Assembly: GCF_002836775.1 (NCBI RefSeq)
Contig: NZ_PJAQ01000065.1
Location: forward strand, 124,001-188,000
DNA: 64,000 nt
Source of the DNA: Colwellia sp. 12G3
GTDB taxonomy: Bacteria; Pseudomonadota; Gammaproteobacteria; Enterobacterales; Alteromonadaceae
Direction: 5' to 3'
The translations under genes were made by a program, and so were the position numbers. The notes below the pieces were generated by a model, which searched no databases, was not told the DNA's origin, and worked only from the letters and a program-made list of their open reading frames with translations. Positions 1 through 64,000 of this stretch are shown here, piece by piece; within the stretch, counting starts at the first letter, position 1, and every line of letters starts with the position of its first letter.

Positions 1-836
1 ACAATAAAGTTGATGCCATGTATCAGCATTATAAAAATGAAGGCGTTGCAGTAAAACTATTAGATAGAGCAGAAACTATTAGGCTTGAGCCAAGCTTAAA
101 CGACAATATTAATTATTCATTATTTTTTACCGATGTAGCTCATACTATTGACCCATTAGCGTTGAGTGTTGCCCTAAGCGAATTTGCCAAAAGTAAAGGC
201 ATGACTTTCCAGCAAAGTGCCGTTACTGAAATAACTCAAGCAGAGACTGGAGTTACCGTGCGGACAGAACTGGGTAGTTTAACCGTTGATCATTGTGTAG
301 TTGCTTGTGGTGCTTGGTCTAAGAAGCTATTAAAAGCATTAAACTATCATTTACCTATTGAGGCTGAACGCGGTTACAGCTTGAGTTTACCTATTTCAGA
401 CCAAGCAAAGCCAATGTTAAATCGCCCAGTAGCTTCCGCTGAGCGTCGCTTTATCATAACTCCAATGGATAAGTCTTTAAGACTAGCGGGAACCGTAGAG
501 TATGCAGGACTTAATGCGCCTGCAAACTATAAGCGCGCCGAGATGTTAAAAGATAATGCCGCCTTTATCTTAAAGACGCTTCCTGAACAGGAAACAGAAC
601 AAGAATCAGAGAAAAAATCTGAGCAAGAAGCTTGGATGGGTTGTCGCCCGTCATTACCTGACTCTTTACCTGTTATTTGCCAAGCGCCAAATCATGATAA
701 AATATTTTTTGCTCTTGGCCATCAGCACTTAGGCCTAACCCAAGGCGCTATTACCGGCAAACTAATTGGTCAATTAGTCACGAAGAAAAAGACGGAAATT
801 GACGTTAGTCCTTTTTGTATTAGTCGCTTTAACTAG
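1..836 (+). CDS. FAD-dependent D-amino-acid dehydrogenase-like oxidoreductase (3' part)
   Basis: The reading frame is open from the left edge, so the 5' part with the N-terminal FAD-binding motif lies outside the window; the ATG at 18 is internal. The visible 270 residues match the C-terminal half of DadA/DAO-type flavoenzymes: a middle substrate domain and a C-terminal run with MGCRPSLPDSLPVI and LGHQHLGLTQGAITG, which in this family closes the FAD site. Such enzymes oxidise D-amino acids, cis-4-hydroxy-D-proline among them, at the membrane. The next gene is a DHDPS-family lyase, so hydroxyproline catabolism is the likely role (inference from context). A Glu/Gln/Lys-rich insert at about residues 190-203 of the visible part is unusual. 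Part of this gene is duplicated at 2191-2312. Confidence 0.85.
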   Translation, partial: NKVDAMYQHYKNEGVAVKLLDRAETIRLEPSLNDNINYSLFFTDVAHTIDPLALSVALSEFAKSKGMTFQQSAVTEITQAETGVTVRTELGSLTVDHCVVACGAWSKKLLKALNYHLPIEAERGYSLSLPISDQAKPMLNRPVASAERRFIITPMDKSLRLAGTVEYAGLNAPANYKRAEMLKDNAAFILKTLPEQETEQESEKKSEQEAWMGCRPSLPDSLPVICQAPNHDKIFFALGHQHLGLTQGAITGKLIGQLVTKKKTEIDVSPFCISRFN

Positions 837-1045
837 CATTAACTCAGGCAACTGCGACAGTAAAAATTGAACAGTTCATTTTTGAAAATTCGGAGCAAAC
901 TAAATCACTTGTAGAAAATCCCACAGAACGCTTACTGAATAGGGAAAATTCAACAGTAGGCTTGGATGAAAGTATGGTGATTTAATATATCCAAAATCAA
1001 GAGAAGAATGATGAGTTCAGGGAGCAACTGAAGTTTGGCATGTAA
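833..1045 (+). pseudogene. Unassigned broken reading frame
   Basis: A frame stays open from 833 to a TAA at 983-985 and continues in the same frame to a second TAA at 1043-1045. It has no convincing start codon. The translation is charged and helix-like, with stretches such as KIEQFIFENSEQTKSLVENP and, after the stop, NDEFREQLKFGM. I do not recognise the family. It looks like the tail of a decayed gene between the FAD enzyme and the lyase. Chance openness in AT-rich DNA is possible. Confidence 0.25.
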
Positions 1046-1115
1046 TACGCTTTGAGCGTTAACTTAAGCCCTTTGAGGGCGTAACCCAATAAGCCTCGGG
1101 CTTTGCCGAAAGTAG

Positions 1116-1160
1116 TTTAACTGACACGACTTATTTGGTATAATGTATACAATATGATTT
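1116..1160 (+). promoter_or_regulatory. Candidate promoter with GntR-like palindrome
   Basis: A perfect -10 hexamer TATAAT sits about 30 bases before the lyase ATG, with a weak TTTAAC 17 bases upstream. The -10 runs into TGTATACA, a palindrome of the kind bound by FCD-subfamily GntR regulators, which often control hydroxyproline genes. Operator function is inference. Confidence 0.4.
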
Positions 1161-1175
1161 TAAGCAAGAGGAAAT

Positions 1176-2147
1176 ATGATGGAAACAAATAGTACAGATT
1201 GGCGATATACAGTTATGCCGGCCGTGTTTACATGGCTAAAAGAGTCAGAATCCGGTGTCCTTGAAATTGACTTTGATGTAACACAAAAACAGGCCGCAAG
1301 TGTTTTAAAAGCTCAGGGAAAGGGCGGAAGCAGAATGGGTGGACTTGTCGCTTCTGGTACTCTGGGTGAGAATAGCTACCTGAGCACACAGCAGCGTCTT
1401 TCTTTACTTAAATCCCTTTCTGAGGTTGCTAGAGAATACAATGTCCCGTTAATCAGTGGCGCTGCAGCTGAAACTAAAGAAGAGCTTGCTAAAATCATTG
1501 AAGGACTCGCAACGGTTGGCGTGGATACAGTCATGGTGATGCCACCAAAAACTAAGTCGACTCCTTCTGATGAAGAAATGTATGCGTACTATGAGCTTGC
1601 TGCAATAGCTGCAAAAGAGGCAGGCGTAACAATTATGCCTTATAACAACCCTGATGCAGCCGGATATCATGCAATTTCAACAGATATTCTTAGAAGACTT
1701 GCTGCTCTACCTGAAGTAACGGCTCTTAAAATATCGACTACAGATGTGTCAACTATTGAAACGCTGATGTTAGAGAACAAAGATTTAAAGATTTTGGCAG
1801 GTGTTGACACGGTAACTGTACACGCAGGACTTGCTGGAGCATGCGGTGGGATTACAGGTGTAGGTACTATCTTCCCAAAAGCTAGTGTTACTATGCAGGA
1901 GCATGTTTTAAAAGGCGAATGGGCTGAGGCAAATAAAATTTCTCAGGCTATGAATTCTATATCATATCTAGATGCTCAACCGTTGCTTATGGAATACCTT
2001 AAGTTTGCTATGGGAATTCATCATAATGATGCTGATGGAGGGCTTCGTACCCTTGGTAAGAAATTAACTCAACAGCAAATTGATGATGTCCGCGCACGAT
2101 ATATTCTAGCAAAAGAAAGACTTGAACTTCTGGATTTAATAGACTGA
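1176..2147 (+). CDS. DHDPS/N-acetylneuraminate-lyase family class I lyase
   Basis: A 323-residue TIM-barrel lyase or deaminase of the DapA/NanA superfamily. Visible hallmarks are the substrate-carboxylate loop GTLGE (about residue 61), the catalytic Tyr in MPYNNP (about residue 155) and the Schiff-base Lys in TALKIST (about residue 187). The family includes dihydrodipicolinate synthase, sialic acid lyase and 1-pyrroline-4-hydroxy-2-carboxylate deaminase. The last acts right after hydroxyproline dehydrogenase, and the upstream DadA-like gene favours that role (inference). A Shine-Dalgarno AAGAGGAAAT precedes the ATG. Codon use leans to AGA and GGA more than in neighbouring genes. Together with the flanking broken frame and duplicated FAD-enzyme fragment, this suggests insertion by recombination. 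The exact substrate cannot be read from sequence. Confidence 0.85.
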   Translation: MMETNSTDWRYTVMPAVFTWLKESESGVLEIDFDVTQKQAASVLKAQGKGGSRMGGLVASGTLGENSYLSTQQRLSLLKSLSEVAREYNVPLISGAAAETKEELAKIIEGLATVGVDTVMVMPPKTKSTPSDEEMYAYYELAAIAAKEAGVTIMPYNNPDAAGYHAISTDILRRLAALPEVTALKISTTDVSTIETLMLENKDLKILAGVDTVTVHAGLAGACGGITGVGTIFPKASVTMQEHVLKGEWAEANKISQAMNSISYLDAQPLLMEYLKFAMGIHHNDADGGLRTLGKKLTQQQIDDVRARYILAKERLELLDLID

Positions 2148-2166
2148 TCCTTTCAAATATTCAAAA

Positions 2167-2197
2167 AGATAAAGCTCCGTTTTTACTGGGCTTTATC
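2167..2197 (+). terminator. Hairpin after the lyase gene
   Basis: A 10-bp stem (GATAAAGCTC paired with GGGCTTTATC, one G-T pair) with a 10-base loop lies 20 bases after the stop. No T-run follows because the downstream arm runs straight into the duplicated FAD-enzyme fragment. The terminator may have been cut by the rearrangement. Confidence 0.45.
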
Positions 2198-2320
2198 ATT
2201 ACCCCTATGGACAAGTCTTTAAGATTAGCGGGCACTGTTGAATATGCCGGACTAAACGCACCAGCAAATTATAAACGTGCTGAAATGTTAAAAGATAATG
2301 TCGCTCTAATTAGGCTATAA
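2191..2320 (+). pseudogene. Fragment of a second FAD-dependent dehydrogenase copy
   Basis: Bases 2191-2312 align without gaps to 449-570 in the FAD enzyme at the left edge. About 20 positions differ, almost all at third codon positions. The encoded stretch (FIITPMDKSLRLAGTVEYAG and on through NYKRAEMLKDN) is the same in both copies until the last few codons. The frame then ends at a TAA (2318-2320). This is a remnant of a diverged functional copy that was under protein-level selection, not a recent tandem duplication. Confidence 0.8.
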
Positions 2321-2421
2321 CAAAGCGGTTAATGAAGTTAAGTTTCATCGACTCAAACAAGCAAGGCTGTGTGATAATAAATCACACGGCCTTTTTTTTA
2401 TCCATACTTACTCGTTTGAGA

Positions 2422-2691
2422 TTATACCAAGTTGATTAAGTTCTTTCCCACTCAGCGAGAATTAAAAGGCTTAGAGGCAAGGCATTGATTGAAGAGAATG
2501 GTTATTCCCTTATCAAAATCAATAACGCGGCATATAAACCTTTTAAACTCGCCCTCTGGGAGCTTTCTCGATGTTCCCTAACATCGTTAAGTTTATTTGA
2601 TTTAGAATGACTAAACCGAAACAAATTTGCCTTGTTATTGAACATCGAGCAGAGCTCTGAGTTGGGAAGAAATTTAATCAAATTGGTATTA
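2422..2691. mobile_element. MITE-like element with about 33-bp terminal inverted repeats
   Basis: The left end TACCAAGTTGATTAAGTTCT and the complement of the right end TACCAATTTGATTAAATTTC are imperfect inverted repeats that continue through CTTTCCCACTCAG and TCTTCCCAACTCAG. The body between them is 2425-2688 (264 bp). A 3-bp direct repeat TTA flanks it at 2422-2424 and 2689-2691, which fits a target duplication. There is no transposase gene. The right-hand TTA is the complement of the TAA stop codon of the hemerythrin/PAS gene. A short minus-strand frame inside (2502-2723) is not believable as a gene. Confidence 0.75.
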
Positions 2692-3669
2692 GCCCCAATC
2701 AAGCAAACGCTGCTGCCCTTCAATTTTTAAAATCTCAGTGATATCTTGCGACATCTCAATAACCCCTTTGTAGTTATCTTCTTTATCCCTGAGAGCAAAA
2801 TAACGAATATGAATTTTTTTATCTTTAAAGTTAATCCAAAACTCAGCGGTATCTTGAGTGCCCTTCTTAAAGGCTTCAAGAATTTGTAAAACAGGGTCTA
2901 CCGATTTAGGCGGATGACAGAATTTAACTTCTCGACCAATAATACCAGCCGAGCGAGGGAAAACGCGATTTTCACCACGGTTATAAAACACAACGATGTC
3001 ATTTTCATCAACATAGGTTAAATCAACCGGCATAAACTGCAGCATTAAATTAAGCTGCTCAGCAGACATGTAGCCTTCATTCATACGTATTCGGTCATCG
3101 GTTGAAAAAGGTAAACGCCGTTTACGTCTATCTTCACCTGGATGTACATATTCTTCTTCCGCAGTTTCTTTTGGGTACGCGACTGGCTCTTGAGATAACA
3201 TCCAACCAATTTCTACATCACCTTCACGCATCTCTTTCCAATCATCTTCACTAAGTAACTCGAGCGCATTAGGAAACAATCTATGCTCCTCAACTTCCAT
3301 CAGATGAAACAACTCACCAGCAATACGTTTCACAATACGTGAGACTTTATTTAATGTTTTAGCTTCAATACAAGCACGTACCTCACGGAATAAATCACGA
3401 ATTTCATCATGAAAGGCCCACATTCCTTGACTAGGCCCAGTCCAACCATGTTTTTCAAGATAAGGGAAAAGTTGGTTTTCTTTGCGAGAGAAACGCTTTT
3501 CAACTTCAGCGAGTTGATTAAACAAATTAAAAAATAGTTCAAAATCTTGCTCTGCATCAGATCCTGTAAGTTGTGACAATAATGACTGGATTAAGTGATT
3601 TTCTTCAAAATAAACTGTTACCGGATGCCCTTCAGGTAGTTCGGTAACATATTGCGGCCAAGAATTCAT
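2689..3669 (-). CDS. Hemerythrin-like / PAS sensor protein (DUF438 type)
   Basis: 326 residues. The N-terminal part (about 15-135) is a hemerythrin-like four-helix bundle with His and Glu at the expected places: ENH at 23-25, KENQLFP at 63-69, FHDEI at 86-90 and EVEEHRLFP at 125-133. This suggests a di-iron centre that binds oxygen or NO. The C-terminal part (about 205-315) is a PAS domain ending in the typical MSQDITEI. The layout matches DUF438-family proteins. There is no output domain, so it probably acts through a partner or as a redox sensor (inference). No signal peptide is seen. The last codons run into the repeat element, which supplies the stop, so the C-terminus may be altered. Gas or redox sensing is plausible but not proven. 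Confidence 0.8.
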   Translation of the reverse strand: MNSWPQYVTELPEGHPVTVYFEENHLIQSLLSQLTGSDAEQDFELFFNLFNQLAEVEKRFSRKENQLFPYLEKHGWTGPSQGMWAFHDEIRDLFREVRACIEAKTLNKVSRIVKRIAGELFHLMEVEEHRLFPNALELLSEDDWKEMREGDVEIGWMLSQEPVAYPKETAEEEYVHPGEDRRKRRLPFSTDDRIRMNEGYMSAEQLNLMLQFMPVDLTYVDENDIVVFYNRGENRVFPRSAGIIGREVKFCHPPKSVDPVLQILEAFKKGTQDTAEFWINFKDKKIHIRYFALRDKEDNYKGVIEMSQDITEILKIEGQQRLLDWG

Positions 3670-4329
3670 GAGTGACTCTACTAAAAAATAAAGCGTTATT
3701 TTGGCAAACTCTCATGAAAGGAATTTAGGTATAGATCATTAATTTGGCTTTTAATGATATTTAATTGAGCAAATTGATTAAATTGTATTTTAGCGCCCGT
3801 TCACACAATTCTAATTTTCAATCAAACTGATCACTATTAAAACAATTGTAATCATCAAGTCACACTATCTCGATAGAGCTGGTGGAAACAGTTATTACAG
3901 CAAGTATTATTTTATTAGCGTGGCAGATAACTTAAAGCACCACCAACAACCAAGCTTAAGTTTGCGTTATCCGGTATTAGTATCTCCAAGCTTTGCTCTA
4001 CTGCTGGTTTGTTTTTACTGCAGTACACAGCGATATTATTTTACTTGAAGCGGAAAAGTTAATGACCCTAGCCAGCTTTAATATTTAAGTTAGATAAAAA
4101 TGGAGAATGACAATTTTGTTGTGTTTTATAGTTTTTTCAGTCTGAATAAACCTATAGTTAGGATGTTCAGATCATGTGCCTATTTCATATCAACAGCTTA
4201 GTATGGTTATTTTTTGACTGGTCATTAAGTACAATCAATTTTATAGTTCCACACCATTTTTTATCAATAAAGCCATATAGAACCTATACTGGAGTAAACC
4301 AACTAATTCAATAAATATGAGCCACTTAT
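3670..4329. other. 660-bp intergenic region, no gene seen
   Basis: Both strands are interrupted by stops and I find no RNA gene, terminator-like hairpin or clear repeat. It separates the divergent hemerythrin/PAS gene from the STAS-like gene and must hold both promoters. Confidence 0.6.
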
Positions 4330-4764
4330 ATGAACGATCTTTTAGAGCCTCATGGAAGCTTTAATCTTAGCGTCAGTAATAATATTTTAATCGCTAGGTT
4401 ATCCGACTCATGGAATAAAGAATGCGCTGAAGACTTTTCCATTAACTTTAAAATTAAAGCAAGCCCATTACTAGGCAAGCCTTGGGGACATTTGGTTTTT
4501 TTAGATAACTGGAACCTAGGTGTACCTGAAATGCTACCTATAATTACAGAGTTGGTTACATGGTGTATAGAGAACGGTTTGGAAAAATCCGCCCAAGTTT
4601 ATAATGACTCTATGATAAAAAAATATACTATTGATCAAATGGTAGTTAAACAAAAAGGGGGATTTGAAAGACGAATTTTTGCTGAACCAGACAAGGCAAT
4701 TACTTGGTTAAGCCAATACGGTTTTATAGTTGATGAAAATATCTGTCCTCAAGATGCTGTTTGA
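4330..4764 (+). CDS. Hypothetical protein, STAS/SpoIIAA-like
   Basis: 144 residues, no signal peptide or membrane segment. The pattern SNNILIARLSDSWNKECAED, then WGHLVFLDNWNLG, then a helix with ITELVTWCIENGLEK and a final KAITWLSQYGF resembles the SpoIIAA/STAS-like fold of small signalling modulators; this is a fold-level guess from the alternating strands and helices. It lies just before the diguanylate cyclase on the same strand. An 85-bp gap separates them, so co-transcription and a regulatory link are possible but unproven. Confidence 0.6.
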   Translation: MNDLLEPHGSFNLSVSNNILIARLSDSWNKECAEDFSINFKIKASPLLGKPWGHLVFLDNWNLGVPEMLPIITELVTWCIENGLEKSAQVYNDSMIKKYTIDQMVVKQKGGFERRIFAEPDKAITWLSQYGFIVDENICPQDAV

Positions 4765-4923
4765 ATATCCCATACAAAAATTATTTGGCTGATTTAAATT
4801 CTCCCAATATGAGAATTAACGAATATTCTCCCTTATATTTCCCTATAGACAGAGGCGTTTAGTATCAATAACTCATATGAATTTTTAAGTAGAATACTTG
4901 ATTCAATCACTGACCATATTGTT

Positions 4924-5775
4924 GTGATTGATGAAACAGGTAAGATTCAATATGTAAATAAAAGTTGGTCAACATTTGGAAGTAATAATGCGTGCATAAT
5001 TGGGCCTAACTGGAGTGAAGTCAACTACATTGTAGAGTGTGATAAGGGCTCGGCAATGGGGGATGAATTTAGCACTAAAGCGGGGGCTGGAATTAGGCGT
5101 GTTATTGAAAACCGGGATACTACTTTTTATCTTGAGTACCCTTGTCATAGTCCCGATGATAAACGTTGGTTTATGATGAGCGTAACCCACTTCCAAATTT
5201 CAGAAAGACACTTTTTCGTTATTTCGCACAAGAATATTACAGAACGAAAATTAGCCGAAGAAGAAGTAAGTCATTTAGCAAGAATAGATGGCCTTACAAA
5301 CATTCCAAATAGACGAACGTTTGACAACTTTATTCATGAAGAATGGAATAGATGCACTAGACTGCAAAAACCAATTTGTTTAGCTATAGTCGATTTAGAT
5401 TACTTCAAATTATTAAATGATGACTATGGACACCAAACTGGTGATGAGTGCTTAATCAAAATGGGAGAATTACTCAAAGAATTCGTAAATAGACCTAGCG
5501 ATATTTGTGCAAGGTATGGTGGTGAAGAGTTTGCTCTGGTATGGGCCGATACATCACTTAAGCAGGCTAAATTAATATGTGAAAGGTTACTAACAAAAAT
5601 AGTTGAACTTAATATCCCAAACAAAAATTCAGCTACACGTAATTACTTAACAGCTAGTATTGGTTTGGCTGAAATGATACCTGCTCGTAAAGATAAAGAG
5701 CACGAATTAATAGGTAAAGCAGATAGAATGCTTTATAAAGCAAAAGGTAGTGGGAGAAATAAGGTTTCGAGCTAA
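4924..5775 (+). CDS. PAS-GGDEF diguanylate cyclase (start uncertain)
   Basis: Makes cyclic di-GMP from two GTP. The C-terminal half carries the GGDEF domain: DGLTNIPNRR at its start, the metal-binding D in VDLDYFK, and the active-site motif RYGGEEF. RPSD lies exactly five residues before GGEEF, which is the RxxD inhibitory I-site, so product inhibition is expected. A PAS domain precedes it. The GTG at 4924 would cut off the first PAS helix. The frame is open back to 4849 and encodes SYEFLSRILDSITDHIV, a normal PAS beginning, but has no ATG, GTG or TTG there. An AGAGG at 4851-4855 could serve a rare ATC start at 4864. Either a non-standard start or N-terminal damage is implied. Confidence 0.85.
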   Translation: MIDETGKIQYVNKSWSTFGSNNACIIGPNWSEVNYIVECDKGSAMGDEFSTKAGAGIRRVIENRDTTFYLEYPCHSPDDKRWFMMSVTHFQISERHFFVISHKNITERKLAEEEVSHLARIDGLTNIPNRRTFDNFIHEEWNRCTRLQKPICLAIVDLDYFKLLNDDYGHQTGDECLIKMGELLKEFVNRPSDICARYGGEEFALVWADTSLKQAKLICERLLTKIVELNIPNKNSATRNYLTASIGLAEMIPARKDKEHELIGKADRMLYKAKGSGRNKVSS

Positions 5776-6047
5776 ACTTATCCCCTAAGAATAGACTTAG
5801 CTGTAGGGCTTATTTATGAGTGTATATCAAATGTTATCTCTATAAAGCTTAAATAACCTGATCAGTGCAAGAAAATTAGATATAGTTCTTGGTACCCCCT
5901 CGAAAATCAAACTATGATAGTAAAATCACCATTATTGTAGGAATAATAGTGGCTAAGCAGACTATTTTTTCTGATAAATCAACACCTAACGTAGGTCTTC
6001 TTTGTGCTAAAACCCCTTACTTTGCTAACCTATTAGCCCCGCAGTAA

Positions 6048-6371
6048 CTAACCTAAAAACAAATAACCAACAAAACCAAGCCAACTCAAACCTAATAAAA
6101 ACCAAGGTAGTTTATTGCTACCTTTAACGTCTTCTGACTCATCCAAACCAGCCAGAGCTTCAGCGGTTCTCTGCTTTTGTTTTACTTGTTGCTTACGGTC
6201 CTTATCTCGTTCACGCGATTTTTTACTTTGCTGTTTTTTATACTCAGCGATGCCTTTTTCAATGCCTTGGGCAATTAATTTGGTTTGATCTTTAGTTTGC
6301 CCTTTCTTTTGAATACCTTTGGCAACTTTTGTCGCTTGCTCTTGCGTTTCTAATGATACTTTATTATTCAT
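6048..6371 (-). CDS. DUF2956 family protein
   Basis: 107 residues. The N-terminal two thirds are highly charged and helical, beginning ETQEQATKVAKGIQKKGQTK and followed by a Lys/Arg/Gln-rich coiled-coil-like stretch. A single C-terminal membrane segment (about 88-106, LPWFLLGLSWLGFVGYLFLG) makes it a probable tail-anchored inner-membrane protein. This layout and the QTKxQTKLIAQGIxKGI pattern match DUF2956, a family found in gammaproteobacteria with no established function. The PAP2 phosphatase gene is 33 bases upstream on the same strand, so the two are probably co-transcribed. Confidence 0.85.
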   Translation of the reverse strand: MNNKVSLETQEQATKVAKGIQKKGQTKDQTKLIAQGIEKGIAEYKKQQSKKSRERDKDRKQQVKQKQRTAEALAGLDESEDVKGSNKLPWFLLGLSWLGFVGYLFLG

Positions 6372-6404
6372 AGATAGGATCTCTTTGTTACTTTGTTTGG
6401 CCAG

Positions 6405-6929
6405 TTAAAAAGTGCCGCTAAAACTAACACCATAATGACCACTATTAGCCGTTGGTGAAATGGTAATGCCTGAGTAAGGCTCCGTGAAATATAAGCCTGA
6501 AATAATACCTATGGCTGCCCCCGCTAAAACATCTTCTACATAATGCTTATCACTTTGAACTCGACTATAGCCAACAAAAGTGGCTCCAATATAGGCAGGA
6601 ATGCCCCACTGCCAGCCGTAACGTTGCTGAATAAATGTTGCTGAGGCAAAACTATCGGCGGTATGACCTGAAGGAAATGAGTCATCACCTGAGCCGTCTG
6701 GTCTGTCTTTATCTACGGAAAATTTTAAACCTTCAACCGCGACACGAGAGACTACTCCTGACTTAATTAACTGCCAGCTACCTTGATAGTTATCTTCTAT
6801 TATTATACTTGCACCTAATGCCGCTGCAGGTAACAGCAAGTGCATAATATCACCTGACTTTTCTAGGTTAGATTTTGCTGATACCGAGCCAACTGCCAGC
6901 ATTAAAAATACCCATAAAAATGTCTTCAC
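6405..6929 (-). CDS. PAP2 (phosphatidic acid phosphatase type 2) family protein
   Basis: 174 residues. A signal peptide or first membrane segment (MKTFLWVFLMLAVGSVSA) is followed by the three phosphatase motifs in order: KFSVDKDRP (KX6RP, about 70-78), PSGHT (about 86-90) and SRVQSDKHYVED (SRX5HX3D, about 122-133). All catalytic residues are present, so it should hydrolyse lipid phosphates or pyrophosphates in the periplasm, for example undecaprenyl pyrophosphate or phosphatidic acid; the substrate is not evident. It is shorter than typical multi-spanning BacA-independent undecaprenyl phosphatases. It seems to head a two-gene unit with the DUF2956 gene. Confidence 0.85.
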   Translation of the reverse strand: MKTFLWVFLMLAVGSVSAKSNLEKSGDIMHLLLPAAALGASIIIEDNYQGSWQLIKSGVVSRVAVEGLKFSVDKDRPDGSGDDSFPSGHTADSFASATFIQQRYGWQWGIPAYIGATFVGYSRVQSDKHYVEDVLAGAAIGIISGLYFTEPYSGITISPTANSGHYGVSFSGTF

Positions 6930-7354
6930 CTAACTTACTCATAAAATAACAAATATTGACCGTCTTTATACCTAGCAAAATCAATAATTGCAAAGTTGAT
7001 TTTCTTACACTCCGCTTCACTAACTAATGACTGATGAACGACAACGCACTGTTTTAGTTGCAGCACCAGATGACATTGTAAAGTTGTACTGACAATAACT
7101 TCATCGAGTAAAGTCTACCGTTAAACGTATCCTAGTTGACAATTTTTTAACATGAGAGAGAATGACTGAGTCCAAAGTGGTTCTGTTAGCCATATATATT
7201 GGCTAACATGAATAAAAACAAGTGATAAAGCGAGCTGAATCTAAGTTGATAAAACAACAATAAAACCACTTGGTTTAATGCCGCTACGCACCTGTATTAT
7301 TAATTAATTTAAACCGCTAGTTATATCTAATTCAATTAAAAAGAGATCTCTTTC
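6930..7354. other. 425-bp intergenic region with one inverted repeat
   Basis: No gene is seen. It separates the divergent PAP2 and pepO genes. The only notable structure is a perfect 8-bp inverted repeat (GTTAGCCA, 7-base loop, TGGCTAAC) at 7185-7207. It has no T-run and could be an operator for pepO. Confidence 0.5.
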
Positions 7355-9418
7355 ATGAAAAAATCGTTGATAGCCATTGCCTTAGCAGCCACATTCATTG
7401 GTGGTTGTGGCATGTTTACTGCCAGTAATGACAGTAATAATAAAAATATTGTCGCCAGTAAAGCCGAGCTAGGCAGCTTTGGTGTTGATTTAAGTGCCCG
7501 CAATGAAGTTGTAAAACCTGGTGATGACTTCTTTATGTATGCCAGTGGGACTTGGTATGATCATTATGTAATGCCTGCAGATAAAACCCGTTATGGTGCT
7601 TTTACTGGTTTAGCTGAGCGTAGTGAAACACAAGTAAAAGAAATTATTGATGATATTACTAGTCGCACTAACCTTAACGCCGACGAGCAGTTAGTTGCTA
7701 ATTTTTATCAAGCATATATGGATACTGAAACCGTTAATAAATTGGGCATCAGCCCAATTCAGTCAACGTTAGATCAAATTAGCGCGGTAAAAAATACACA
7801 AGACTTAACCAAAATATTTGGTGAAGCATGGTTAACAGGCACAGAGTCTCCTCTTGGTGGTTATATGTGGTTTAACCGTTTAGACCCGAATCAATATGAA
7901 ATGTCTGTGGGTGCTGGTGGTTTAGGACTGCCTGATCGTTCTTATTACTTAGAAGAAAGTGAGCGTTTTGAGAAAACCCGTAATGCTTATGTAGCACACA
8001 TCGCTACTATGCTAGCTTTTGCTGGTATTGAAAATAGCCAAAAACGTGCTGAACAAATTTTAGCGCTAGAAACAAAAATAGCTCAAGGTCATTGGCCGCG
8101 TGAGAAAAAACGTAACCGTGACTTAACCTTAAACCAAGTAAAACGAGCTGATTTAGCCAAGCAATATCCTGACTTTGATTGGGATACGTATTTTGCTCAA
8201 TCCGGTTATAAAGTACCACAGCTTAATATTTCTCAGCCAGAGCCCGTCAAGGCAATGATCGCTTTAGTTAACGCTGAGCCTTTATCTGTTTGGCAAGATT
8301 ACCTAACCTTCCATACGATTAGTGGCAATGCCGGTTTATTATCTGAAGATATTTATGCCGCTAACTTTGCTTTTTATGGTAAAGAACTAAACGGTCAACA
8401 AGAGCCTCGTCCACGTTGGAAGCGCGCTATTGGTGAAATGTCTGATACTGAATCTTTAGGTTTTGCTATTGGCAAAGTGTATGTAGCGCGTTTCTTCCCT
8501 GAAAGCTCTAAATTACAGATGGCGCAATTAGTTGAAAATTTACGTACCGCACTGGGTCAGCGTATCGACGGTCTTGATTGGATGGGTGAAGAAACTAAAG
8601 TAAATGCTCATGCTAAGCTTGCTGCTTTTAACCCGAAAATTGGTTACCCTGATATATGGCAAGAGTTTGACGGCGTAACTATTTCTAAAACTGACCTCGT
8701 CGGTAACATTAAAAACCTACGTCAATTTTTCCAAGCTGATAGTGTTGCCAAAGAGTTGAAGAAAACCGATCGTAATCGTTGGGGCATGACGCCACAACGC
8801 GTTAATGCTTACTACAATAGTTCATTTAACGAAATTGTCTTTCCTGCAGCAATTTTACAACCACCATTTTTCGATCCAAATGCAGACGCAGCAGTTAACT
8901 ACGGTGCTATTGGTGCGGTAATTGGTCATGAAATGGGTCATGGTTTTGATGATCAAGGTTCAAAGTCAGATGCTAATGGTATTCAACGTAACTGGTGGAC
9001 TGATGAAGATCGCGATGCCTTTGATGCTAAAGCAGACCAATTAGTCGAACAATACAATAAGTATGAGCCTATTGCTGATAACTTTGTTAACGGTCGTAAC
9101 AGCCTAGGCGAAAACATTGGTGATGTTGGCGGTTTATCAATGGCCTACCATGCCTATAGATTAAGCTTAAATGGTAAAGAAGCACCGGTTATTAATGGCA
9201 TTTCTGGTGACCAACGTTTCTTCTTAGCTTGGGCACAAGTCTGGAAAGAGAAACGCACAGAAAAGAGTATGTTAAATCAGTTACGTGGCGGCACACATGC
9301 ACCGGGCCGTTTTCGTGCTCAAGCACCGCGTAACCACGATGCATGGTACAAAGCGTTTGACGTGAAACCAGGCGATGCCTTGTACTTACCAGAAGATGAA
9401 CGCGTACGTATCTGGTAG
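7355..9418 (+). CDS. pepO: M13 family metalloendopeptidase lipoprotein, PepO-like
   Basis: 687 residues. The start MKKSLIAIALAATFIGGCGM is a lipoprotein signal with lipobox IGGC, so the mature protein is lipid-anchored in the envelope. The M13 (neprilysin) N-terminal domain begins around residue 50 (VKPGDDFFMYASGTW). The catalytic part has NAYYNSSFNEIVFPAAILQP, the zinc site VIGHEMGHGFDDQG (HEMGH at 525-529) and GENIGDVGG, whose Glu is the third zinc ligand. It ends in RVRIW as M13 enzymes typically do. It should cleave small peptides at the cell surface or periplasm. Length is normal for the family. A clear AAAGAGATC Shine-Dalgarno precedes the ATG. It stands alone, closed by a strong terminator. 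Confidence 0.95.
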   Translation: MKKSLIAIALAATFIGGCGMFTASNDSNNKNIVASKAELGSFGVDLSARNEVVKPGDDFFMYASGTWYDHYVMPADKTRYGAFTGLAERSETQVKEIIDDITSRTNLNADEQLVANFYQAYMDTETVNKLGISPIQSTLDQISAVKNTQDLTKIFGEAWLTGTESPLGGYMWFNRLDPNQYEMSVGAGGLGLPDRSYYLEESERFEKTRNAYVAHIATMLAFAGIENSQKRAEQILALETKIAQGHWPREKKRNRDLTLNQVKRADLAKQYPDFDWDTYFAQSGYKVPQLNISQPEPVKAMIALVNAEPLSVWQDYLTFHTISGNAGLLSEDIYAANFAFYGKELNGQQEPRPRWKRAIGEMSDTESLGFAIGKVYVARFFPESSKLQMAQLVENLRTALGQRIDGLDWMGEETKVNAHAKLAAFNPKIGYPDIWQEFDGVTISKTDLVGNIKNLRQFFQADSVAKELKKTDRNRWGMTPQRVNAYYNSSFNEIVFPAAILQPPFFDPNADAAVNYGAIGAVIGHEMGHGFDDQGSKSDANGIQRNWWTDEDRDAFDAKADQLVEQYNKYEPIADNFVNGRNSLGENIGDVGGLSMAYHAYRLSLNGKEAPVINGISGDQRFFLAWAQVWKEKRTEKSMLNQLRGGTHAPGRFRAQAPRNHDAWYKAFDVKPGDALYLPEDERVRIW

Positions 9419-9465
9419 TAAGGGTAATACGAAGAGTACCGTTTAACGGATAAATCACTCTAATC

Positions 9466-9500
9466 AAAAATGCCAGTCAGATAATCTGACTGGCATTTTT
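9466..9500. terminator. Strong bidirectional terminator
   Basis: AAAAATGCCAGTCAGAT pairs almost perfectly with ATCTGACTGGCATTTTT. It sits 47 bases after pepO and 69 bases after the stop of the convergent chemoreceptor gene, with A and T runs on both sides, so it can serve both. Confidence 0.9.
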
Positions 9501-9569
9501 ATTGGGCAACTATTTTCTAATTTATTATGTCTATGTATTATTTACTCATTAGACAACCAATTATAAGAA

Positions 9570-11495
9570 TTAGTTAAATTTAAAGCGGGATACTAAGTCA
9601 TTTAGGTGAGCAGCCTTATCTCTTAATTCACTACAAGCAATGGAGGTTTGCTGAACGATTTCACTATTAGCACGTGAAATATCAGCAACGGCAGTAACGT
9701 GTGGATTAATTTCACCAACAACATTAGATTGCTCCCCTGTCGCCGTCGCAATTTGTAAGTTCATATCATTCATAATACTGATACTCTCCGAGATACTTTC
9801 TAAATGCTTACCCGAGTGCCCAGCCTCTGTTTGACTGGTGTTACTTAAGATTGTGCTTTGAGAAATAGCAGCAACCACCTCTTCTGTTTTAGCTTGCAGC
9901 TTTTCAATAATATTTTTAATTTCTTCGGTAGAATCATGACTGCGTGATGCTAAAGTTCTGACTTCATCAGCAACCACGGCAAAGCCTCTACCTTGCTCTC
10001 CTGCACGAGCAGCTTCGATAGCGGCATTAAGCGCTAATAAGTTAGTTTGCTCTGACACACTTCGGATTACTTCAACAACCGTATCAATAGAACGGGCATC
10101 ATCGGCTAATTGGGCGATCATGGCGCTAGTAGAAACAAGTTGCTCACTCATATCTGACACACTGGCAATGGTCTGTACCACAGAATCATTACCTTGCTGC
10201 ACTGTTGCATCAGCAGCCTGAGCAGTTTCTGCTGCATTATTAGCGCTACCGGCAATTTCTTCTGCAGTCATGCCCATTTCATGCATTGCTGTCGCAATTT
10301 GCTCAACTCTACTAACTTGTTCATTAATCTCTGATTCCATTAACTTGGCTTGGGAATCTATTTGCTCAATAGCACTAGAGAGTTCATTGCCGGTATTAGA
10401 AACTTGTTGCAATAATTCGCTTAAATGGCTAACAAATTGGTTATAACCTCTTGCCATAGTACCCGCCTCGTCTTGACGTGAATCATCTAAACGACGCGTT
10501 AAATCTCCGCCACCTTTGCCAATCTCAGCCAACATATCAGCAAGCTGACCAAAAGGTTCAATTAAACGAGAAATAAGCCAAGTACTAACAAACGCAAAAA
10601 TTACCGCGATAATAAGTCCCATCATGACTAATGCCCATGTCGCTTGCGTTAGTCCACCAAGCACTTCTTCCTTAGGTACCTCTGCAACCACATACCAACC
10701 AATACTGTCTAAATAGCGACTAGCAATAAGGGTTTGAGTGCCGTTTAGGGTGAATTCAGTTGAGCTAAATTGTGCTTTCGCTAAAAGATTTTGGCTATTG
10801 CTAACGCCGAGATCAGCTAAGCTTTTACCGATTTGTTGAGTATCAGGATGAAGTTTTATTTTGCCCTGCTGATCAACTAAAAACACTTTCCCTGTTTGGG
10901 CAATACGATACTGACTTATCGTTTTAGCCATGTTCTGCAGTGATAAGCCAACGCCTACCACCGCGCTAGGCTTACCAGAGACTCTCATTAAATAGTTAAT
11001 AAATAAAGTGGGGATATTGGTTTCTTCATCAACATCTAAACTCAACTCATATTTTTTACCACTACCGATAAAATCATAGAACCACTGATCTTTATTGTCT
11101 TGTGGTGACAACGTTTTAAAAAGCCCGCTAGGTGTAAAATAATTTCCTGTTTTGGCTGAGACTAAAAAAGCGCTAATGGTGTTGAACTCACCTTGGATAC
11201 TTTTCAAATTTGCGATTACTTGTTGACGATCTTCATCTTGTTCGCCATTAGTAATAAACTGCTGCGAATAAAGGCTACTCGACATAGTTTGCGATACGGT
11301 AATAGGTAACAGTAAATGTGCATCTAAGTTATTGGCTACCTCGCCAAGCGCTGCCGGTAATTCCCTTTCAATGGCAGCTTCTAAAATAATGGACCTACTG
11401 GAGTTAAGAGCAAAAGCACTCACTATCAATATAGATAACACCACGGCGGTCAAGGTAGTAAGGACAACTTTACGGCGAATAGTTAAATTCAACAT
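9570..11495 (-). CDS. Methyl-accepting chemotaxis protein with dCache-type sensor
   Basis: 641 residues. Membrane segment 1 is at about 10-30. A periplasmic sensor of about 240 residues follows, with strings typical of dCache_1 such as [19 protein letters not shown] and [17 protein letters not shown]. Membrane segment 2 is at about 283-305, followed by HAMP ([20 protein letters not shown]). The cytoplasmic coiled coil carries the conserved hairpin tip [20 protein letters not shown], which contacts CheA/CheW. No C-terminal CheR-docking pentapeptide is visible. dCache receptors commonly bind amino acids or organic acids; the ligand is unknown here. It is monocistronic and transcribed leftward to the shared terminator. 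Confidence 0.93.
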
Positions 11496-11903
11496 AGATA
11501 AATATCTTCCTTTGAAGTAAAAGTAGAACAGGATCAGGGGTTAAAACAAGGTCTTAAAACTTACAATAACTTATAAGCTTCTGACTACATATATAATTTA
11601 TAGATCTTTTAAGTCAGTTAATCAAAGATCTAGACCAATTTGAGTATAGTTCAGATAACATCATAATTTTTAACATAGCCGTTATCACCACTTGTTGACT
11701 CCACATAGTGAAAAGCCAGTATTCATTAAATAAAGTATTCGTAATAATTTCCTTCCGTTGCTACAAAACATCTATAAAACATCTATAAAAAAAGACCAAG
11801 CTAATTAAAACTTGATCTTTTTATTTATCTTCCATGCCTTATTAAGTCATTATCAGCCAATTTTATAATGACTCAACATGCAAATTTTCTTATTTCGCTT
11901 ATT
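11496..11903. other. 408-bp intergenic region: chemoreceptor promoter side and terminator
   Basis: No gene is seen. It holds an exact tandem repeat of AAAACATCTAT at about 11765-11786 and the terminator hairpin at 11791-11820. The rest should contain the promoter of the leftward chemoreceptor gene. Confidence 0.6.
11785..11825 (-). terminator. Terminator of the S9 peptidase gene
   Basis: AAAGACCAAG pairs with CTTGATCTTT across a 10-base loop with one mismatch. On the minus strand it is followed by a run of seven T. It lies about 80 bases after the S9 peptidase stop. Confidence 0.75.
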
Positions 11904-13985
11904 TTATTCAGCCGTCTTTGTTTTATATTTTTCAAACCAGGCAAGACTGTGTTCAACTTTAGTGATCATTCTTGATGGTTTACCGGCAATACCATGTGGC
12001 GATCCCGGTACTTTCACTAGCACTGTATCTACTCTTCTTAGTTTAAGCGCTTGATAAAACTGCTCTGTTTGCGCCATTGGTGTACGTAAATCTTCTTCTC
12101 CTGTTATTAACATAGTCGGGGTTGTGACATTACCCACCAGTGACATAGGCGAACGTTTCCAATAATGTTCTACATGTTCCCACGGCATGCCAGGAAATTG
12201 CGTCGGTATTTGCCCTAAACCACTATCTGCTGTTAGCACCTTACTTAACCAGTTAATAACCGGTTTAACCACAACGGCAGCAGAGAAGCGATCAGTTAAA
12301 CCAATAGCGTAGGCAGTCGCAATGCCTCCGGCAGAGCCGCCAGCAATGAATAAGTTATTCTCATCAATAAATCCTAACGCCAACATGGCATCAACACCTG
12401 AGTTATGATCAGCAAAATCTTCTTTAGAGCTGTATTTATATTTTAATAACATGGCAAAACGCTCACCATAAGAGCTACTACCACGGTGGTTATCATAAAA
12501 AATAACATAGCCTTGTGCAGCATAGCGTTGTAATTCTGCAGAAAAGTGTGGCCCATAGGCTAAATGAGGACCACCATGGATCTCTAAAATAAGTGGATAC
12601 TTTTTCTTAGAGTCAAAGTTTGGCGGAGTAATATACCAACCTTGAATTGGCTCACCATCAAATGAAGACTTATAATTGACCTCATGTACTTTACCTAACG
12701 TTTTATGATCCAATAAATCTTCATTTAACTGCGTTAACTGAGCCACTTTTTTGTGCGTATTAATGACGGCTACATTTGCGGGGCGTGAAGCACTGCCTTG
12801 AGTAAAGGCCATGTAACCTTGGTTTGAAGCCGTGAAACTACCACTAATATAAGGACGACCAAGACTCGTACCAGCAAGCGTATCAGTTAAGTCTTTCACT
12901 TTACCTTTAGTGCTTAAAGTGGCAAGTTTACGTTTGCCAAAATCATCGTAGCTTATTGCTAATAATGAACTTGATAACCACTGTGGGTCTCTTATTGAAC
13001 GGTCAAAATCACTGGCAATAGCGGTTACTTTTTTAGTATTCCAATCCATAATGTTTAATTTTGCATTACGGTAAGGATTCAGTGCATTAGAGGTCGATAA
13101 AAAAGCAAGTTTCTTACCGTTCTCTGAAAATACAGGATTATATTCTTTACCCGGTGTTGAAGTGAGTTGCTTAAGTTCACCACCTTTTAGCATGACTTTG
13201 AATAAATCGCCTTCCAGTGATTTATATTCCCAATCTTTTATCCTATTTGCTGAAAAAACGATCGCATCACTTTTTTTATTCCAAGTAAGCTGTCCGCTAT
13301 GATGAAAATCCCCTTGCGTTATTTGGCGAGGTGTACCGCCCTCACTAGGTAAAACAAAAATATGTTTATAACCTGGTTTAAGTAAACCTCGACCATCCGC
13401 TTGATAGTATGCTTGATCAATAACTACAACAGGTTTTGACCAGTTAGCCCCTTTTGGTTTTGCTGGCATTTTGGCAATAACCGTTCTCTTCTGGGCAACA
13501 AGTTGAGTAAACGCTAGCCACTTACCATCGGGTGACCAGGTTAAACTTCCGACACTACCTTGCACCTGACTGATTAATGCGGTGCGGTTTTGTTCAAGAT
13601 AATGTACGTGAATTTGATAACTACCTGTTAGGTTACTTACAAACGCTATTTTTTCGCCATCAGCAGACCAACGTGGTTGGGAGTATTGTTTGTCATCTGA
13701 AAAAAGTGGCAACTGCTTTTTAGATTTAACATCAATCAACCAGAGGTTTTTATTTTTTCCATCGGTCATGATGTCGTTAGAATTTCTGATATAAACTATT
13801 TTATCGCCATCAGGGGAAATTTGTGGATCACTGGCATATTCCAGTGAGAAAATATCTTTAGCTTCAAAAAGACTATTAGTCGCTGCATTAGTAGATATAG
13901 CACTGTTAGCCACAGTGATGAACGGTGTACTTAGCACACTAACAGCCAAAAATAATCGACTAGAAAAGCGGGATAAAAAGCGCAT
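11904..13985 (-). CDS. S9 family prolyl oligopeptidase-like serine peptidase
   Basis: 693 residues from the ATG at 13985, which has GGAG seven bases upstream; a longer frame to 14021 lacks a ribosome site. A signal peptide (MRFLSRFSSRLFLAVSVLST) sends it to the periplasm or beyond. The first 400 residues form a beta-propeller with WD40-like/TolB repeats (SPDGDKIVYIRN, SADGEKIAFVSN, SPDGKWLAFTQ). The C-terminal alpha/beta-hydrolase has the nucleophile elbow GGSAGG, the Asp in GEEDLRTP and the His in GSPHGIAG. This is the acylaminoacyl-peptidase/dipeptidyl-peptidase layout, cutting short peptides taken in from protein breakdown. Cleavage specificity is not readable. It is transcribed alone. Confidence 0.92.
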   Translation of the reverse strand: MRFLSRFSSRLFLAVSVLSTPFITVANSAISTNAATNSLFEAKDIFSLEYASDPQISPDGDKIVYIRNSNDIMTDGKNKNLWLIDVKSKKQLPLFSDDKQYSQPRWSADGEKIAFVSNLTGSYQIHVHYLEQNRTALISQVQGSVGSLTWSPDGKWLAFTQLVAQKRTVIAKMPAKPKGANWSKPVVVIDQAYYQADGRGLLKPGYKHIFVLPSEGGTPRQITQGDFHHSGQLTWNKKSDAIVFSANRIKDWEYKSLEGDLFKVMLKGGELKQLTSTPGKEYNPVFSENGKKLAFLSTSNALNPYRNAKLNIMDWNTKKVTAIASDFDRSIRDPQWLSSSLLAISYDDFGKRKLATLSTKGKVKDLTDTLAGTSLGRPYISGSFTASNQGYMAFTQGSASRPANVAVINTHKKVAQLTQLNEDLLDHKTLGKVHEVNYKSSFDGEPIQGWYITPPNFDSKKKYPLILEIHGGPHLAYGPHFSAELQRYAAQGYVIFYDNHRGSSSYGERFAMLLKYKYSSKEDFADHNSGVDAMLALGFIDENNLFIAGGSAGGIATAYAIGLTDRFSAAVVVKPVINWLSKVLTADSGLGQIPTQFPGMPWEHVEHYWKRSPMSLVGNVTTPTMLITGEEDLRTPMAQTEQFYQALKLRRVDTVLVKVPGSPHGIAGKPSRMITKVEHSLAWFEKYKTKTAE

Positions 13986-14365
13986 TGGTTTACTCCAAAT
14001 GAAAATGAGTTTGAGTGTCACTCATTATGTGATCAATAACTGTTGTTTATTGTATACAAAACAGCAGAAGTTCACAGGAGTTATCACCGAGTTCTACCTT
14101 GTATCTTGGTACATTAGTCGCAAGAATCGACTTAACTGCACTTAGTACTTATATAAAGACGTTCTAAAGAGACTTAATTATATATTTTGGAAGGTAACGA
14201 ATAAGATAATACCAAGCCGTTACAAAATGTATTTATTGACTATTTTTTATTTTAAATATGATCAATGCCAGTTAATATCTAGCCGGCATTTGATGTTTAA
14301 AAAATAATAGATTCAGTTTAAGCATCAGTGATGATGATAAAATAACAATCTAAATGGAAATTAAC
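13986..14365. other. 380-bp intergenic region with an imperfect fold-back
   Basis: No gene is seen between the divergent S9 peptidase and creA. Bases 14242-14311 can fold into a long imperfect hairpin: CTATTTTTTA and AATGCC on the left match GGCATT and TAAAAAATAATAG on the right, around a 15-base centre. It follows an AATACCAAGCCGTTAC string of the kind seen at ends of Alteromonadales repeats. It may be an old repeat remnant. Confidence 0.4.
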
Positions 14366-14863
14366 ATGTTAAAAAAGATAAAAATTTACGGCTCAATCTT
14401 CATCTTATTAGTGATCGCTTTATTCATATTTAAGAGTTTATCAAAGAATGAAGTTGGTGATATATCGTTAGGGTTTTTCACCTTAAAGGACATAAAAGTG
14501 TCGTCTTTAGATGACGATAAAATTTCAGGTGTCACTTGTCACATAGCATCAATTGAAGCCAACTTAAGTTTAGCTGACCCGAGTGATAGTTCTATATCTT
14601 GCCGTCAAACAGGTGATATAACTCCTGAAATGATCGCTACGATTGATAAAAGTAAATCTGGTGAAGTAGTGTTCAAGCAATCAAAAAGTATCTTCTTCAA
14701 GACCATGAAAGTTAGACGCATATACGATGCTGAAAATCAAACCCTGCTCTACCTTTCTTATACGACAAAAGAAACAGAGGGTAGTTACAAGCACAGCCTT
14801 TCTACAGTGCCTTTATGGGGAACTAAAGCTTATACTTCGCCAAAGATTATGTTAAATAATTAG
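14366..14863 (+). CDS. creA: CreA family protein
   Basis: 165 residues from the ATG at 14366, which has TGGAA six bases upstream; the ATG at 14354 has no ribosome site. An N-terminal membrane anchor or signal (about 3-20) is followed by the CreA family signature: EVGDISLGFFTLKDI, then DDKISGVTCHIASIE, SSISCRQTGDI, VVFKQSKSIFFKTMKVRRIYD and LYLSY. E. coli CreA is a conserved periplasmic protein of unknown biochemical role. The two Cys residues in VTCHI and SISCRQ, conserved in the family, could form a disulfide (inference). A terminator follows directly, so the gene is monocistronic. Confidence 0.88.
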   Translation: MLKKIKIYGSIFILLVIALFIFKSLSKNEVGDISLGFFTLKDIKVSSLDDDKISGVTCHIASIEANLSLADPSDSSISCRQTGDITPEMIATIDKSKSGEVVFKQSKSIFFKTMKVRRIYDAENQTLLYLSYTTKETEGSYKHSLSTVPLWGTKAYTSPKIMLNN

Positions 14864-14875
14864 CGGGTTATTTTT

Positions 14876-14907
14876 AAGTCACGTAGTAACGTGGCTTTTA
14901 TTTTTTT
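14876..14907 (+). terminator. Terminator of creA
   Basis: AAGTCACG pairs with CGTGGCTT around TAGTAA and is followed by a T-rich tract, 12 bases after the creA stop. Confidence 0.8.
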
Positions 14908-14935
14908 GTTATTGATCATTGTAAAATATTGATAA

Positions 14936-16255
14936 TTAAAGAGACAATCTCGCTTTAGGTAAAGTAACACTAAATTGCGCGCCACCTAACTCCGACGAGT
15001 TTTCAATAATTAGTTCACCATGATGCCACTCAACAATACGCTTGACGATGGCAAGACCCATGCCGTAGCCTTTGACTTTATTATCGGCTCCTTCTCCACG
15101 TATAAAAGGTTTGATGATTTTTTCTCTTTGCTCAGTCGGGATCCCCAGTCCATCATCGCTAACCGTAACAATAATATCATTTCTTTTTTCTGCGATTTTC
15201 ACGTGAATATTTCCGCGACAGTACTGGTGGGCATTTTGTAATAAGTTGCTCATCAAAATCATCAAATATGACAGATCGCCATCAACGAATACGGACTGTT
15301 TCGGTGAATCCAATGTCACTTGCACAGTGTCCTGACTTTTATTATTAATACAGGTGGTGGTGAGTGCTAAAAAATCAACGGGCGCTTTGTTTAAGGTAAT
15401 TAAGGTTTGGTCTAAGCGAGCATAACTAAGCAAGCTTTCCACTAAATCTACCATTTCATCAACGTTATCACTAATGCGTTGCTCAAACCGCTTTCTCAAC
15501 ACCGGATCATCTTCTTCTTGAATGGTATCAATACCAAAACGAATTCTTGCCAGTGGCGTGCGTAGGTCGTGAGAAACCGCACTACTTAACAATTTTATAT
15601 CGGTCACTAAATCATCAATACGCTGAGCCATGCGATTAAACTCCAGTTCTAAATCACGGATATACGAAATAGAACCGACATTAATACGCTGACTCAAATT
15701 ACCTTCACCAAATGATTTAGCCGTTTGACGTAAAGTCATTAGCCTCCTCATTAACGGGTAAAGCCAAAGTAGCATGAGTAGCAATACCGCTAAATAAAAG
15801 AGGCTGGTCAGTAAAATAGGTAAAAATGAATTACGTTGATTAACTGCTACCGGTAAAGTTGTTAACACCAATACTTCATCTGTACGAGCAAGGTAGAAAT
15901 GCATTGCGATACTGTTATCGGTTTCAAGTAATAACGGCTGTCCTGCAATTAAATCGGTCAATAGAGCTTGTGGTAGAGGAAAGTTAGTTATCGGTTTTAA
16001 ACGTAACGACAACAGGCCTTCATTTGGCCATTTTTCAATAAATTCTTGGCGGTTTTCTATACCTGAAAGTGCTATTGATAAGTGAGCACCTACTTGCTCT
16101 AATGTATCTACTACACTTTGTTGTCCATTAGTTTCTTGACTAGATTGTTCTGATTTTTGGTTAAGAAATTGATTATAAATACCATCAAACATCCAGCCTA
16201 AACCAATCGTAGCGATAAGTACGACCGCAACTAATGAAAGTGTTAAGTTACGCAT
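14936..16255 (-). CDS. Sensor histidine kinase (RstB-like)
   Basis: 439 residues. Membrane segments at about 4-24 and 145-166 enclose a periplasmic sensor of about 120 residues. A HAMP domain (about 166-218) follows, then HisKA with the phospho-acceptor His229 in SAVSHDLRTPLARIRF, then HATPase with the N box (NLLQNAHQY) and G boxes (DDGLGIP, GYGMGLAIV). It should autophosphorylate and pass phosphate to the response regulator encoded 105 bases upstream. This kinase, its regulator, DUF3019 and MipA/OmpV genes are found together in many Alteromonadales, which points to envelope-stress or cationic-compound sensing (inference). The stimulus cannot be read from sequence. Confidence 0.92.
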   Translation of the reverse strand: MRNLTLSLVAVVLIATIGLGWMFDGIYNQFLNQKSEQSSQETNGQQSVVDTLEQVGAHLSIALSGIENRQEFIEKWPNEGLLSLRLKPITNFPLPQALLTDLIAGQPLLLETDNSIAMHFYLARTDEVLVLTTLPVAVNQRNSFLPILLTSLFYLAVLLLMLLWLYPLMRRLMTLRQTAKSFGEGNLSQRINVGSISYIRDLELEFNRMAQRIDDLVTDIKLLSSAVSHDLRTPLARIRFGIDTIQEEDDPVLRKRFEQRISDNVDEMVDLVESLLSYARLDQTLITLNKAPVDFLALTTTCINNKSQDTVQVTLDSPKQSVFVDGDLSYLMILMSNLLQNAHQYCRGNIHVKIAEKRNDIIVTVSDDGLGIPTEQREKIIKPFIRGEGADNKVKGYGMGLAIVKRIVEWHHGELIIENSSELGGAQFSVTLPKARLSL

Positions 16256-16359
16256 TGAGTTAGCCTATTATCTTTGAAGGAAGGTTTAAACGAGCTAGCA
16301 AGATTTCACTTGCAAGCTCGTCAGGTGTTCAAGGGACGAGTAAAAATTGAGCTAGGTGC

Positions 16360-17106
16360 TTACCAAACATCATTGGCAAATAAGTAACCTTTGCCCCAAA
16401 TAGTTTTGATACGAAAAGGCTCTGACGAATCATCTTTTAATTTTTTACGTAATCTTGAAATGCGTAAATCAATTGAGCGGTCAAAACCATCATAATCAAA
16501 ACCACGAAAATGACTAACAAGCTCTTTTCGTGAAACCACCTGCCCTGCTTTTGTGGCAAGAAACCATAAAACATCAAATTCATTAGAAGAGACTTTTATC
16601 AACTCGCCATCAAGGCTAACGCTGCGGGCTTGTTCGCTAATCACTAAACCGCTAAATTTTAGTACGCCTTTAGACTCAAGTTCTTCAGCGGTTAATTGAT
16701 GAGTATTGTTATTATCTACTGGTCGAGCTTTATCTTCTCGACGCAGTAATCCTCGAATACGGGCTAGTAAGACTCTTGCTCTAACGGGTTTGGTAATATA
16801 ATCATCTGCGCCCATCTCTAGTCCAAGTACTTCGTCAATTTCTTCATCACGCGCTGTGATCATAATGATTGGGTTAGTAAAGCTGGCCCGAACTGTTTTA
16901 CAGACATCGAGCCCATCCATGCCAGGTAGCATGCCATCAAGTAAGACAATATCGGGGTTGAGTGATTGAATAAGTTCAACCGCTTCATCACCACGATGGC
17001 ATGTAGTTACCTTAAAGTCGCGTCCTGTTAAATAATCCGCAATCCACTCAGCAAGATCAATATCATCTTCAACCAACAAAATATGCGCGCCTGCATGTGC
17101 TGCCAT
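16360..17106 (-). CDS. OmpR-family response regulator (RstA-like)
   Basis: 248 residues. The receiver domain has the acidic pair in LVEDDIDLAE, phospho-acceptor Asp57 in VLLDGMLPGMDG and the Lys of DDYITKPVR. The C-terminal winged helix (about 150-245) contains SSNEFDVLWFLATKAGQVVS and SIDLRISRLRKKL. It should bind DNA as a dimer at direct repeats spaced 10-11 bp. Such a repeat lies upstream of mipA (18826-18842). The gene is followed by its cognate kinase. The start at 17106 lacks a clear Shine-Dalgarno, so translation may be weak. Confidence 0.93.
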   Translation of the reverse strand: MAAHAGAHILLVEDDIDLAEWIADYLTGRDFKVTTCHRGDEAVELIQSLNPDIVLLDGMLPGMDGLDVCKTVRASFTNPIIMITARDEEIDEVLGLEMGADDYITKPVRARVLLARIRGLLRREDKARPVDNNNTHQLTAEELESKGVLKFSGLVISEQARSVSLDGELIKVSSNEFDVLWFLATKAGQVVSRKELVSHFRGFDYDGFDRSIDLRISRLRKKLKDDSSEPFRIKTIWGKGYLFANDVW

Positions 17107-17153
17107 TAACTACAATCCCTACTCAGTGTCTTATCATGTATTGCTATTATTAG

Positions 17154-17179
17154 AAGGTATTCTTAAAAGGTATCATTAA
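17154..17179. repeat. 13-bp tandem repeat upstream of the response regulator gene
   Basis: AAGGTATTCTTAA is followed directly by AAGGTATCATTAA, one substitution pair apart, with a further AAGGTAT at about 17191. It lies 48-73 bases upstream of the response regulator start and could be a regulator-binding array. Confidence 0.4.
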
Positions 17180-17225
17180 AAGTACGGTTACAAGGTATGA
17201 GTAAAGGTGCCTCTAATAAATATCA

Positions 17226-17654
17226 TTAGAATATACGCCAAGACTTTCTTGGTTGTCCTTTTTTCTTATGTACCCAAGCCATTTTTACCACAGCTGTTGC
17301 TACCGATAAACTTTCATTTTGACGCCTTAATGAAAATTCTACATTTACCTTACTATCAAATGATTTTTTCAATTCACCCGTATTTTTATTTATCCAACAA
17401 TTAAGCGCCTTAGCATCGCCTGTCGTATACAAACAATAATTACCCGGCGTATCAACTTGCCAACTTAATTCGACTGAAACATAACAAGCTTGACCTTGTC
17501 GCATAGCCACACACTGCTCAGGGCTTACGTTCATACTTGCTTGAATTTCTGTCGCATTAGCCACTGAGCTTATGGCGAGTAATAACATCAATAAACAGGA
17601 CGTTTTTATTTGTAAAAATAGCCTTTGTAACTGTTTTTTAGCGTGCATAATCAT
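17226..17654 (-). CDS. DUF3019 family exported protein
   Basis: 142 residues. The start (MIMHAKKQLQRLFLQIKTSCLLMLLLAISSVANA) holds a signal peptide with a cleavage site near ANA. The mature part has the family pattern SPEQCVAMRQGQACYVSVEL, then W...PGNYCLY, LNCW and VKMAWVHKKKG. Four Cys in the mature chain (QC, AC, YC, NC) probably form two disulfides in the periplasm. DUF3019 has no known function but sits between MipA/OmpV and a two-component system in related genomes, as here. The mipA stop is 7 bases upstream, so the two are one operon. Confidence 0.88.
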   Translation of the reverse strand: MIMHAKKQLQRLFLQIKTSCLLMLLLAISSVANATEIQASMNVSPEQCVAMRQGQACYVSVELSWQVDTPGNYCLYTTGDAKALNCWINKNTGELKKSFDSKVNVEFSLRRQNESLSVATAVVKMAWVHKKKGQPRKSWRIF

Positions 17655-17660
17655 GCTCCT

Positions 17661-18743
17661 CTAAAAAACAAACGTTAATAGAAGACCGCCTCTAACACCG
17701 TCTTCAACGGTATCTTGACGTGCAGCAACACTTCGGTCAGAAAGTGCATTATAGCCAACATAGCTACCGATAACCCAGTCTGTCGTTAAAGGATATTCAA
17801 CACCAACTTCGGCGGAATAACTAATACCTGCTGATGTTGATAAATCATCTTCCACCCAGGTTTGCATGCCATAAGGGGTGACTTCTTTAGAGCGATACTG
17901 CGCCCCTACGTTAGTATAGAAATTGATATTTCTATACTGCAAGTTATAGCTGTATGAAATAGACGCTTCGATACCATCGCTACCTTCGCCATTACGACTA
18001 ACTGGCGAATAAATCATTTGCACCTGACTGTTTTCATAAAAACCGGTCATTCTAAGACCTGCACGTTCATCTTCATTACGCGTTTGAATGCCTTCTAAGC
18101 CTTCAATGCCTCGGGTGCTGTATTGGTAAAACAAATCAAATGAGTAATCTTCACTATTGTAGAAGTTTACACCCCAAGCAGGCATAGAATACATACCTTG
18201 AATTCGTCTGGTACTAATACCTGGCGATTCCATAAACAGTCCAAGAAGCTGTACGCGATAACTAATCACCACATCAAATTCTGACTCTGTATCTACATTC
18301 GCAGCAAAAGAATAATCATCTCCAACGCTGCTTACAGCGCTGACATCTACATAAAATCCATCACGGCGATTTTTAAAAAAGCGATGTAACTTCTCAATTT
18401 TTTCACATTTTTCATCATCATCTTCACAACTGTGTGATTGATGAGCTTCATCTTCACAGTCACCGATACAAAAAGAATAATCGTCATCATCTTTTGACTC
18501 TGCTTCTTTTTTACTGTCTACCGTAATCTCTTTTTCAACGGAGTCATCTTTTGTTATTTTTTCATCCGCATTATGTTTAGCTATTTCAGTATTTTTACTA
18601 GGGTCTTGCTGTGTAGGTGATGCCGATATTGTTGACTCAGTAGTTTTACTTTCAAGTTCGGCATCTGCATTAGCAGTAAAAGAAGTCAAAATGACACTGG
18701 TGGCAACTAAGCTAACTACGGCTGTTTTTGTTAAATGTTTCAT
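17661..18743 (-). CDS. MipA/OmpV family outer-membrane protein
   Basis: 360 residues from the ATG at 18743, which has AGGGA close upstream; the frame runs on to 18833 without a ribosome site. A signal peptide ending TANADA is followed by a low-complexity acidic Lys/Glu/Asp/Ser segment (about 25-90). After that comes a short cluster with four Cys and two His (FCIGDCED, QSHSCEDDDEKCEK) and then the barrel. The barrel shows alternating aromatic strands and the terminal FVF of outer-membrane proteins. Family members bind MltA or act as antigens, and several are induced by cationic antimicrobials. The acidic, Cys-rich linker is longer than usual and could bind metal or polycations. It is co-transcribed with DUF3019, and a 10-bp-spaced direct repeat lies upstream. 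Confidence 0.88.
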   Translation of the reverse strand: MKHLTKTAVVSLVATSVILTSFTANADAELESKTTESTISASPTQQDPSKNTEIAKHNADEKITKDDSVEKEITVDSKKEAESKDDDDYSFCIGDCEDEAHQSHSCEDDDEKCEKIEKLHRFFKNRRDGFYVDVSAVSSVGDDYSFAANVDTESEFDVVISYRVQLLGLFMESPGISTRRIQGMYSMPAWGVNFYNSEDYSFDLFYQYSTRGIEGLEGIQTRNEDERAGLRMTGFYENSQVQMIYSPVSRNGEGSDGIEASISYSYNLQYRNINFYTNVGAQYRSKEVTPYGMQTWVEDDLSTSAGISYSAEVGVEYPLTTDWVIGSYVGYNALSDRSVAARQDTVEDGVRGGLLLTFVF

Positions 18744-18825
18744 ATATTCCCTGTGAACGTCTGTGTTTGATAACCGTAATATTAACGAAGGTTTACCAAA
18801 AAAGACGTAACACAAATTAAGCTGA

Positions 18826-18842
18826 TGTATCAATTTGTATCA
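18826..18842 (-). promoter_or_regulatory. 10-bp-spaced direct repeat upstream of mipA
   Basis: On the minus strand TGATACA occurs twice with a 10-bp period (TGATACAAATTGATACA), about 85-100 bases before the mipA start. OmpR-family regulators bind such direct half-sites, and one is encoded in this cluster. Binding is inference. Confidence 0.5.
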
Positions 18843-19211
18843 TATCTTAACGCAATAATAACATCGCTTTACACATGCAGGAATGGGGAGAATGTAACTA
18901 AAAGCATATCGCTTTAAATTAAGCCGATTAATATGAATTTTGTCATGCGATTATCACAAATGTGTGGTTTTAAATGATAGATGTAATAGATAACAGATGT
19001 TTGATTAACAACCTGGCATCTTATTAAATAGCATGCGCCTTAAAAGTGGGCTATACCTTTGTTTAGGTAAAGTGAGTGTTATTTATACTATCAAGTAATT
19101 ACTTATAAATTAGATAGTTACTCTGTAATAAAACCGTAACAAAACTGTCGTAATATAAAAATATAACTGTAACACGACTGCAATAAATACAGGTAATTAA
19201 AGGGATTTACA
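18843..19211. other. Divergent intergenic region, mipA and chemoreceptor
   Basis: No gene is seen. Near the chemoreceptor side there are repeated GTAACA strings (about 19130-19190, for example CCGTAACAAAACTG and ACTGTAACACGACTG) that could be regulator sites. Confidence 0.4.
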
Positions 19212-21110
19212 ATGGATAGTTTAAGCATAAAATGGAAGTTGAGTTTATTAGCAATATTGGCAGGAATAGGTTTCGCAATATTGATGTTTTATAATTATTC
19301 AGCTACTTCAACACTAATGGAGTTCAATAATATTTCTCGAAAAACAGTTCAGCTTGAAGCTGAAATGTTAATGCTCAGACGCCATGAAAAGGATTTTATC
19401 GCTAGAAAAGATCTTAAATATCTAGAAAAATTTAAGCAAACATTCACTGAAGTCAAGGTAACTCTAGAGCAGATAGAGCGTCAGCTATTGTCTGTCGATA
19501 TCACTAATCAACAAACAATTGAGCTTAGAGAGCTATTAACAACCTACCAGAACACCTTTTTTCTACTCGTTAAGCAACAGCAAATAGTAGGACTTAATGC
19601 TAAAGATGGCTTGTACGGCTCATTAAGAAATGAAGTACACCAAATAGAAAATTTACTAACCGAACATGAAAAATTGTCAGGCTCAAGTTATGAATTACAT
19701 AGCTTAATGCGAACTATGCTAATGCTACGCAGACATGAAAAAGACTTCATGCTAAGACGCGATGTCAAATATGTTGATAAATTTAATAAACGTTTAGAGG
19801 TTATGCGTAATAAATTAATTAACAGTGAGATAAGTGGTGATTTTAAGCAAAAAACTGAACAGGCCTTAGATAACTATCAACAACAATTTTTACAACTTGT
19901 GCAAGGTGAGCAAAAGTTTGGGCTAAACAGTTCTCAAGGGCTGCTTGGCGAAATGAGAAATAATATTCATCAAAGTGAATCGCTATTAAAATTATTTAAT
20001 CAATTCGCGCAAGAAAATATCGAGCAGCATATATCACACAAGGAATTGATTGATATCATTGTAGGCTTCAGCCTATTAATATCAATTATGCTAGCATTGA
20101 TTACCATCGCCAATGGTATTTCCAGACGTATAACTAACTTATCAAAACTGATGATTTTAGTCGCAACGTCAAAAGATTTAAGTTTGCGAGCTAATGCTCA
20201 TGGTCATGATGAAATCTGCGAAATGGCTAATATTTATAATGAAATGATGTCAGAATTTGAAACATTGATGTCTGAAGTAAAAGCTTCATCACTAGAACTA
20301 GAGCTGGCCTCTAAAAACTTGAAAGCATCAAGCTTACAAACGAGTACAGGTGTCAACCGACAGTTAAGCGATAGCGCACAAGTTGTCTCAGCCCTGACAC
20401 AAGTGAGTGACTCAGTTGCAGAAGTTGCTTTTAATGCATCTGAAGCAGCTAAAGCTTCTCTTTCTGCCGAGCAAGCATCAAAAAGTGGTCATTTACTGAT
20501 TAAAGAAAATCGAAAAAGTTTTGAAAAGCTTGTGATTGATATTGAAGCATCGGGTGCAATAATTCAGAATTTAAACAAAGAGAGTAATAATATCGAGGGC
20601 ATGCTCAACGATATTAGAAGCATTGCTGACCAGACAAACTTGCTCGCCCTTAATGCTGCGATAGAAGCAGCTCGAGCCGGTGAACAAGGCAGAGGTTTTG
20701 CTGTTGTAGCGGATGAAGTTAGAACGCTTGCTCAGCGTTCAGCTGCATCGACACAAGAAATAGAACATGTCATTACCCGCCTACAGTCACTAGCGGCAGA
20801 CGCAGTATTGGCCATGAGTTTAGGGAAATCTCAAGCAGAAAGTAGTGTGGTAGATACGCAAAATGTAGAGTTAGCCTTGATTGACATAAAAAACTACAGC
20901 GAAGCGGTAAGTGATATGAATCGACAAATAGCGACTGCAGCAGAACAGCAAGCCACTGTTGTGCAAGAGATTAACCGTAATTTAATGTCTATTACTGAAG
21001 TAGTAGAAGATACATCTAGCCTTACAGATACAATATCAGTCTCTAGTGAGCAACTACATCACTTATCTGAACAGCTTGGACTGCGTGTCATTAAATTTAC
21101 GACTCATTAA
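19212..21110 (+). CDS. Methyl-accepting chemotaxis protein with HBM-type sensor
   Basis: 632 residues. Membrane segments are at about 8-28 and 277-298. The roughly 245-residue periplasmic part contains two copies of the same helical unit: [20 protein letters not shown] (about 49-68) and [20 protein letters not shown] (about 168-187). This internal duplication is the mark of the helical bimodular (HBM) sensor, which in Pseudomonas McpS binds TCA-cycle acids. HAMP follows, then the signalling coiled coil with [20 protein letters not shown] at the tip. The ligand is unknown. It stands alone and is read away from mipA. Confidence 0.93.
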
Positions 21111-21245
21111 TGTAGAGTAAGCTAAATTTAATGCATAGATTAGCTAGCGATGATAAATGGCGTAATCTAGAAGTTTATTGAACTAACCTTTTATATTTAT
21201 TTGGTTAGATCAATAAACATCTCTAACTATCACTGTAGTTATTAG

Positions 21246-21425
21246 CTAATAAGAATACTGCTCAAAGTTTGCAATATCTTTTCGTAAACGGCGCTGTTCT
21301 TTTATCGCTTCAATCTCTCGCCATTTACGTTTTCGCTGTTTTGTTTGACCTTTTTTATCCGGTCTTGTTAGCTCGTCGTCTTCATCGTCTAACACATGCG
21401 CTTCCTGCCAATACTCGTTTTCCAT
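21246..21425 (-). CDS. DUF3545 family small protein
   Basis: A 59-residue frame with a clear AGGAG six bases before the ATG. The translation starts MENEYWQEAHVLDDEDDELT and has a basic middle (KKGQTKQRKRKWREIEAIKE) and an end QRRLRKDIANFEQYSY. The KRKWREIEAIKEQRRLRKD stretch matches DUF3545, a short charged family in marine gammaproteobacteria with no known function. It is probably cytoplasmic and nucleic-acid-binding by charge (inference). The longer plus-strand frame over the same bases is a shadow. Confidence 0.8.
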   Translation of the reverse strand: MENEYWQEAHVLDDEDDELTRPDKKGQTKQRKRKWREIEAIKEQRRLRKDIANFEQYSY

Positions 21426-21555
21426 ATTACTCTCCTATCATCCTCTTACCACTAATGTTAAATAGCAATTTAAGGGAGTTAGGTGAAAGTAATATGAAAC
21501 AAAGATGACAATTTTATGAAAGTACTCGTTAGACCTTATACAACGATTAACGGTG

Positions 21556-22011
21556 TTACTGGGCTTTAATTTTCAAACCTTTTAAAAATGCAGATAAAAC
21601 TTCATCAGAACAATTTTTATAATGCTTATTGCTTACATTTCTAAAGAGTGCGCTTAACTCATGCTTATCTAAGCTAAGTTCAGCTAATTCAAGAATAGAA
21701 ATCACTTCTTCTGCTTTTAAAGACAAAGCAATTTTTACTTTATTAAAGATCATATTATTCGTTAACTCTTGCTCATTTTCACGTTCGGGTCCTTCACTTG
21801 GTCCACGTTGAGCAGTGATCAAACCATTTAAAAAGCTAGAAAATTGCACGTCTTCTATGGCTTGATATTCACTATCATCTTTCTCTTTAAAGAAGTTAGC
21901 TAACTGGTCTGCACTAATTTCACATTGGCTTAAAGCAAAAGTAGTTATAATTTTTTCATCAGTTAAGTCAAAGATAGTGCGGATGCGGCGAAGTATGTCG
22001 TTATTAATCAT
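21556..22011 (-). CDS. DUF1456 family protein (YehS-like)
   Basis: 151 residues in two homologous halves, each about 65 long: MINNDILRRIRTIFDLTDEK at the start of the first and NNMIFNKVKIALSLKAEEVI at the start of the second, both followed by helices ending in SSFLNGLI and SAFLKGLK. This duplicated helical layout is the DUF1456 family, of which E. coli YehS is a member. The function is not known. The protein is cytoplasmic and acidic. The gene stands alone between DUF3545 and mscS. Confidence 0.9.
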   Translation of the reverse strand: MINNDILRRIRTIFDLTDEKIITTFALSQCEISADQLANFFKEKDDSEYQAIEDVQFSSFLNGLITAQRGPSEGPERENEQELTNNMIFNKVKIALSLKAEEVISILELAELSLDKHELSALFRNVSNKHYKNCSDEVLSAFLKGLKIKAQ

Positions 22012-22271
22012 GTAATAGCCTAAAAGTTGTTTTGCTTAAGCAGTAATATATATAGCTGCTTGAAAAGTGTTTCAAAAGTATGCAGCCATTATAACTGACT
22101 CAGCCGCCCTTGGCGTGTTTTGATTTAATAAATGGCTATCTATCACGTTAAACACCAATTTTTCTAACATATAGTTAAGTAACTTCATAATAATTAGCTA
22201 CATAAATTGTAATTTTTGCTAGTCAGTATAAAATATTAGTGATTTTAATCATTGTTAATAAAGGAAATTCA

Positions 22272-23108
22272 ATGAGCACAATAGATACCTCTATCACACA
22301 ACTCGAAACGCTTACTATGAAGGCATATGAACTTGGGCTTGCTTATGCTCCTAAGTTGGTTTTATCGATTCTTACTTTACTGATTGGTTTATGGATCATA
22401 AGTGGCATTAGTAAGTTAGTACAAGCATCAATGGTACGTTCAAAGGTTGATCCAACCTTAATCCCTTTTATGGGTAGCTTAGTCTCTTGGTTACTTAAAG
22501 TACTTTTATTTATCTCTGTTGCTTCAATGGTAGGCGTTGCGACTACGTCATTTATTGCCGTACTTGGTGCCGCTGGTTTAGCTATCGGTTTAGCATTACA
22601 AGGCAGTTTAGCCAACTTTGCCGGTGGTGTGTTAATTATGATATTCAAACCCTATAAAGTAGGTGATTTAATTGAATCTCAAGGCCATCTAGGAGTCGTT
22701 AAAGAAGTACAAATATTTAATACTATTTTGCTTTCACCACAATCAAAACGCATTATTATCCCTAATGGTTCAACGTCTAATGGCTCTGTTGTTAACTATA
22801 GCGTTGAAGGTAAAATACGTGTTGATCTCACTGTTGGTGTTTCTTATGATGCTGACATTGATCAAACCAAAGCCGTATTAATGGATGTACTTGTTAACAA
22901 TGACAAAGTAATGCAAGAGCCCGCTCCGTTTGTGGGTCTATCAGAAATGGCTGATAGTTCGGTGAACTTTGCTGTTCGCCCACATTGTTTACCTGAGCAC
23001 TACTGGGATGTTTACTTTAGTGTCAATGAAGCAATGAAGAAAGCATTGGATAAAAACGCGATTACTATTCCATTCCCACAGCGCGACGTACATTTGATTC
23101 AGTCATAG
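22272..23108 (+). CDS. mscS: Small-conductance mechanosensitive channel MscS
   Basis: 278 residues from the ATG at 22272, which has AAGGA upstream; an in-frame start at 22239 would add residues before the ribosome site. Three membrane helices lie at about 20-45, 57-80 and 88-120. TM3 is the Gly/Ala-rich pore helix (VLGAAGLAIGLALQGSLANF), followed by the beta domain with FKPYKVGDLIE, IIIPNG and the C-terminal domain ending FPQRDVHLI. It opens under membrane tension to release solutes on osmotic down-shock. Length and motifs match E. coli MscS. A fold-back element follows its stop. Confidence 0.95.
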   Translation: MSTIDTSITQLETLTMKAYELGLAYAPKLVLSILTLLIGLWIISGISKLVQASMVRSKVDPTLIPFMGSLVSWLLKVLLFISVASMVGVATTSFIAVLGAAGLAIGLALQGSLANFAGGVLIMIFKPYKVGDLIESQGHLGVVKEVQIFNTILLSPQSKRIIIPNGSTSNGSVVNYSVEGKIRVDLTVGVSYDADIDQTKAVLMDVLVNNDKVMQEPAPFVGLSEMADSSVNFAVRPHCLPEHYWDVYFSVNEAMKKALDKNAITIPFPQRDVHLIQS

Positions 23109-23145
23109 CTAACTCAATGGCTTTATTCTTCGGCCATAAATAGCT

Positions 23146-23350
23146 AATTTAACCTGAGGTTTAGATAAGAGTTTTGTAACTTATTGAAGTTAGGTGAACA
23201 AATTAACTTAAAGTTCCAGTGACGAAATTTAAGTGTCTATTAAGATATTTTTACAAACCAATAACTGGTTATTGGGAGTAAAAATAACGCTGATAGACGC
23301 TTAAATAGCGTTATTGGGCAAATTCGCTTATCCGAAGTTCAGGTTAATTT
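23146..23350. mobile_element. Fold-back MITE-like element between mscS and rhlE
   Basis: The ends are inverted repeats: AACCTGAGGTTTAGATAAG (from 23151) against AACCTGAACTTCGGATAAG on the other strand (to 23345). They are flanked on both sides by AATTT (23146-23150 and 23346-23350), which fits a 5-bp target duplication. Inside is a second inverted pair (TTAAGTGTCTATTAAGAT and, reversed, TTAAGCGTCTATCAGCG, each running into TTTTTAC). The centre is a perfect palindrome CCAATAACTGGTTATTGG. The whole 195 bp can fold on itself. There is no coding capacity. Confidence 0.7.
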
Positions 23351-23357
23351 AATGTAA

Positions 23358-23400
23358 TAAAAAACCGCATCAATGAGAGTTATTGACGCGGTTTTATTTT
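23358..23400. terminator. Bidirectional terminator for mscS and rhlE
   Basis: AAAACCGC-TCAAT pairs with ATTGA-GCGGTTTT around a 7-base loop, with A-rich and T-rich flanks, between two convergent genes. Confidence 0.88.
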
Positions 23401-23454
23401 ACGATTTTTTATTAACAGTAATTAGCTTAACCGTCTTTTTCACCTTAAAAGTGA

Positions 23455-24795
23455 CTATTTAGTCGGCCATGGGCTTCTCGGTAAGTTACTGCTAGATTCG
23501 TTACTTCTAGCAGGGGTTCGTTTCCCTTGATTACTATTGGGCTGATTACGACTCGAAGAACTGTTGCTAGAACGACTGCTGTTAGATTGACTACTTTTAG
23601 GTTTAGCATTTTTAGGCTGAAAGTTTAATACCGATACCGGAACTGTCTTTTTCACCGGAAACGCTTCAAACTCTTTTCGCTCAATAATATGACCTAAACG
23701 GCTTTCAATGGCACAAAGCTCTCTAAAATTATCTTTAGAAACAAAAGAAACCGCTTCACCTTCGGCGCCCGCACGTCCTGTACGACCAATACGGTGAATA
23801 TAATCATCAACTTGCCCTGGCAAGTCATAATTTATAACACGCGTAAGTTCACCAATATCAAGACCTCGAGCAGCGATACCCGTAGCAACTAAATATTTTA
23901 TTTTTCCTGATTTGAAATCACCTAGAATTTTTTCACGAATATCTTGTGTTCTACCACTGTGAATACTCTCCGCTTCAATTCCACGCTTTTCTAACTGACT
24001 AACCAATTTGGCTGCGCCATGTTTAGTTTCGATAAAGATAAGGGCTTGCTGCCAATCGAGGTTTTGAATTAAATGACTCAATAATGCTGACTTATTGGTT
24101 TTATCGACAGTAACCAACCACTGTTCAATTTTAGGTTTATTGGCACTGTCTTCACGAATAAAAATTTCAACCGGCTTATGAATAGCTCTTTTGGCTAAAC
24201 CGCGCACATCCTCGGAGATGGTTGCAGAAAAGAGTAAGTTTTGACGGTGCTCGGGTAAACGCTCAATGATCTTATTAATGTCATCAATAAAGCCCATATC
24301 AAGCATTCGGTCAGCTTCATCAAGCACTAACATATCGAGTTCATCAAAATGCAATGCTCTTTGATGCGCCATGTCGAGCAATCGACCCGGCGTGGCTACG
24401 ACGATATCGACGCCCCCAATTAAACGTTGTATTTGTGGTTGTGCATCAATGCCCCCGTACATAGCCATTGAACTTATATCTAAATATTTCGCATATTGAC
24501 TAATACTTTCTTCAACTTGTACTGCCAACTCACGAGTAGGTACAAGGATTAAAGCACGAATACGCTTACCACGTAGTTTTTTATCAGTGTCTTTATATCG
24601 GCTGTTCAGTTGCTCTAATAGAGGTAAAACAAAACTAGCGGTTTTACCTGTACCCGTTTGCGCAGCAGCAATAATATCTTTGCCCGATAACACCACTGGA
24701 ATAGCTTTTTGTTGAATCGGGGTCGCTTGGCTATAGCCAAGCTCAGCAAGGGCTTTTAATAAAGGTTCAGATAATTTAAGTGTTGAGAAGGACAT
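23455..24795 (-). CDS. rhlE: DEAD-box ATP-dependent RNA helicase, RhlE-like
   Basis: 446 residues. The helicase core has every motif in order: Q motif (GYSQATPIQQKAIP), AAQTGTGKT, PTRELAVQ, TPGRLLD, VLDEADRMLDMGF, FSATIS, ARGLDI and HRIGRTGRAG. The C-terminal 70 residues are low-complexity Ser/Asn/Arg/Gln/Pro, as in RhlE-type proteins, and should bind RNA loosely. The likely role is RNA unwinding in ribosome assembly or turnover, important in cold conditions. It is monocistronic and ends at the shared terminator. Confidence 0.93.
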   Translation of the reverse strand: MSFSTLKLSEPLLKALAELGYSQATPIQQKAIPVVLSGKDIIAAAQTGTGKTASFVLPLLEQLNSRYKDTDKKLRGKRIRALILVPTRELAVQVEESISQYAKYLDISSMAMYGGIDAQPQIQRLIGGVDIVVATPGRLLDMAHQRALHFDELDMLVLDEADRMLDMGFIDDINKIIERLPEHRQNLLFSATISEDVRGLAKRAIHKPVEIFIREDSANKPKIEQWLVTVDKTNKSALLSHLIQNLDWQQALIFIETKHGAAKLVSQLEKRGIEAESIHSGRTQDIREKILGDFKSGKIKYLVATGIAARGLDIGELTRVINYDLPGQVDDYIHRIGRTGRAGAEGEAVSFVSKDNFRELCAIESRLGHIIERKEFEAFPVKKTVPVSVLNFQPKNAKPKSSQSNSSRSSNSSSSRNQPNSNQGKRTPARSNESSSNLPRSPWPTK

Positions 24796-25018
24796 AGTGT
24801 GTCTCAGCCATATTGATAATCAAACTGCTATTCATTGGCCAAATATTACAAAGTGACTAAGGTGCAGATAGATAGGAATAATTATGCAGAGCAGTATAAC
24901 AGCTATCTAGATCGCGTAGAAGTAAGAAGCGTCTGCCCATGGAAATGTGCTTAGATTCAAATAGGAAGTGTATATAAGTTGATGATACTTTTTGGTTAAT
25001 TTAACAAAATAACGTCCC

Positions 25019-25957
25019 CTAGTTGGCAGGACAAGAGAACTCTAACCAAACTTTACTCTGCTCGCCATATTTAGCGATCCAAATAGCGATGGCTTGCTGC
25101 TCAGTCTTTTGTTCAATACCATATAAAGAGGACGCATAGGAGATCATCTCAGTGGTAAAGTTCACTTTTTTCATTAACTGATAAACACAAGGCCACTTAT
25201 TTTTTACGCCTGGCCAAGCCGCTTTTTTAATCAAGGTGACCTTAGGGTTACCACAGTCGTAGAGCATTTCTTTATTTACTCCCCATGCAGGATCTTGTTC
25301 ACACGCTTTGTCATAATCAGGGAATTCTACAAAATGCCCTTTTATACGCACATCAACCCAGTTAGGACTCCAATGTAATAACACTATCGGCTGCTTAGTC
25401 TTCTCAGCTTGATAAAGCTTCTGCCAAAGTTGCTCAGCATCGGCTAAACGTTCTATGGTAAAGTTAATGTCTAATGACCTAATCATTGCGGCATCACGAT
25501 AATTCCATGGTCCGGTATAATAAACCCCCTTAGTACCATGATTATCATCACTAAAAATAGCAGTGCAATTTTTCAGTGCTTGCCAGCTAGGTAGTTCTGG
25601 ACATAGTTCTTCAACATATTCTGGATACCACCAATCTTCTCTGCCAAAAGCACTATGTAATCCTAGATCTTCTATATAGCCCTTATTAACAGCTTTAATA
25701 AACTCACCATCATCATAAGTTTGCCAAACCTCAACCTGAATATGAACAAAGCCTTTTCTCAATGCCCCTATCTGATTGATAGAACTGATAGGTAAATACT
25801 CAACCGGATAACCAAGCTGCTCTATTTTAGCACCAACAATTTTTGATAATAATCGTTGGCTAGGCCAATCATTTAATGGCATCACAATAGCGTCCTCTTT
25901 AAAAGCGATAGCCTTTAATGAGAAAATAATAAGTAAGAAAATTGGTAATACAGGCAC
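25019..25957 (-). CDS. Glycine-betaine-type ABC substrate-binding protein, lone
   Basis: 312 residues with a signal peptide (MPVLPIFLLIIFSLKAIA). It resembles OpuAC/ProX-like binding proteins: NDWPSQRLLSKIVGAKIEQLGYPVEYLP at the start of the fold, then GFVHIQVEVWQ, IVLLHWSPNWVDVR and a C-terminal helix region ending in AIWIAKYGE. Trp and Tyr residues (for example W in HWSPNWV) could form the aromatic cage for a quaternary amine. There is no permease or ATPase gene nearby, so it would have to serve a transporter encoded elsewhere or act as a sensor. Six Cys in the mature chain are unusual. Confidence 0.8.
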   Translation of the reverse strand: MPVLPIFLLIIFSLKAIAFKEDAIVMPLNDWPSQRLLSKIVGAKIEQLGYPVEYLPISSINQIGALRKGFVHIQVEVWQTYDDGEFIKAVNKGYIEDLGLHSAFGREDWWYPEYVEELCPELPSWQALKNCTAIFSDDNHGTKGVYYTGPWNYRDAAMIRSLDINFTIERLADAEQLWQKLYQAEKTKQPIVLLHWSPNWVDVRIKGHFVEFPDYDKACEQDPAWGVNKEMLYDCGNPKVTLIKKAAWPGVKNKWPCVYQLMKKVNFTTEMISYASSLYGIEQKTEQQAIAIWIAKYGEQSKVWLEFSCPAN

Positions 25958-26143
25958 TGCAGTCTACCCTAAAATATTGATAACTTTTTAAGTATAGCGT
26001 TATGAGTGAGGAAGAGCGTATAAACATTTTATAGCAGATTCAAATACAAGCTGTTAGATAGTAACGCTAAGGTATTACAGATAGGATATAATACTGGTAG
26101 TAAACTGTTAGCAATGCTCAAGTTAATTGGATCTATCTAAACG

Positions 26144-26485
26144 ATGAAAAATAAGAAAAAAAAAGCCGAAACGGCAATCATAAAAGACATTTCTCTAGGT
26201 TATGTTTATGTGATGACACATTCATTTTTTTCAGATGTAGTTAAAATAGGTTGTACTACTGAAGAGCCACAAGAGCATGCAAAATCACTCTCTGCAAAAA
26301 CTATTGGCGAGTATCACATAGCTTTCTCACTACGATGTAGTAAACCATGTAAAGTAATAAAACAAATAAAAGAATACTTACACGCACAAGAATACGTTAA
26401 TGAATTTTACCAAGTTTCTCCAGAAGTTGCTGGAAAACTACTCAGAAGAGAAACCTTAAAAATCCCAATTGTACTTACCGTTTAA
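26144..26485 (+). CDS. GIY-YIG / T5orf172 domain small protein
   Basis: 113 residues. After a basic start (MKNKKKKAETAIIKD) comes GYVYVMTHSFFSDVVKIGCT, the two beta strands of a GIY-YIG-like fold (GYVYVM for GIY, VKIGCT for YIG). HAKSLSAKT and a helix with VIKQIKEYLHAQEYVNEFYQV follow. This is the T5orf172/Mug113 branch of the superfamily, whose members are standalone or fused and mostly uncharacterised. Catalytic competence is uncertain: the family Arg and Glu are not clearly placed. It is monocistronic with a strong terminator. Confidence 0.75.
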   Translation: MKNKKKKAETAIIKDISLGYVYVMTHSFFSDVVKIGCTTEEPQEHAKSLSAKTIGEYHIAFSLRCSKPCKVIKQIKEYLHAQEYVNEFYQVSPEVAGKLLRRETLKIPIVLTV

Positions 26486-26576
26486 CAGCCTAAAATATTC
26501 CCAATTTCCCGACTATATTTTAACTACGCTCAACACCCCATTAAAACAGCTGAATATAACAGGGGATTTAGTAAAT

Positions 26577-26610
26577 AAAAAAGCATAGACCCAAAGGGCT
26601 ATGCTTTTTA
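26577..26610 (+). terminator. Terminator after the GIY-YIG-like gene
   Basis: AAAAAGCATAG pairs with CTATGCTTTTT, extended by CC/GG across a short loop, and has T or A runs on both sides. It can also serve the convergent DUF2750 gene. Confidence 0.9.
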
Positions 26611-26700
26611 TGAGTTAACTAAATAGCTCATATGCTAGTCAACGGTCAGTAAACCTGACAATTAAGCAGCGTATAACTAGATAATATTATAGAAGTGCTA

Positions 26701-27060
26701 TTATTTTAGTGACTCTATTTCAGCAAGTGCTTGAGTAAATTCACTCAATTCCATTTCGACATGCGCATCATCACCTTGCCAGTTAATACCAACAATAACA
26801 CCGTCATCATTAAGATCTTCAACCCAAAATTCAAACCAATCAGCTAACGAAATTTCACAAGGAATGTAATCACTCCACTCATCAATACAATGTTGCTGAG
26901 CTAATTGTGAACTTGACCACAAAGGCATTACATCAGTGTTTTCAAAGCTAGGAGAGTCAAGCACAACCCAATCTTCACTTGCTGTATCTTGTAGTGCCCA
27001 AATCACTTGCGTCGGTTTGGTTTCTACTAAAAAATTTTTTAGGGTATTGTTATCACTCAT
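26701..27060 (-). CDS. DUF2750 family protein
   Basis: 119 residues, acidic, no signal peptide. The family pattern is visible: VIWALQDTASEDWVVLDS, then NTDVMPLWSSSQLAQQHC, EWSDYIPCEISLADWFEFW and VEDLNDDGVIVGINW. DUF2750 is found widely in proteobacteria without an assigned role. It stands alone, read leftward toward the terminator at 26577-26610. Confidence 0.88.
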   Translation of the reverse strand: MSDNNTLKNFLVETKPTQVIWALQDTASEDWVVLDSPSFENTDVMPLWSSSQLAQQHCIDEWSDYIPCEISLADWFEFWVEDLNDDGVIVGINWQGDDAHVEMELSEFTQALAEIESLK

Positions 27061-27381
27061 AAGATCATTTCTTCTATTAAAATATATCAGCGGATTATAG
27101 CGAAGTTAACGTCATAGGTCATGTTATACCCAATACCATTCAAAATGTTTCTTACTGAGTGCTTAGTCATCTGAACAAAGGGCTGCAGTGTAGTAATAGT
27201 TCTTCAGGAAAATAGTACTGGAGAATAACTATTGAATTATCTAATAAGCTGTATATATGTAACGTCATTACAAATAGGTGCAACAGAGATTTACAGAGCA
27301 AACAGCACATAACCAATTAAACGCTTTTTATTTTCCTACTTAGTCGATAGACTTGTCGGCTTTTTCAACTGAGATCAATTT
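27061..27381. other. 321-bp intergenic region with a hairpin
   Basis: No gene is seen. Around 27196-27235 AATAGTTCTTCAG and CTGGAGAATAACTATT form an imperfect stem, next to an AATACCATTCAAAATG string like the ends of other repeats in this window. It may be a degenerate repeat. Confidence 0.35.
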
Positions 27382-28581
27382 ATGCTTTTTAGAATGTTCT
27401 GTTATTTATTGGTGCTATTTTTAACGCCCTTTTCCTCAGCCAATAATGTTACTCAGTTTAAGAAAGCTTTTTCCGCTCAAGTAAAAAAACAACTCAAGCA
27501 ATATAGTATTCCCGGCGGTGCTTATGTCATTGTGCAGAACAAAAATATTATAGCGATGGAAAATTTTGGTCATACAGATAAAGCTAAATCTCATCATATT
27601 GATAACAACACTGTCTTCCGCTTAGCCTCCGTTTCTAAAACATTTGCTGCCACAATAACCACCATGTTAGCGCAAGATCAGCAATTAAATTTATCAGACC
27701 CTATCACCAAATATGTACCACATTTTTCATTAGCTACAGATGGCGCAGCACAAAAAATTCAACTGAAACATTTGTTAAGTCATTCAAGTGGTTTGATGCC
27801 AAACGCTTATGATAATCTGCTTCATGAAAATTGGGCGATGGAAAAAATTATTGGCCGATTTGATCGCATCACTCCTATTTGCCAACCAGCAATGTGTTAT
27901 GGCTACCAAAATATAGCCTATGGGCTGTTACAGCCTGCTATTGAAGCTAGTCAGGGCAAAAGTTATGCGGCGTTATTACAAGACCGTGTATTTACCCCGC
28001 TCAATATGACAGATGCTTCCGTAGGCATTGATGTTTATAAAGAACAAGAAAATACAGCAAAACCCCATATCCTTAGAAAGCGAATCAAAACAGGGAAAAT
28101 AGACTCCGAAGGTAGAGATATTAAAAAGTACATATGGCGCACGGTAAAAGTAGAGTCTGACTTTTACAAAGTCCCTACGGCTGCAGGAGTTAATGCCAGC
28201 ATCACTGATTTGGCAAAATGGTTGATTGCGAATTTAGGATATAAACCTGAAGTACTATCGCCCTCATTATTAACGGAATTAACAATACCTAGAATCAGAA
28301 CAAAAAAAGACTTACGTCGACGTTTTTGGCGAGATCACTTAACCGATGCCCATTACGGTTATGGCTGGCGAATATACCAATTTAATGGCCACCCCATCAT
28401 TTACCATTCAGGCTGGGTTGCCGGATTTCGTGCTGATATAGGTTACTCACCTGAATTAGATATTGGCTTCGCTATTGTTATTAACGCCGAGTCGAATGCC
28501 ATCAGTAAAATATCAAGCCAGTTTTGGTTACAAGCCAGCAACTTATTTGACAAACAACTTGATGCAAAAGTTAAAAGCTAA
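27382..28581 (+). CDS. Class C beta-lactamase-type serine hydrolase
   Basis: 399 residues with a signal peptide (MLFRMFCYLLVLFLTPFSSA). The catalytic motifs are SVSK at 83-86 (SxxK), YQN at 175-177 (YxN) and HSG in IIYHSGWVAGFR near residue 353, as in class C beta-lactamase, DD-peptidase and esterase relatives. A long region between about 210 and 260 is rich in Lys and Arg. The lack of a full KTG box argues against a true AmpC, so periplasmic esterase or D-amino-peptidase activity is more likely. It is monocistronic. Confidence 0.88.
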   Translation: MLFRMFCYLLVLFLTPFSSANNVTQFKKAFSAQVKKQLKQYSIPGGAYVIVQNKNIIAMENFGHTDKAKSHHIDNNTVFRLASVSKTFAATITTMLAQDQQLNLSDPITKYVPHFSLATDGAAQKIQLKHLLSHSSGLMPNAYDNLLHENWAMEKIIGRFDRITPICQPAMCYGYQNIAYGLLQPAIEASQGKSYAALLQDRVFTPLNMTDASVGIDVYKEQENTAKPHILRKRIKTGKIDSEGRDIKKYIWRTVKVESDFYKVPTAAGVNASITDLAKWLIANLGYKPEVLSPSLLTELTIPRIRTKKDLRRRFWRDHLTDAHYGYGWRIYQFNGHPIIYHSGWVAGFRADIGYSPELDIGFAIVINAESNAISKISSQFWLQASNLFDKQLDAKVKS

Positions 28582-28733
28582 ATTAAAACAGAAAACGACA
28601 AGAGGACCGTTGAGTCCCCGCCAAGTTTAATTATGCTTGGTAAACGTAGCCCTAGGATTATGTATTATGTATTATAACAAACGTGGCCTTGCATCGTTTT
28701 TATTGAAAATCATGCCACTTTAACCTTGTAATA

Positions 28734-29363
28734 CTAAGTCGTCTGCTGGTTTATATAATCTAACGTTAACTTATAGTCACTATAATCAAGAGGAACTTGT
28801 TGGCATACGCCATCAATCTCAAGCACCAAAGATGGGAAGCCCTGCTGGCTTAATTTTCTTGCTAAACCCACTTGTCTTACTAGCTCTTTATCTGTGTTAG
28901 TGGCGTTAATATCAGTAATGAAGTGCTCTAAATCCAAGCCAAGTGACTTTTGTTGGCTAAGTTCTTCTGCCAAGCCAATTAACACACTAAGGTTTGATGG
29001 ATTTAATGCACGTAAATAATATGCACGCTGAATGGCATCAATCATAGGCAATTGACAACCTTGTTTGTGTGCTGCAATGGCTGCTCTACAAGCATTATAT
29101 GTTGAACGCCTTGGCGTATTATCACACCAAAAATCATGATTAAATCGTGTCCCTAATTTCTGCTCAATAGTACGCCAATGATTTTGAATCAAATGCTGTT
29201 GGGCAATTGGCATTGAGCAATCTGAATCGGGTGCCAAGCCTCCAGCGACATATTCAACAAAAATAGCAGGTGGTAAATTTTGTTGCAATAAATCCCATAC
29301 AGGACGGTAGCCCCAGCACCAGCTACACATAGGGTCATAAAGATAATATAACGTTGTGCCCAT
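28734..29363 (-). CDS. DsbA family thioredoxin-fold protein
   Basis: 209 residues, no signal peptide, so cytoplasmic. The active site is C13-S-W-C16 in DPMCSWCWGYRP right after the first strand, the hallmark of the FrnE/DsbA-like group. The helical insertion (about 60-150) and a thioredoxin cis-Pro region (LSQQGFPSLVLEIDG, Pro near 177) are present. It likely works as a cytoplasmic dithiol oxidoreductase or glutathione-type isomerase; the substrate is unknown. No neighbouring gene suggests a pathway. Confidence 0.88.
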   Translation of the reverse strand: MGTTLYYLYDPMCSWCWGYRPVWDLLQQNLPPAIFVEYVAGGLAPDSDCSMPIAQQHLIQNHWRTIEQKLGTRFNHDFWCDNTPRRSTYNACRAAIAAHKQGCQLPMIDAIQRAYYLRALNPSNLSVLIGLAEELSQQKSLGLDLEHFITDINATNTDKELVRQVGLARKLSQQGFPSLVLEIDGVCQQVPLDYSDYKLTLDYINQQTT

Positions 29364-29999
29364 ACAACCTCATTTTTTGAATGTTGTTTATACATTACTT
29401 ATTTAAAGATACAAACTAAGCCAATCTGACTCAATATGCAAAGAGTTAACGGTGAAAAGGATGAAATCTTAACCTTAATCGGGGGATTTTAGGCCTACCG
29501 ATTAAACAAGCAAAAAGAGGCTTATGACTGGATATTATTTTATATAATATACCAAGAGAAATGTTTGTTCATAACAGCATATATTTGAGATTATACTGAG
29601 GTAAGTCATTTATTTTTAATAATAATAAATAGTTTGTTTTGTAATAAATATTTACATTTTTTTGAATTTAATTAATTTTTGTAAAAAAACACATGTATCA
29701 ACGAAAAAAATCGTACTTTACTTTTTTTAAATACCTACTATGACCTATGGAAATTGCAAGCTACACCCTACAAAAATGGCAAAAGCAACTCTACTAAGTT
29801 ATTCGTATTTTGTGGCTATTTGTTAGGGCGACGCGGTAAATTACAAAAAATATCCCTTATTTACCTATTGTAATGAAAAATTAGCTGTTCTATAAGTAAT
29901 TGTCTTAGTTTTTTATACGCTTAAATAAACTATCTAAGCAATAAAATAATAAATAGAAACACATAACTAAAAACAATTAAATATTAGGAAGGTAATAAC
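29364..29999. other. 636-bp AT-rich region upstream of the TonB receptor
   Basis: No gene or strong hairpin is seen. The stretch 29600-29720 is very AT-rich with poly-A and poly-T runs, which suggests a bent or protein-covered regulatory region for the receptor gene. I find no clear palindromic operator. Confidence 0.5.
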
Positions 30000-32552
30000 A
30001 TGTCAAATACATTCCGTACAGGCACTATAGCGCTAGCTGTAAGCATGGCGTTAGGTACTGTCTCAGCCTATGCTGCTGAAGGTGATAAAACTAAAGCTGA
30101 AGATGTTGAAAAAATTGTTGTTGTTGGCTCACGTGGCGCACCACGTTCAGTAAATGATTCTCCAGTACCCATTGATTTAATCGGCAGCGAAGAATTAAAG
30201 CGCGGCGGTAATACCAATATGCTTGAGCTATTAAAAGGCACTGTGCCCTCTTTCAACGTTCACGAAAATCCTATTTCAGATGCGGCTAGTTTAGTTAAGC
30301 CTGCTAATTTACGTGGCTTATCATCAGACAGTACCTTGATATTGGTCAATGGTAAACGTCGCCATAAAGCATCGGTCATTGCCATGTTAGGTGGCGGCAT
30401 TAACGATGGCGCGCAAGGCTCTGATATTTCAGTTATCCCTAGCTCTGCTTTAAAGCAAGTTGAAATATTACGTGATGGCGCTGCTGCACAGTATGGCTCT
30501 GATGCTATCGCTGGTGTAATGAACTTTGTATTAAGAGATGATGCAGAAGGCGGCTCTTTAACAGCACGTTATGGCTCATATTACGAGGGTGACGGCGATA
30601 CCATGGAAGTATCAGGTAATGTCGGTATGCCACTTACTAAAGATGGTTTTGTTAATTTGAGTTTTCAATACAAAAACTCTGATGCCACAAGTCGTAGTGT
30701 GCAACGCCCTGATGCTCAAGGGCTTATTGATGCAGGTAATACATCAGTATCTTCTTTAGCACAAGTTTGGGGTTCACCTGAAGTCAATGATGATATCACT
30801 GTTTTTGCTAACGTAGGTTTAGACTTAGGTGATGATAGTGAAGCTTACATGTTTGGTAACTTCTCAGAGCGTGATGTTCGTGGTGGTTTCTATTACCGTA
30901 ATCCACATAAGCGTGGCGGTGTTTATTCAAATGACGATGGTGCCTCTTTACTCATTGGTGATATTGCGCAAGCAGGCGGAGCCGATAGAACTTGTCAAGA
31001 TGTAGCGATTACGAGTGGCAACGTATTAACACAACAAAATTATATCGATAATGTAGCAAACGACCCTAATTGTTTTGCTTTTAACCAATTAGCACCTGGC
31101 GGTTTCACTCCTAACTTTGGTGGTAATATCGTTGATACTTCAATCACTATGGGTACTCGTGGTGAATATGATAATGGCGTTATGTATGACTTTAGTGGCT
31201 CTGTTGGTATGAATGAATCAAGTTATGTGATTTATAATACAGTGAACTCTTCGCTAGGACTTGAAACACCACGTGATTTTAATCCGGGTAAACATAGACA
31301 GCTCGAGAAAACATTTAACATGGATTTCAGTAAAAACGTTGATGTTGATATGTTTGACAACTTAATGGTTGCGGGTGGTTATGAATGGCATGCAGAGTCT
31401 TTCGAAGTAACTGCGGGTAATGTTGAGTCATATGAGGCTGGACCATACACAGACCAAGGTTTTGGTATAGGTTCGAATGGTTTCCCTGGCTTTAAACCTT
31501 CATCAGCAGGTGTATTCTCTCGTCAAAACTATGCGTTATATGTGGATGTTGAAGCTCAAATTACTCAGGATTTATTAATCGGCACAGCGATTCGTTATGA
31601 AGATTATAGTAGTTTTGGTAGTGATACTAACTACAAAATTACAGGCCAATATAACCTCACTGATGATTTTTCATTACGTGGTTCAATCAGCACTGGCTTC
31701 CGTGCTCCAACGGTTGGTCAAGCTAACTACTCTAACGTACAAACTGAATTAAAAGAGGGTAAGTTAGTTGATACGGCTTTATTGCCGGCAACTAACCCTA
31801 TAGCTGTTCAATTAGGCGCTCAAGAGTTAACACCTGAGCAATCAGAAAGCTTTACTTTAGGCGCTGTTTGGAATATTGGTGATGTATTTATTACCCTTGA
31901 TTATTACAACATTGTTGTTGAAGACCGTGTTTCTAAATCTGATAGCTATACCTTAACTGATGATGATAGAGACGCTTTAAAAGATGCGGGAGTACCAAAT
32001 GTCGATTCAATTAATGGCGTAAGCTTCTTTACCAATGACTTTGATACCACAACAACTGGTTTTGACTTGATTGGTAACTACGGTACTGAACTATTTGATG
32101 GTGATACAACCTTTAGTTTAGCTTATAACTACAACGAAACGAAAGTTGATAAATATACCGACATAACCGGTGATTTTAAAGTATCTCGTTTAGAAAACGA
32201 TTTACCAAACCATCGTGCAACCGCTACATGGTCACAATCATGGGATCAAGTAAGTTTCTTACTCCGTGGTAACTATTACGGTGAATATCAAGGTGTTCAC
32301 GTTGATTATGATGCAACGGCTATTACTGGCGATGCAGCAATAACACTTGATGCTGAGGTAAGCTACTTCATCAACGAATCGTTTACGGTTTCTCTTGGTG
32401 CACAAAACTTACTTGATCAACAAGCAACAGAGATTGATATCCCAGCTGAGCAGGGTATCCCAAATAATAATTGGGGTGGTAAGTACTATGAAACATCACC
32501 ATTTGGTTTTAATGGTGGTTTCTATTATGTAAAGGCATCTTATAACTTCTAA
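30000..32552 (+). CDS. TonB-dependent outer-membrane receptor
   Basis: 850 residues. A signal peptide (cut near AYA-AEG) is followed by a TonB-box-like EKIVVVGSRG. The plug domain (about 50-180) has VNDSPVPIDLI, LLKGTVPSFNV, LILVNGKRRH and VEILRDGAAAQYGSDAIAGV. The 22-strand barrel has TGFRAPTVGQANYS and LGAQNLLDQ and ends in YVKASYNF with the terminal Phe. It imports a large nutrient across the outer membrane using TonB energy. No siderophore or vitamin genes are nearby. The amylase gene 5 kb away allows a sugar substrate, but this is weak. AGGAAGG sits nine bases before the ATG. Confidence 0.93.
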   Translation: MSNTFRTGTIALAVSMALGTVSAYAAEGDKTKAEDVEKIVVVGSRGAPRSVNDSPVPIDLIGSEELKRGGNTNMLELLKGTVPSFNVHENPISDAASLVKPANLRGLSSDSTLILVNGKRRHKASVIAMLGGGINDGAQGSDISVIPSSALKQVEILRDGAAAQYGSDAIAGVMNFVLRDDAEGGSLTARYGSYYEGDGDTMEVSGNVGMPLTKDGFVNLSFQYKNSDATSRSVQRPDAQGLIDAGNTSVSSLAQVWGSPEVNDDITVFANVGLDLGDDSEAYMFGNFSERDVRGGFYYRNPHKRGGVYSNDDGASLLIGDIAQAGGADRTCQDVAITSGNVLTQQNYIDNVANDPNCFAFNQLAPGGFTPNFGGNIVDTSITMGTRGEYDNGVMYDFSGSVGMNESSYVIYNTVNSSLGLETPRDFNPGKHRQLEKTFNMDFSKNVDVDMFDNLMVAGGYEWHAESFEVTAGNVESYEAGPYTDQGFGIGSNGFPGFKPSSAGVFSRQNYALYVDVEAQITQDLLIGTAIRYEDYSSFGSDTNYKITGQYNLTDDFSLRGSISTGFRAPTVGQANYSNVQTELKEGKLVDTALLPATNPIAVQLGAQELTPEQSESFTLGAVWNIGDVFITLDYYNIVVEDRVSKSDSYTLTDDDRDALKDAGVPNVDSINGVSFFTNDFDTTTTGFDLIGNYGTELFDGDTTFSLAYNYNETKVDKYTDITGDFKVSRLENDLPNHRATATWSQSWDQVSFLLRGNYYGEYQGVHVDYDATAITGDAAITLDAEVSYFINESFTVSLGAQNLLDQQATEIDIPAEQGIPNNNWGGKYYETSPFGFNGGFYYVKASYNF

Positions 32553-32589
32553 GAGTCTTTAATTTAGAGTAAATTTTTGTACAAAATCA

Positions 32590-32632
32590 ATAAAGCCGTA
32601 ATAAAGAATATTTTATTACGGCTTTATTTTTG
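32590..32632 (+). terminator. Terminator of the TonB receptor gene
   Basis: ATAAAGCCGTAATAAA pairs with TTTATTACGGCTTTAT around GAATAT, followed by T-rich sequence, 38 bases after the stop. Confidence 0.92.
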
Positions 32633-32893
32633 GGTAACGATTTTGGATTAACGAGCAATACCAAACGGATTAATGTAAAAATATAACTGACAGTTAACGA
32701 AGTGATAAGACATCAATATTTATATCAACATTCCTCGCGAGTATTTTAATAACAAAGAAACATCTAAATAACGATAGGTGTCTTAGCGTGTTATCACAAT
32801 TAATTGTGTAAACTTGGACACTTTAGCCATACTTTATTCCCCCCCTACTCCCTATACTAGCGCCAATTATTGCTATTCAAGGGGCTTAATATC
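32633..32893. other. Intergenic region with dispersed inverted repeats
   Basis: No gene is seen. GTGATAAGACATC (32702) and GATAGGTGTCTTA with TTATCAC (32773-32797) are partly complementary. AATACCAAACGGATTAATG at about 32659 resembles the ends of Alteromonadales repeats. It may be a decayed element next to the PEP-CTERM gene. Confidence 0.35.
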
Positions 32894-33658
32894 ATGTTTC
32901 AAACGTTAAATAAGACACTTTTAACAATTTCTCTTTTACTTTCTAGTTCACTAGCTAGCGCATCGTTGATCACTAATGGCAGCTTTGAAGAATTAATCTT
33001 TGCTGACAACTCGTCTTCAAAAGGTAGTGTTCATAAAACTGATTTACAAAATTTTGAAAACAAAAATAGTGCTTGGGATGTTTTTTACACCTTACCTGGT
33101 TGGATAACCACAGCTGGTAATGGTATCGAGTTACAAAAAAATGTCGTTACTAATTCTGCCGATGGTCAGCAACATGTTGAACTTGATTCTCACCCTAGTG
33201 GTTCATCAAATGCTGTAATGACACAAACACTAGACTCACTCATCATTGGCGCTCAGTATTTATTAGAGTTCTCTTACAAACCCCGTACCAATGAGGTGAA
33301 CGATAATGGTATTAATGTATTTTGGTATGAAGCTACAACAGATTTCAACCTAAATATGAATGCTGATTTCGCTGTTGATGGGAGGAGTACGCAGACGCCA
33401 AACTGGACTGTGCAATCAATTTTTTTAACCGCACAGTCTGACACTATGGACTTAAGCTTTGGCGCCTTTGGTAAACAAAATTCGTTAGGTGGTTTACTTG
33501 ATAATATCTCGTTAGTACAAATTAGCGATGGCCCTGTAGCCGAAATTCCTGAGCCTTCAGTGTTCGTACTATCATTACTTGGTTTTGCTGCATTAGTTCG
33601 CCGTCAGCAGAACATCAAATCAAAATATAACGCTGCTCTTTTGATTACTAATAAATAA
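32894..33658 (+). CDS. PEP-CTERM sorting domain protein
   Basis: 254 residues from the ATG at 32894; the upstream TTG frame lies across its ribosome site AAGGGG. A signal peptide (MFQTLNKTLLTISLLLSSSLASA) is followed by LITNGSFEE, a DUF642-like beta-sandwich opening, and GIELQ, QQHVELDSHPSGSSN and YLLEFSYKPR, as in extracellular carbohydrate-associated proteins. The C-terminus has IPEPSVFVLSLLGFAALVRR, the PEP-CTERM motif, membrane helix and basic end recognised by exosortase. About 20 extra residues follow the basic stretch, which is unusual. No exosortase gene is in this window. Confidence 0.88.
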   Translation: MFQTLNKTLLTISLLLSSSLASASLITNGSFEELIFADNSSSKGSVHKTDLQNFENKNSAWDVFYTLPGWITTAGNGIELQKNVVTNSADGQQHVELDSHPSGSSNAVMTQTLDSLIIGAQYLLEFSYKPRTNEVNDNGINVFWYEATTDFNLNMNADFAVDGRSTQTPNWTVQSIFLTAQSDTMDLSFGAFGKQNSLGGLLDNISLVQISDGPVAEIPEPSVFVLSLLGFAALVRRQQNIKSKYNAALLITNK

Positions 33659-33668
33659 TTGCCCAATT

Positions 33669-33718
33669 AAACTTTCTCGGTCAGCCCCCCTCTTTTATAA
33701 GAGTGGCTGAGAAAGTTT
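33669..33718 (+). terminator. Large hairpin after the PEP-CTERM gene
   Basis: AAACTTTCTC-CAGCC pairs with GGCTGAGAAAGTTT, with an inner CTCTT/AAGAG stem. It lies 10 bases after the stop between convergent genes. There is no strong T-run, so a terminator role is probable rather than certain. Confidence 0.6.
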
Positions 33719-33787
33719 CCCCAATCAAGACTGAACTGGCAACTATTAAGGTCATTTTCATAACATTAGCTATCAATAAATTATTTA

Positions 33788-34930
33788 CTAGTAAAAAATA
33801 TTAGCCTTAATCTCACTAAAACCATCAAGGTTTAATACTTCGGCTTTTTGTTCCAATTCACTATAGTCTTTGCGGCCCGTTGCTAGCGCATATAAGCAAG
33901 ACAGCATAAACAACACTAATTCATCTTGCTTGTTAGCTTTTAGTTCCAACTTACTTACCTTATCTAAGTGATTGAGCTGCTTGATCACACTGGCATCGAT
34001 ATGCCATAAAGATAACATTAAGCTTGAAGCGGCATAGACACTGATATTCATTGAGTCATTAATATGATGGTTAAGTGAGTGTAAATCATCAATACCTTGT
34101 AGTGAATGCAACATAAGTTGATGCTTAACAGCATCTTTGTGACACAGTAACAATAGACCTAACAAACCAAAGACCAGTACTTGCTCAATCAGGTCATTAT
34201 CAAATTTAATAGAAATTCCTGCCGATTTACGCATCAACTGAAAAAATTTTGGTGCTGTCAAAAAAGCATTAGTACATTGATTAATAATATTTTGATCTAC
34301 ATGAGCGACTAGCGCATCTTTAACCGAATATATAACCGCTAAATTCACTACCGTGTTAATACCTAAGCTTCGGCTAACGGCTTCTTGAATATTAATTGGC
34401 GTTTTACCGTAAATAGCTTTACTAGCCAACCCCATCAAACGTCCAGTGAAAATAGGATCTTTAGCAACAATTTCAATAACCCGTTGCAGATCCAAACTGT
34501 CTTGATCTTTTTCCCCAATAAGTTGTCGGCAGCTATCGGGTAAAGGAGGCAAGTTTTTCGCAATAATACTTAAGTTCTGTTGATTATTTTTATCATTGCC
34601 CACCAGAGATAATTCACGAAATTTTGAGGGCGTTATACCAAACTTATGACGAAAAGCACGCTCAAAAGTAGCGCGTTCAGAATAACCTAGTTTCACTACG
34701 AGAGTGTCAATACTTACATGCTGAGTCAGTAAGTCGTGAACACACAACTCATTCAAATATTTTTGTTGAATAAGCTTAAATGTTGTATCTTCTTGACTGA
34801 GCTTACGTCGAAAAGAGGTCATGCTCATTGTAAGCTCGGCGGCACATTGCTCAATGGTAAGCGTTGCAGGCACAGCACTTTTTGTTAGTAATGAATTGAC
34901 GGCTTCAGTTAATAATAATATTTTCTTCAT
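33788..34930 (-). CDS. AraC-type HTH fused to HDOD domain
   Basis: 380 residues. The N-terminal part (about 20-105) is an AraC-family double helix-turn-helix: LTIEQCAAELTMSMTSFRRK for the first HTH and VSIDTLVVKLGYSERATFER then AFRHKFGITPSKFR for the second. From about 125 to 330 follows an HDOD domain: LPPLPDSCRQLI, VIEIVAKDPIFTGRLMGLAS, then AVSRSLGINTVVNLAVIYSV. HDOD lacks HD phosphohydrolase residues and is usually linked to signalling. A DNA-binding domain on its N-side is an uncommon arrangement. The mature role is probably transcription control by a signal sensed at HDOD (inference). It is transcribed alone, toward the PEP-CTERM gene. Confidence 0.8.
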   Translation of the reverse strand: MKKILLLTEAVNSLLTKSAVPATLTIEQCAAELTMSMTSFRRKLSQEDTTFKLIQQKYLNELCVHDLLTQHVSIDTLVVKLGYSERATFERAFRHKFGITPSKFRELSLVGNDKNNQQNLSIIAKNLPPLPDSCRQLIGEKDQDSLDLQRVIEIVAKDPIFTGRLMGLASKAIYGKTPINIQEAVSRSLGINTVVNLAVIYSVKDALVAHVDQNIINQCTNAFLTAPKFFQLMRKSAGISIKFDNDLIEQVLVFGLLGLLLLCHKDAVKHQLMLHSLQGIDDLHSLNHHINDSMNISVYAASSLMLSLWHIDASVIKQLNHLDKVSKLELKANKQDELVLFMLSCLYALATGRKDYSELEQKAEVLNLDGFSEIKANIFY

Positions 34931-35124
34931 GTAAATCGTGACTGTAAATTAGAAAAGTAACAACAGTTTAAATTCTCAATAATTGATTAAATAAGTGCTT
35001 AAGAAATCCTATGACTCACTGTGTTAGTAATTATTATCAATTATACAGCTAAACTATTTATTTGTACCTTGTTATCAGGTCTGTTTTTATATGCAAGAAA
35101 AAGACAATAAAATAGTGAATATGC

Positions 35125-35793
35125 CTACTTAGCTAAAGCGGCTAATTCTAAAGTCACGAGGTCTATGCCCTGCTGTGCGATTTTCTTATTCAACTCAGCT
35201 TGTTTAGTGCTTAATAATGAAATGCCTTCTACTGTAATATCAAAAGCCTTCCATTGTTTTGTTTTTTTATCTTGTCTCATTTGAAAAACAATATTAATAG
35301 TGGGGGCGCCTTGCTCAATAATTTGAGTTTTAATACCAATGATTCTTTTCCCATTGATTGGCTTTTCCGCTTCAAAAACAACTTCTTGGTTCTTATACTT
35401 AGATAAAGCAATAGAGTAAGTTCTCACTAAATAATGTCGCATTGCTTTAACAAATTCAGCACGTTGTTCTTTAGATATTGTCTTCAAATGTTTACCCAAA
35501 ATACGGTATGAAGCGTAGCGATAATCTATGGATGGCATTAACTCTTCTTCCACAATATCACGCATTAAATGTGGAAATTTAGCAATGGCTTGCTGATTAG
35601 TCGATATACGGGAAAACAAGTTGGTACCTGCCGTTTTTAAAACCACATAAGGTGAAACACTCTCAGAATAATCAGATGAAGAAAGTGCAGAGTTAGTAGG
35701 AACTGTTGCAACTGATGATGCTGCCAATACTTCGGCAGGAAGAGTAGAAATTAAAACCAAAACCAAGACAGTTTTTGTTACTAATGCTCGCAT
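35125..35793 (-). CDS. MlaC-like ABC transporter auxiliary (Ttg2D family)
   Basis: 222 residues from the ATG at 35793, with AAGGA ten bases upstream; an open frame reaches 35931 across the operator sites but has no ribosome site. A signal peptide (MRALVTKTVLVLVLISTLPAEVLA) precedes the MlaC fold: SRISTNQQAIAKFPHLMRDI, MPSIDYRYASYRILGKHLKT, VKAMRHYLVRTYSIAL and a strand region with WKAFDITVEGISLL. MlaC carries phospholipids across the periplasm for the MlaFEDB transporter. Here no mlaA, B, D, E or F gene is adjacent, so it is a solitary paralogue. It lies downstream of a TetR gene and has two TetR-type sites in its promoter. Confidence 0.85.
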   Translation of the reverse strand: MRALVTKTVLVLVLISTLPAEVLAASSVATVPTNSALSSSDYSESVSPYVVLKTAGTNLFSRISTNQQAIAKFPHLMRDIVEEELMPSIDYRYASYRILGKHLKTISKEQRAEFVKAMRHYLVRTYSIALSKYKNQEVVFEAEKPINGKRIIGIKTQIIEQGAPTINIVFQMRQDKKTKQWKAFDITVEGISLLSTKQAELNKKIAQQGIDLVTLELAALAK

Positions 35794-35837
35794 GTGAAAG
35801 AAATCCTTAAATAGAGGTACTGTAAACTTGATGAAAC

Positions 35838-35893
35838 ATACCGACCAAGCGGTATGGTTAATTATAGCGAGAGAATAGCACCGACCGATCGGT
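35838..35893. promoter_or_regulatory. Two TetR-type operator sites upstream of mlaC-like gene
   Basis: Site A (35838-35855) reads ATACCGACCAAGCGGTAT, with perfect 6-bp arms. Site B (35880-35893) reads ACCGACCGATCGGT. Read on the minus strand, both fit CA(A/T)ACCGNNYGGTYGGT, the same pattern as site C before the tetR gene. They lie 45-100 bases upstream of the mlaC-like start, covering its likely promoter. Confidence 0.7.
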
Positions 35894-36032
35894 TTGTTAA
35901 CTATATTAGCAAGAACAAAAAAGTTTACCAAAGTGTAAATAGGAATAAGCGCTTAAGCTGGATGCTGCTAGGCGTTTTAAAATAAAGGTAGGTGATTTAG
36001 CAAGGGAAATGAAAACGCTGACATGAACATCT

Positions 36033-36617
36033 TTATTTTTTCAAGGCCCTAATATAGAGACATAATTCAGCAATAACTTGTTGAAACAATGTTTTATTGC
36101 GTGAGCTTTTACTTAAACTGGTAGCGCCATTTAAGGTAGCTACAATAAAATAGCCCACTTGGCTAAACGCTAAATTTTCACGCAAGTCGTCACTTATTTT
36201 ATCAAGGGCATCAACAATCAACTGATTCAACTGTTCTTGCATAGATAAAATACGCAAACGAAATCCCTCATCAACATTGGCCATTTCTTCACAAAGATTA
36301 TTAAGCGGGCAACCACAAACCACTTCACTACAAGACATTTGCTCCGTCATTGACATTAAAAAATCACACAAGCCCTCAACGGGATCATCTACACCAAGTG
36401 GTGTATGCCATACGTTTAGAAACATCGGGGTGTAAACTTCTTCAAATACAGCGTAACCCAGCTCCATTTTACTAGTGAAGTGATAGTACAGTGCGCCTTT
36501 TGATATTTCGCAGCGATTGAGAATAACCGACAAGCTAGTCGCTTTAAAACCATGCTGGTGAATTTCATCGGCAGCCACAGTTAAAATGTTTTGACGGGTT
36601 TTCTCTGCATCACTCAT
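36033..36617 (-). CDS. TetR/AcrR family transcriptional regulator
   Basis: 194 residues. The N-terminal HTH is typical: QNILTVAADEIHQHGFKATS, then LSVILNRCEISKGALYYHFT. The C-terminal ligand domain (about 80-190) has the short VVCGCPLNNLCEEMAN, a Cys-containing motif known in the TetR_C subfamily of AcrR-like regulators. It should act as a dimeric repressor released by a small hydrophobic ligand. Matching operator-like sites lie 50 bases upstream of its own start and before the next gene, the mlaC-like one, so autoregulation and control of lipid transport are likely (inference). Confidence 0.9.
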   Translation of the reverse strand: MSDAEKTRQNILTVAADEIHQHGFKATSLSVILNRCEISKGALYYHFTSKMELGYAVFEEVYTPMFLNVWHTPLGVDDPVEGLCDFLMSMTEQMSCSEVVCGCPLNNLCEEMANVDEGFRLRILSMQEQLNQLIVDALDKISDDLRENLAFSQVGYFIVATLNGATSLSKSSRNKTLFQQVIAELCLYIRALKK

Positions 36618-36663
36618 GATTATGACTCAATTATTTCACTAAACGGTTTGCTTATCTAAATAA

Positions 36664-36682
36664 TAACCAACCGCTCGGTATG
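36664..36682. promoter_or_regulatory. TetR-type operator upstream of tetR
   Basis: On the minus strand AACATACCGAGCGGTTGGTT matches the two sites upstream of the mlaC-like gene (consensus CA(A/T)ACCGNNYGGTYGGT), about 50 bases before the tetR start. This fits an autoregulated TetR gene. Confidence 0.65.
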
Positions 36683-36901
36683 TTGCAAGAGTGGTTATGT
36701 AACCAATCAACATATATTTGTTAAGTCTGACAGGAATAGATACCTGCTTTTATCAATATCCCCTCAGATTGAATAATAAATAGCATTAAAATAGTTGATA
36801 TGAAAACTCGAGTTTCTGTGGCGTTCTCACTAATAATTAACCTTAACAATTAACATATACTGCTCTTTTATCTAGGGTACTTAGCTAGAAAGACTCAATA
36901 A

Positions 36902-36936
36902 AAAGGCTAGAAAGTTCATCTTCCTAGCCTTTATTT
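36902..36936 (-). terminator. Terminator of the alpha-amylase gene
   Basis: AAAGGCTAG pairs with CTAGCCTTT, followed on the minus strand by a T-rich tract, about 30 bases after the amylase stop. Confidence 0.85.
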
Positions 36937-36961
36937 AGTCATTGAGGGAGATAACTATTAT

Positions 36962-38968
36962 TTAGAAGTTTCGAATTTCAACGCTATTACTGTTGAAATC
37001 GAACTTGTTAATTTTTCCACATTCAGCAATATGGTTACTCGATGCATAAGGAGCATCAACTTGGCTGATATCCCCTTCCCAACCTTGGCCATTTTTAACA
37101 TACGCCTTAACTTCAAACTTGTTATTGACGGCTTTATTACAATCCATATCAACATCTAACATCCAGTAATGTAGGCCCCAAATATTTAAGGGTTCTTCAC
37201 CGAAACCATCGGTAGCAACGGTACGAATAGCGCCAAAAGACGATGGCCAAACATTAGTAGTCCAATCAAGAGGAGTACCTTGTGCTTCACTACTTTGACC
37301 TGCTTCACTACCATACCAGTCTAAATAACTTTCATTACTCTTCCATGGCGTTGTCGTCGCATTTAATAAATTGTTATGACTGATTGGCATAGCACAATCA
37401 AAATTAGACGTTTGACAATTTCTGCCTAAGTTATTATTGGCGTAATCATGATCAATACCACCACGGATAAACATGTCTTGACCACTTTGCGTTTCTGATT
37501 GGATAAAGATCACGGTACGTTGCCAATCAGGATCACCTGGATCAACAGTATTTCCAGATATTTTTGCTGCTTGATGAATTGCAAACGCATCCCAAGCACC
37601 AACATTAGCATTGATACTACCACCATTGTTCACCGTAATAGTTTCGCCACTACATGATTTAGCATCAGCAGATAATTCACCTTTTAAGACGTTACAATAA
37701 GTACCTGACGCCATAGTAGTATTTAGTGTTGCGTTTAAATTACCCTCTTCTTTGTTAATAGCGACAAACCCAGAACTACCACGACCAAAGGCTATTTGAT
37801 TATTGCCATTATCCCACCAATTAGTGGTGATCCAGTTATCTGCAGTATTGTTTCTAAAATCTACACCACCAGAGATATACGACCATCTGTGTTCACACTT
37901 CCAGTCACTACCAAAACATTCTACATTGCCATTGTTATGTACCGGAACACTTGGAGCACCACGGTCAGTATCACCATGAAAGTCATAACTAGACATAACT
38001 TTTGGATAACCATACGGATAAGCCAACATAAATACATTGGCTAAATCATATAAACGACCATCTTCAAAAGTAATGACATTTCCTCCCCCGCCATGACCAC
38101 GCTGATTATCATGGTTATCAACAAAAACTACTGCTGAGCTACTGGATAAAAATCCCCAAGCTTCGCCAAAATTACTGAGTGAAGAAAGGCTGCCATTTTT
38201 AAAGATATTACCGAGTTGAGTGGTATATTTAAATTCTGTCACTAAGCCGGTGCTTTGATATTCGCCAGACGAAATAGCTTCACCACCTTGATCAATCACT
38301 TCTTGAAAGATTAACGGTGAGCCATTTACTTTAGATAATACTCCTTGAATATCACTTAACGCCATATGCTTGGACGCGTCTAAACGAAAGCCTGTTACAC
38401 CAATATTTTGTAAATCGTTAAGGTAACCCGCCAACGTTTCTTGCACATAAGATGAGCTAGTATTGAGATCAGTTAAACCTACTAACTCACAGTTTTGAAC
38501 TTGCCAACGATTGTTATAGTCGGTAATAGCACAAGTATCATGAAAATCTTGTGGTCCAAAGTTAGGGTAGCTTTTGTTGCCATAGTTACTGCCCGCGGTA
38601 CCGGTTCCACCACCTGCTGCCATATGATTTAAGACAGCATCAACATATATTTCAACCCCTACTGCCTTACAGCGACTAACCATATCGACAAACTGGGCAC
38701 GGTTACCACCGCGGCTTTCTAGTTGATAACTCACTGGTTGATAACGAGTCCACCATTGACCGCCTTGTATATGTTCATTTGGTGGTGATACTTGCACTGC
38801 CGCATAACCTTTAGGCCCTAAATATTCTTCACATTCTTGTGCAATATCTTGCCAATTCCATTCAAATAAGTGAACAAAAGTGGTTGGTTGGGGGACTGCT
38901 TGTGCTTGGCAGACAATGCCTAACGCCAAAGCAGTAGTTAACAATGACTTCATTACTTTAGTATTCAT
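36962..38968 (-). CDS. Secreted GH13 alpha-amylase (chloride-dependent type) with C-terminal extension
   Basis: 668 residues with a signal peptide ending AQA. The GH13 catalytic barrel has [16 protein letters not shown] (nucleophile Asp197), FQEVID (acid/base Glu223) and [15 protein letters not shown] (Asp287). Arg195 and Arg290 sit where chloride-dependent, animal-like alpha-amylases bind chloride. The sequence strongly resembles the cold-adapted amylase of Pseudoalteromonas haloplanktis. After the domain C (to about 470) comes a 190-residue C-terminal part, likely the equivalent of that enzyme's removable C-terminal propeptide, or an added starch or surface-binding domain. It hydrolyses starch outside the cell. 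A perfect 14-bp palindrome lies 118 bases upstream of the start. Confidence 0.93.
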
Positions 38969-39337
38969 TTTTATTTTTATTCCTAATGTAGTGTTAATTT
39001 AATGTCAATTAAGTGTTATTTTTTGCTGTTTAAATAACCACATCAGATTGCTATAAATTCAAACAAATGGATATGTAAAAAAAGATGAATACGTATTCAG
39101 AAAGTGAGGTATATAAATTAAGTGCTATTGTTATACAAGGAGAATTTTCATTCGAAATTTTAAAAACGGCTATTATTATCTTTAATTCGCCGTGAGAATA
39201 AATAGATTAATGTAAGTAAATTAACCTTAGTGTATAAGGAGAACCCTCACTATCTACTAAGGTAAATATAAAAAAGAATGCTAGATTGGAATGAAGCCAG
39301 TGACTCATCCCAATCTGATTCTGGTCTTTCTTAGGTG
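38969..39337. other. 369-bp intergenic region with the amylase operator
   Basis: No gene is seen. It should hold the amylase promoter and the 3' end of the DUF2339 transcript. The only clear structure is the palindrome at 39086-39099. Confidence 0.6.
39086..39099. promoter_or_regulatory. Perfect palindrome, LacI-family-like operator
   Basis: TGAATACGTATTCA is a perfect 14-bp palindrome with the central CG typical of LacI/GalR-family operators, 118 bases upstream of the amylase start. A maltose-type regulator elsewhere in the genome is the likely binder (inference). Confidence 0.6.
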
Positions 39338-42220
39338 TTAACTGTCACTGCTTGCCATAGCCACGTCATCTTTATTTGATATTTTTTGATACCAAAATGA
39401 TGCGAGTAAAATAAAGATGCCTATCCCCATAAATAACATAACTTTTTGCCATAACAATGCGTTTGCCGCATCAATCATGGCAAGTTTCACTATGCCTAAT
39501 AAAATCAGTCCAAAGCTGTATTTTACGGTGGCTATACGCCTATCTTTTAAGAATAAAATCATAGCACCATGCACAGCTAATAACGGCGCAATCAACAAAT
39601 CTAGGCGATATATCTCAAGTGAAGACAACACGCTTATATAGGTAATTGCAGTAATTGAGTGTAAAAACAAATCACCATTAAGTTTGAGCATCTTATCAAG
39701 GATAGACTGCTTAAATCGGTACTGCTTTTGGTATAAGGTTGCAGCCAAGAAGGTAATAGGCACCAATGCATAACTGACTTTATCTTGAATGAGGATCCAA
39801 GCGGCAACCAGCAAAATTAAGTTAACTACGGTAATGAAGTATTCATTTCTTTTTAAGTGCTCGGACAGGCTTAAAATATTAAAAGCAGAAGACCAATAGA
39901 GTGCCGCACTAATTATTCCATATACAAGACTATTCGTTTGACTACCAATAAATAGGGGTATAGCAAAACCCAAGGTTAGCATTCCCCAGCTACAAACAAA
40001 TTGATAAATATGCTCTTGAGTTTTGCGATTTAATAAATAGGCCGTTGCGTAATAAGCGCTAAAACCAAACAATGCGATAACACTATTAGTTAGCGATAAT
40101 TGCTCAATAGCTAAGACCAAAAAGATACTTGCTACCCCAGTTAATACCTTAGCTTCTATAAATAGCAACTTGTGATTCACTTTACGCGCTAACATTAATG
40201 CCAATAAGGGTGAAAGCCATAAAAACATAACTGACGCTTCATCAAAACGGTGAATAACAGAGCCTACCCAACAAACAGGAATGAGCAGGTAAAAGAGTAT
40301 TCTTACCGATTCAGCAAATTGTTTCATGGCACTTTCTTGCTGATATTTTCGATAAAAAGCAGACCATAACCAAAGTTGCGAGAACGCTGAAATTAACGCT
40401 ATCTTTGCAAAGAGCGGTAACAGGGTAAATCGATAACTATCAACAAACATTGCCCCTTGATAGACATAAAATAGTGGCACGACAATTAATATAGCCGCAA
40501 AAATTTCTATCGCTTTATGCTGACAATTTTTAGCTCTAAATAATATAACTAACTGTATCAGGATAACTAAACCGCCCGTCCAGTTTTCTAACCATATAGT
40601 GGCGCTGGCAATAACCAAAACAGTAAGCCAAATAACCTCTAATAATTGCAGTAATGGTTTAATTTTCGTTTGAGTTAGTTTATCAAAAGCTTCACTGTTA
40701 TTAATGAGTCGTTGCCATATTGCGATAATGACAACAATCATCAGTGATAAAACCCAACCATCAATTGATTTTAAGGCAGGTAATGGGAAGTACATAACTA
40801 AGGCTGACCATGAGTAAAACAGCGCTATGGCTGTTAATATTTGTCCCTGATGGATAGACGTTGAGAATTTATATCGTCGACCAATAGACAGTAATAATAA
40901 TCCTTCTACTGCCCACGCTATTCCCCAATAAGCATCACTAATAGCACTAACAATAGTTAATATTGCCCATGAAGCAGAAAGTAAAATGAAGAAAGATGTT
41001 AGCTCTCGTTTTACCTTATAAAAGAATACACTTGCTGTGATAGCAATGAAGGTATTTAAAGCAAAAATAATACTTATTTGGGTGCTAAATAATTCAGTTG
41101 CTTGCCAGAACAGTAAAATGGTGGCACCTACAAGCGCAGCAAGAAAAACTAAGCTCGGCTTAATGACAGCATCTTCTTTATATAAGCTCGCACAAACGTA
41201 AGTAAAAAAGAGCAGGTAAAATAAGTTAACAAGCCAAGCTGACAAAATGATATTTTCAAAACCTAATATCCATTCAAGTGACACTAAGGTAAACGCAAGA
41301 CTCAAATGAGCAAGCCATGCGCCGACTTGCCGATAAGATAAAATCAAACTGCTGCACACAACAAACGCTAACGAGAGCAAATAGTAAAGTGGCTCAATAT
41401 TAATCACATTCGAAAGCACTGGCATGGTGGCTATACCTATTATGCCTAATGCGGCAACAACCTTGGTATCTAACCACAGAGCAAGTGCATGACAAACTAA
41501 GGCTATAGTTAAATATAAGCTCAACACCGCCAGGTTTGGTATAAGCGCGTAGACACTGCCAGAAAAATAAACAGTACTGTAAGACAGCAATATTCCTAAG
41601 GTGACAATCGCGGTAGCAAACTCGCCATAGCGAGTTTTCACTTTCAGACCTATGCCTAACCCCATGACCAAAATGGCCGCAAAGCACATTAATAGTGATT
41701 TATAGCCCGCCCCTAATTGATCAATAAGCAGTTGCATTAAATAACCAAAGCCAGCAAGCGTTAAACCTATGCCAACCATGGTAAGGGTGAATATGCCTAA
41801 CATGCCTCTTTCTTTATAAGACTGATACGCTTTGGTCAACGGAGAAAACCATTCGAAAAATGAAGATAATATCGCTTGAAATAAAACAGTAATGAATGAC
41901 GGCACCGTAAAAGTTGATGCGGTGCTCTCCCTGCCTGATGAGCATTGAACATTCGTCACATTTTCTTCAGAAACAGCCGTTTTATGAAAAGTTTGTTTAG
42001 CTGCTTGTGTTCTTACTGAAGCGAGCTGACCAGTACTCTCCAGCACAAGCTCTGCGCTATGTTCATCAATTTGAGTAATCGCTCGGTGTTGTTGCTCCGC
42101 TTGTGTTTCGTCTTGCACAAGCAAGTCATTTAAGCGATTTTCAACAGCAACAAGTCGTTGGCTAAATTGCAGCTTAACAAGCGCTAATTCGGATCTTAGG
42201 GCTCTAATGTCTTCATTCAT
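39338..42220 (-). CDS. DUF2339 multi-spanning membrane protein
   Basis: 960 residues. A short soluble N-terminal coiled coil (about 1-30, MNEDIRALRSELALVKLQFS) and a linker precede more than twenty hydrophobic helices (from about 140 to 945), with short basic loops between. DUF2339 proteins have this single very long polytopic layout; their role is unknown, and links to cell envelope or polymer transport have been proposed. The gene stands alone and read leftward. No soluble domain with recognisable catalytic residues is seen. Confidence 0.88.
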   Translation of the reverse strand: MNEDIRALRSELALVKLQFSQRLVAVENRLNDLLVQDETQAEQQHRAITQIDEHSAELVLESTGQLASVRTQAAKQTFHKTAVSEENVTNVQCSSGRESTASTFTVPSFITVLFQAILSSFFEWFSPLTKAYQSYKERGMLGIFTLTMVGIGLTLAGFGYLMQLLIDQLGAGYKSLLMCFAAILVMGLGIGLKVKTRYGEFATAIVTLGILLSYSTVYFSGSVYALIPNLAVLSLYLTIALVCHALALWLDTKVVAALGIIGIATMPVLSNVINIEPLYYLLSLAFVVCSSLILSYRQVGAWLAHLSLAFTLVSLEWILGFENIILSAWLVNLFYLLFFTYVCASLYKEDAVIKPSLVFLAALVGATILLFWQATELFSTQISIIFALNTFIAITASVFFYKVKRELTSFFILLSASWAILTIVSAISDAYWGIAWAVEGLLLLSIGRRYKFSTSIHQGQILTAIALFYSWSALVMYFPLPALKSIDGWVLSLMIVVIIAIWQRLINNSEAFDKLTQTKIKPLLQLLEVIWLTVLVIASATIWLENWTGGLVILIQLVILFRAKNCQHKAIEIFAAILIVVPLFYVYQGAMFVDSYRFTLLPLFAKIALISAFSQLWLWSAFYRKYQQESAMKQFAESVRILFYLLIPVCWVGSVIHRFDEASVMFLWLSPLLALMLARKVNHKLLFIEAKVLTGVASIFLVLAIEQLSLTNSVIALFGFSAYYATAYLLNRKTQEHIYQFVCSWGMLTLGFAIPLFIGSQTNSLVYGIISAALYWSSAFNILSLSEHLKRNEYFITVVNLILLVAAWILIQDKVSYALVPITFLAATLYQKQYRFKQSILDKMLKLNGDLFLHSITAITYISVLSSLEIYRLDLLIAPLLAVHGAMILFLKDRRIATVKYSFGLILLGIVKLAMIDAANALLWQKVMLFMGIGIFILLASFWYQKISNKDDVAMASSDS

Positions 42221-42458
42221 GATTACATCCTGTAACTATGCTTCAAATTTTAAGTTTTTATAACCTCCTAAGATAATGCTATAACCAATTGACTACAATC
42301 ATTAAGTTATATTTTGATAAGACCTTTCAATATGCCTTCACACTACCGTTACGTGTTTTTTCGAAAGGTTATTGATAAAATATCGATAACCTATGGTATA
42401 ACGTTTTTAATCCACTCATTTCATAACCTATCATTAAATAGCTTACCACTGCTTTAAC

Positions 42459-42490
42459 AAAGACAAATGAGAAGACTCTTATTTGTCTTT
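42459..42490 (-). terminator. Hairpin after the exported-protein pair
   Basis: AAAGACAAAT pairs perfectly with ATTTGTCTTT around a 12-base loop, 26 bases after the stop at 42517. T-runs are short. Confidence 0.6.
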
Positions 42491-42516
42491 GTCTGCTTTA
42501 TTCACTTACCATTAAA

Positions 42517-43257
42517 TTAGCTCTTTGCCATTTCAATCAAATAGCCTTTAACATAGTTTTTTAACTTTCGAGATTTTGCTTTTTGGCTCACCTGAGTTAA
42601 TAATTCTGTATACTTTTTTTGTTCAGAGCGGGCTAATACTTTACAAAAGAAAGCGTATTGTTGTACTTCATCACTCGATAACTCATTGCGTAGATAATTT
42701 GCATTAATTTGCTCGACAATTTCCGCCAAAGCATACTCATTAAAATATTCAATATCGATCAAGTTACGGGCCAATTTAGTTTTAAATTCAACATCGCCTG
42801 TTTTTAGTTCATCAAGCCATGTACTGCGTATTTTCTCATCGTTAAGTAAATAATCCATTGCGCGTTTATGAATATTCATTGCTATATTTTTACGTAAATA
42901 CAATCGCCATTTATCAGAATACTTAGTACTCGCTTTACAACGACTTGAGCTATTACTGTCACAGCCAACTTTTTTATAAGACAGCTGATTAAAGGATATT
43001 TGTGATTTATCATGCTTAATTTCAAGCACCAACTCATACCCCTTATAGTCATTTAACCAAGCCGTTACCATCGTTGGTGACTTTTCTTTGACTTCCCAGC
43101 CTCGTTGCTTAAGTGACTCGATAATTACGGCTTCAGTATCAGTGACATAAGTTTTATTAATCTTAATAGGTTCATCAAACCATGAGCGTTCTGTTGAAAA
43201 GGAGTTGCTACTAAAAAATACAAAAATCGACAGTAATAGGGTTTTATAATATTTCAT
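42517..43257 (-). CDS. Hypothetical exported protein, member of a tandem pair
   Basis: 246 residues with a signal peptide (MKYYKTLLLSIFVFFSSNSFS). The first half resembles the neighbouring 149-residue protein: a helix with IIESLKQRGWEV, strands with YELVLEIKHDKSQISFNQLSY, a C...C pair (VGCDSNSSSRCK) and KYSDKWRLYLRKNI. The second half (about 130-246) is an added helical region of charged residues. I do not recognise the family. The two genes are 10 bases apart and form an operon. They probably arose by duplication with an added or lost C-terminal half. They act in the periplasm if the signal is correct. Confidence 0.65.
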   Translation of the reverse strand: MKYYKTLLLSIFVFFSSNSFSTERSWFDEPIKINKTYVTDTEAVIIESLKQRGWEVKEKSPTMVTAWLNDYKGYELVLEIKHDKSQISFNQLSYKKVGCDSNSSSRCKASTKYSDKWRLYLRKNIAMNIHKRAMDYLLNDEKIRSTWLDELKTGDVEFKTKLARNLIDIEYFNEYALAEIVEQINANYLRNELSSDEVQQYAFFCKVLARSEQKKYTELLTQVSQKAKSRKLKNYVKGYLIEMAKS

Positions 43258-43267
43258 TTTTAATTCC

Positions 43268-43717
43268 TTAGTGGCTTAATGCATTAATAATGGCGCTACG
43301 TAAATCTTTCATGTGACTATAATATTTGCTAGTTTCATTTTTGTAGCAAATACCATCAACATTATTTTGGCATCGATAATCGTCATACGCATCGAGATAC
43401 TTAAGTTGGATATATTGTTCATCAAATTCAACTTTGGTATAAATTACTGCTTCAGAATAGTCCCAACGAAGTACAAGAAAGTTATCACCATCATCTTCTA
43501 ATATCCATTTGATACTTTTACTGGTGAGTGCCGCGCTGAGAATAGAAAAACGAACTTCTTCTTGGCTTGATTGATGTTTTATAACCTCATGGGCTGACTT
43601 GATATATTTATCTTTAGTCTTTTTTTGTGATTGATCTATGTTAAGTGGTGATATTTCAGCTTGAGTCGATAACGATAGTCCGATTAAAGCTATGATAAAA
43701 AGGTTAACAATTTTCAT
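43268..43717 (-). CDS. Hypothetical exported protein, first of a tandem pair
   Basis: 149 residues with a signal peptide (MKIVNLFIIALIGLSLSTQA). The mature part has a helix with ILSAALTSKSIKWILEDDG, strands YSEAVIYTKVEFDEQYIQLK, a Cys pair (RCQNNVDGIC) and a final helix KYYSHMKDLRSAIINAL. The same order and the Cys pair recur in the next gene, which suggests tandem paralogues at low identity. No known family is recognised. It is the first gene of the two-gene unit. Confidence 0.65.
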   Translation of the reverse strand: MKIVNLFIIALIGLSLSTQAEISPLNIDQSQKKTKDKYIKSAHEVIKHQSSQEEVRFSILSAALTSKSIKWILEDDGDNFLVLRWDYSEAVIYTKVEFDEQYIQLKYLDAYDDYRCQNNVDGICYKNETSKYYSHMKDLRSAIINALSH

Positions 43718-44114
43718 TTACTATTCATCCCTAAGTGTATTTTCGCTTATATATTGTCGTTAGTTAAATTAACAACAAGACGAAAAATGAGGCAAGATAA
43801 TAACCATTGTAAATATATCGGGTCAAGCAAGGTTTTTTATATGAATAATAGACTTGCCGCTATTTATTAACTAAAACCCTCTCCATATCTCTGCTCTAAA
43901 GTCATTCCCTTTTGGTAAAAAGCAATTTTTAATGTCACGGTTCACACCACCGCGAAATAAAAATATTTATAAAATATTCAGCCTTCAACGCGCTAACTGG
44001 ATCTTAAAAGTTATAACGTTTATATTACCCCAACAAACTGGTACGATGAGTTTGCATTATTCATTCAAAACGATGCAACTCAATTCCTGAATTCAAATAC
44101 AAAAGTGACTATAA
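43718..44114. other. 397-bp intergenic region, nothing clear
   Basis: Both strands are broken by stops. I see no repeat, RNA or strong hairpin. It contains the divergent promoters of the exported-protein pair and the DUF4442 gene. Confidence 0.5.
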
Positions 44115-44600
44115 ATGAATTTATTATTTAAAAAAGCTTGGATTTTTCGCCTTATTATGAATATCTGGCCGCCCTTATTTTTTGCTGGTATTCGCATCAA
44201 GCATATATCAACTGACTTTAAAACCGCTCGTGTTGAATTAACCTTACGTCCGTGGAATAAGAATGCTGTAGGTAGCCATTTTGGTGGTTCTTTATTCGCC
44301 ATGACCGACCCTTTTTGTATGTTGATGATCCTTGCACAGTTAGGAGATGACTACCTGGTATGGGATAAAGCAGCTGACATTGATTTTATAAAGCCGGGTA
44401 AAGGTAAAGTTATTGCAGAATTTTCCATTAACCAAAATCTTATCGACGAGATTATTGCTAATACGGCCAAGGGTGAAAAATACTTACCTCAAATCCCTGT
44501 TTATGTGAAAGACGAACAAGGGGATATCGTCGCTAAACTGAATCGTACCTTGTATATTCGTAAAAAGAGACCAAAGAGTATTGAAATGGCAGCCAAGTAG
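44115..44600 (+). CDS. DUF4442 hotdog-fold (thioesterase-like) protein
   Basis: 161 residues, no signal peptide. The hotdog-fold pattern is visible: RPWNKNAVGSHFGGSLFAMTDP as the helix-strand element with its conserved His and Gly, then DIDFIKPGKGKVIAEFSI and a terminal strand KLNRTLYIRKK. DUF4442 proteins are related to PaaI-type thioesterases and may cleave or bind acyl-CoA. The substrate is not evident. It overlaps nothing and is convergent with the DUF3300 gene 17 bases away, without a clear terminator between. Confidence 0.85.
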   Translation: MNLLFKKAWIFRLIMNIWPPLFFAGIRIKHISTDFKTARVELTLRPWNKNAVGSHFGGSLFAMTDPFCMLMILAQLGDDYLVWDKAADIDFIKPGKGKVIAEFSINQNLIDEIIANTAKGEKYLPQIPVYVKDEQGDIVAKLNRTLYIRKKRPKSIEMAAK

Positions 44601-44617
44601 CTGCCACCTGCCTTACC

Positions 44618-46015
44618 TTAATTATGTTTGCTTTTATGTTGCTTACTTACCGTTACCGCGTGCCTATTTGAAGGCTTATGTGAGGGTTTTTTTACTGGCT
44701 TTGATGACTTACTAACCGATGGCTGTCGAGACGAGCTTGATGACGGCTTCGATACTGGCTGTCTATATTCCTGTTTTGACGACGATTTTTTATGTATTGA
44801 GTACTGTTTATTACTTGCTTGATGTACGTCCTCTTTCATCGCTTTTTTATCGCTAACTCGCTGTTTATTTTGTTGCTTAATATTTACCGGATATTTATGT
44901 TGTACTGGAAATTGATTGGCACGATAATTTTTAGTTTTAGCATTATTACTTGTTGAGTGCCCGCTTTTAATCGCCTTAACCTGCTGATTGTTTTTTATAC
45001 TATTACTTTTATAACCACTTCTATTGCTTTGCACACTTTTGTTCTGGTGCATACTACTAGGTCGACCGCTATAATATTTTTTCTTTACACTACCACTGCT
45101 ATAAGCAACACCCCGTCTATGTTTTGGTTGATGATTCCAGCGTTTTGCATGATGACTGTTAACAATTTTTTTTCTTGGATGATAACCATGTCTATTATAG
45201 TGACTAACCACTACATGACGGTTATGCCAATGAAAGGCGCTAAAGAAAAATTGACTACTGATATGTACACCATGCCCCCAATAGAAAGGACCATAATATG
45301 AGGCATATCGATTAGGATGGTGCCAATAAACAGGTGGATAATGCGACCAATGCCAACGACCATAAACCACACGAGTATCGTAATAGGGTACGTAAATAAT
45401 CTCTGGCTGCGCGGGCTCAATAATGATCACTTGCTGTTCTTTTATGACTTGAACATTATTCATATTTGCCAAACTACCCGCTTTTTCTGCCTGCTGGCGA
45501 AGCGTTTGAATACTGGCAAGCACCCTAGATTCATCTTGTAAAAAAGCATCACCGAGAGTTTGCATCCAGTTAAGATTTTCACTTAATTTAGCCATCACAC
45601 CAGAAAAAGATAATAATGCTTTAATACTCGCGTCCCATTCTTTGCTCTCTGCCTTATTTTGTAACTGCTCTGCTGTCAGTGTCGAGTGTTTAGTTAGCCA
45701 ACGTTCAGCCTCAATAACTTCTAAGGGATAAGTAGCGGCAATTAATATATGGGTAAGTAACGTATCAGGATATAAAGCAATAGGTGCTAGCGTTTGTGCA
45801 AGCTCGGCTTCAGATAACACCGACTCTGGTTCTTGATATGCTTGCGCTGTAACTGCAGTAGTAAACATCGCAGTTGACAATAAAAACAGTAACAGTGTAG
45901 AAAAAATCCGTAATAACATTAGCGGCCTTACCTTTAAGCTGCTTTTTTGTAAGGATATTTGCTTTGAGATGATTTTTTTAAAGCTCTTTTGACAAGGCCA
46001 TTGATGAGTATTCAT
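44618..46015 (-). CDS. DUF3300 family exported protein
   Basis: 465 residues from the ATG at 46015, which has AAAGG six bases upstream; an earlier ATG at 46033 has no ribosome site. A hydrophobic signal (about 33-58 of this form) follows an unusually long basic N-terminus. The DUF3300 domain (about 70-220) has LSEAELAQTLAPIALYPDTL, HILIAATYPLEVIEAERWL and IIIEPAQPEIIYVPYYD. After it comes a His/Trp/Tyr-rich part (RWHWSHYPPVYWHHPN) and a very basic Lys/Ser/Gln/His tail. Family members are envelope proteins of unknown function; the tail could bind nucleic acid or polyanions. Confidence 0.85.
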   Translation of the reverse strand: MNTHQWPCQKSFKKIISKQISLQKSSLKVRPLMLLRIFSTLLLFLLSTAMFTTAVTAQAYQEPESVLSEAELAQTLAPIALYPDTLLTHILIAATYPLEVIEAERWLTKHSTLTAEQLQNKAESKEWDASIKALLSFSGVMAKLSENLNWMQTLGDAFLQDESRVLASIQTLRQQAEKAGSLANMNNVQVIKEQQVIIIEPAQPEIIYVPYYDTRVVYGRWHWSHYPPVYWHHPNRYASYYGPFYWGHGVHISSQFFFSAFHWHNRHVVVSHYNRHGYHPRKKIVNSHHAKRWNHQPKHRRGVAYSSGSVKKKYYSGRPSSMHQNKSVQSNRSGYKSNSIKNNQQVKAIKSGHSTSNNAKTKNYRANQFPVQHKYPVNIKQQNKQRVSDKKAMKEDVHQASNKQYSIHKKSSSKQEYRQPVSKPSSSSSRQPSVSKSSKPVKKPSHKPSNRHAVTVSKQHKSKHN

Positions 46016-46623
46016 AAGCTTACCTTTATTCATTATTAATCTTATTAAATAGAATAAGCTTCTGTAGCTGAACCAATGCTGAACAAAAGTCGAAATAAAG
46101 TTAATTTGGGGTGCATCTAAAAATGGATAACACTATCCTCATTTAAACGCTTATCTATAATATTAAGATAAACAGTCGCTTCTGGGACATTGTAGTGATA
46201 TTCAAGACATTAACAGTTAAATACCTAGGCTGTATTTAACTTTTATTTTATAGGTATCGCGCTAATAATGAAAAATTGGTGGCTAAAATGTTTAGAAATT
46301 AAACAAGTGTAATAACCATTTTTAAATCAACGATTAATACGTCTAGACTGCGCAAGTCTAGACGATTATAATCGCGCCATCCTAAATAATTAACATTATT
46401 TATTTAGAATACTAACTAAAAACATTATCTTTACTCATTATTTTAACTCTATTTACCGCTCCTGCTGCATTTATATAAAAACCTGAATAGGCTAAAAATG
46501 TAAGCCCAAAACAGGTGTAGCAAGCGAGTATAAAATGGCGAATGAGGCTGAAAAGTTAGTGGTTATTCTTAATCACATCACACGCAAAATCTACACTCAT
46601 GAATCACTTATTTAAGGAAAAAA
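46016..46623. other. 608-bp intergenic region with a strong hairpin
   Basis: No gene is seen on either strand between the divergent DUF3300 and OmpA-like genes. The only strong structure is a perfect hairpin at 46340-46364, in AT-rich surroundings. Confidence 0.6.
46340..46364. promoter_or_regulatory. Perfect 10-bp hairpin in intergenic DNA
   Basis: CGTCTAGACT and AGTCTAGACG flank GCGCA. The stem is extended outward by CGATTAATA and ATTATAATCG with one offset. It lies in the 608-bp gap before the OmpA-like lipoprotein gene and has no T-run, so it is more likely a regulatory site or a small-RNA structure than a terminator. Confidence 0.45.
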
Positions 46624-47292
46624 ATGAAAAATTTTACTATCCCCCTAATTACTTGTCTAGCCTTAAGCGCTTGTACTACTTTTGACCCATATACAGGTGA
46701 ACAAGAAGTCAGTAATACCGCTAAAGGCGCTGGTATTGGAGCGGGTGTTGCAGCAGTGGCGGCTTATTTAGCCAACAAAAATGAAGATGATATAAGTAAA
46801 AGAAATCAGCGAATTTTAAAAGCTGCTGCAGGAGGCGCTGCGATTGGCGGTGGTATTGGTTATTATATGGATACCCAAGAAGCTAAACTAAGAAAGCAAT
46901 TACGTGGTTCTGGCGTCAGCGTTGAACGTGAAGGTGATAACATCAACTTAATTATGCCTGGCAATATCACCTTTGCTTCAGGTAATGCCAATATTGAGCA
47001 AAGCTTTTTATCTGTGTTAGATTCAGTGGTTTTAGTCTTAAAAGAATTCGACAAAACCTTAATAGTAGTTGCAGGTCATACCGATAGTTCAGGCTCTGAT
47101 GCACTTAACCAGAGTTTGTCAGAACGCCGCGCACAATCGGTTTCTAACAATCTAAAAACCGCTGGTGTGATCACAGATAGAATAGAAGTTGTTGGTTTTG
47201 GTGAAACTCAGCCAGTTGCGAGTAATAAAACTCAGGCTGGTAAAGAGCTTAATCGAAGAGTAGAGATTACTCTGCTTCCAATTACAGAGTAA
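46624..47292 (+). CDS. OmpA-family lipoprotein (YiaD/Pal-like)
   Basis: 222 residues. A lipoprotein signal ([17 protein letters not shown], lipobox LSAC) is followed by glycine-zipper segments ([17 protein letters not shown] and [17 protein letters not shown]) that may insert into or stack on membranes. The OmpA C-terminal domain has [38 protein letters not shown] and the peptidoglycan-binding Asp and Arg of NRRVEI. It should link the outer membrane to peptidoglycan. It heads a two-gene operon with a small lipoprotein six bases downstream. Confidence 0.92.
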
Positions 47293-47298
47293 CTTAGT

Positions 47299-47598
47299 AT
47301 GAAATATTTACTTTTGATTTTAATGACTTTTGTACTAACAGCATGTCAAACCGCAACAGAGCTGAGAAATGCATCGGCAAAAGGTTTAGCTAATAGTTAT
47401 TCTTGTGGACAAATAAACGCGGCTCTTACAGCTTATGAGACAGACAAAAGTTCTTTTATGGCGCTTCAGCAAATTGCCACTATGTCAGGACTAGTAATTG
47501 AGCAAAGTTCACAAACGGATGCTAGCTCATATTACGACAATGTAAAATCAGCGGCCAGTATTGCGCTGCTTGTTCAGGGTTGCCCTGCTAGAGCTTAG
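47299..47598 (+). CDS. Small lipoprotein, operon partner of the OmpA-like gene
   Basis: 99 residues with a lipoprotein signal (MKYLLLILMTFVLTAC, lipobox LTAC). The mature 84 residues are helical with two further Cys (YSCGQ and VQGCPARA), which may form a disulfide linking both ends. No known family is recognised. The start is six bases after the stop of the OmpA-like lipoprotein, so they are co-translated and may work together in the envelope. Confidence 0.75.
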   Translation: MKYLLLILMTFVLTACQTATELRNASAKGLANSYSCGQINAALTAYETDKSSFMALQQIATMSGLVIEQSSQTDASSYYDNVKSAASIALLVQGCPARA

Positions 47599-47625
47599 AA
47601 TGATTAAATTCAAATAATTTATTAG

Positions 47626-47662
47626 AAAGCTCCTCATATTTATATGCAGGGGCTTTTTTATT
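47626..47662 (+). terminator. Terminator of the lipoprotein operon
   Basis: AAAGCTCC pairs with GGGGCTTT (one G-T pair) around 15 bases and is followed by six T, 27 bases after the stop. Confidence 0.8.
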
Positions 47663-47700
47663 GTCGTTATTATTACCACGAAAATAAAACTTACTCACTG

Positions 47701-49077
47701 CTATTTAGAGCTAAATGATAGCTGAAATTGCGCGCCACCTAAATTTGCAGAACATCCTATACTCAATTCGCCCTGATAACTTTCAACCAAATCACGCACT
47801 ATAGCTAAACCAACACCGTGCCCTTCTTGATAAGTGTCGGCTCGGACTCCACGTTCCAGTATACGCTGGACTTCTTGCTCTTTGATACCAACACCATCAT
47901 CTTCAACGTTTATAATTAGGGTTTTATCTTGTTGTCTGATACTTAATGAAATTTTACTTTTAGCTGCCTTATATGCATTATCAAGTAAATTACCTAACAA
48001 TTCTAACAAGTCAGCTTCATCGCCTTTAAAGCTTAACTTTTGAGTTAAATTCACAGTGACTTGTTTTTGCTGCCCTTGATAAATTTTGGCAAGAGTATTA
48101 AGTAATTTTTCAACCACAGGCGCTATGTCAATACCAATTAACCATGAAGAATTTCCAGCACTTTGTGCGCGCTTTAGTTGATGATCTATAGTTGAGTTAA
48201 TTCGACTTATCTGTTCTTGATTAACCGCTGATATATCACTTTGCGCCTGCAATACCGCCAGTGGTGTTTTCAAACTATGGGCAAGATCAGATAACGCATT
48301 ACGATAGCGTTGTCGCTGTTTTTGTTCTGTGTCTAATAACTGATTCAATTGAGACGTTAATTGCGATAACTCTTTAGGATATATACTGGTTAAGCGTTGT
48401 GCTTTGCCTTGTTCAATGGCTTTCACTTCTTTTTCTAAGGTAGACAAAGGTTTTAATGTCCACAATAACCAAGCCAACTGCAGTAATAAAATAATCACCA
48501 TTAACATCGATAAACCAAACCAAAGTTGCTGTTTAAAATCAGCCATGAACGCTAAGAAGGTTTGTTTATCTTTAACGATATGCACTGTCATTGGAAAGTT
48601 TTGTTCCCCTTCATTAAAACTAATCGCATAACTATAAATAAAGTGTTCAAAGCCATCTATTTCAATCGTACTAAAGGCAGTATCACCCGTGGTGAGCAAC
48701 GCTAACTGCTCAGGCAATTGTTTAGGTAGGCTAAGAGTAAGTAAAGACTGTGACCGCCATAATGAATTCGTTTTTAATTTGCTCTGCTGTGAAATAAAGG
48801 CATATAAACCTGAGCTACTGACATTAAACTGATTTTCTATTAATCCCTCAGGCATTACTAAGCTGCCTTGCTCTACTTCTGCCACGGCTAAAATAGAATA
48901 ACTGTAAGCACTCAGCTCATTCTCAATGCTGCGCACCATGTGTTTTTCAAATGAATTCATAATAATAACGGCTATAACCGGTAAAATTATAATGACCATC
49001 GCTAATATACTAACCATCAAACGGAGTTTGAGGGAATTCAAAAAAGAGCGAGAAAGTACAATAAAGAAATGATTCAA
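47701..49077 (-). CDS. Sensor histidine kinase (PhoQ-like)
   Basis: 458 residues. Membrane segments at about 20-40 and 186-207 enclose a periplasmic sensor of about 145 residues. HAMP follows, then HisKA with phospho-acceptor His267 in LAHSLKTPLAVLQAQSD, a string characteristic of PhoQ. HATPase motifs NLLDNAYKA, DDGVGI and GHGVGLAIV are present. The sensor lacks the dense acidic patch of E. coli PhoQ in what I can see, so magnesium sensing is uncertain. It is read after the response regulator (8-base gap), and a PepSY gene precedes them on the same strand. Confidence 0.92.
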   Translation of the reverse strand: MNHFFIVLSRSFLNSLKLRLMVSILAMVIIILPVIAVIIMNSFEKHMVRSIENELSAYSYSILAVAEVEQGSLVMPEGLIENQFNVSSSGLYAFISQQSKLKTNSLWRSQSLLTLSLPKQLPEQLALLTTGDTAFSTIEIDGFEHFIYSYAISFNEGEQNFPMTVHIVKDKQTFLAFMADFKQQLWFGLSMLMVIILLLQLAWLLWTLKPLSTLEKEVKAIEQGKAQRLTSIYPKELSQLTSQLNQLLDTEQKQRQRYRNALSDLAHSLKTPLAVLQAQSDISAVNQEQISRINSTIDHQLKRAQSAGNSSWLIGIDIAPVVEKLLNTLAKIYQGQQKQVTVNLTQKLSFKGDEADLLELLGNLLDNAYKAAKSKISLSIRQQDKTLIINVEDDGVGIKEQEVQRILERGVRADTYQEGHGVGLAIVRDLVESYQGELSIGCSANLGGAQFQLSFSSK

Positions 49078-49085
49078 AAGTAAAC

Positions 49086-49763
49086 CTAGTTGGAGAAATT
49101 AACTAAACGATAGCCTTGGCCTCGCTTAGTTTCGATAAAATTGTGTTTACTGTCCGGATCGAGTTTTTTTCTCAAACGCCTAATAAAAACTTCAATCACA
49201 TTAGAGTCTAAATCAAAGTCTTGATCATAAATGTGCTCTGTTAACGTGGTTTTTGAAATAACTTCTCCCATGTGTAACATCAAATATTTAAACACCTTAA
49301 ATTCATGGGCACTTAAACTAACACTATGCTGTTCAACTAAAACCTCTGATGTTGCGGTATCTAAACTAAACGGGCCATTACTGATCAACGCACTCGCTTT
49401 GCCTGCACTACGTCTTATTAACGCATTTAAACGTGAACTGAGTTCTTCAACATGAAAAGGTTTAGTTAGGTAATCATCTGCTCCTGCATCTAACCCGGCA
49501 ACTTTATCTTGCCAGCTATCACGTGCAGTTAGAATTAATATAGGAAAGTCTCGTCCATTTTCTCTTAACCTTTTAACGACGGTAGAGCCATCAATTTTAG
49601 GTAAACCTAAATCGATTACGGCAATATCATAATCATGTTCAAGACCTTGAAATAAAGCAATTTCACCATCACTGGCAACATCAACTGAATAGTTTTGTAA
49701 CAGTAATTGTTGTTGAAGTTCTTTTTGTAAGGCCTGATCGTCTTCAACTAAAAGTAAGCGCAT
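49086..49763 (-). CDS. OmpR-family response regulator (PhoP-like)
   Basis: 225 residues. The receiver has VEDDQAL, phospho-acceptor Asp51 in AVIDLGLPKIDG and DDYLTKPF; the winged helix (about 130-220) has SAHEFKVFKYLMLHMGEVIS and NVIEVFIRRLRKKLD. It should be activated by the adjacent PhoQ-like kinase. A tandem array of four GTTTAAC units upstream of the PepSY gene might be its target, although PhoP boxes usually have an 11-bp period and this array has 7. Confidence 0.93.
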   Translation of the reverse strand: MRLLLVEDDQALQKELQQQLLLQNYSVDVASDGEIALFQGLEHDYDIAVIDLGLPKIDGSTVVKRLRENGRDFPILILTARDSWQDKVAGLDAGADDYLTKPFHVEELSSRLNALIRRSAGKASALISNGPFSLDTATSEVLVEQHSVSLSAHEFKVFKYLMLHMGEVISKTTLTEHIYDQDFDLDSNVIEVFIRRLRKKLDPDSKHNFIETKRGQGYRLVNFSN

Positions 49764-49839
49764 AGCTGTTTCCCTTTTTGTTAGTACCTTGCACGATAAT
49801 TATTTCCAAGGTCCCTCTTATTCATTAACCCTTTTCAAA

Positions 49840-50109
49840 TCAGTTCTTTTCTATTTTGCCCGTTTTAGCATCCACTTTTTTAGAGACAACTTGTCCATTC
49901 GGTTTAACAATTTTTACTTTGTAGCCGCCATTGTTCTTTTGTTTGTTCACTTTTAAAACCTTACCGCCATATTGTTTTTGCACTATTTTTGCCGCTTGTT
50001 TTGAGCTGGTAACTTTTTTGTTATCTTGTTTATCTGCCGGCAATGCAGTCGCTGCGCTCAAAGCACTGACATTCATTAATAGTGTTAATAACAGAACTCG
50101 TAACATCAT
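49840..50109 (-). CDS. PepSY domain exported protein
   Basis: 89 residues with a signal peptide (MMLRVLLLTLLMNVSALSAATA). The mature part is one PepSY domain: SSKQAAKIVQKQYGGKVLKV, then GGYKVKIVKPNGQVVSKKVD and AKTGKIE. PepSY proteins bind metals or inhibit peptidases and commonly sit in front of PhoP/PhoQ-like pairs. The gene precedes the response regulator by 76 bases on the same strand and is probably the first gene of the operon. Confidence 0.88.
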   Translation of the reverse strand: MMLRVLLLTLLMNVSALSAATALPADKQDNKKVTSSKQAAKIVQKQYGGKVLKVNKQKNNGGYKVKIVKPNGQVVSKKVDAKTGKIEKN

Positions 50110-50189
50110 CTCGATACCTAATAAAGATAAAACCTATATATACCCATGATACATCAAAATACGTGCTTCAGGATACCTGAGCGATTCAT

Positions 50190-50217
50190 GTTTAACGTTT
50201 AACGTTTAACGTTTAAC
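50190..50217. repeat. Four tandem GTTTAAC heptamers
   Basis: Four exact copies of GTTTAAC in a row, 80-108 bases upstream of the PepSY gene start. This could be a regulator-binding array or a slippage-prone repeat. Confidence 0.85.
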
Positions 50218-50360
50218 ACGATCATACATAACGCTAGCTGAACGGAGTCTGAATACGAAAACAATTTGGTGAATGGATATTTTAGCGGTTATTAACCCGT
50301 TCAGCTTGAGTTCATCTAGCGTGCGCTTTAATAGCATTAAATCAACCTAAGAAGGATTTA

Positions 50361-51326
50361 ATGATGAATCATTTTATCAAGAAATTAACATTAAAAATCA
50401 CGTCAATAAATGCAGATGAAATCACCTCAAGGTTTTCACCCATATTACTAACCAGCTTGCAGTTGAGCTTAATGTTAACGCTCATGCTATTGACACTACC
50501 TAGCTTTGCGGAACAAGCTGACAACGCTACGAATATTGATAACACAGCTAACACTGACCTCATTCAAAGTTACTCAAGCGGACAATTAGCCAGTGCAACT
50601 AACAAGTCATCAAAAGAGAAAATATTAGAGGACATCAGTCAAAGAGTTCTATTTGATGATAGTGATCAAGCAAAACATAAAGCATTAAACATAACTCGCG
50701 ACGAGGTCATTACTCAAAAATATCAACAAGCACGTAAAATCATCTCCACTAACTTATATAAAAGCATGGCTAACATACCAAATATAAGCGCTACCAGTAG
50801 AAGCTTTAGCGATGGTAGCTTTGTCATCTATGAAGGTTACTCACAGTTAATTGAGGACATAGATGCAGATGGTTATTATCAGACTTTTAGTGTCACTTTT
50901 GATGCTGATTTAATTACTGCTAGCGCCCATGATGAAGCAGTTGTTTATGCTGAGTTATATTTAAGTGAAAATGGCGGACCTTGGGAGCACTACTACACTA
51001 CCGATAACTTTATTATCCATGGTGAAAGTTCTGATGATGAATTTGAAGTGTATAGCACCTTAGCTCAAGGATTTAATGCTAACAATTATAATGTCCTCAT
51101 TGATCTTTACGAAGATGGTTATCCAAATATAGTGGCATCTTACAGCAGTGATGATAGCAATAGCCTATATGCCCTGCCCTTAGAGAGCAGTGATTATGAC
51201 GTGGAATATATAGCGTATTACAGTGAAGAGCATATTCATGGTGGTAGTAGTTCACTGATCGCTTTATTAATCCTTGGAGTTTTTATGTTAATGCGTCAGT
51301 TCCACCAAACACATCACAATCATTAA
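50361..51326 (+). CDS. Choice-of-anchor H / GlyGly-CTERM surface protein
   Basis: 321 residues. A late signal peptide (about 28-50) is preceded by a long N-terminus. The middle has the family block FSVTFDADL, VYAELYLSENGGPWEHYYTT, NFIIHGESSDDEFEVYST and YNVLIDLYEDGYPNIVASYS, which is the choice-of-anchor H domain. The end (HGGSSSLIALLILGVFMLMR) is a GlyGly-CTERM tail, a substrate of rhombosortase that leads to surface anchoring or release by type II secretion. AAGGA sits four bases before the ATG. The partner rhombosortase gene is not in this window. Confidence 0.88.
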   Translation: MMNHFIKKLTLKITSINADEITSRFSPILLTSLQLSLMLTLMLLTLPSFAEQADNATNIDNTANTDLIQSYSSGQLASATNKSSKEKILEDISQRVLFDDSDQAKHKALNITRDEVITQKYQQARKIISTNLYKSMANIPNISATSRSFSDGSFVIYEGYSQLIEDIDADGYYQTFSVTFDADLITASAHDEAVVYAELYLSENGGPWEHYYTTDNFIIHGESSDDEFEVYSTLAQGFNANNYNVLIDLYEDGYPNIVASYSSDDSNSLYALPLESSDYDVEYIAYYSEEHIHGGSSSLIALLILGVFMLMRQFHQTHHNH

Positions 51327-51384
51327 ACGCTATTAAACTAAATTAAAGCAAAAGTGAATCCCCTACTCGGCAATTTATATCCGT

Positions 51385-51540
51385 AATACCAGTGCCATTG
51401 AGTTTGTGCTCTTGTTGTGCCCAGTAAAAACAATTCAAGGCTAGCCACTTGATTGACCAATAGCTTGCTATTGAGATTGAGAGCAACGCCGCCTTGGAAT
51501 ATTTTAATCAGCACAAATACACCATAACTTAATGGCCTTG
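51385..51540. repeat. Degenerate inverted-repeat element
   Basis: The core CAAGGC ... GCCTTG (51436 and 51491) encloses a perfect stem CAATAGC-TT-GCTATTG (51458-51473). The outer AATACCAGTGCCATTGAGTT is partly matched, in inverted form, by GCACAAAT and TTAATGGC at about 51510-51535. I take it as an old MITE-like remnant. A short open frame is not seen. Confidence 0.4.
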
Positions 51541-51838
51541 CTCTAAATTCACTTTACTACCATCTTACTAATTTACTCCTAATACTTGATTGATAGGCTA
51601 TTTTTTTGAATAACGATAACTTAGCTATTAACTAACGCAAACTTGTAGAACAAAAAATCTAGCATATACTCAAATCAAATTAGTTATTATTTTATGCTAC
51701 GTTATGTCAACAAATAAACACCACTACTTTATTGATTTATATCTAAATAGTTAACATTTATTTGCTGCCCATCTAATTAATAATATATACAATGAATTAA
51801 ATGCGTTTGTTCAAACGTTGATAGCAGAGGAAAGATAG
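51541..51838. other. Intergenic region before the sCache chemoreceptor
   Basis: AT-rich, no gene or strong structure seen. It should contain the promoter of the chemoreceptor gene. The start has AGAGGAAAG upstream. Confidence 0.5.
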
Positions 51839-53503
51839 ATGATTAAAATGGGCCTTAAAAATAAATTATTGTTATTAGCGTTATTACCACTAACTTTATT
51901 ACTCGTTAGTTTAATGGTTAGTACTTACTATTTAGAGTCAAAAAACCTTGAGGAAGATTTTCAATCATTTGAAGCTAAACTTCTCGAAGGTAAAAGGAAT
52001 TTATTAAAAACAGAAGTTGAAATTGCGATAAAAGTAGTCAATTACCAATTATCGTTAGGCGAAAAAGGTAATGTTAAAGACGCGTTAAGGGGGGTTACTT
52101 TCTCAAATAGTGGTTATTTTTTCATTTATGATAGTGAAGGAGTCAATATATTTCATGGTCTTAAACCTGAAGCCGAAGGTGAAAATCAAATTGATGCTAC
52201 AGACCCTAATGGCAAAAAATTAATTGTTGGTTTGCTAGATCAAGCAAAAAGAGGTGGAGGCTTTTTCTCATACCACTACCAAAAACCTAATGTTAGCCAA
52301 TTAGTTGAAAAAATGAGTTATGCCACCATGATTCCAAACACTAACTGGATGATAGGGACTGGTACCTACCTTGATGATGTTGAAAAAGAATTAACGAGTT
52401 ATCACCAAACCATGGCTCAGCACATGCGCGATAAAGCCATAACGATAGTATCAATTGCTGCCTTTTGGTTTTTGTTAACCGTTTTTTGTGTGTTATACGC
52501 AGCGGGCTCTATGGTAAAACCTATTACTAATATGCTCGATAATTTGCAGAGTATTGCAAAAGGTGAAGGTGACTTAACTAAGCGCTTACACGTTGATGGT
52601 AATGATGAAATCAGCCAATTAGGCGTTGCTTTTAATGAGTTTATCGAAAAATTACAAAATATTATTAAAAATGTGGCGAATGTCACGCAAGATGTAAAAT
52701 CCGCTTCTGCTGAAATTAATCAACAAACACAATTAATGGAAGGACAGCTTGGCCATCACAATAATGAAACAGAGCTGGTTGTCACTGCGATAACTGAAAT
52801 GTCTGCTACTTCAAGTGAAGTTGCTATGAACACTACTCAGGTTGCAGAGTCGACACAATCAGCAACTGAAGATGTTGCAAAAGCCCAAGAGTGTGTTGAT
52901 ACCTCATTAACCGAAGTCTCAAACTTAATGACTGAAATTAATACCGCGGCAGAGCAAATAAACTCGCTTAGCGAACAATCAAAGAAAATTAATAATGTTT
53001 TAACCGTCATAGGTGGTATCGCTGAACAAACAAACTTATTAGCCCTCAATGCTGCTATTGAAGCAGCTAGAGCGGGTGAGCAAGGGCGAGGATTTGCGGT
53101 AGTTGCCGATGAAGTTAGAAACTTAGCCAGTAGAACACAAGAGAGTACATTAGAGATAAATGAAATGTTAACTGGCTTGCATAATTTAGTCTCCGCTGCA
53201 GTGAGTACTATGGATGCAAGTCAGCAAAGCTGTAACCGGTCGGTTGAATCTTCTAGAGCTATTTCTGAGAGTTTAGGTGCTGTGACTACATCGGTCACTT
53301 CGATAAATGATATGAGTACTCAAATCGCTACGGCAGCTATGGAGCAATCGAGTGTTACAGAAGAAATAAATCGCAATGTGTTTGCCATCCAAGAAATTGT
53401 CAATGAATTAACAACATCTAGCCAAAGTACTTCAGCTATTGGTCAGAAACTAGCTCAAGATGGAGACAACCTTAGTGAACTTGTTGGCCAGTTTAAAGTT
53501 TAA
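51839..53503 (+). CDS. Methyl-accepting chemotaxis protein with sCache_2-type sensor
   Basis: 554 residues. Membrane segment 1 is at about 9-29. The single-Cache sensor (about 30-190) has [31 protein letters not shown] and [19 protein letters not shown], the typical end of sCache_2. Membrane segment 2 is at about 200-222, then HAMP ([20 protein letters not shown]), then the signalling coiled coil with [20 protein letters not shown]. No C-terminal pentapeptide is visible. sCache_2 proteins often sense short organic acids such as acetate or pyruvate. The gene is monocistronic. Confidence 0.93.
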
Positions 53504-53524
53504 TTAATGGCTAATCTATCAATT

Positions 53525-53558
53525 AAAAAAGGTTTATAGGTAGCTATAAACCTTTTTT
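53525..53558. terminator. Bidirectional terminator, chemoreceptor and sigma-factor operon
   Basis: AAAAAAGGTTTATAG pairs with CTATAAACCTTTTTT around GTAG. It lies 22 bases after the chemoreceptor and about 70 bases after the last gene of the leftward nine-gene operon. Confidence 0.92.
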
Positions 53559-53630
53559 ATTTTGTGACTTAGCCCTATTAAAGTCTACGACTAAATCCCT
53601 TAACAAAGCAAAAAAATCAATAAACTGTCG

Positions 53631-54857
53631 TTATTTTCTAGCAACTAAATGAACTGTACTGGTTGAACGTTCTAAAAACGCACCTTCGCTGTAAGCAAAG
53701 TAATAAAGCCATAATTTTTTAAACGTTTCGTCATAGCCCAACTGAGATAGCGTAGACCATGACGCTAAAAAGTTATCTCGCCAATGCGCTAATGTTTTCG
53801 CGTAATCAAGGCCAATATCATCAAGGGACTCAACAACCAGTTCACTGTGGTCAGTAAGGTGTTGAGTAAGCACATTAATAGATGGTAAAAAACCACCAGG
53901 AAATATGTAACGTTGGATAAAATCAACATTACTCTTGTAGTAATTAAAACGCTGATCAGCAATAGTGATCGATTGAATAAGTAATTTCCCGCCTACTTTT
54001 AGTCGATCATTGCACTGCTTAAAGAAGCTAGGTAAATAATCAAAGCCAACAGCTTCTATCATCTCGATAGAAACCACTTTATCAAAGCTCCCCGTTAAAT
54101 CGCGGTAATCCTCTTTAAGCAAGGTTATCTTATCACTTAACCCTAGCCCTTCTACACGCGTTTTTGCATAGGAATATTGTGCATCTGAGATAGTGGTTGT
54201 CGTTACACGACAGCCATAATGCTGAGCTGCGTAAATAGCTAAACCACCCCAGCCAGTGCCAATTTCAAGTAAATGATCATCGGCATTTAGTGATAATCGT
54301 TGGCATATTGTTGCTAACTTATGCTGTTGAGCCTCATCTAACGATGCATTTTCTGTTGGATAGATTGCAGATGAGTACATCATGTCAGGGTCTAAGAATC
54401 GCGTATATAACTCATTACCTAAATCATAATGCGCCAATATATTACGCTTTGAACCTGATTGAGTATTTCTATTTTGCCAATGGCTAAGCGTATTTTTTAA
54501 CTTATTCAACCATGACTTATTACTTTCCAGTGCATCAGTTTGCTGCTGTGCTTTGGCAAAAATTCTAATGACATTGGTCAAATTAGGACTGCTCCACTTG
54601 CCATCAATAAATGCCTCGGCAGCTCCAATACTGCCGCCTTTTACAAAGTCTCGGTAAACGCTCGGATCGTGTATGTGTATTTTTCCTTTAATACTTTGCT
54701 CATCAAAACTCTGGGGGAAGTAAGAATGAACAGAGCCCTCAATGACTTCTAATTGACCATACGTAAACTTTGAAAAAAACCCCAAGACTAAACTACGGCA
54801 ACGCTTATCTAACCAGTTAGCCTCTTTTAATAATGTCACATCCTCAATATTTTCCAT
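53631..54857 (-). CDS. cfa: Cyclopropane-fatty-acid-synthase-like methyltransferase (UfaM/Cfa type)
   Basis: 408 residues. The SAM site is EIGTGWGGLAIYAAQHYG; a Cfa-type lipid/phosphate part precedes it (HYDLGNELYTRFLDPDMMYS) and VSIEMIEAVG follows. The N-terminal roughly 100 residues are the substrate-binding extension of Cfa proteins. It should add a methyl or methylene group to double bonds of membrane lipid acyl chains. As the last gene of the sigma-factor operon, next to DUF1365 and a flavin amine-oxidase-like gene, it resembles the furan fatty acid pathway of Rhodobacter, in which a Cfa-like enzyme (UfaM) does the first methylation. Confidence 0.9.
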   Translation of the reverse strand: MENIEDVTLLKEANWLDKRCRSLVLGFFSKFTYGQLEVIEGSVHSYFPQSFDEQSIKGKIHIHDPSVYRDFVKGGSIGAAEAFIDGKWSSPNLTNVIRIFAKAQQQTDALESNKSWLNKLKNTLSHWQNRNTQSGSKRNILAHYDLGNELYTRFLDPDMMYSSAIYPTENASLDEAQQHKLATICQRLSLNADDHLLEIGTGWGGLAIYAAQHYGCRVTTTTISDAQYSYAKTRVEGLGLSDKITLLKEDYRDLTGSFDKVVSIEMIEAVGFDYLPSFFKQCNDRLKVGGKLLIQSITIADQRFNYYKSNVDFIQRYIFPGGFLPSINVLTQHLTDHSELVVESLDDIGLDYAKTLAHWRDNFLASWSTLSQLGYDETFKKLWLYYFAYSEGAFLERSTSTVHLVARK

Positions 54858-54894
54858 TTTTATTCCCTATAGTTAGAGTTTTAACATCTACGAA

Positions 54895-55737
54895 CTAATC
54901 CGCTTTTTGATAACCAATAAAAGGTACACGTTTAACGAATAGTTTGAGTGCTTGCCAATAAATACTAACGACTACTTGCACCGTCATAACCGGTAATTGA
55001 CACCAAATTCGCAGTAAGCTGCTTTTAGTGAAAGGCTTTTTCCTCATCACTAAATTTACATCAAATAACTTAACTACCTTGCCACTTTTGTCATCAATAC
55101 TTTTGTTTTTAATATTAATTTGTAACTTATCGTCAATATGACACGGCGGTGTTACCTGCCAAAAATAAGTCATTGCTAAGTCCATAAACGGTGAAACTTG
55201 AAACATCTTTTTTGTCGTTTTATCGACTTCTACATTTAGCAAATCGATTAAATAATAATGACGTTCATTCCACGGTGTATTACTGACTTCTGCGAGCATT
55301 TGTGTGCATTTATCATGATGGTCGTAGCAAAAATAAAAATTAGCGGGACTAAAATAAATACCAAAACATCTAACTTGTGCCAGCATAACAATTCTTTTTA
55401 TATCGGCATGACCCGCTAATTCATGTACCTTACTTTTTATACGGTGCCTCAAAGGATAAGGATCACCTGCACGATTATCTTTTATAGAACCTTTTATAGA
55501 ACCTTTTGGAGAATCTTTTGGGGAGCTTTTCAGATAATCTTTTTCCACAAAACGTAATGGTCGATACCAAGAAAAGCCAAAAACACCAAAGCCACCTTGA
55601 GCATTTTCGACATCAGCAACATCAAGCGCCAGCATAAATAATCGATAATCAAAACTGTGCTTTTTAGGACTAAAGCGTCGATGTATCACATTTCCGAGGT
55701 AAATATGACTATGACTAAACGAATTAGGCATCTTCAT
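54895..55737 (-). CDS. DUF1365 family protein (UfaO-like)
   Basis: 280 residues. Family features are SHIYLGNVIHRRFSPKKHSF at the N-terminus, DYRLFMLALDVADVEN, then HRIKSKVHELAGHADIKRIV, FGIYFSPANFYFCYDHHDKC and WNERHYYLI. DUF1365 proteins appear next to amine-oxidase-like flavoproteins and Cfa-like methyltransferases; in Rhodobacter a member (UfaO) is reported to take part in furan fatty acid formation. A roughly 16-residue Ser/Lys/Gly/Pro repeat (KSSPKDSPKGSIKGSIKD) interrupts the domain at about 68-85 and is unusual. The start overlaps the end of the flavoprotein by 14 bases, so translation is coupled. Confidence 0.88.
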   Translation of the reverse strand: MKMPNSFSHSHIYLGNVIHRRFSPKKHSFDYRLFMLALDVADVENAQGGFGVFGFSWYRPLRFVEKDYLKSSPKDSPKGSIKGSIKDNRAGDPYPLRHRIKSKVHELAGHADIKRIVMLAQVRCFGIYFSPANFYFCYDHHDKCTQMLAEVSNTPWNERHYYLIDLLNVEVDKTTKKMFQVSPFMDLAMTYFWQVTPPCHIDDKLQINIKNKSIDDKSGKVVKLFDVNLVMRKKPFTKSSLLRIWCQLPVMTVQVVVSIYWQALKLFVKRVPFIGYQKAD

Positions 55738-56998
55738 AATCTACCGCTAGATAGCAATCAAAGCGCTTAGCCACCTCAACTGCGCTTCTGACACCGTCTT
55801 CATGGAAACCACTGTGCCAATAAGCGCCAGCAAAATGGGTATGATTATGTCCACAGATGGTATGCCTTTGCTGCTGTGCTTTTATTGAGCCGGCAGAAAA
55901 TACAGGATGGTGATAGGTAAACTCCCGTAATATCTCTTTGGGGTCAATGTCATCTTTTTGATTTAGGGTAACGCAAAAGGCATGTTTACTTTGAATGCCT
56001 TGCAATATATTCATGTTGTAAGTAACGCTAGCGGCCTTATTACGGTCATGGCTTAACTGATAGTTCCAACTTGCCCAAGCTTTTTTCCGTTTAGGTAACA
56101 GTTTTTTATCCGTATGTAATACCACCGTATTTTCGCTATAAGGCATTGCTGATAAAACCGAATTTTCCTCTTGGCTTGCATCCTCTAATAAGGCCAGTGC
56201 TTGATCTGAGTGACAAGCAATAACAACTTCATCAAAAGTCTGGCTAGTTGCCTTTTTAAAGTGTAAATGGACTTTATCATCACTGCGAGTAATACCTGTG
56301 ATGTCGGCATTAACGTGAATATTATCCTTAAAAGGTGCACACAATGGTTTTAAATAACTACGAGAACCTTCAGGAACGACATACCACTGGGGTCTGTCTG
56401 CAATATTTAACAAGCCATGGTTATGGAAAAACTTAACGAAAAATTTAAATTCAAAATCTTCCATTTGCGCTAATGAGCTAGACCAAATGGCCGCCCCCAT
56501 GGGCAAAATATAATGCTCCGCAAAAAAATCGCTAAAGTCATGTTCAGCTAAAAATGTGCCTAACGTTAAACCATCAATATATTCATCTTGTTCAAAAATA
56601 CTTTTACACAGTTTATTGAAGCGTAAAATCTCTTTAACTAACTTCCAAAACGTTGGCTTGAAAATATTACGTCGCTGGGCAAATAAGGTATCCAAATTAT
56701 GACCATTATATTCCAGCCCTGTTTGGCAATTGTGTACCGAGAAACTCATTTCAGTTGGGGTTTTTCCTATGCCTATTTCATCAAGTAAAGCTAAAAAGTT
56801 AGGATAGGTTTTATCATTAAAGACAATAAATCCGGTGTCTATGGCAAAATTTTCACCTTCTTTCTCAATATCGACCGTTGCCGTGTGTCCGCCAATACAG
56901 GCATTTCTCTCAAAGACGGTAACCTTATACTTTTTTGATAATAAATAAGCCGCGGTCAATCCGGAAATACCTGAGCCTATAATCGCAAAGTGCTTCAT
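55724..56998 (-). CDS. Flavin amine-oxidase-like enzyme (UfaD-like)
   Basis: 424 residues. The FAD motif AIIGSGISGLTAAYLLSKKY opens the protein, followed by FERNACIGGHTATVD and the C-terminal HFAGAYWHSGFHEDGVRSAV, where the second flavin contact lies. This group of NAD(P)/FAD amine-oxidase-like proteins is usually paired with DUF1365, and a Rhodobacter homologue (UfaD) is implicated in desaturating methylated fatty acid during furan formation. The start overlaps the SDR stop as ATGA. The 22-residue N-terminal helix region is intact, and length is normal. Confidence 0.9.
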   Translation of the reverse strand: MKHFAIIGSGISGLTAAYLLSKKYKVTVFERNACIGGHTATVDIEKEGENFAIDTGFIVFNDKTYPNFLALLDEIGIGKTPTEMSFSVHNCQTGLEYNGHNLDTLFAQRRNIFKPTFWKLVKEILRFNKLCKSIFEQDEYIDGLTLGTFLAEHDFSDFFAEHYILPMGAAIWSSSLAQMEDFEFKFFVKFFHNHGLLNIADRPQWYVVPEGSRSYLKPLCAPFKDNIHVNADITGITRSDDKVHLHFKKATSQTFDEVVIACHSDQALALLEDASQEENSVLSAMPYSENTVVLHTDKKLLPKRKKAWASWNYQLSHDRNKAASVTYNMNILQGIQSKHAFCVTLNQKDDIDPKEILREFTYHHPVFSAGSIKAQQQRHTICGHNHTHFAGAYWHSGFHEDGVRSAVEVAKRFDCYLAVDYEDA

Positions 56999-57735
56999 AC
57001 GCTGTCCTTATTGGTGCTATGTTTTCGGGTAATAAGTGCTTGCCATAAAGACGAAGGTAAAAAAGAAAAAAACGTCATAATAAAAGTCATTCGCTTGGGG
57101 AACTGAAGGTAATTTTTACGCTTTTCAATACCAATAAAAATACGCTTTGCCGCGGCTTCGCTGGTTAATAAAAAAGGCATGGTAAAGTTGTTTTTATCGG
57201 TTAAAGGCGTACTAACAAAACCTGGGTGTACCAAGGTAACGCCAATGCCATGCTCCACTAGATCAAGTCGTAAACTATTGGCTAAATAGTCCATACCTGC
57301 CTTTGAAGCGCCATAAGCTTCACTACGTGGAAAAGGTAATATAGTGGCACTTGAACTGACAAAAACCACTTGCCCACCTTTTTGCATTTTCGGTAAAAAA
57401 TATTGCAATAATGCACCTAAAGAAGAAAGATTGGTGTTGATAATATCGGAAAATAATTCACCATCGAAATTTTTTGCATCATCAATATAGCGACAATCAC
57501 CCGCATTTAAAATGAGTAGGTCTAGGGCTTTAATATCTTCAGCCGCAGATGCTATTTGCGTTGGCTGAGTAATATCAAAACAAAATGTTTTAAAAGCGCT
57601 TGAGTGAAGGTCAGCAAGTTTTTCTTGGTTTCGGCCACAGGCAATCACGTTAGCACCTTCCATAGCGTACTTTTCAAACAGTGCTAGGCCAATGCCTGAT
57701 GTTGCACCGGTAATCAAAACAGTTTTAGTACTCAT
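56995..57735 (-). CDS. Short-chain dehydrogenase/reductase (SDR)
   Basis: 246 residues from the ATG at 57735, which overlaps the upstream stop as TAATG; the GTG at 57762 would lie inside the previous gene. The NAD(P) motif is ITGATSGIGLAL. NAG in LILNAGD, Ser in VVFVSSSATI and YxxxK in YGASKAG complete the catalytic set. A hydrophobic C-terminus (MTFIMTFFSFLPSSLWQALI) suggests membrane association, which fits a lipid substrate. The substrate is not identified. It is gene six of the sigma-factor operon, between the NTF2-like protein and the flavoprotein. Confidence 0.9.
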   Translation of the reverse strand: MSTKTVLITGATSGIGLALFEKYAMEGANVIACGRNQEKLADLHSSAFKTFCFDITQPTQIASAAEDIKALDLLILNAGDCRYIDDAKNFDGELFSDIINTNLSSLGALLQYFLPKMQKGGQVVFVSSSATILPFPRSEAYGASKAGMDYLANSLRLDLVEHGIGVTLVHPGFVSTPLTDKNNFTMPFLLTSEAAAKRIFIGIEKRKNYLQFPKRMTFIMTFFSFLPSSLWQALITRKHSTNKDSV

Positions 57736-58220
57736 TAGTTCGCTGCCTTGGTTTTTATCCACTTAGTTATCTTACCCAATATCGGTAATTGTTCATAAAG
57801 CATGGCACCTAAATCAAGGTAATCACGATGATAAATAACCTTATCATCTGCTCCCTTAATATGTGAGGTACCCAGAACAACTACAGGTTTTCCCTTATTC
57901 AACTTAGGGTGTTGATAAGTCATGGTCCAAAAAAGTGACGCTTGCGAATCTTGCCAAATCACACCATCAATAACAAAATCACAAGAAGACAGGTTCTGAT
58001 AAAGATTTTTAAAGTACTGATATAAATTATCATAACCTTCTACTTGATGAATAGGATCAATAAATGTCACCTTGTCATGGTAAATTTCTGACAATAATTC
58101 CAAGCTATCCTTTGACAATTTTTGATAAACAACCACAAAGTTACTGAGCCAGAAAGGTGCATTTTGAAGGGTAAGTGCTAACGTATTACACTCTGTATCA
58201 AGTTCTGTATTACATTCCAT
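57735..58220 (-). CDS. NTF2-like (SnoaL-fold) protein
   Basis: 161 residues. The cone-shaped NTF2-like fold is suggested by VYQKLSKDSLELLSEIYHDK, VTFIDPIHQVEGYDNLYQYF, the strands SQASLFWTMTYQHPKLNK and HIKGADDKVIYHRDYLDLGA. Members act as small binding proteins or isomerases. It is always near the SDR/flavoprotein/DUF1365 set in related clusters, so it may carry or isomerise the lipid intermediate (inference). The stop overlaps the SDR start by one base. Confidence 0.85.
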   Translation of the reverse strand: MECNTELDTECNTLALTLQNAPFWLSNFVVVYQKLSKDSLELLSEIYHDKVTFIDPIHQVEGYDNLYQYFKNLYQNLSSCDFVIDGVIWQDSQASLFWTMTYQHPKLNKGKPVVVLGTSHIKGADDKVIYHRDYLDLGAMLYEQLPILGKITKWIKTKAAN

Positions 58221-58267
58221 TTTAATTACCTTAAAAACGGCGATTTTATCCTGTTAATAATCGCTAA

Positions 58268-59665
58268 TTACACTTTATAAAAAGCTAACGCTTTTATTCT
58301 TGCTTCTTTATGATCAACAATAGCTGGCCAATAAATATTAAGCTTATTATCATCGATAAACTGATGAGGAAAATGAATTTTCTTATCAGGAATACTTTCA
58401 AGTTCCGGTATATATTTACGGATGAACTCGCCCTTTGGATCAAAACGTTCACTTTGTCTTATCGGATTAAATATTCGAAAATAAGGTTGAGCATCACAAC
58501 CCGTGCTCGCCGCCCATTGCCAACCACCATTATTCGATGCTAAATCACCATCAATTAAGTGCTGCATAAAATATTTCTCACCTAAGCGCCAATCAATTAA
58601 TAAGTGTTTGGTCAGAAAGCTGGCGACCACCATACGAAGCCTATTATGCATCCACCCTGTTTGGTTTAACTGTCTCATTGCTGCATCAACCAGTGGATAA
58701 CCAGTTTTTCCCTGACACCATAAATTAAATAATTTGATGTCGTTATGCCACTGTAACCCTTGGTAATTCTCTTTATAACATTGATGTTTACATAATCGTT
58801 GCTCATGAAAAATCAGATTTCGATAAAACTCACGCCAAATAATCTCATTCAACCATGAAAATTCTTCACTGTCAGATGCCAGTAAAATATCAGGATATTT
58901 ATTAAGTAATAATCTAAGTACATAACGAGGACTAATAACACCAGCAGCTAAGTATGGCGAAATACCCGATGTCCCCTTAATTGATGGAATATCTCGATGG
59001 CTTTGGTAAGTACTAATTTTTTCTTGATAGAAAGTAGGTAATATTTGCTGCTCAAAAACATGCGCTAATGGCCAAGCATCAGATATGCGTTCTGGTTTTT
59101 CACTCTCAATATCTGTATTCGTTAACGTTGAGGTGGTATTACAAACTTTGCCTAAATAGTCAAAACCGGCTTGTTGTAAATAGGTTAACCAAGCACGCTT
59201 AAATGGTGTGAAAACTTTATACATAATACCTGACTGATTAAGGACTTTACCTTTGGGTACAATCACGTCAGCTTCAAATAAGGTTAATGCAGTACCACTA
59301 GCCTTTAATTCCAAATATAGCGCATTGTCACGTTGTTGCTCATTAAATTCAACCTCGCTATTAGCCACTATTTCAGTAATGTTATGCTGTCGACAATAAC
59401 GCTTTAAGTAATCTTTTTGTGTAATAAAATTATCTGCATCAATCAATTCGAGTTCAATATTGAGCAGTGCTAACTCTTTAACCAATGCGTAAGCATGACG
59501 TTTAATAAAATCTATTTTTATCGGCGACCAATCGTGTTGTTGCCATTGTTTTTCAGAGACAAAAAAAACGGCTTTACGTGATTGTTCTGAGTCAAATTGA
59601 CTCAGAAAGTAGTGTAAAGCCGGATTATCATGTGTTCGAAGGTCATTACGAAACCAAAGTAGCAA
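58268..59665 (-). CDS. phrB: Deoxyribodipyrimidine photolyase
   Basis: 465 residues starting at TTG (59665), with AAGGAAATAAA just before it; ATG alternatives would cut the first strand. The N-terminal antenna domain (LLWFRNDLRTHDNPAL) is followed by the FAD-binding helical domain with FSWLNEIIWREFYRNL, TGYPLVDAAMRQLNQTGWMH, NRLRMVVASFLTKHLLIDW and DGDLASNNGGWQWAAST. All residues of the flavin pocket and the Trp electron-transfer chain can be placed. It repairs cyclobutane pyrimidine dimers with light. Photolyase is also a target of the RpoE/ChrR system in Rhodobacter, and here it sits in the operon of that regulator. Confidence 0.95.
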   Translation of the reverse strand: MLLWFRNDLRTHDNPALHYFLSQFDSEQSRKAVFFVSEKQWQQHDWSPIKIDFIKRHAYALVKELALLNIELELIDADNFITQKDYLKRYCRQHNITEIVANSEVEFNEQQRDNALYLELKASGTALTLFEADVIVPKGKVLNQSGIMYKVFTPFKRAWLTYLQQAGFDYLGKVCNTTSTLTNTDIESEKPERISDAWPLAHVFEQQILPTFYQEKISTYQSHRDIPSIKGTSGISPYLAAGVISPRYVLRLLLNKYPDILLASDSEEFSWLNEIIWREFYRNLIFHEQRLCKHQCYKENYQGLQWHNDIKLFNLWCQGKTGYPLVDAAMRQLNQTGWMHNRLRMVVASFLTKHLLIDWRLGEKYFMQHLIDGDLASNNGGWQWAASTGCDAQPYFRIFNPIRQSERFDPKGEFIRKYIPELESIPDKKIHFPHQFIDDNKLNIYWPAIVDHKEARIKALAFYKV

Positions 59666-59753
59666 TTTATTTCCTTAAATATCTGACTGTTTCTAATTAA
59701 CTACATAACTTGTCTTTTAATTCACCACTTTTTAAGATGATGATTAATAACTG

Positions 59754-60713
59754 TTAATAAGCGTATCTTAATCTTAAAACATCTGGGTACGGAGACAAAT
59801 ATGCTTGCTTGGTTAAGTAATCTTTCGGGTGATTCAATAAGTAATGTTTAATCAACGTTAAGGGTGCCATTAACGGGATAAGACCTTCACGATAAGCATC
59901 AATTTGTTCACATAACTCTTTTCTTTCATTGGCTTGTAAGTGCTTTGAAAAATACCCTTGGATATGCGCAAGAGTATTAGCATGCTTTTTACGTGTCGCA
60001 ATAATTTTCAGTGCTGTCATTAACCCCAATATATATTGTGAAGCTTGCTCTTCAAGGGCTAAGTCGGCTCTGGCTAATAATTGTCCTAACTCTTTATAAG
60101 CGATTAAATCATGACTCATCACAGTATATTTGTAATGGCTATGAAAAGTGGTTAACTTGTGTTTAGTTAGCCCTGATTCAACGATCAATTGCCAGTGTTT
60201 ATAAGCAAATACTCTGGCGACAAAGTTTTCACGAATTAATGGATCATTTAAACGACCATTTTCTTCACAAGGTAATAATGGATTAGCGTCCATAATCTCC
60301 TTCGCAAAAGCGCCTATGCCATGTGAAGGTAAAGCATTACCTTCAGGGCTATAAATCTTCACTCTTTCCATACCGCAACTAGGGCTTTTAGCACAAAAGA
60401 TGTAACCCGTTAATGACTTAGTCATACTCGCTACCTTCTTGCCATAAGCCTTTAATGCCTCAGTTACATCACCACTACCATCTTTTTGAGAAACATGAAT
60501 CATATCACCACGCTTTATTTGACGAATAGTGGGTCTAGGAATAGGTAAACCTACCGCAACTTCTGGACAAAATGATTTATAGGTAACATGTGCCGAAAAT
60601 TCTTTAATACAAAAATGAGATGGCTTATTACTGGCATCGAAACGAACTTTTTCACCAATTAAACAAGCACTTATACCAATTTCAATATCTTTCTTATCAA
60701 CTGAATAAATCAT
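59754..60713 (-). CDS. DUF523-DUF1722 two-domain protein (YbgA-like)
   Basis: 319 residues. The first domain (about 1-150) is DUF523 with ISACLIGEKVRFDASNK, YKSFCPEVAVGLPIPRPTIR and IFCAKSPSCGMERVKIY; its conserved Cys (C16, CPEV, CAKSPSC) could bind a metal or be redox-active. The second (about 180-310) is DUF1722 with HKLTTFHSHYKYTVMSH and YFSKHLQANERKELCEQIDAYREGLIPLMAPL, in the YbgA part. The same fusion occurs next to photolyase in many proteobacteria, so a role in light or DNA-damage response is likely, but the function is unknown. Confidence 0.9.
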   Translation of the reverse strand: MIYSVDKKDIEIGISACLIGEKVRFDASNKPSHFCIKEFSAHVTYKSFCPEVAVGLPIPRPTIRQIKRGDMIHVSQKDGSGDVTEALKAYGKKVASMTKSLTGYIFCAKSPSCGMERVKIYSPEGNALPSHGIGAFAKEIMDANPLLPCEENGRLNDPLIRENFVARVFAYKHWQLIVESGLTKHKLTTFHSHYKYTVMSHDLIAYKELGQLLARADLALEEQASQYILGLMTALKIIATRKKHANTLAHIQGYFSKHLQANERKELCEQIDAYREGLIPLMAPLTLIKHYLLNHPKDYLTKQAYLSPYPDVLRLRYAY

Positions 60714-60762
60714 TATTATTTCCTTATCATTTCTGACTGTTAACTTTTAATAGCTTAATGAG

Positions 60763-61449
60763 CTAATAAATAAAAGAGCCTATCGGGTTAAGTAGTTTGT
60801 TTATACCTTGCGTGAAGTGAAGTGCATCATTAGCCACGGTATAACAAAGACAGCCATTAGTAGATACTGGGTGATGCTGATCAGAGCCATCAAGCATGAT
60901 AAAATCCCCCTTAACATACTCACCACTTTCATCATGAAATGATCCGGCTAATAACACGGTAAGCTCAAAGCCTTTATGAGTATGTTCAGGAACACCACCA
61001 CCGGGTTTAATATGTAATAAACTGGTGTGAATTTCATCTTCATTAAGTTGAATACGCGTTCTCGTTAACTTACCAATGTTAGCTTTTTTACTTAATACCA
61101 TATTGTTTAGTACCGATGGCAACATGTATTTCACACCATTAAACTCAATCGACTTTTCAGTTTTAGGTATCGCAATATCAATATCAGAAGACTGCACAAT
61201 ATCATCAATCATGTGATCAAAATTTATTGCTGCGATACTTTCTAGTGCGTCATTATCATCGACAATGAATCGGTCTAAAAACTCTTCTTCAAAACTATTT
61301 TCTGCCACTTGTTCAGTAAACTGAGCAATTTTCTGCTGACAAACAGCACACATATCTGCATGAATAGCGATACCAGCGGATAAAGATGCAGGTAAGTCAC
61401 CGTTAACAAATGCTTGAATTAGTTCAAATTTAGGGTGATGGTTAATCAT
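60763..61449 (-). CDS. chrR: Anti-sigma factor ChrR (zinc, cupin type)
   Basis: 228 residues. The N-terminal anti-sigma domain (about 1-85) has HADMCAVCQQ, the H-x3-C-x2-C zinc site of ChrR, plus an upstream His. The C-terminal cupin (about 130-228) has PEHTHKGFELTVLLAGSF, with the two His and the Glu of a metal site, and a later His in DQHHPVS. In Rhodobacter ChrR holds sigma E until singlet oxygen triggers release. The start overlaps the sigma factor gene by 8 bases, so the pair is made in fixed ratio. Confidence 0.93.
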   Translation of the reverse strand: MINHHPKFELIQAFVNGDLPASLSAGIAIHADMCAVCQQKIAQFTEQVAENSFEEEFLDRFIVDDNDALESIAAINFDHMIDDIVQSSDIDIAIPKTEKSIEFNGVKYMLPSVLNNMVLSKKANIGKLTRTRIQLNEDEIHTSLLHIKPGGGVPEHTHKGFELTVLLAGSFHDESGEYVKGDFIMLDGSDQHHPVSTNGCLCYTVANDALHFTQGINKLLNPIGSFIY

Positions 61450-62059
61450 GTTTTTCTCCTAACTGTACTTTAAGTTTACCAAGGGCTAATCGTAATCTAG
61501 ATTTAACGGTACCTAGTGGTAAACGAAGATGTGTGGCAAGTTGCTCTTGTGACATCTCCCTAAAATAAAAACCTTTTACTACGTCTTGTTGAGCTTGTGG
61601 TAATGCTTCAATAACGCTTAATAGATTCTCATTTTCTAAATGATCATCAAAGGTTTCACCTTCACTGCTCATGTTTTCAGCAACAGGCCAAATATCGTCA
61701 CTTAGATTATCTTCTTTATTGCCCTGTATTTTACGTAGCATATCAAAGGTAACGTTACGCATTACGGTATAAACCCAAGTGGTCGCAGCGCCTTTATCTT
61801 GATTAAAAAGGTGAGCTTTTCGCCATACGTTACTCATAGTATCTTGTACTACTTCATTGGCTTGCGCTTCATTGGGGAACTTAGCACGAGCAATACGTAA
61901 AATTTTTGGTGCGAAAAATTGAAACAAATGGGTAAAAGCTTGTTTGTCTCTAGTATGCGCAACGGAATTAAGCCATTGGCAAAGCTGTGGGTGATTTATT
62001 TTATCTGTCATACTAATAGATTTAGCATTAGTCGCTATGCTTAGCAAGTTAGTCTGCAT
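61442..62059 (-). CDS. rpoE: ECF sigma factor RpoE (ChrR-controlled)
   Basis: 205 residues from the ATG at 62059, which follows GGGGGA; a GTG one codon upstream is equally possible. Region 2 has FPNEAQANEVVQDTMSNVWR and the -10-binding part TTWVYTVMRNVTFDMLRKI; region 4 has LPQAQQDVVKGFYFREMSQE and LRLPLGTVKSRLRLALGKL for -35 binding. With the ChrR gene directly downstream it belongs to the ECF11 group, activated by singlet oxygen and some organic peroxides in Rhodobacter. It heads the nine-gene leftward operon, and a matching promoter precedes it, so it should activate its own unit. Confidence 0.93.
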   Translation of the reverse strand: MQTNLLSIATNAKSISMTDKINHPQLCQWLNSVAHTRDKQAFTHLFQFFAPKILRIARAKFPNEAQANEVVQDTMSNVWRKAHLFNQDKGAATTWVYTVMRNVTFDMLRKIQGNKEDNLSDDIWPVAENMSSEGETFDDHLENENLLSVIEALPQAQQDVVKGFYFREMSQEQLATHLRLPLGTVKSRLRLALGKLKVQLGEKHD

Positions 62060-62092
62060 CACTTTCGTTCCCCCTTTTATTAAACATGATTA

Positions 62093-62121
62093 GTTATACG
62101 TTCAATAAAAGAATAAGATCA
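62093..62121 (-). promoter_or_regulatory. Candidate sigma-E promoter of the rpoE-chrR operon
   Basis: On the minus strand TGATCT (62116-62121), 17 bases, then TATAAC (62093-62098), 34 bases before the rpoE start. The -35 is one base from the TGATCC reported for Rhodobacter sigma E. Autoregulation is inference. Confidence 0.6.
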
Positions 62122-62171
62122 CTCTACTGATAAATAATTTAGAATAAACTTAAATTTAAGTTTAAGTTTAT

Positions 62172-62762
62172 CTAGAGGCTAGAATCAAAAATAACAGATT
62201 CGACAAACGCTTTAGCCTCTTTGAAGTTGTTGTTGACGACAAACTTATTTTTTACTCCCAAATCCAGTGGCAATATTTCTAACCATCTTGCTAAGACCCA
62301 AGGAGTATTATTTAACGATTTTTTCGTGTATAAATCATTGAGCCTTTTATTCTCAGAAAAAACAGTCTCTAATGATTTTGAGAGCTCTGCACCAGCATTA
62401 TCAATACTCGTTTCTGACCAGTGCTTAATAATACTGACTTCACCAAAATGTAGATTATCGCTATCTTGCTCTATGCTGTTAATTTCGATCAGTGACTTAC
62501 ATTTGACGTCAACTTCTAATACTCCGTCCTCACCTTGGTCAAAATTAATAATATCAACCCAACTTCCCCATAGGATTTGATCAACGATCGCATTGTCCTT
62601 AACTTTTTTGTCTTTTAACCAAATAACAAAACCTTGGCCTGATGAGGCAATGCTCACCATCTTTAAATAGCGAGGTTCAAATATTCTTAGTTTTGTAACC
62701 CCGCCAGGTAGTAAGAATATGGGTAACGGAAAAATAGGTAGCGTAATATTTGTCTGCTTCAT
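62172..62762 (-). CDS. LON substrate-binding domain protein
   Basis: 196 residues. The domain opens with LPIFPLPIFLLPGGVTKLRI and FEPRYLKMVS, the signature of the N-terminal Lon domain; later VDVKCKSLIEIN and the helical ARWLEILPLDLGVK follow. There is no ATPase or protease domain, so this is a standalone LON-domain protein of about 200 residues. These are widespread and of unknown role, possibly peptide or substrate binding. It lies upstream of the rpoE operon in the same direction with a 110-bp gap, which contains the sigma-E-like promoter. Confidence 0.9.
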   Translation of the reverse strand: MKQTNITLPIFPLPIFLLPGGVTKLRIFEPRYLKMVSIASSGQGFVIWLKDKKVKDNAIVDQILWGSWVDIINFDQGEDGVLEVDVKCKSLIEINSIEQDSDNLHFGEVSIIKHWSETSIDNAGAELSKSLETVFSENKRLNDLYTKKSLNNTPWVLARWLEILPLDLGVKNKFVVNNNFKEAKAFVESVIFDSSL

Positions 62763-62844
62763 CGGTATGCCACTTCTAAGTTGTATTGGTGATAACTCTA
62801 TATACGCAGTGAAGGGGGAAAATGATCAGTTTTAGAATAAAAAA

Positions 62845-62870
62845 AGCCTCTGAAGACAGAGGCTAAAAGT
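62845..62870 (-). terminator. Terminator of the fasciclin-repeat gene
   Basis: AGCCTCT and AGAGGCT form a perfect stem around six bases, followed on the minus strand by a run of seven T. It lies about 80 bases after the fasciclin gene stop. Confidence 0.88.
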
Positions 62871-62948
62871 TGGTCACATTAATCAAACGCTTAACAGGGT
62901 AAAAGTAAGATAATGAACCAACAAAAAGCAAACTAACTAGCAGTTGCT

Positions 62949-64000
62949 CTAATCAAGAATAACAGTATCAATGACGTGGATAACCCCATTAGTGGTGTAG
63001 ATATCAGTAATTATCACTTTTGCACCGCCAATCATTAACATGCCAGTTTCAGCATCAATACTGACATCAATCATTGAAGAAGATGCCGTAGTTAATGAGC
63101 GACCATTAGCAGCATAGGCATCTAAAGCACTTAACGAACTTTCAGCAATAACATGCGTTAACAATACTTCAGTAAGCATCTCGGTATCAGCTAATAGCGC
63201 AGTTAAAGCATCAGCGTCAATTTTAGCAAAAGCGGCATTAGTTGGTGCAAATACAGTAAACATACTGTCTTCATCAGACAAAGTAGTCACTAAATCAGCA
63301 GCAGTAAGCGCGGTAACAAGGGTAGAGAAATTATCTGGGTCAGCTAAAGCGACTTCAACAATATTCATGGTGGGCTCAGCCATCATTCCTGGAGGCATAA
63401 TCACGTTATCAATTAAATGTACAACACCATTATCGGCAATCACGTTAGCAGCACTTATTTTAGCGCCATTAATGAAAAGCATTCCATCACTAAAAGAGAC
63501 TGAGGCTTTACTTTCATTAGCCATTACCGCCATATTATCCATTGATTGAGCAAGGGTAATAGCACCATCAGATAGAACTGTTCCAGCAATTACGTGATAC
63601 AACAAGATATTGCTTAATTGATCGCTAGTTAAGCTTTCTACAGTACCAGCAGGTAATTTAGCAAAGGCCGCGTTAGTCGGTGCAAACACAGTGTAATCAT
63701 TATCAAGGTTGGCTAAAACAGTATCCAGACCTGTTGATTGCAACGCTGAAACGAGTGTAGATAAATCACTATTGCCACTAGCCACTTCAACTAAGCTCAT
63801 GCCTGGTTTAGGTAATTCCACATCACCAAGAATAACTGCGTCAATTACATGAATAATGCCGTTGGTTGTATATATATCTTTCATTACAATATTAGCACCG
63901 CCAAACAATAATGTGTCGGTTGCCATATTAATGTTAAGTGCTACTTTCGCCATAGACGCAGTGTCAACCATAGCGCCACTCAACGCGAACGCATTAACTG
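62949..64000 (-). CDS. Fasciclin (FAS1) repeat protein, 5' part beyond the window
   Basis: The frame is open to the right edge, so the N-terminus and signal peptide lie outside; the TTG near 63983 is internal. Within about 350 visible residues there is the end of one FAS1 domain and two complete ones, each about 140 long. The repeats have YTVFAPTNAAFAKLPAGTVE and FTVFAPTNAAFAKIDADALT as first conserved block, and GVVHLIDNVIMPPG and GVIHVIDTVILD as last. FAS1 domains mediate cell-surface or matrix adhesion. The very regular repeats and lack of Cys suggest an exported adhesin. The closing terminator follows. Confidence 0.88.
   Translation of the reverse strand, partial: VNAFALSGAMVDTASMAKVALNINMATDTLLFGGANIVMKDIYTTNGIIHVIDAVILGDVELPKPGMSLVEVASGNSDLSTLVSALQSTGLDTVLANLDNDYTVFAPTNAAFAKLPAGTVESLTSDQLSNILLYHVIAGTVLSDGAITLAQSMDNMAVMANESKASVSFSDGMLFINGAKISAANVIADNGVVHLIDNVIMPPGMMAEPTMNIVEVALADPDNFSTLVTALTAADLVTTLSDEDSMFTVFAPTNAAFAKIDADALTALLADTEMLTEVLLTHVIAESSLSALDAYAANGRSLTTASSSMIDVSIDAETGMLMIGGAKVIITDIYTTNGVIHVIDTVILD

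What the first reader, a model, noticed from the sequence alone, without database searches (positions are those of the whole stretch)
53631..62121. Compact sigma-E/ChrR operon that joins photo-oxidative sensing, photolyase and likely furan fatty acid synthesis
Nine leftward genes are packed with overlaps (8, 14, 4 and 1 bases at four junctions): ECF sigma, ChrR, DUF523-DUF1722, photolyase, NTF2-like, SDR, flavin amine-oxidase-like, DUF1365 and Cfa-like methyltransferase. In Rhodobacter sphaeroides the sigma-E/ChrR pair responds to singlet oxygen, and, as I recall, UfaM, UfaD and UfaO (Cfa-like, amine-oxidase-like, DUF1365) make furan fatty acids that scavenge it. Here all the parts sit in one transcription unit in a non-phototroph-like marine bacterium. 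The SDR and NTF2-like proteins are unassigned steps that could extend or regenerate the pathway.
Basis: partly seen in the sequence, partly recalled or inferred. Interest (0 to 1): 0.8.

Follow-up and report, generated by a model that had tools for sequence, protein, structure and literature searches.

The report
Singlet-oxygen stress operon with furan-lipid genes
This is a real and widely conserved bacterial operon that joins a likely singlet-oxygen alarm switch to genes for furan-lipid synthesis and for repair of light-damaged DNA and tRNA; nearly all its parts are known from relatives such as Shewanella and Rhodobacter, and the fresh points are the single-operon packing, its tight co-inheritance and an unexplained Lon-domain partner.

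Summary
In detail: nine leftward genes (53631-62062) with overlaps of 8, 28 (or 1), 4 and 14 bases and a sigma-E-type promoter at 62121. Tests here: the Cfa-like enzyme groups with Cereibacter UfaM and away from cyclopropane synthases (100/100); UfaD and UfaO relatives sit beside rpoE-chrR in Cereibacter; of 118 family genomes 102 hold both ChrR and DUF1365, 15 neither, 1 DUF1365 only, 0 ChrR only. The nine-gene order is exact in 37 of 42 same-strand family loci. Furan lipid production and singlet-oxygen response in this host are inferred. Most novel reading kept: the Lon-domain protein governs ChrR proteolysis.

The parts
53631..54857 (-). UfaM-type SAM-dependent fatty-acyl methyltransferase (annotated Cfa/CMAS); the only CMAS match in the genome
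   Evidence: PF02353 E=1e-79; single genomic match; UfaM side of a 100/100 branch; A240/Q266 clade signature
54895..55737 (-). UfaO-like DUF1365 protein (candidate O2-using furan-forming enzyme)
   Evidence: PF07103 E=4.9e-69; 29% identity to the Cereibacter johrii protein beside rpoE-chrR; a UfaD relative adjacent in 30 of 30 phylum-wide DUF1365 loci examined
55724..56998 (-). UfaD-like FAD amine-oxidase-fold fatty-acyl desaturase candidate
   Evidence: PF01593; 37% identity to the Cereibacter johrii protein beside rpoE-chrR; solved relative LkcE E=5e-34
56995..57762 (-). short-chain dehydrogenase; 32% to an SDR in the ufaO-ufaD locus of Cereibacter johrii (RSP1087-like); function unknown; a later start is possible
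   Evidence: PF00106, PRK06101-like
57735..58220 (-). SnoaL/NTF2-like protein, function unknown
   Evidence: PF12680 E=3.2e-12; present in 42 of 42 same-strand family loci
58268..59665 (-). deoxyribodipyrimidine photolyase, PRK10674 type
   Evidence: NCBIfam PRK10674 510.9 bits over cut-off 506; FAD_binding_7 E=2.7e-82
59754..60713 (-). RudS-like TudS(DUF523)-DUF1722 fusion, candidate tRNA 4-thiouridine desulfidase; C17, C49, C113 at the spacing of the RudS cluster cysteines
   Evidence: PF04463+PF08349; TudS 6z92 E=3.3e-8; cysteine positions against the table of PMC11417400 (passages)
60763..61449 (-). ChrR zinc anti-sigma factor with C-terminal cupin
   Evidence: TIGR02451 164.4 bits, cut-off 124.5; R. 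sphaeroides ChrR 2z2s E=7.6e-14, cupin part strong, N-terminal part weak; H5, H30, C34, C37 present
61442..62062 (-). ECF sigma factor (sigma-E/RpoE2 type, GTG or next-codon ATG start)
   Evidence: PRK12526 over cut-off; R. sphaeroides sigma-E 2q1z E=3.5e-32
62097..62121 (-). sigma-E-type promoter TGATCT-N15-CGTA of the operon
   Evidence: a matching site upstream of the sigma gene in 47 of 58 loci against a background of 2.8%
62172..62762 (-). LON substrate-binding-domain-only protein, conserved partner upstream of the sigma gene
   Evidence: PF02190 E=1.5e-12; 7cay relative; in 92 of 102 ChrR-positive and 3 of 16 ChrR-negative family genomes
62803..62828 (-). separate sigma-E-type promoter TGATCA-N16-CGTA of the LON-domain gene
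62949..64000 (-). four-domain fasciclin (FAS1) lipoprotein-like gene; runs on to window coordinate 64793, with a TGATCC-N16-CGTA site just upstream
   Evidence: PF02469 E=1.1e-122, four stretches; ORF and motif

Best explanation
An autoregulated ECF11 sigma-E/ChrR photo-oxidative stress operon. ChrR holds sigma-E until singlet oxygen or an organic peroxide triggers loss of ChrR; freed sigma-E starts transcription at TGATC-N-CGTA promoters before the sigma gene, the LON-domain gene and the fasciclin gene. The operon then makes: UfaM, UfaD and UfaO, which would methylate, desaturate and oxygenate cis-vaccenoyl phospholipid chains to a methylated furan fatty acid that reacts with singlet oxygen and whose synthesis genes, as in R. 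sphaeroides, are needed for further ChrR turnover (a feedback loop); a photolyase for DNA; and a RudS-type enzyme that removes the UVA-sensitive 4-thiouridine from tRNA. Shown here: gene identities, order, promoter-like sites, clade, co-inheritance. Inferred from relatives: the signal, the lipid product, the feedback and the tRNA step. SDR, SnoaL and LON-domain roles are unknown.
For: Domains and cut-offs; sigma-E and ChrR similarity to solved R. sphaeroides proteins. UfaM on the Cereibacter side of a 100/100 branch, Cfa on the other. Residues 240/266 (E. coli numbering) A/Q in 60 of 60 operon, 4 of 4 SDR-linked, 4 of 4 Cereibacter-group and 26 of 26 phylum-sample DUF1365-linked proteins (one of the 26, genome G001, is also in the 60); H/H in 11 of 11 second CMAS copies and in E. 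coli Cfa. ChrR/DUF1365: 102 both, 15 neither, 1 and 0 single. Order exact in 37 of 42. Promoter motif at 47 of 58 sigma genes against 2.8% background. Passages read: UfaM/D/O chemistry PMC7380195; RSP_1090 needed for ChrR loss, RSP_1090 and RSP_1091 for full activation, PMC3818230; Shewanella RpoE2 drives chrR, SO_1987 and SO_3386 (head of the phrB-cfa operon) PMC4336711; RudS PMC11417400; Halomonas UfaM product in E. coli PMC12089945.
Against: No lipid, expression or light data exist for this host. UfaO is only 29% identical to the Cereibacter protein. In the tree the Cereibacter UfaMs sit on a long branch (4.07) and three of the four were flagged for odd composition. [quoted passage not shown] In the phylum sample 12 of 39 DUF1365 genomes lack ChrR at E<=1e-15 and 3 of 30 ChrR genomes lack DUF1365; R. 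capsulatus has rpoE-chrR without homologs of RSP_1087-1091 (PMC7074977); Pseudomonas runs similar genes under LitR (PMC9758184). In loci where the effector genes do not follow the sigma gene, the motif was found upstream of RudS in 3 of 8, SnoaL in 3 of 16 and UfaD in 0 of 17. One transcript was not shown.
Confidence: 0.82

Rival explanations
1. The Cfa-like enzyme makes ordinary cyclopropane fatty acids and the operon is a general oxidative-stress membrane-hardening operon; UfaD and UfaO do something else.
For: Shewanella and V. cholerae papers call the gene a cyclopropane synthase; it is the only CMAS match in the genome; cotton enzymes with the same Q266 are described as cyclopropane synthases; cyclic acids were detected in the Halomonas ufaM strain too.
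Against: Clade and signature are UfaM, with canonical Cfa forming a separate clade in the same family; UfaD and UfaO are adjacent; of 30 phylum-sample DUF1365 loci, 26 carry a UfaM-type CMAS within the short flank and all 30 a UfaD relative.
Confidence: 0.1
2. The sigma/ChrR pair responds mainly to organic or hydrogen peroxides or blue light in general rather than to singlet oxygen itself (compatible with the main explanation except for the signal).
For: Shewanella rpoE2-chrR is induced by H2O2 and its sigma mutant is peroxide sensitive; V. cholerae ChrR mediates a blue-light ROS response whose ROS type was not identified; organic peroxide also activates RpoE through ChrR in R. sphaeroides, by a different route.
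Against: UfaO (RSP_1090), which the singlet-oxygen route needs in R. sphaeroides, is present in 102 of 102 ChrR-positive family genomes.
Confidence: 0.3
3. The neighbours are functionally unrelated genes that merely share a convenient stress promoter.
For: RudS and photolyase are both missing from 3 of 42 same-strand loci and photolyase from one more; in four genomes ufaM and the SDR lie apart from ufaD-ufaO or survive without them.
Against: Joint presence and absence of ChrR and DUF1365, including losses inside eight genera; exact order in 37 of 42.
Confidence: 0.06

Closest known systems
Shewanella oneidensis MR-1 RpoE2-ChrR regulon (SO_1985-1987, SO_3386-3374)
   Same: Same sigma/ChrR pair with an 8-base overlap, Lon-domain gene next door with its own RpoE2 promoter, ybgA-phrB-...-cfa operon, TGATCC-N16-CGTA promoters (PMC4336711, passages; ybgA as DUF1722).
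   Different: There the regulator locus and the photolyase-cfa operon are apart; here they are one same-strand cluster. Furan lipids are not treated in the passages seen.
Rhodobacter sphaeroides sigma-E/ChrR core regulon (RSP1087-1093, RSP2143-2144)
   Same: rpoE, chrR, SDR, lipoprotein (a DUF3833 relative is in 64 of 80 Rhodobacteraceae loci), UfaO, UfaD, photolyase, UfaM; fasciclin RSP_1409 also in the RpoE regulon.
   Different: Several loci and divergent orientation; no LON-domain or SnoaL relative found in 80 Rhodobacteraceae rpoE loci, some of them short contigs.
Pseudomonas LitR light operons with phrB, SDR, FAD oxidoreductase, ufaM
   Same: Much the same effector genes, light induced (PMC9758184, passages).
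   Different: Controlled by LitR regulators, not by sigma-E/ChrR.
RudS tRNA 4-thiouridine desulfidases
   Same: TudS-DUF1722 fusion with three cysteines at matching spacing, often in light-responsive operons with photolyase (PMC11417400, passages).
   Different: The ChrR link is not mentioned in that paper's main text ('chrr' and 'sigma factor' 0 hits).

Membership tests
ECF11 sigma-E/ChrR system | ECF sigma factor close to R. sphaeroides sigma-E | tested here: met
   2q1z E=3.5e-32, next best solved ECF 5.5e-12; PRK12526 over cut-off
ECF11 sigma-E/ChrR system | ChrR with zinc HHCC anti-sigma domain and C-terminal cupin | tested here: met
   TIGR02451 over cut-off across 4-224; cupin part aligns strongly to 2z2s, N-terminal part weakly (i-E 4.3) but in register; H5, H30, C34, C37 present; ligand roles recalled
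ECF11 sigma-E/ChrR system | TGATC-N16-CGTA promoter upstream of own gene | tested here: met
   62121, with TGATCT and a spacer of 15 rather than TGATCC and 16
ECF11 sigma-E/ChrR system | activation by singlet oxygen through ChrR loss | not testable with these tools
   needs an experiment
UfaM/UfaD/UfaO furan fatty acid pathway | methyltransferase in the UfaM clade, not the Cfa clade | tested here: met
   100/100 split; the reference is Cereibacter johrii and relatives (sigma-E 97% to R. sphaeroides), not strain 2.4.1 itself
UfaM/UfaD/UfaO furan fatty acid pathway | adjacent UfaD and UfaO relatives | tested here: met
   37% and 29% to the Cereibacter johrii proteins beside rpoE-chrR
UfaM/UfaD/UfaO furan fatty acid pathway | furan fatty acid product | not testable with these tools
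   needs lipid analysis
RudS | TudS (DUF523) fused to DUF1722 | tested here: met
   both Pfam domains over cut-off
RudS | three cluster cysteines at the RudS spacing | tested here: met
   C17, C49, C113 against 12-18/44-50/110-115 in the RudS rows seen
RudS | tRNA 4-thiouridine removal | not testable with these tools
   needs an assay
Cyclopropane fatty acid synthase (Cfa) | bicarbonate ligand set E239, H266, Y317 (PMC11387697) | tested here: not met
   E and Y kept, H266 is Q; cotton enzymes described as cyclopropane synthases also have Q, so this is not decisive for product
Deoxyribodipyrimidine photolyase, PRK10674 type | curated equivalog score | tested here: met
   510.9 against 506

The most novel reading that the evidence does not exclude
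The LON-domain-only protein beside the sigma gene is the missing link in ChrR control in these bacteria: a free-standing Lon substrate-binding domain, made under its own sigma-E promoter, that binds ChrR damaged or altered by singlet oxygen or by oxidised furan lipid and either hands it to a housekeeping protease (positive feedback) or shields it (shut-off). It would answer how a cytoplasmic anti-sigma factor is degraded in response to singlet oxygen, a step that a 2019 review calls unresolved (PMC6852236, section read).
Probability: 0.15. Interest if true: 0.75.

Novelty: new member of a known kind. Interest (0 to 1): 0.42.

Why it matters
It shows the singlet-oxygen regulon of phototrophs packed, with its signal-lipid genes and repair enzymes, into one inherited unit in a family of Gammaproteobacteria whose member here has no reaction-centre match. 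It also ties membrane (furan lipid), DNA (photolyase) and tRNA (RudS) light defences together under one likely switch. If the Lon-domain partner acts on ChrR, the open question of how ChrR is degraded becomes directly testable by one gene deletion in Shewanella oneidensis MR-1.

Tried and rejected
Rejected: the SDR as a needed furan-pathway step (published RSP1087 deletion). Rejected as proof: Q266 as a sure sign of non-cyclopropane product, because cotton enzymes described as cyclopropane synthases have it too.

Led nowhere: the genome-wide motif scan (50 hits against 35 for the reversed control) is too noisy to name a regulon. Only the first 30 of its 50 hits became loci and only those were checked for promoter position; three sat in such a position. 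UfaO has no solved relative by sequence at E<=1. Its AlphaFold model (pLDDT 71.5, pTM 0.72) is a beta-rich fold with a long C-terminal helix, and Foldseek gave no PDB match at E<=0.001; YwiB (E 0.016, probability 0.98, TM 0.53 by target) is only a hint. The own-genome rhodopsin search had no ringing control. Two internal promoter-like matches lie inside phr (58442) and ufaO (55465) coding sequence and are treated as chance.

Dropped or partial sets: of 47 opposite-strand family loci 14 were fetched, of 42 same-strand loci all (41 plus the window). Of 75 Rhodobacteraceae UfaO sequences extracted, 74 went into the alignment for the fold (L126 left out by oversight). Of 46 LON-domain sequences found in fetched loci, 25 plus the window went into alignment A1. 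DUF1365 loci of the phylum search: the best 30 of 39 were examined. Of 30 ChrR-positive genomes in the phylum sample, the ChrR surroundings of 12 were fetched, besides family members already held. CMAS tree: 80 proteins, E. coli and Cereibacter group included, so not the CMAS of all 104 family genomes that have one. ChrR-positive means over the TIGR02451 cut-off; at E<=0.001, 110 of 118 family genomes have some match, the rest being weak cupin hits.
Full report
WHAT IS THERE. Junctions overlap by 8, 4 and 14 bases, and by 28 or 1 depending on the SDR start. The finding's end coordinate, 62121, is the start of a TGATCT-N15-CGTA site, 59 bases before the GTG start of the sigma ORF.

THE CLUSTER IS LARGER. 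Upstream come a LON substrate-binding-domain-only gene (62172-62762) with its own TGATCA-N16-CGTA site at 62828, then a four-domain fasciclin lipoprotein-like gene cut by the window edge (62949 to 64793), with a TGATCC-N16-CGTA site just upstream. Next, outside the window, come DUF3833, a chalcone-isomerase-like protein and DUF2878; no such site was found ahead of this trio. All fourteen genes point the same way. In R. sphaeroides the fasciclin gene RSP_1409 is listed in the RpoE regulon and strongly induced (PMC7074977, table passage), and the lipoprotein RSP1088 is a core-regulon gene (PMC5507510, passages). A DUF3833 relative lies in 64 of 80 Rhodobacteraceae rpoE loci (30% and E=4e-27 in Cereibacter johrii), so RSP1088 and this DUF3833 protein are probably the same family.

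IS IT MORE THAN CHANCE. In 118 genomes of the same family, ChrR (TIGR02451 over cut-off) is in 102 and DUF1365 in 103; both in 102, neither in 15, DUF1365 alone in 1, ChrR alone in 0. They lie within 20 kb on the same strand in 42, on opposite strands in 47, over 20 kb apart on one contig in 6, and on different contigs in 7. In all 42 same-strand loci (41 fetched plus the window) sigma, ChrR, SnoaL, SDR, UfaD, UfaO and UfaM are present; RudS in 39, photolyase in 38, LON in 34; the nine-gene order is exact in 37 and the ten-gene order with LON first in 30. A genome of another family in the same order, G185 (L272), has the same single operon. The sigma-upstream motif is found in 47 of 58 loci and the LON-upstream motif in 27 of 46 (in at least one only far upstream, and mostly in the same-strand type), against 2.8% of random 340-base stretches of the same loci. 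Against uniform regulation: where the effector genes do not follow the sigma gene, the motif was seen upstream of RudS in 3 of 8, SnoaL in 3 of 16 and UfaD in 0 of 17. Relatedness of the genomes makes these counts non-independent. Still, eight genera hold both ChrR-positive and ChrR-negative members, and in all eight DUF1365 went with ChrR.

IS THE CFA-LIKE PROTEIN A UFAM. To get references I searched with R. sphaeroides sigma-E, reached Cereibacter johrii (97% identical sigma-E) and three relatives, and took their only full-length CMAS gene, which lies beside a photolyase gene as RSP2144 lies beside RSP2143. In a tree of 80 proteins the 60 operon proteins, 4 SDR-linked ones and 4 Cereibacter-group UfaMs fall on one side of a 100/100 branch; E. 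coli Cfa and 11 second CMAS copies of the family fall on the other. The Cereibacter-group branch is long (4.07) and three of its rows have odd composition. At E. coli positions 240 and 266 the UfaM side has Ala and Gln in 68 of 68, the Cfa side His and His in 12 of 12; 26 of 26 DUF1365-linked CMAS proteins of the phylum sample also have Ala and Gln (one of them, from G001, is also among the 60). H266 is a bicarbonate ligand in Cfa (PMC11387697, passages). I do not claim that this alone sets the product: cotton enzymes described as cyclopropane synthases have Gln there (PMC3132707, passages), and an E. coli strain with Halomonas UfaM made 11-methyl-octadec-12-enoate but cyclic acids were detected in it too (PMC12089945, passages).

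UFAD, UFAO AND THE ACCESSORY GENES. The window's UfaD and UfaO are 37% and 29% identical to the Cereibacter johrii proteins beside rpoE-chrR. UfaM, UfaD and UfaO suffice for the furan acid in vivo, and deletions of RSP1087 (SDR), RSP1088 and RSP1089 leave the profile unchanged (PMC7380195, passages). Of 62 family loci with UfaD, SnoaL is found in 60 (not in L153, L205), SDR in 56 (not in L153, L161, L162, L170, L171, L203) and UfaM in 60 (not in L161, L162). SDR sits with ufaM, DUF2878, CHI-like and DUF3833 in L199, L200 and L202, and with ufaM and DUF2878 in L201, apart from ufaD-ufaO. In G106 that ufaM module survives without ChrR or DUF1365. So SnoaL leans to ufaD-ufaO and SDR to ufaM, with exceptions. 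UfaO has H19, D67, E150, H160 and Y162 among the residues conserved in at least 93% of 176 sequences, which would fit a metal site, but this is inference.

RUDS. DUF523-DUF1722 has both Pfam domains, aligns to TudS and has cysteines at 17, 49 and 113 among others, the spacing of RudS cluster cysteines. RudS erases tRNA 4-thiouridine and is often in light operons with photolyase (PMC11417400, abstract start, and passages). So the operon likely protects membrane, DNA and tRNA.

REGULATION. In R. sphaeroides, UfaO (RSP_1090) is needed for fast ChrR loss under singlet oxygen, without new protein synthesis; RSP_1090 and UfaD (RSP_1091) are both needed for full defence and activation; activation by organic peroxide did not require RSP_1090 (PMC3818230, passages). 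The review PMC6852236 (sections read) says direct ChrR cleavage is unreported and reports a proposal that peroxidised membrane olefins act as second messenger. Having lipid genes and switch in one operon fits such a loop.

THE LON-DOMAIN PARTNER. A profile from fetched loci finds it in 46 of 59 family sigma loci, in 2 of 12 phylum loci and in 0 of 80 Rhodobacteraceae loci. Genome-wide it is in 92 of 102 ChrR-positive and 3 of 16 ChrR-negative family genomes (Fisher p 7e-9, not corrected for kinship). In the eight mixed genera it vanished with ChrR in six and stayed in two (G013, G073). In Shewanella SO_1987, next to rpoE2, is induced by RpoE2 (PMC4336711). I know of no function for it; an adaptor or guard for ChrR is my boldest reading. 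Against it: R. sphaeroides degrades ChrR without such a neighbour, with DegS- and RseP-type proteases involved (PMC3818230, title and passages), and 10 ChrR-positive family genomes lack it.

WHAT IS KNOWN. The gene set is the ECF11 core regulon (Dufour 2008, seen only through citing papers; the paper is not held) and is close to the Shewanella RpoE2 regulon. [quoted passage not shown] Furan acids were reported from marine bacteria including Shewanella putrefaciens (seen as statement and titles). My ten paper searches listed no paper that, from titles, abstract starts and the passages read, describes the joined single operon; that is no proof of absence, since key papers are not held. So: a new member of a known kind, with a conserved compact layout.

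HOST. The window's genome (5.06 Mb) has no reaction-centre match. It was not named. Its family has 52 genera in the sample.

Holding the text against the calls changed these points: gene count fourteen, not thirteen; weak ChrR N-terminal alignment, motif failures in split loci, ChrR genomes without DUF1365, SnoaL/SDR exceptions and the long Cereibacter branch added; DUF3833 tested instead of recalled. Confidence was lowered by 0.01 for the motif failures.

Noticed in passing
window 62172-62762: LON substrate-binding-domain-only gene with its own sigma-E-type promoter; co-inherited with ChrR in the family.
   Followed up: yes
window 62949 to edge; L240:950-2794: Four-domain fasciclin lipoprotein-like gene with a TGATCC-N16-CGTA site just upstream; fasciclin genes are reported as RpoE targets in R. 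sphaeroides and Azospirillum.
   Followed up: partly
L240:3223-4841 (outside the window): DUF2878, chalcone-isomerase-like and DUF3833 genes upstream of the fasciclin gene; in 5 of 42 same-strand loci this trio instead follows ufaM.
   Followed up: partly
L284:6872-8287 (own genome, contig 14): DCC1-like gene and a PRK09009-like SDR (below its cut-off), divergent from a TIGR02450 Trp-rich gene, with sigma-E-type sites upstream of both units; may correspond to Shewanella SO_4170 (SDR beside photolyase-related SO_4169); I recognised no photolyase among the ORFs listed, only four of which were scanned.
   Followed up: partly
L285:5227-6105 (own genome, contig 3): TIGR01777-type epimerase gene with a sigma-E-type site 38 bases upstream.
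   Followed up: no
L199-L202: ufaM with SDR and DUF2878 (and CHI-like and DUF3833 in three of the four) as a locus apart from ufaD-ufaO; genome G106 keeps it without ChrR or DUF1365, so a UfaM-only methyl-branched lipid may exist there.
   Followed up: partly
G017, G045, G063, G083, G097, G111: Here the LON-domain gene lies not beside ChrR but about 19-24 kb from DUF1365 (coordinates).
   Followed up: no
window 58442 and 55465, minus strand: TGATCC-N16-CGTA matches inside the photolyase and ufaO coding sequences; probably chance.
   Followed up: no
window 51839-53503: Convergent chemoreceptor gene (Cache-HAMP-MCP) just past ufaM.
   Followed up: no
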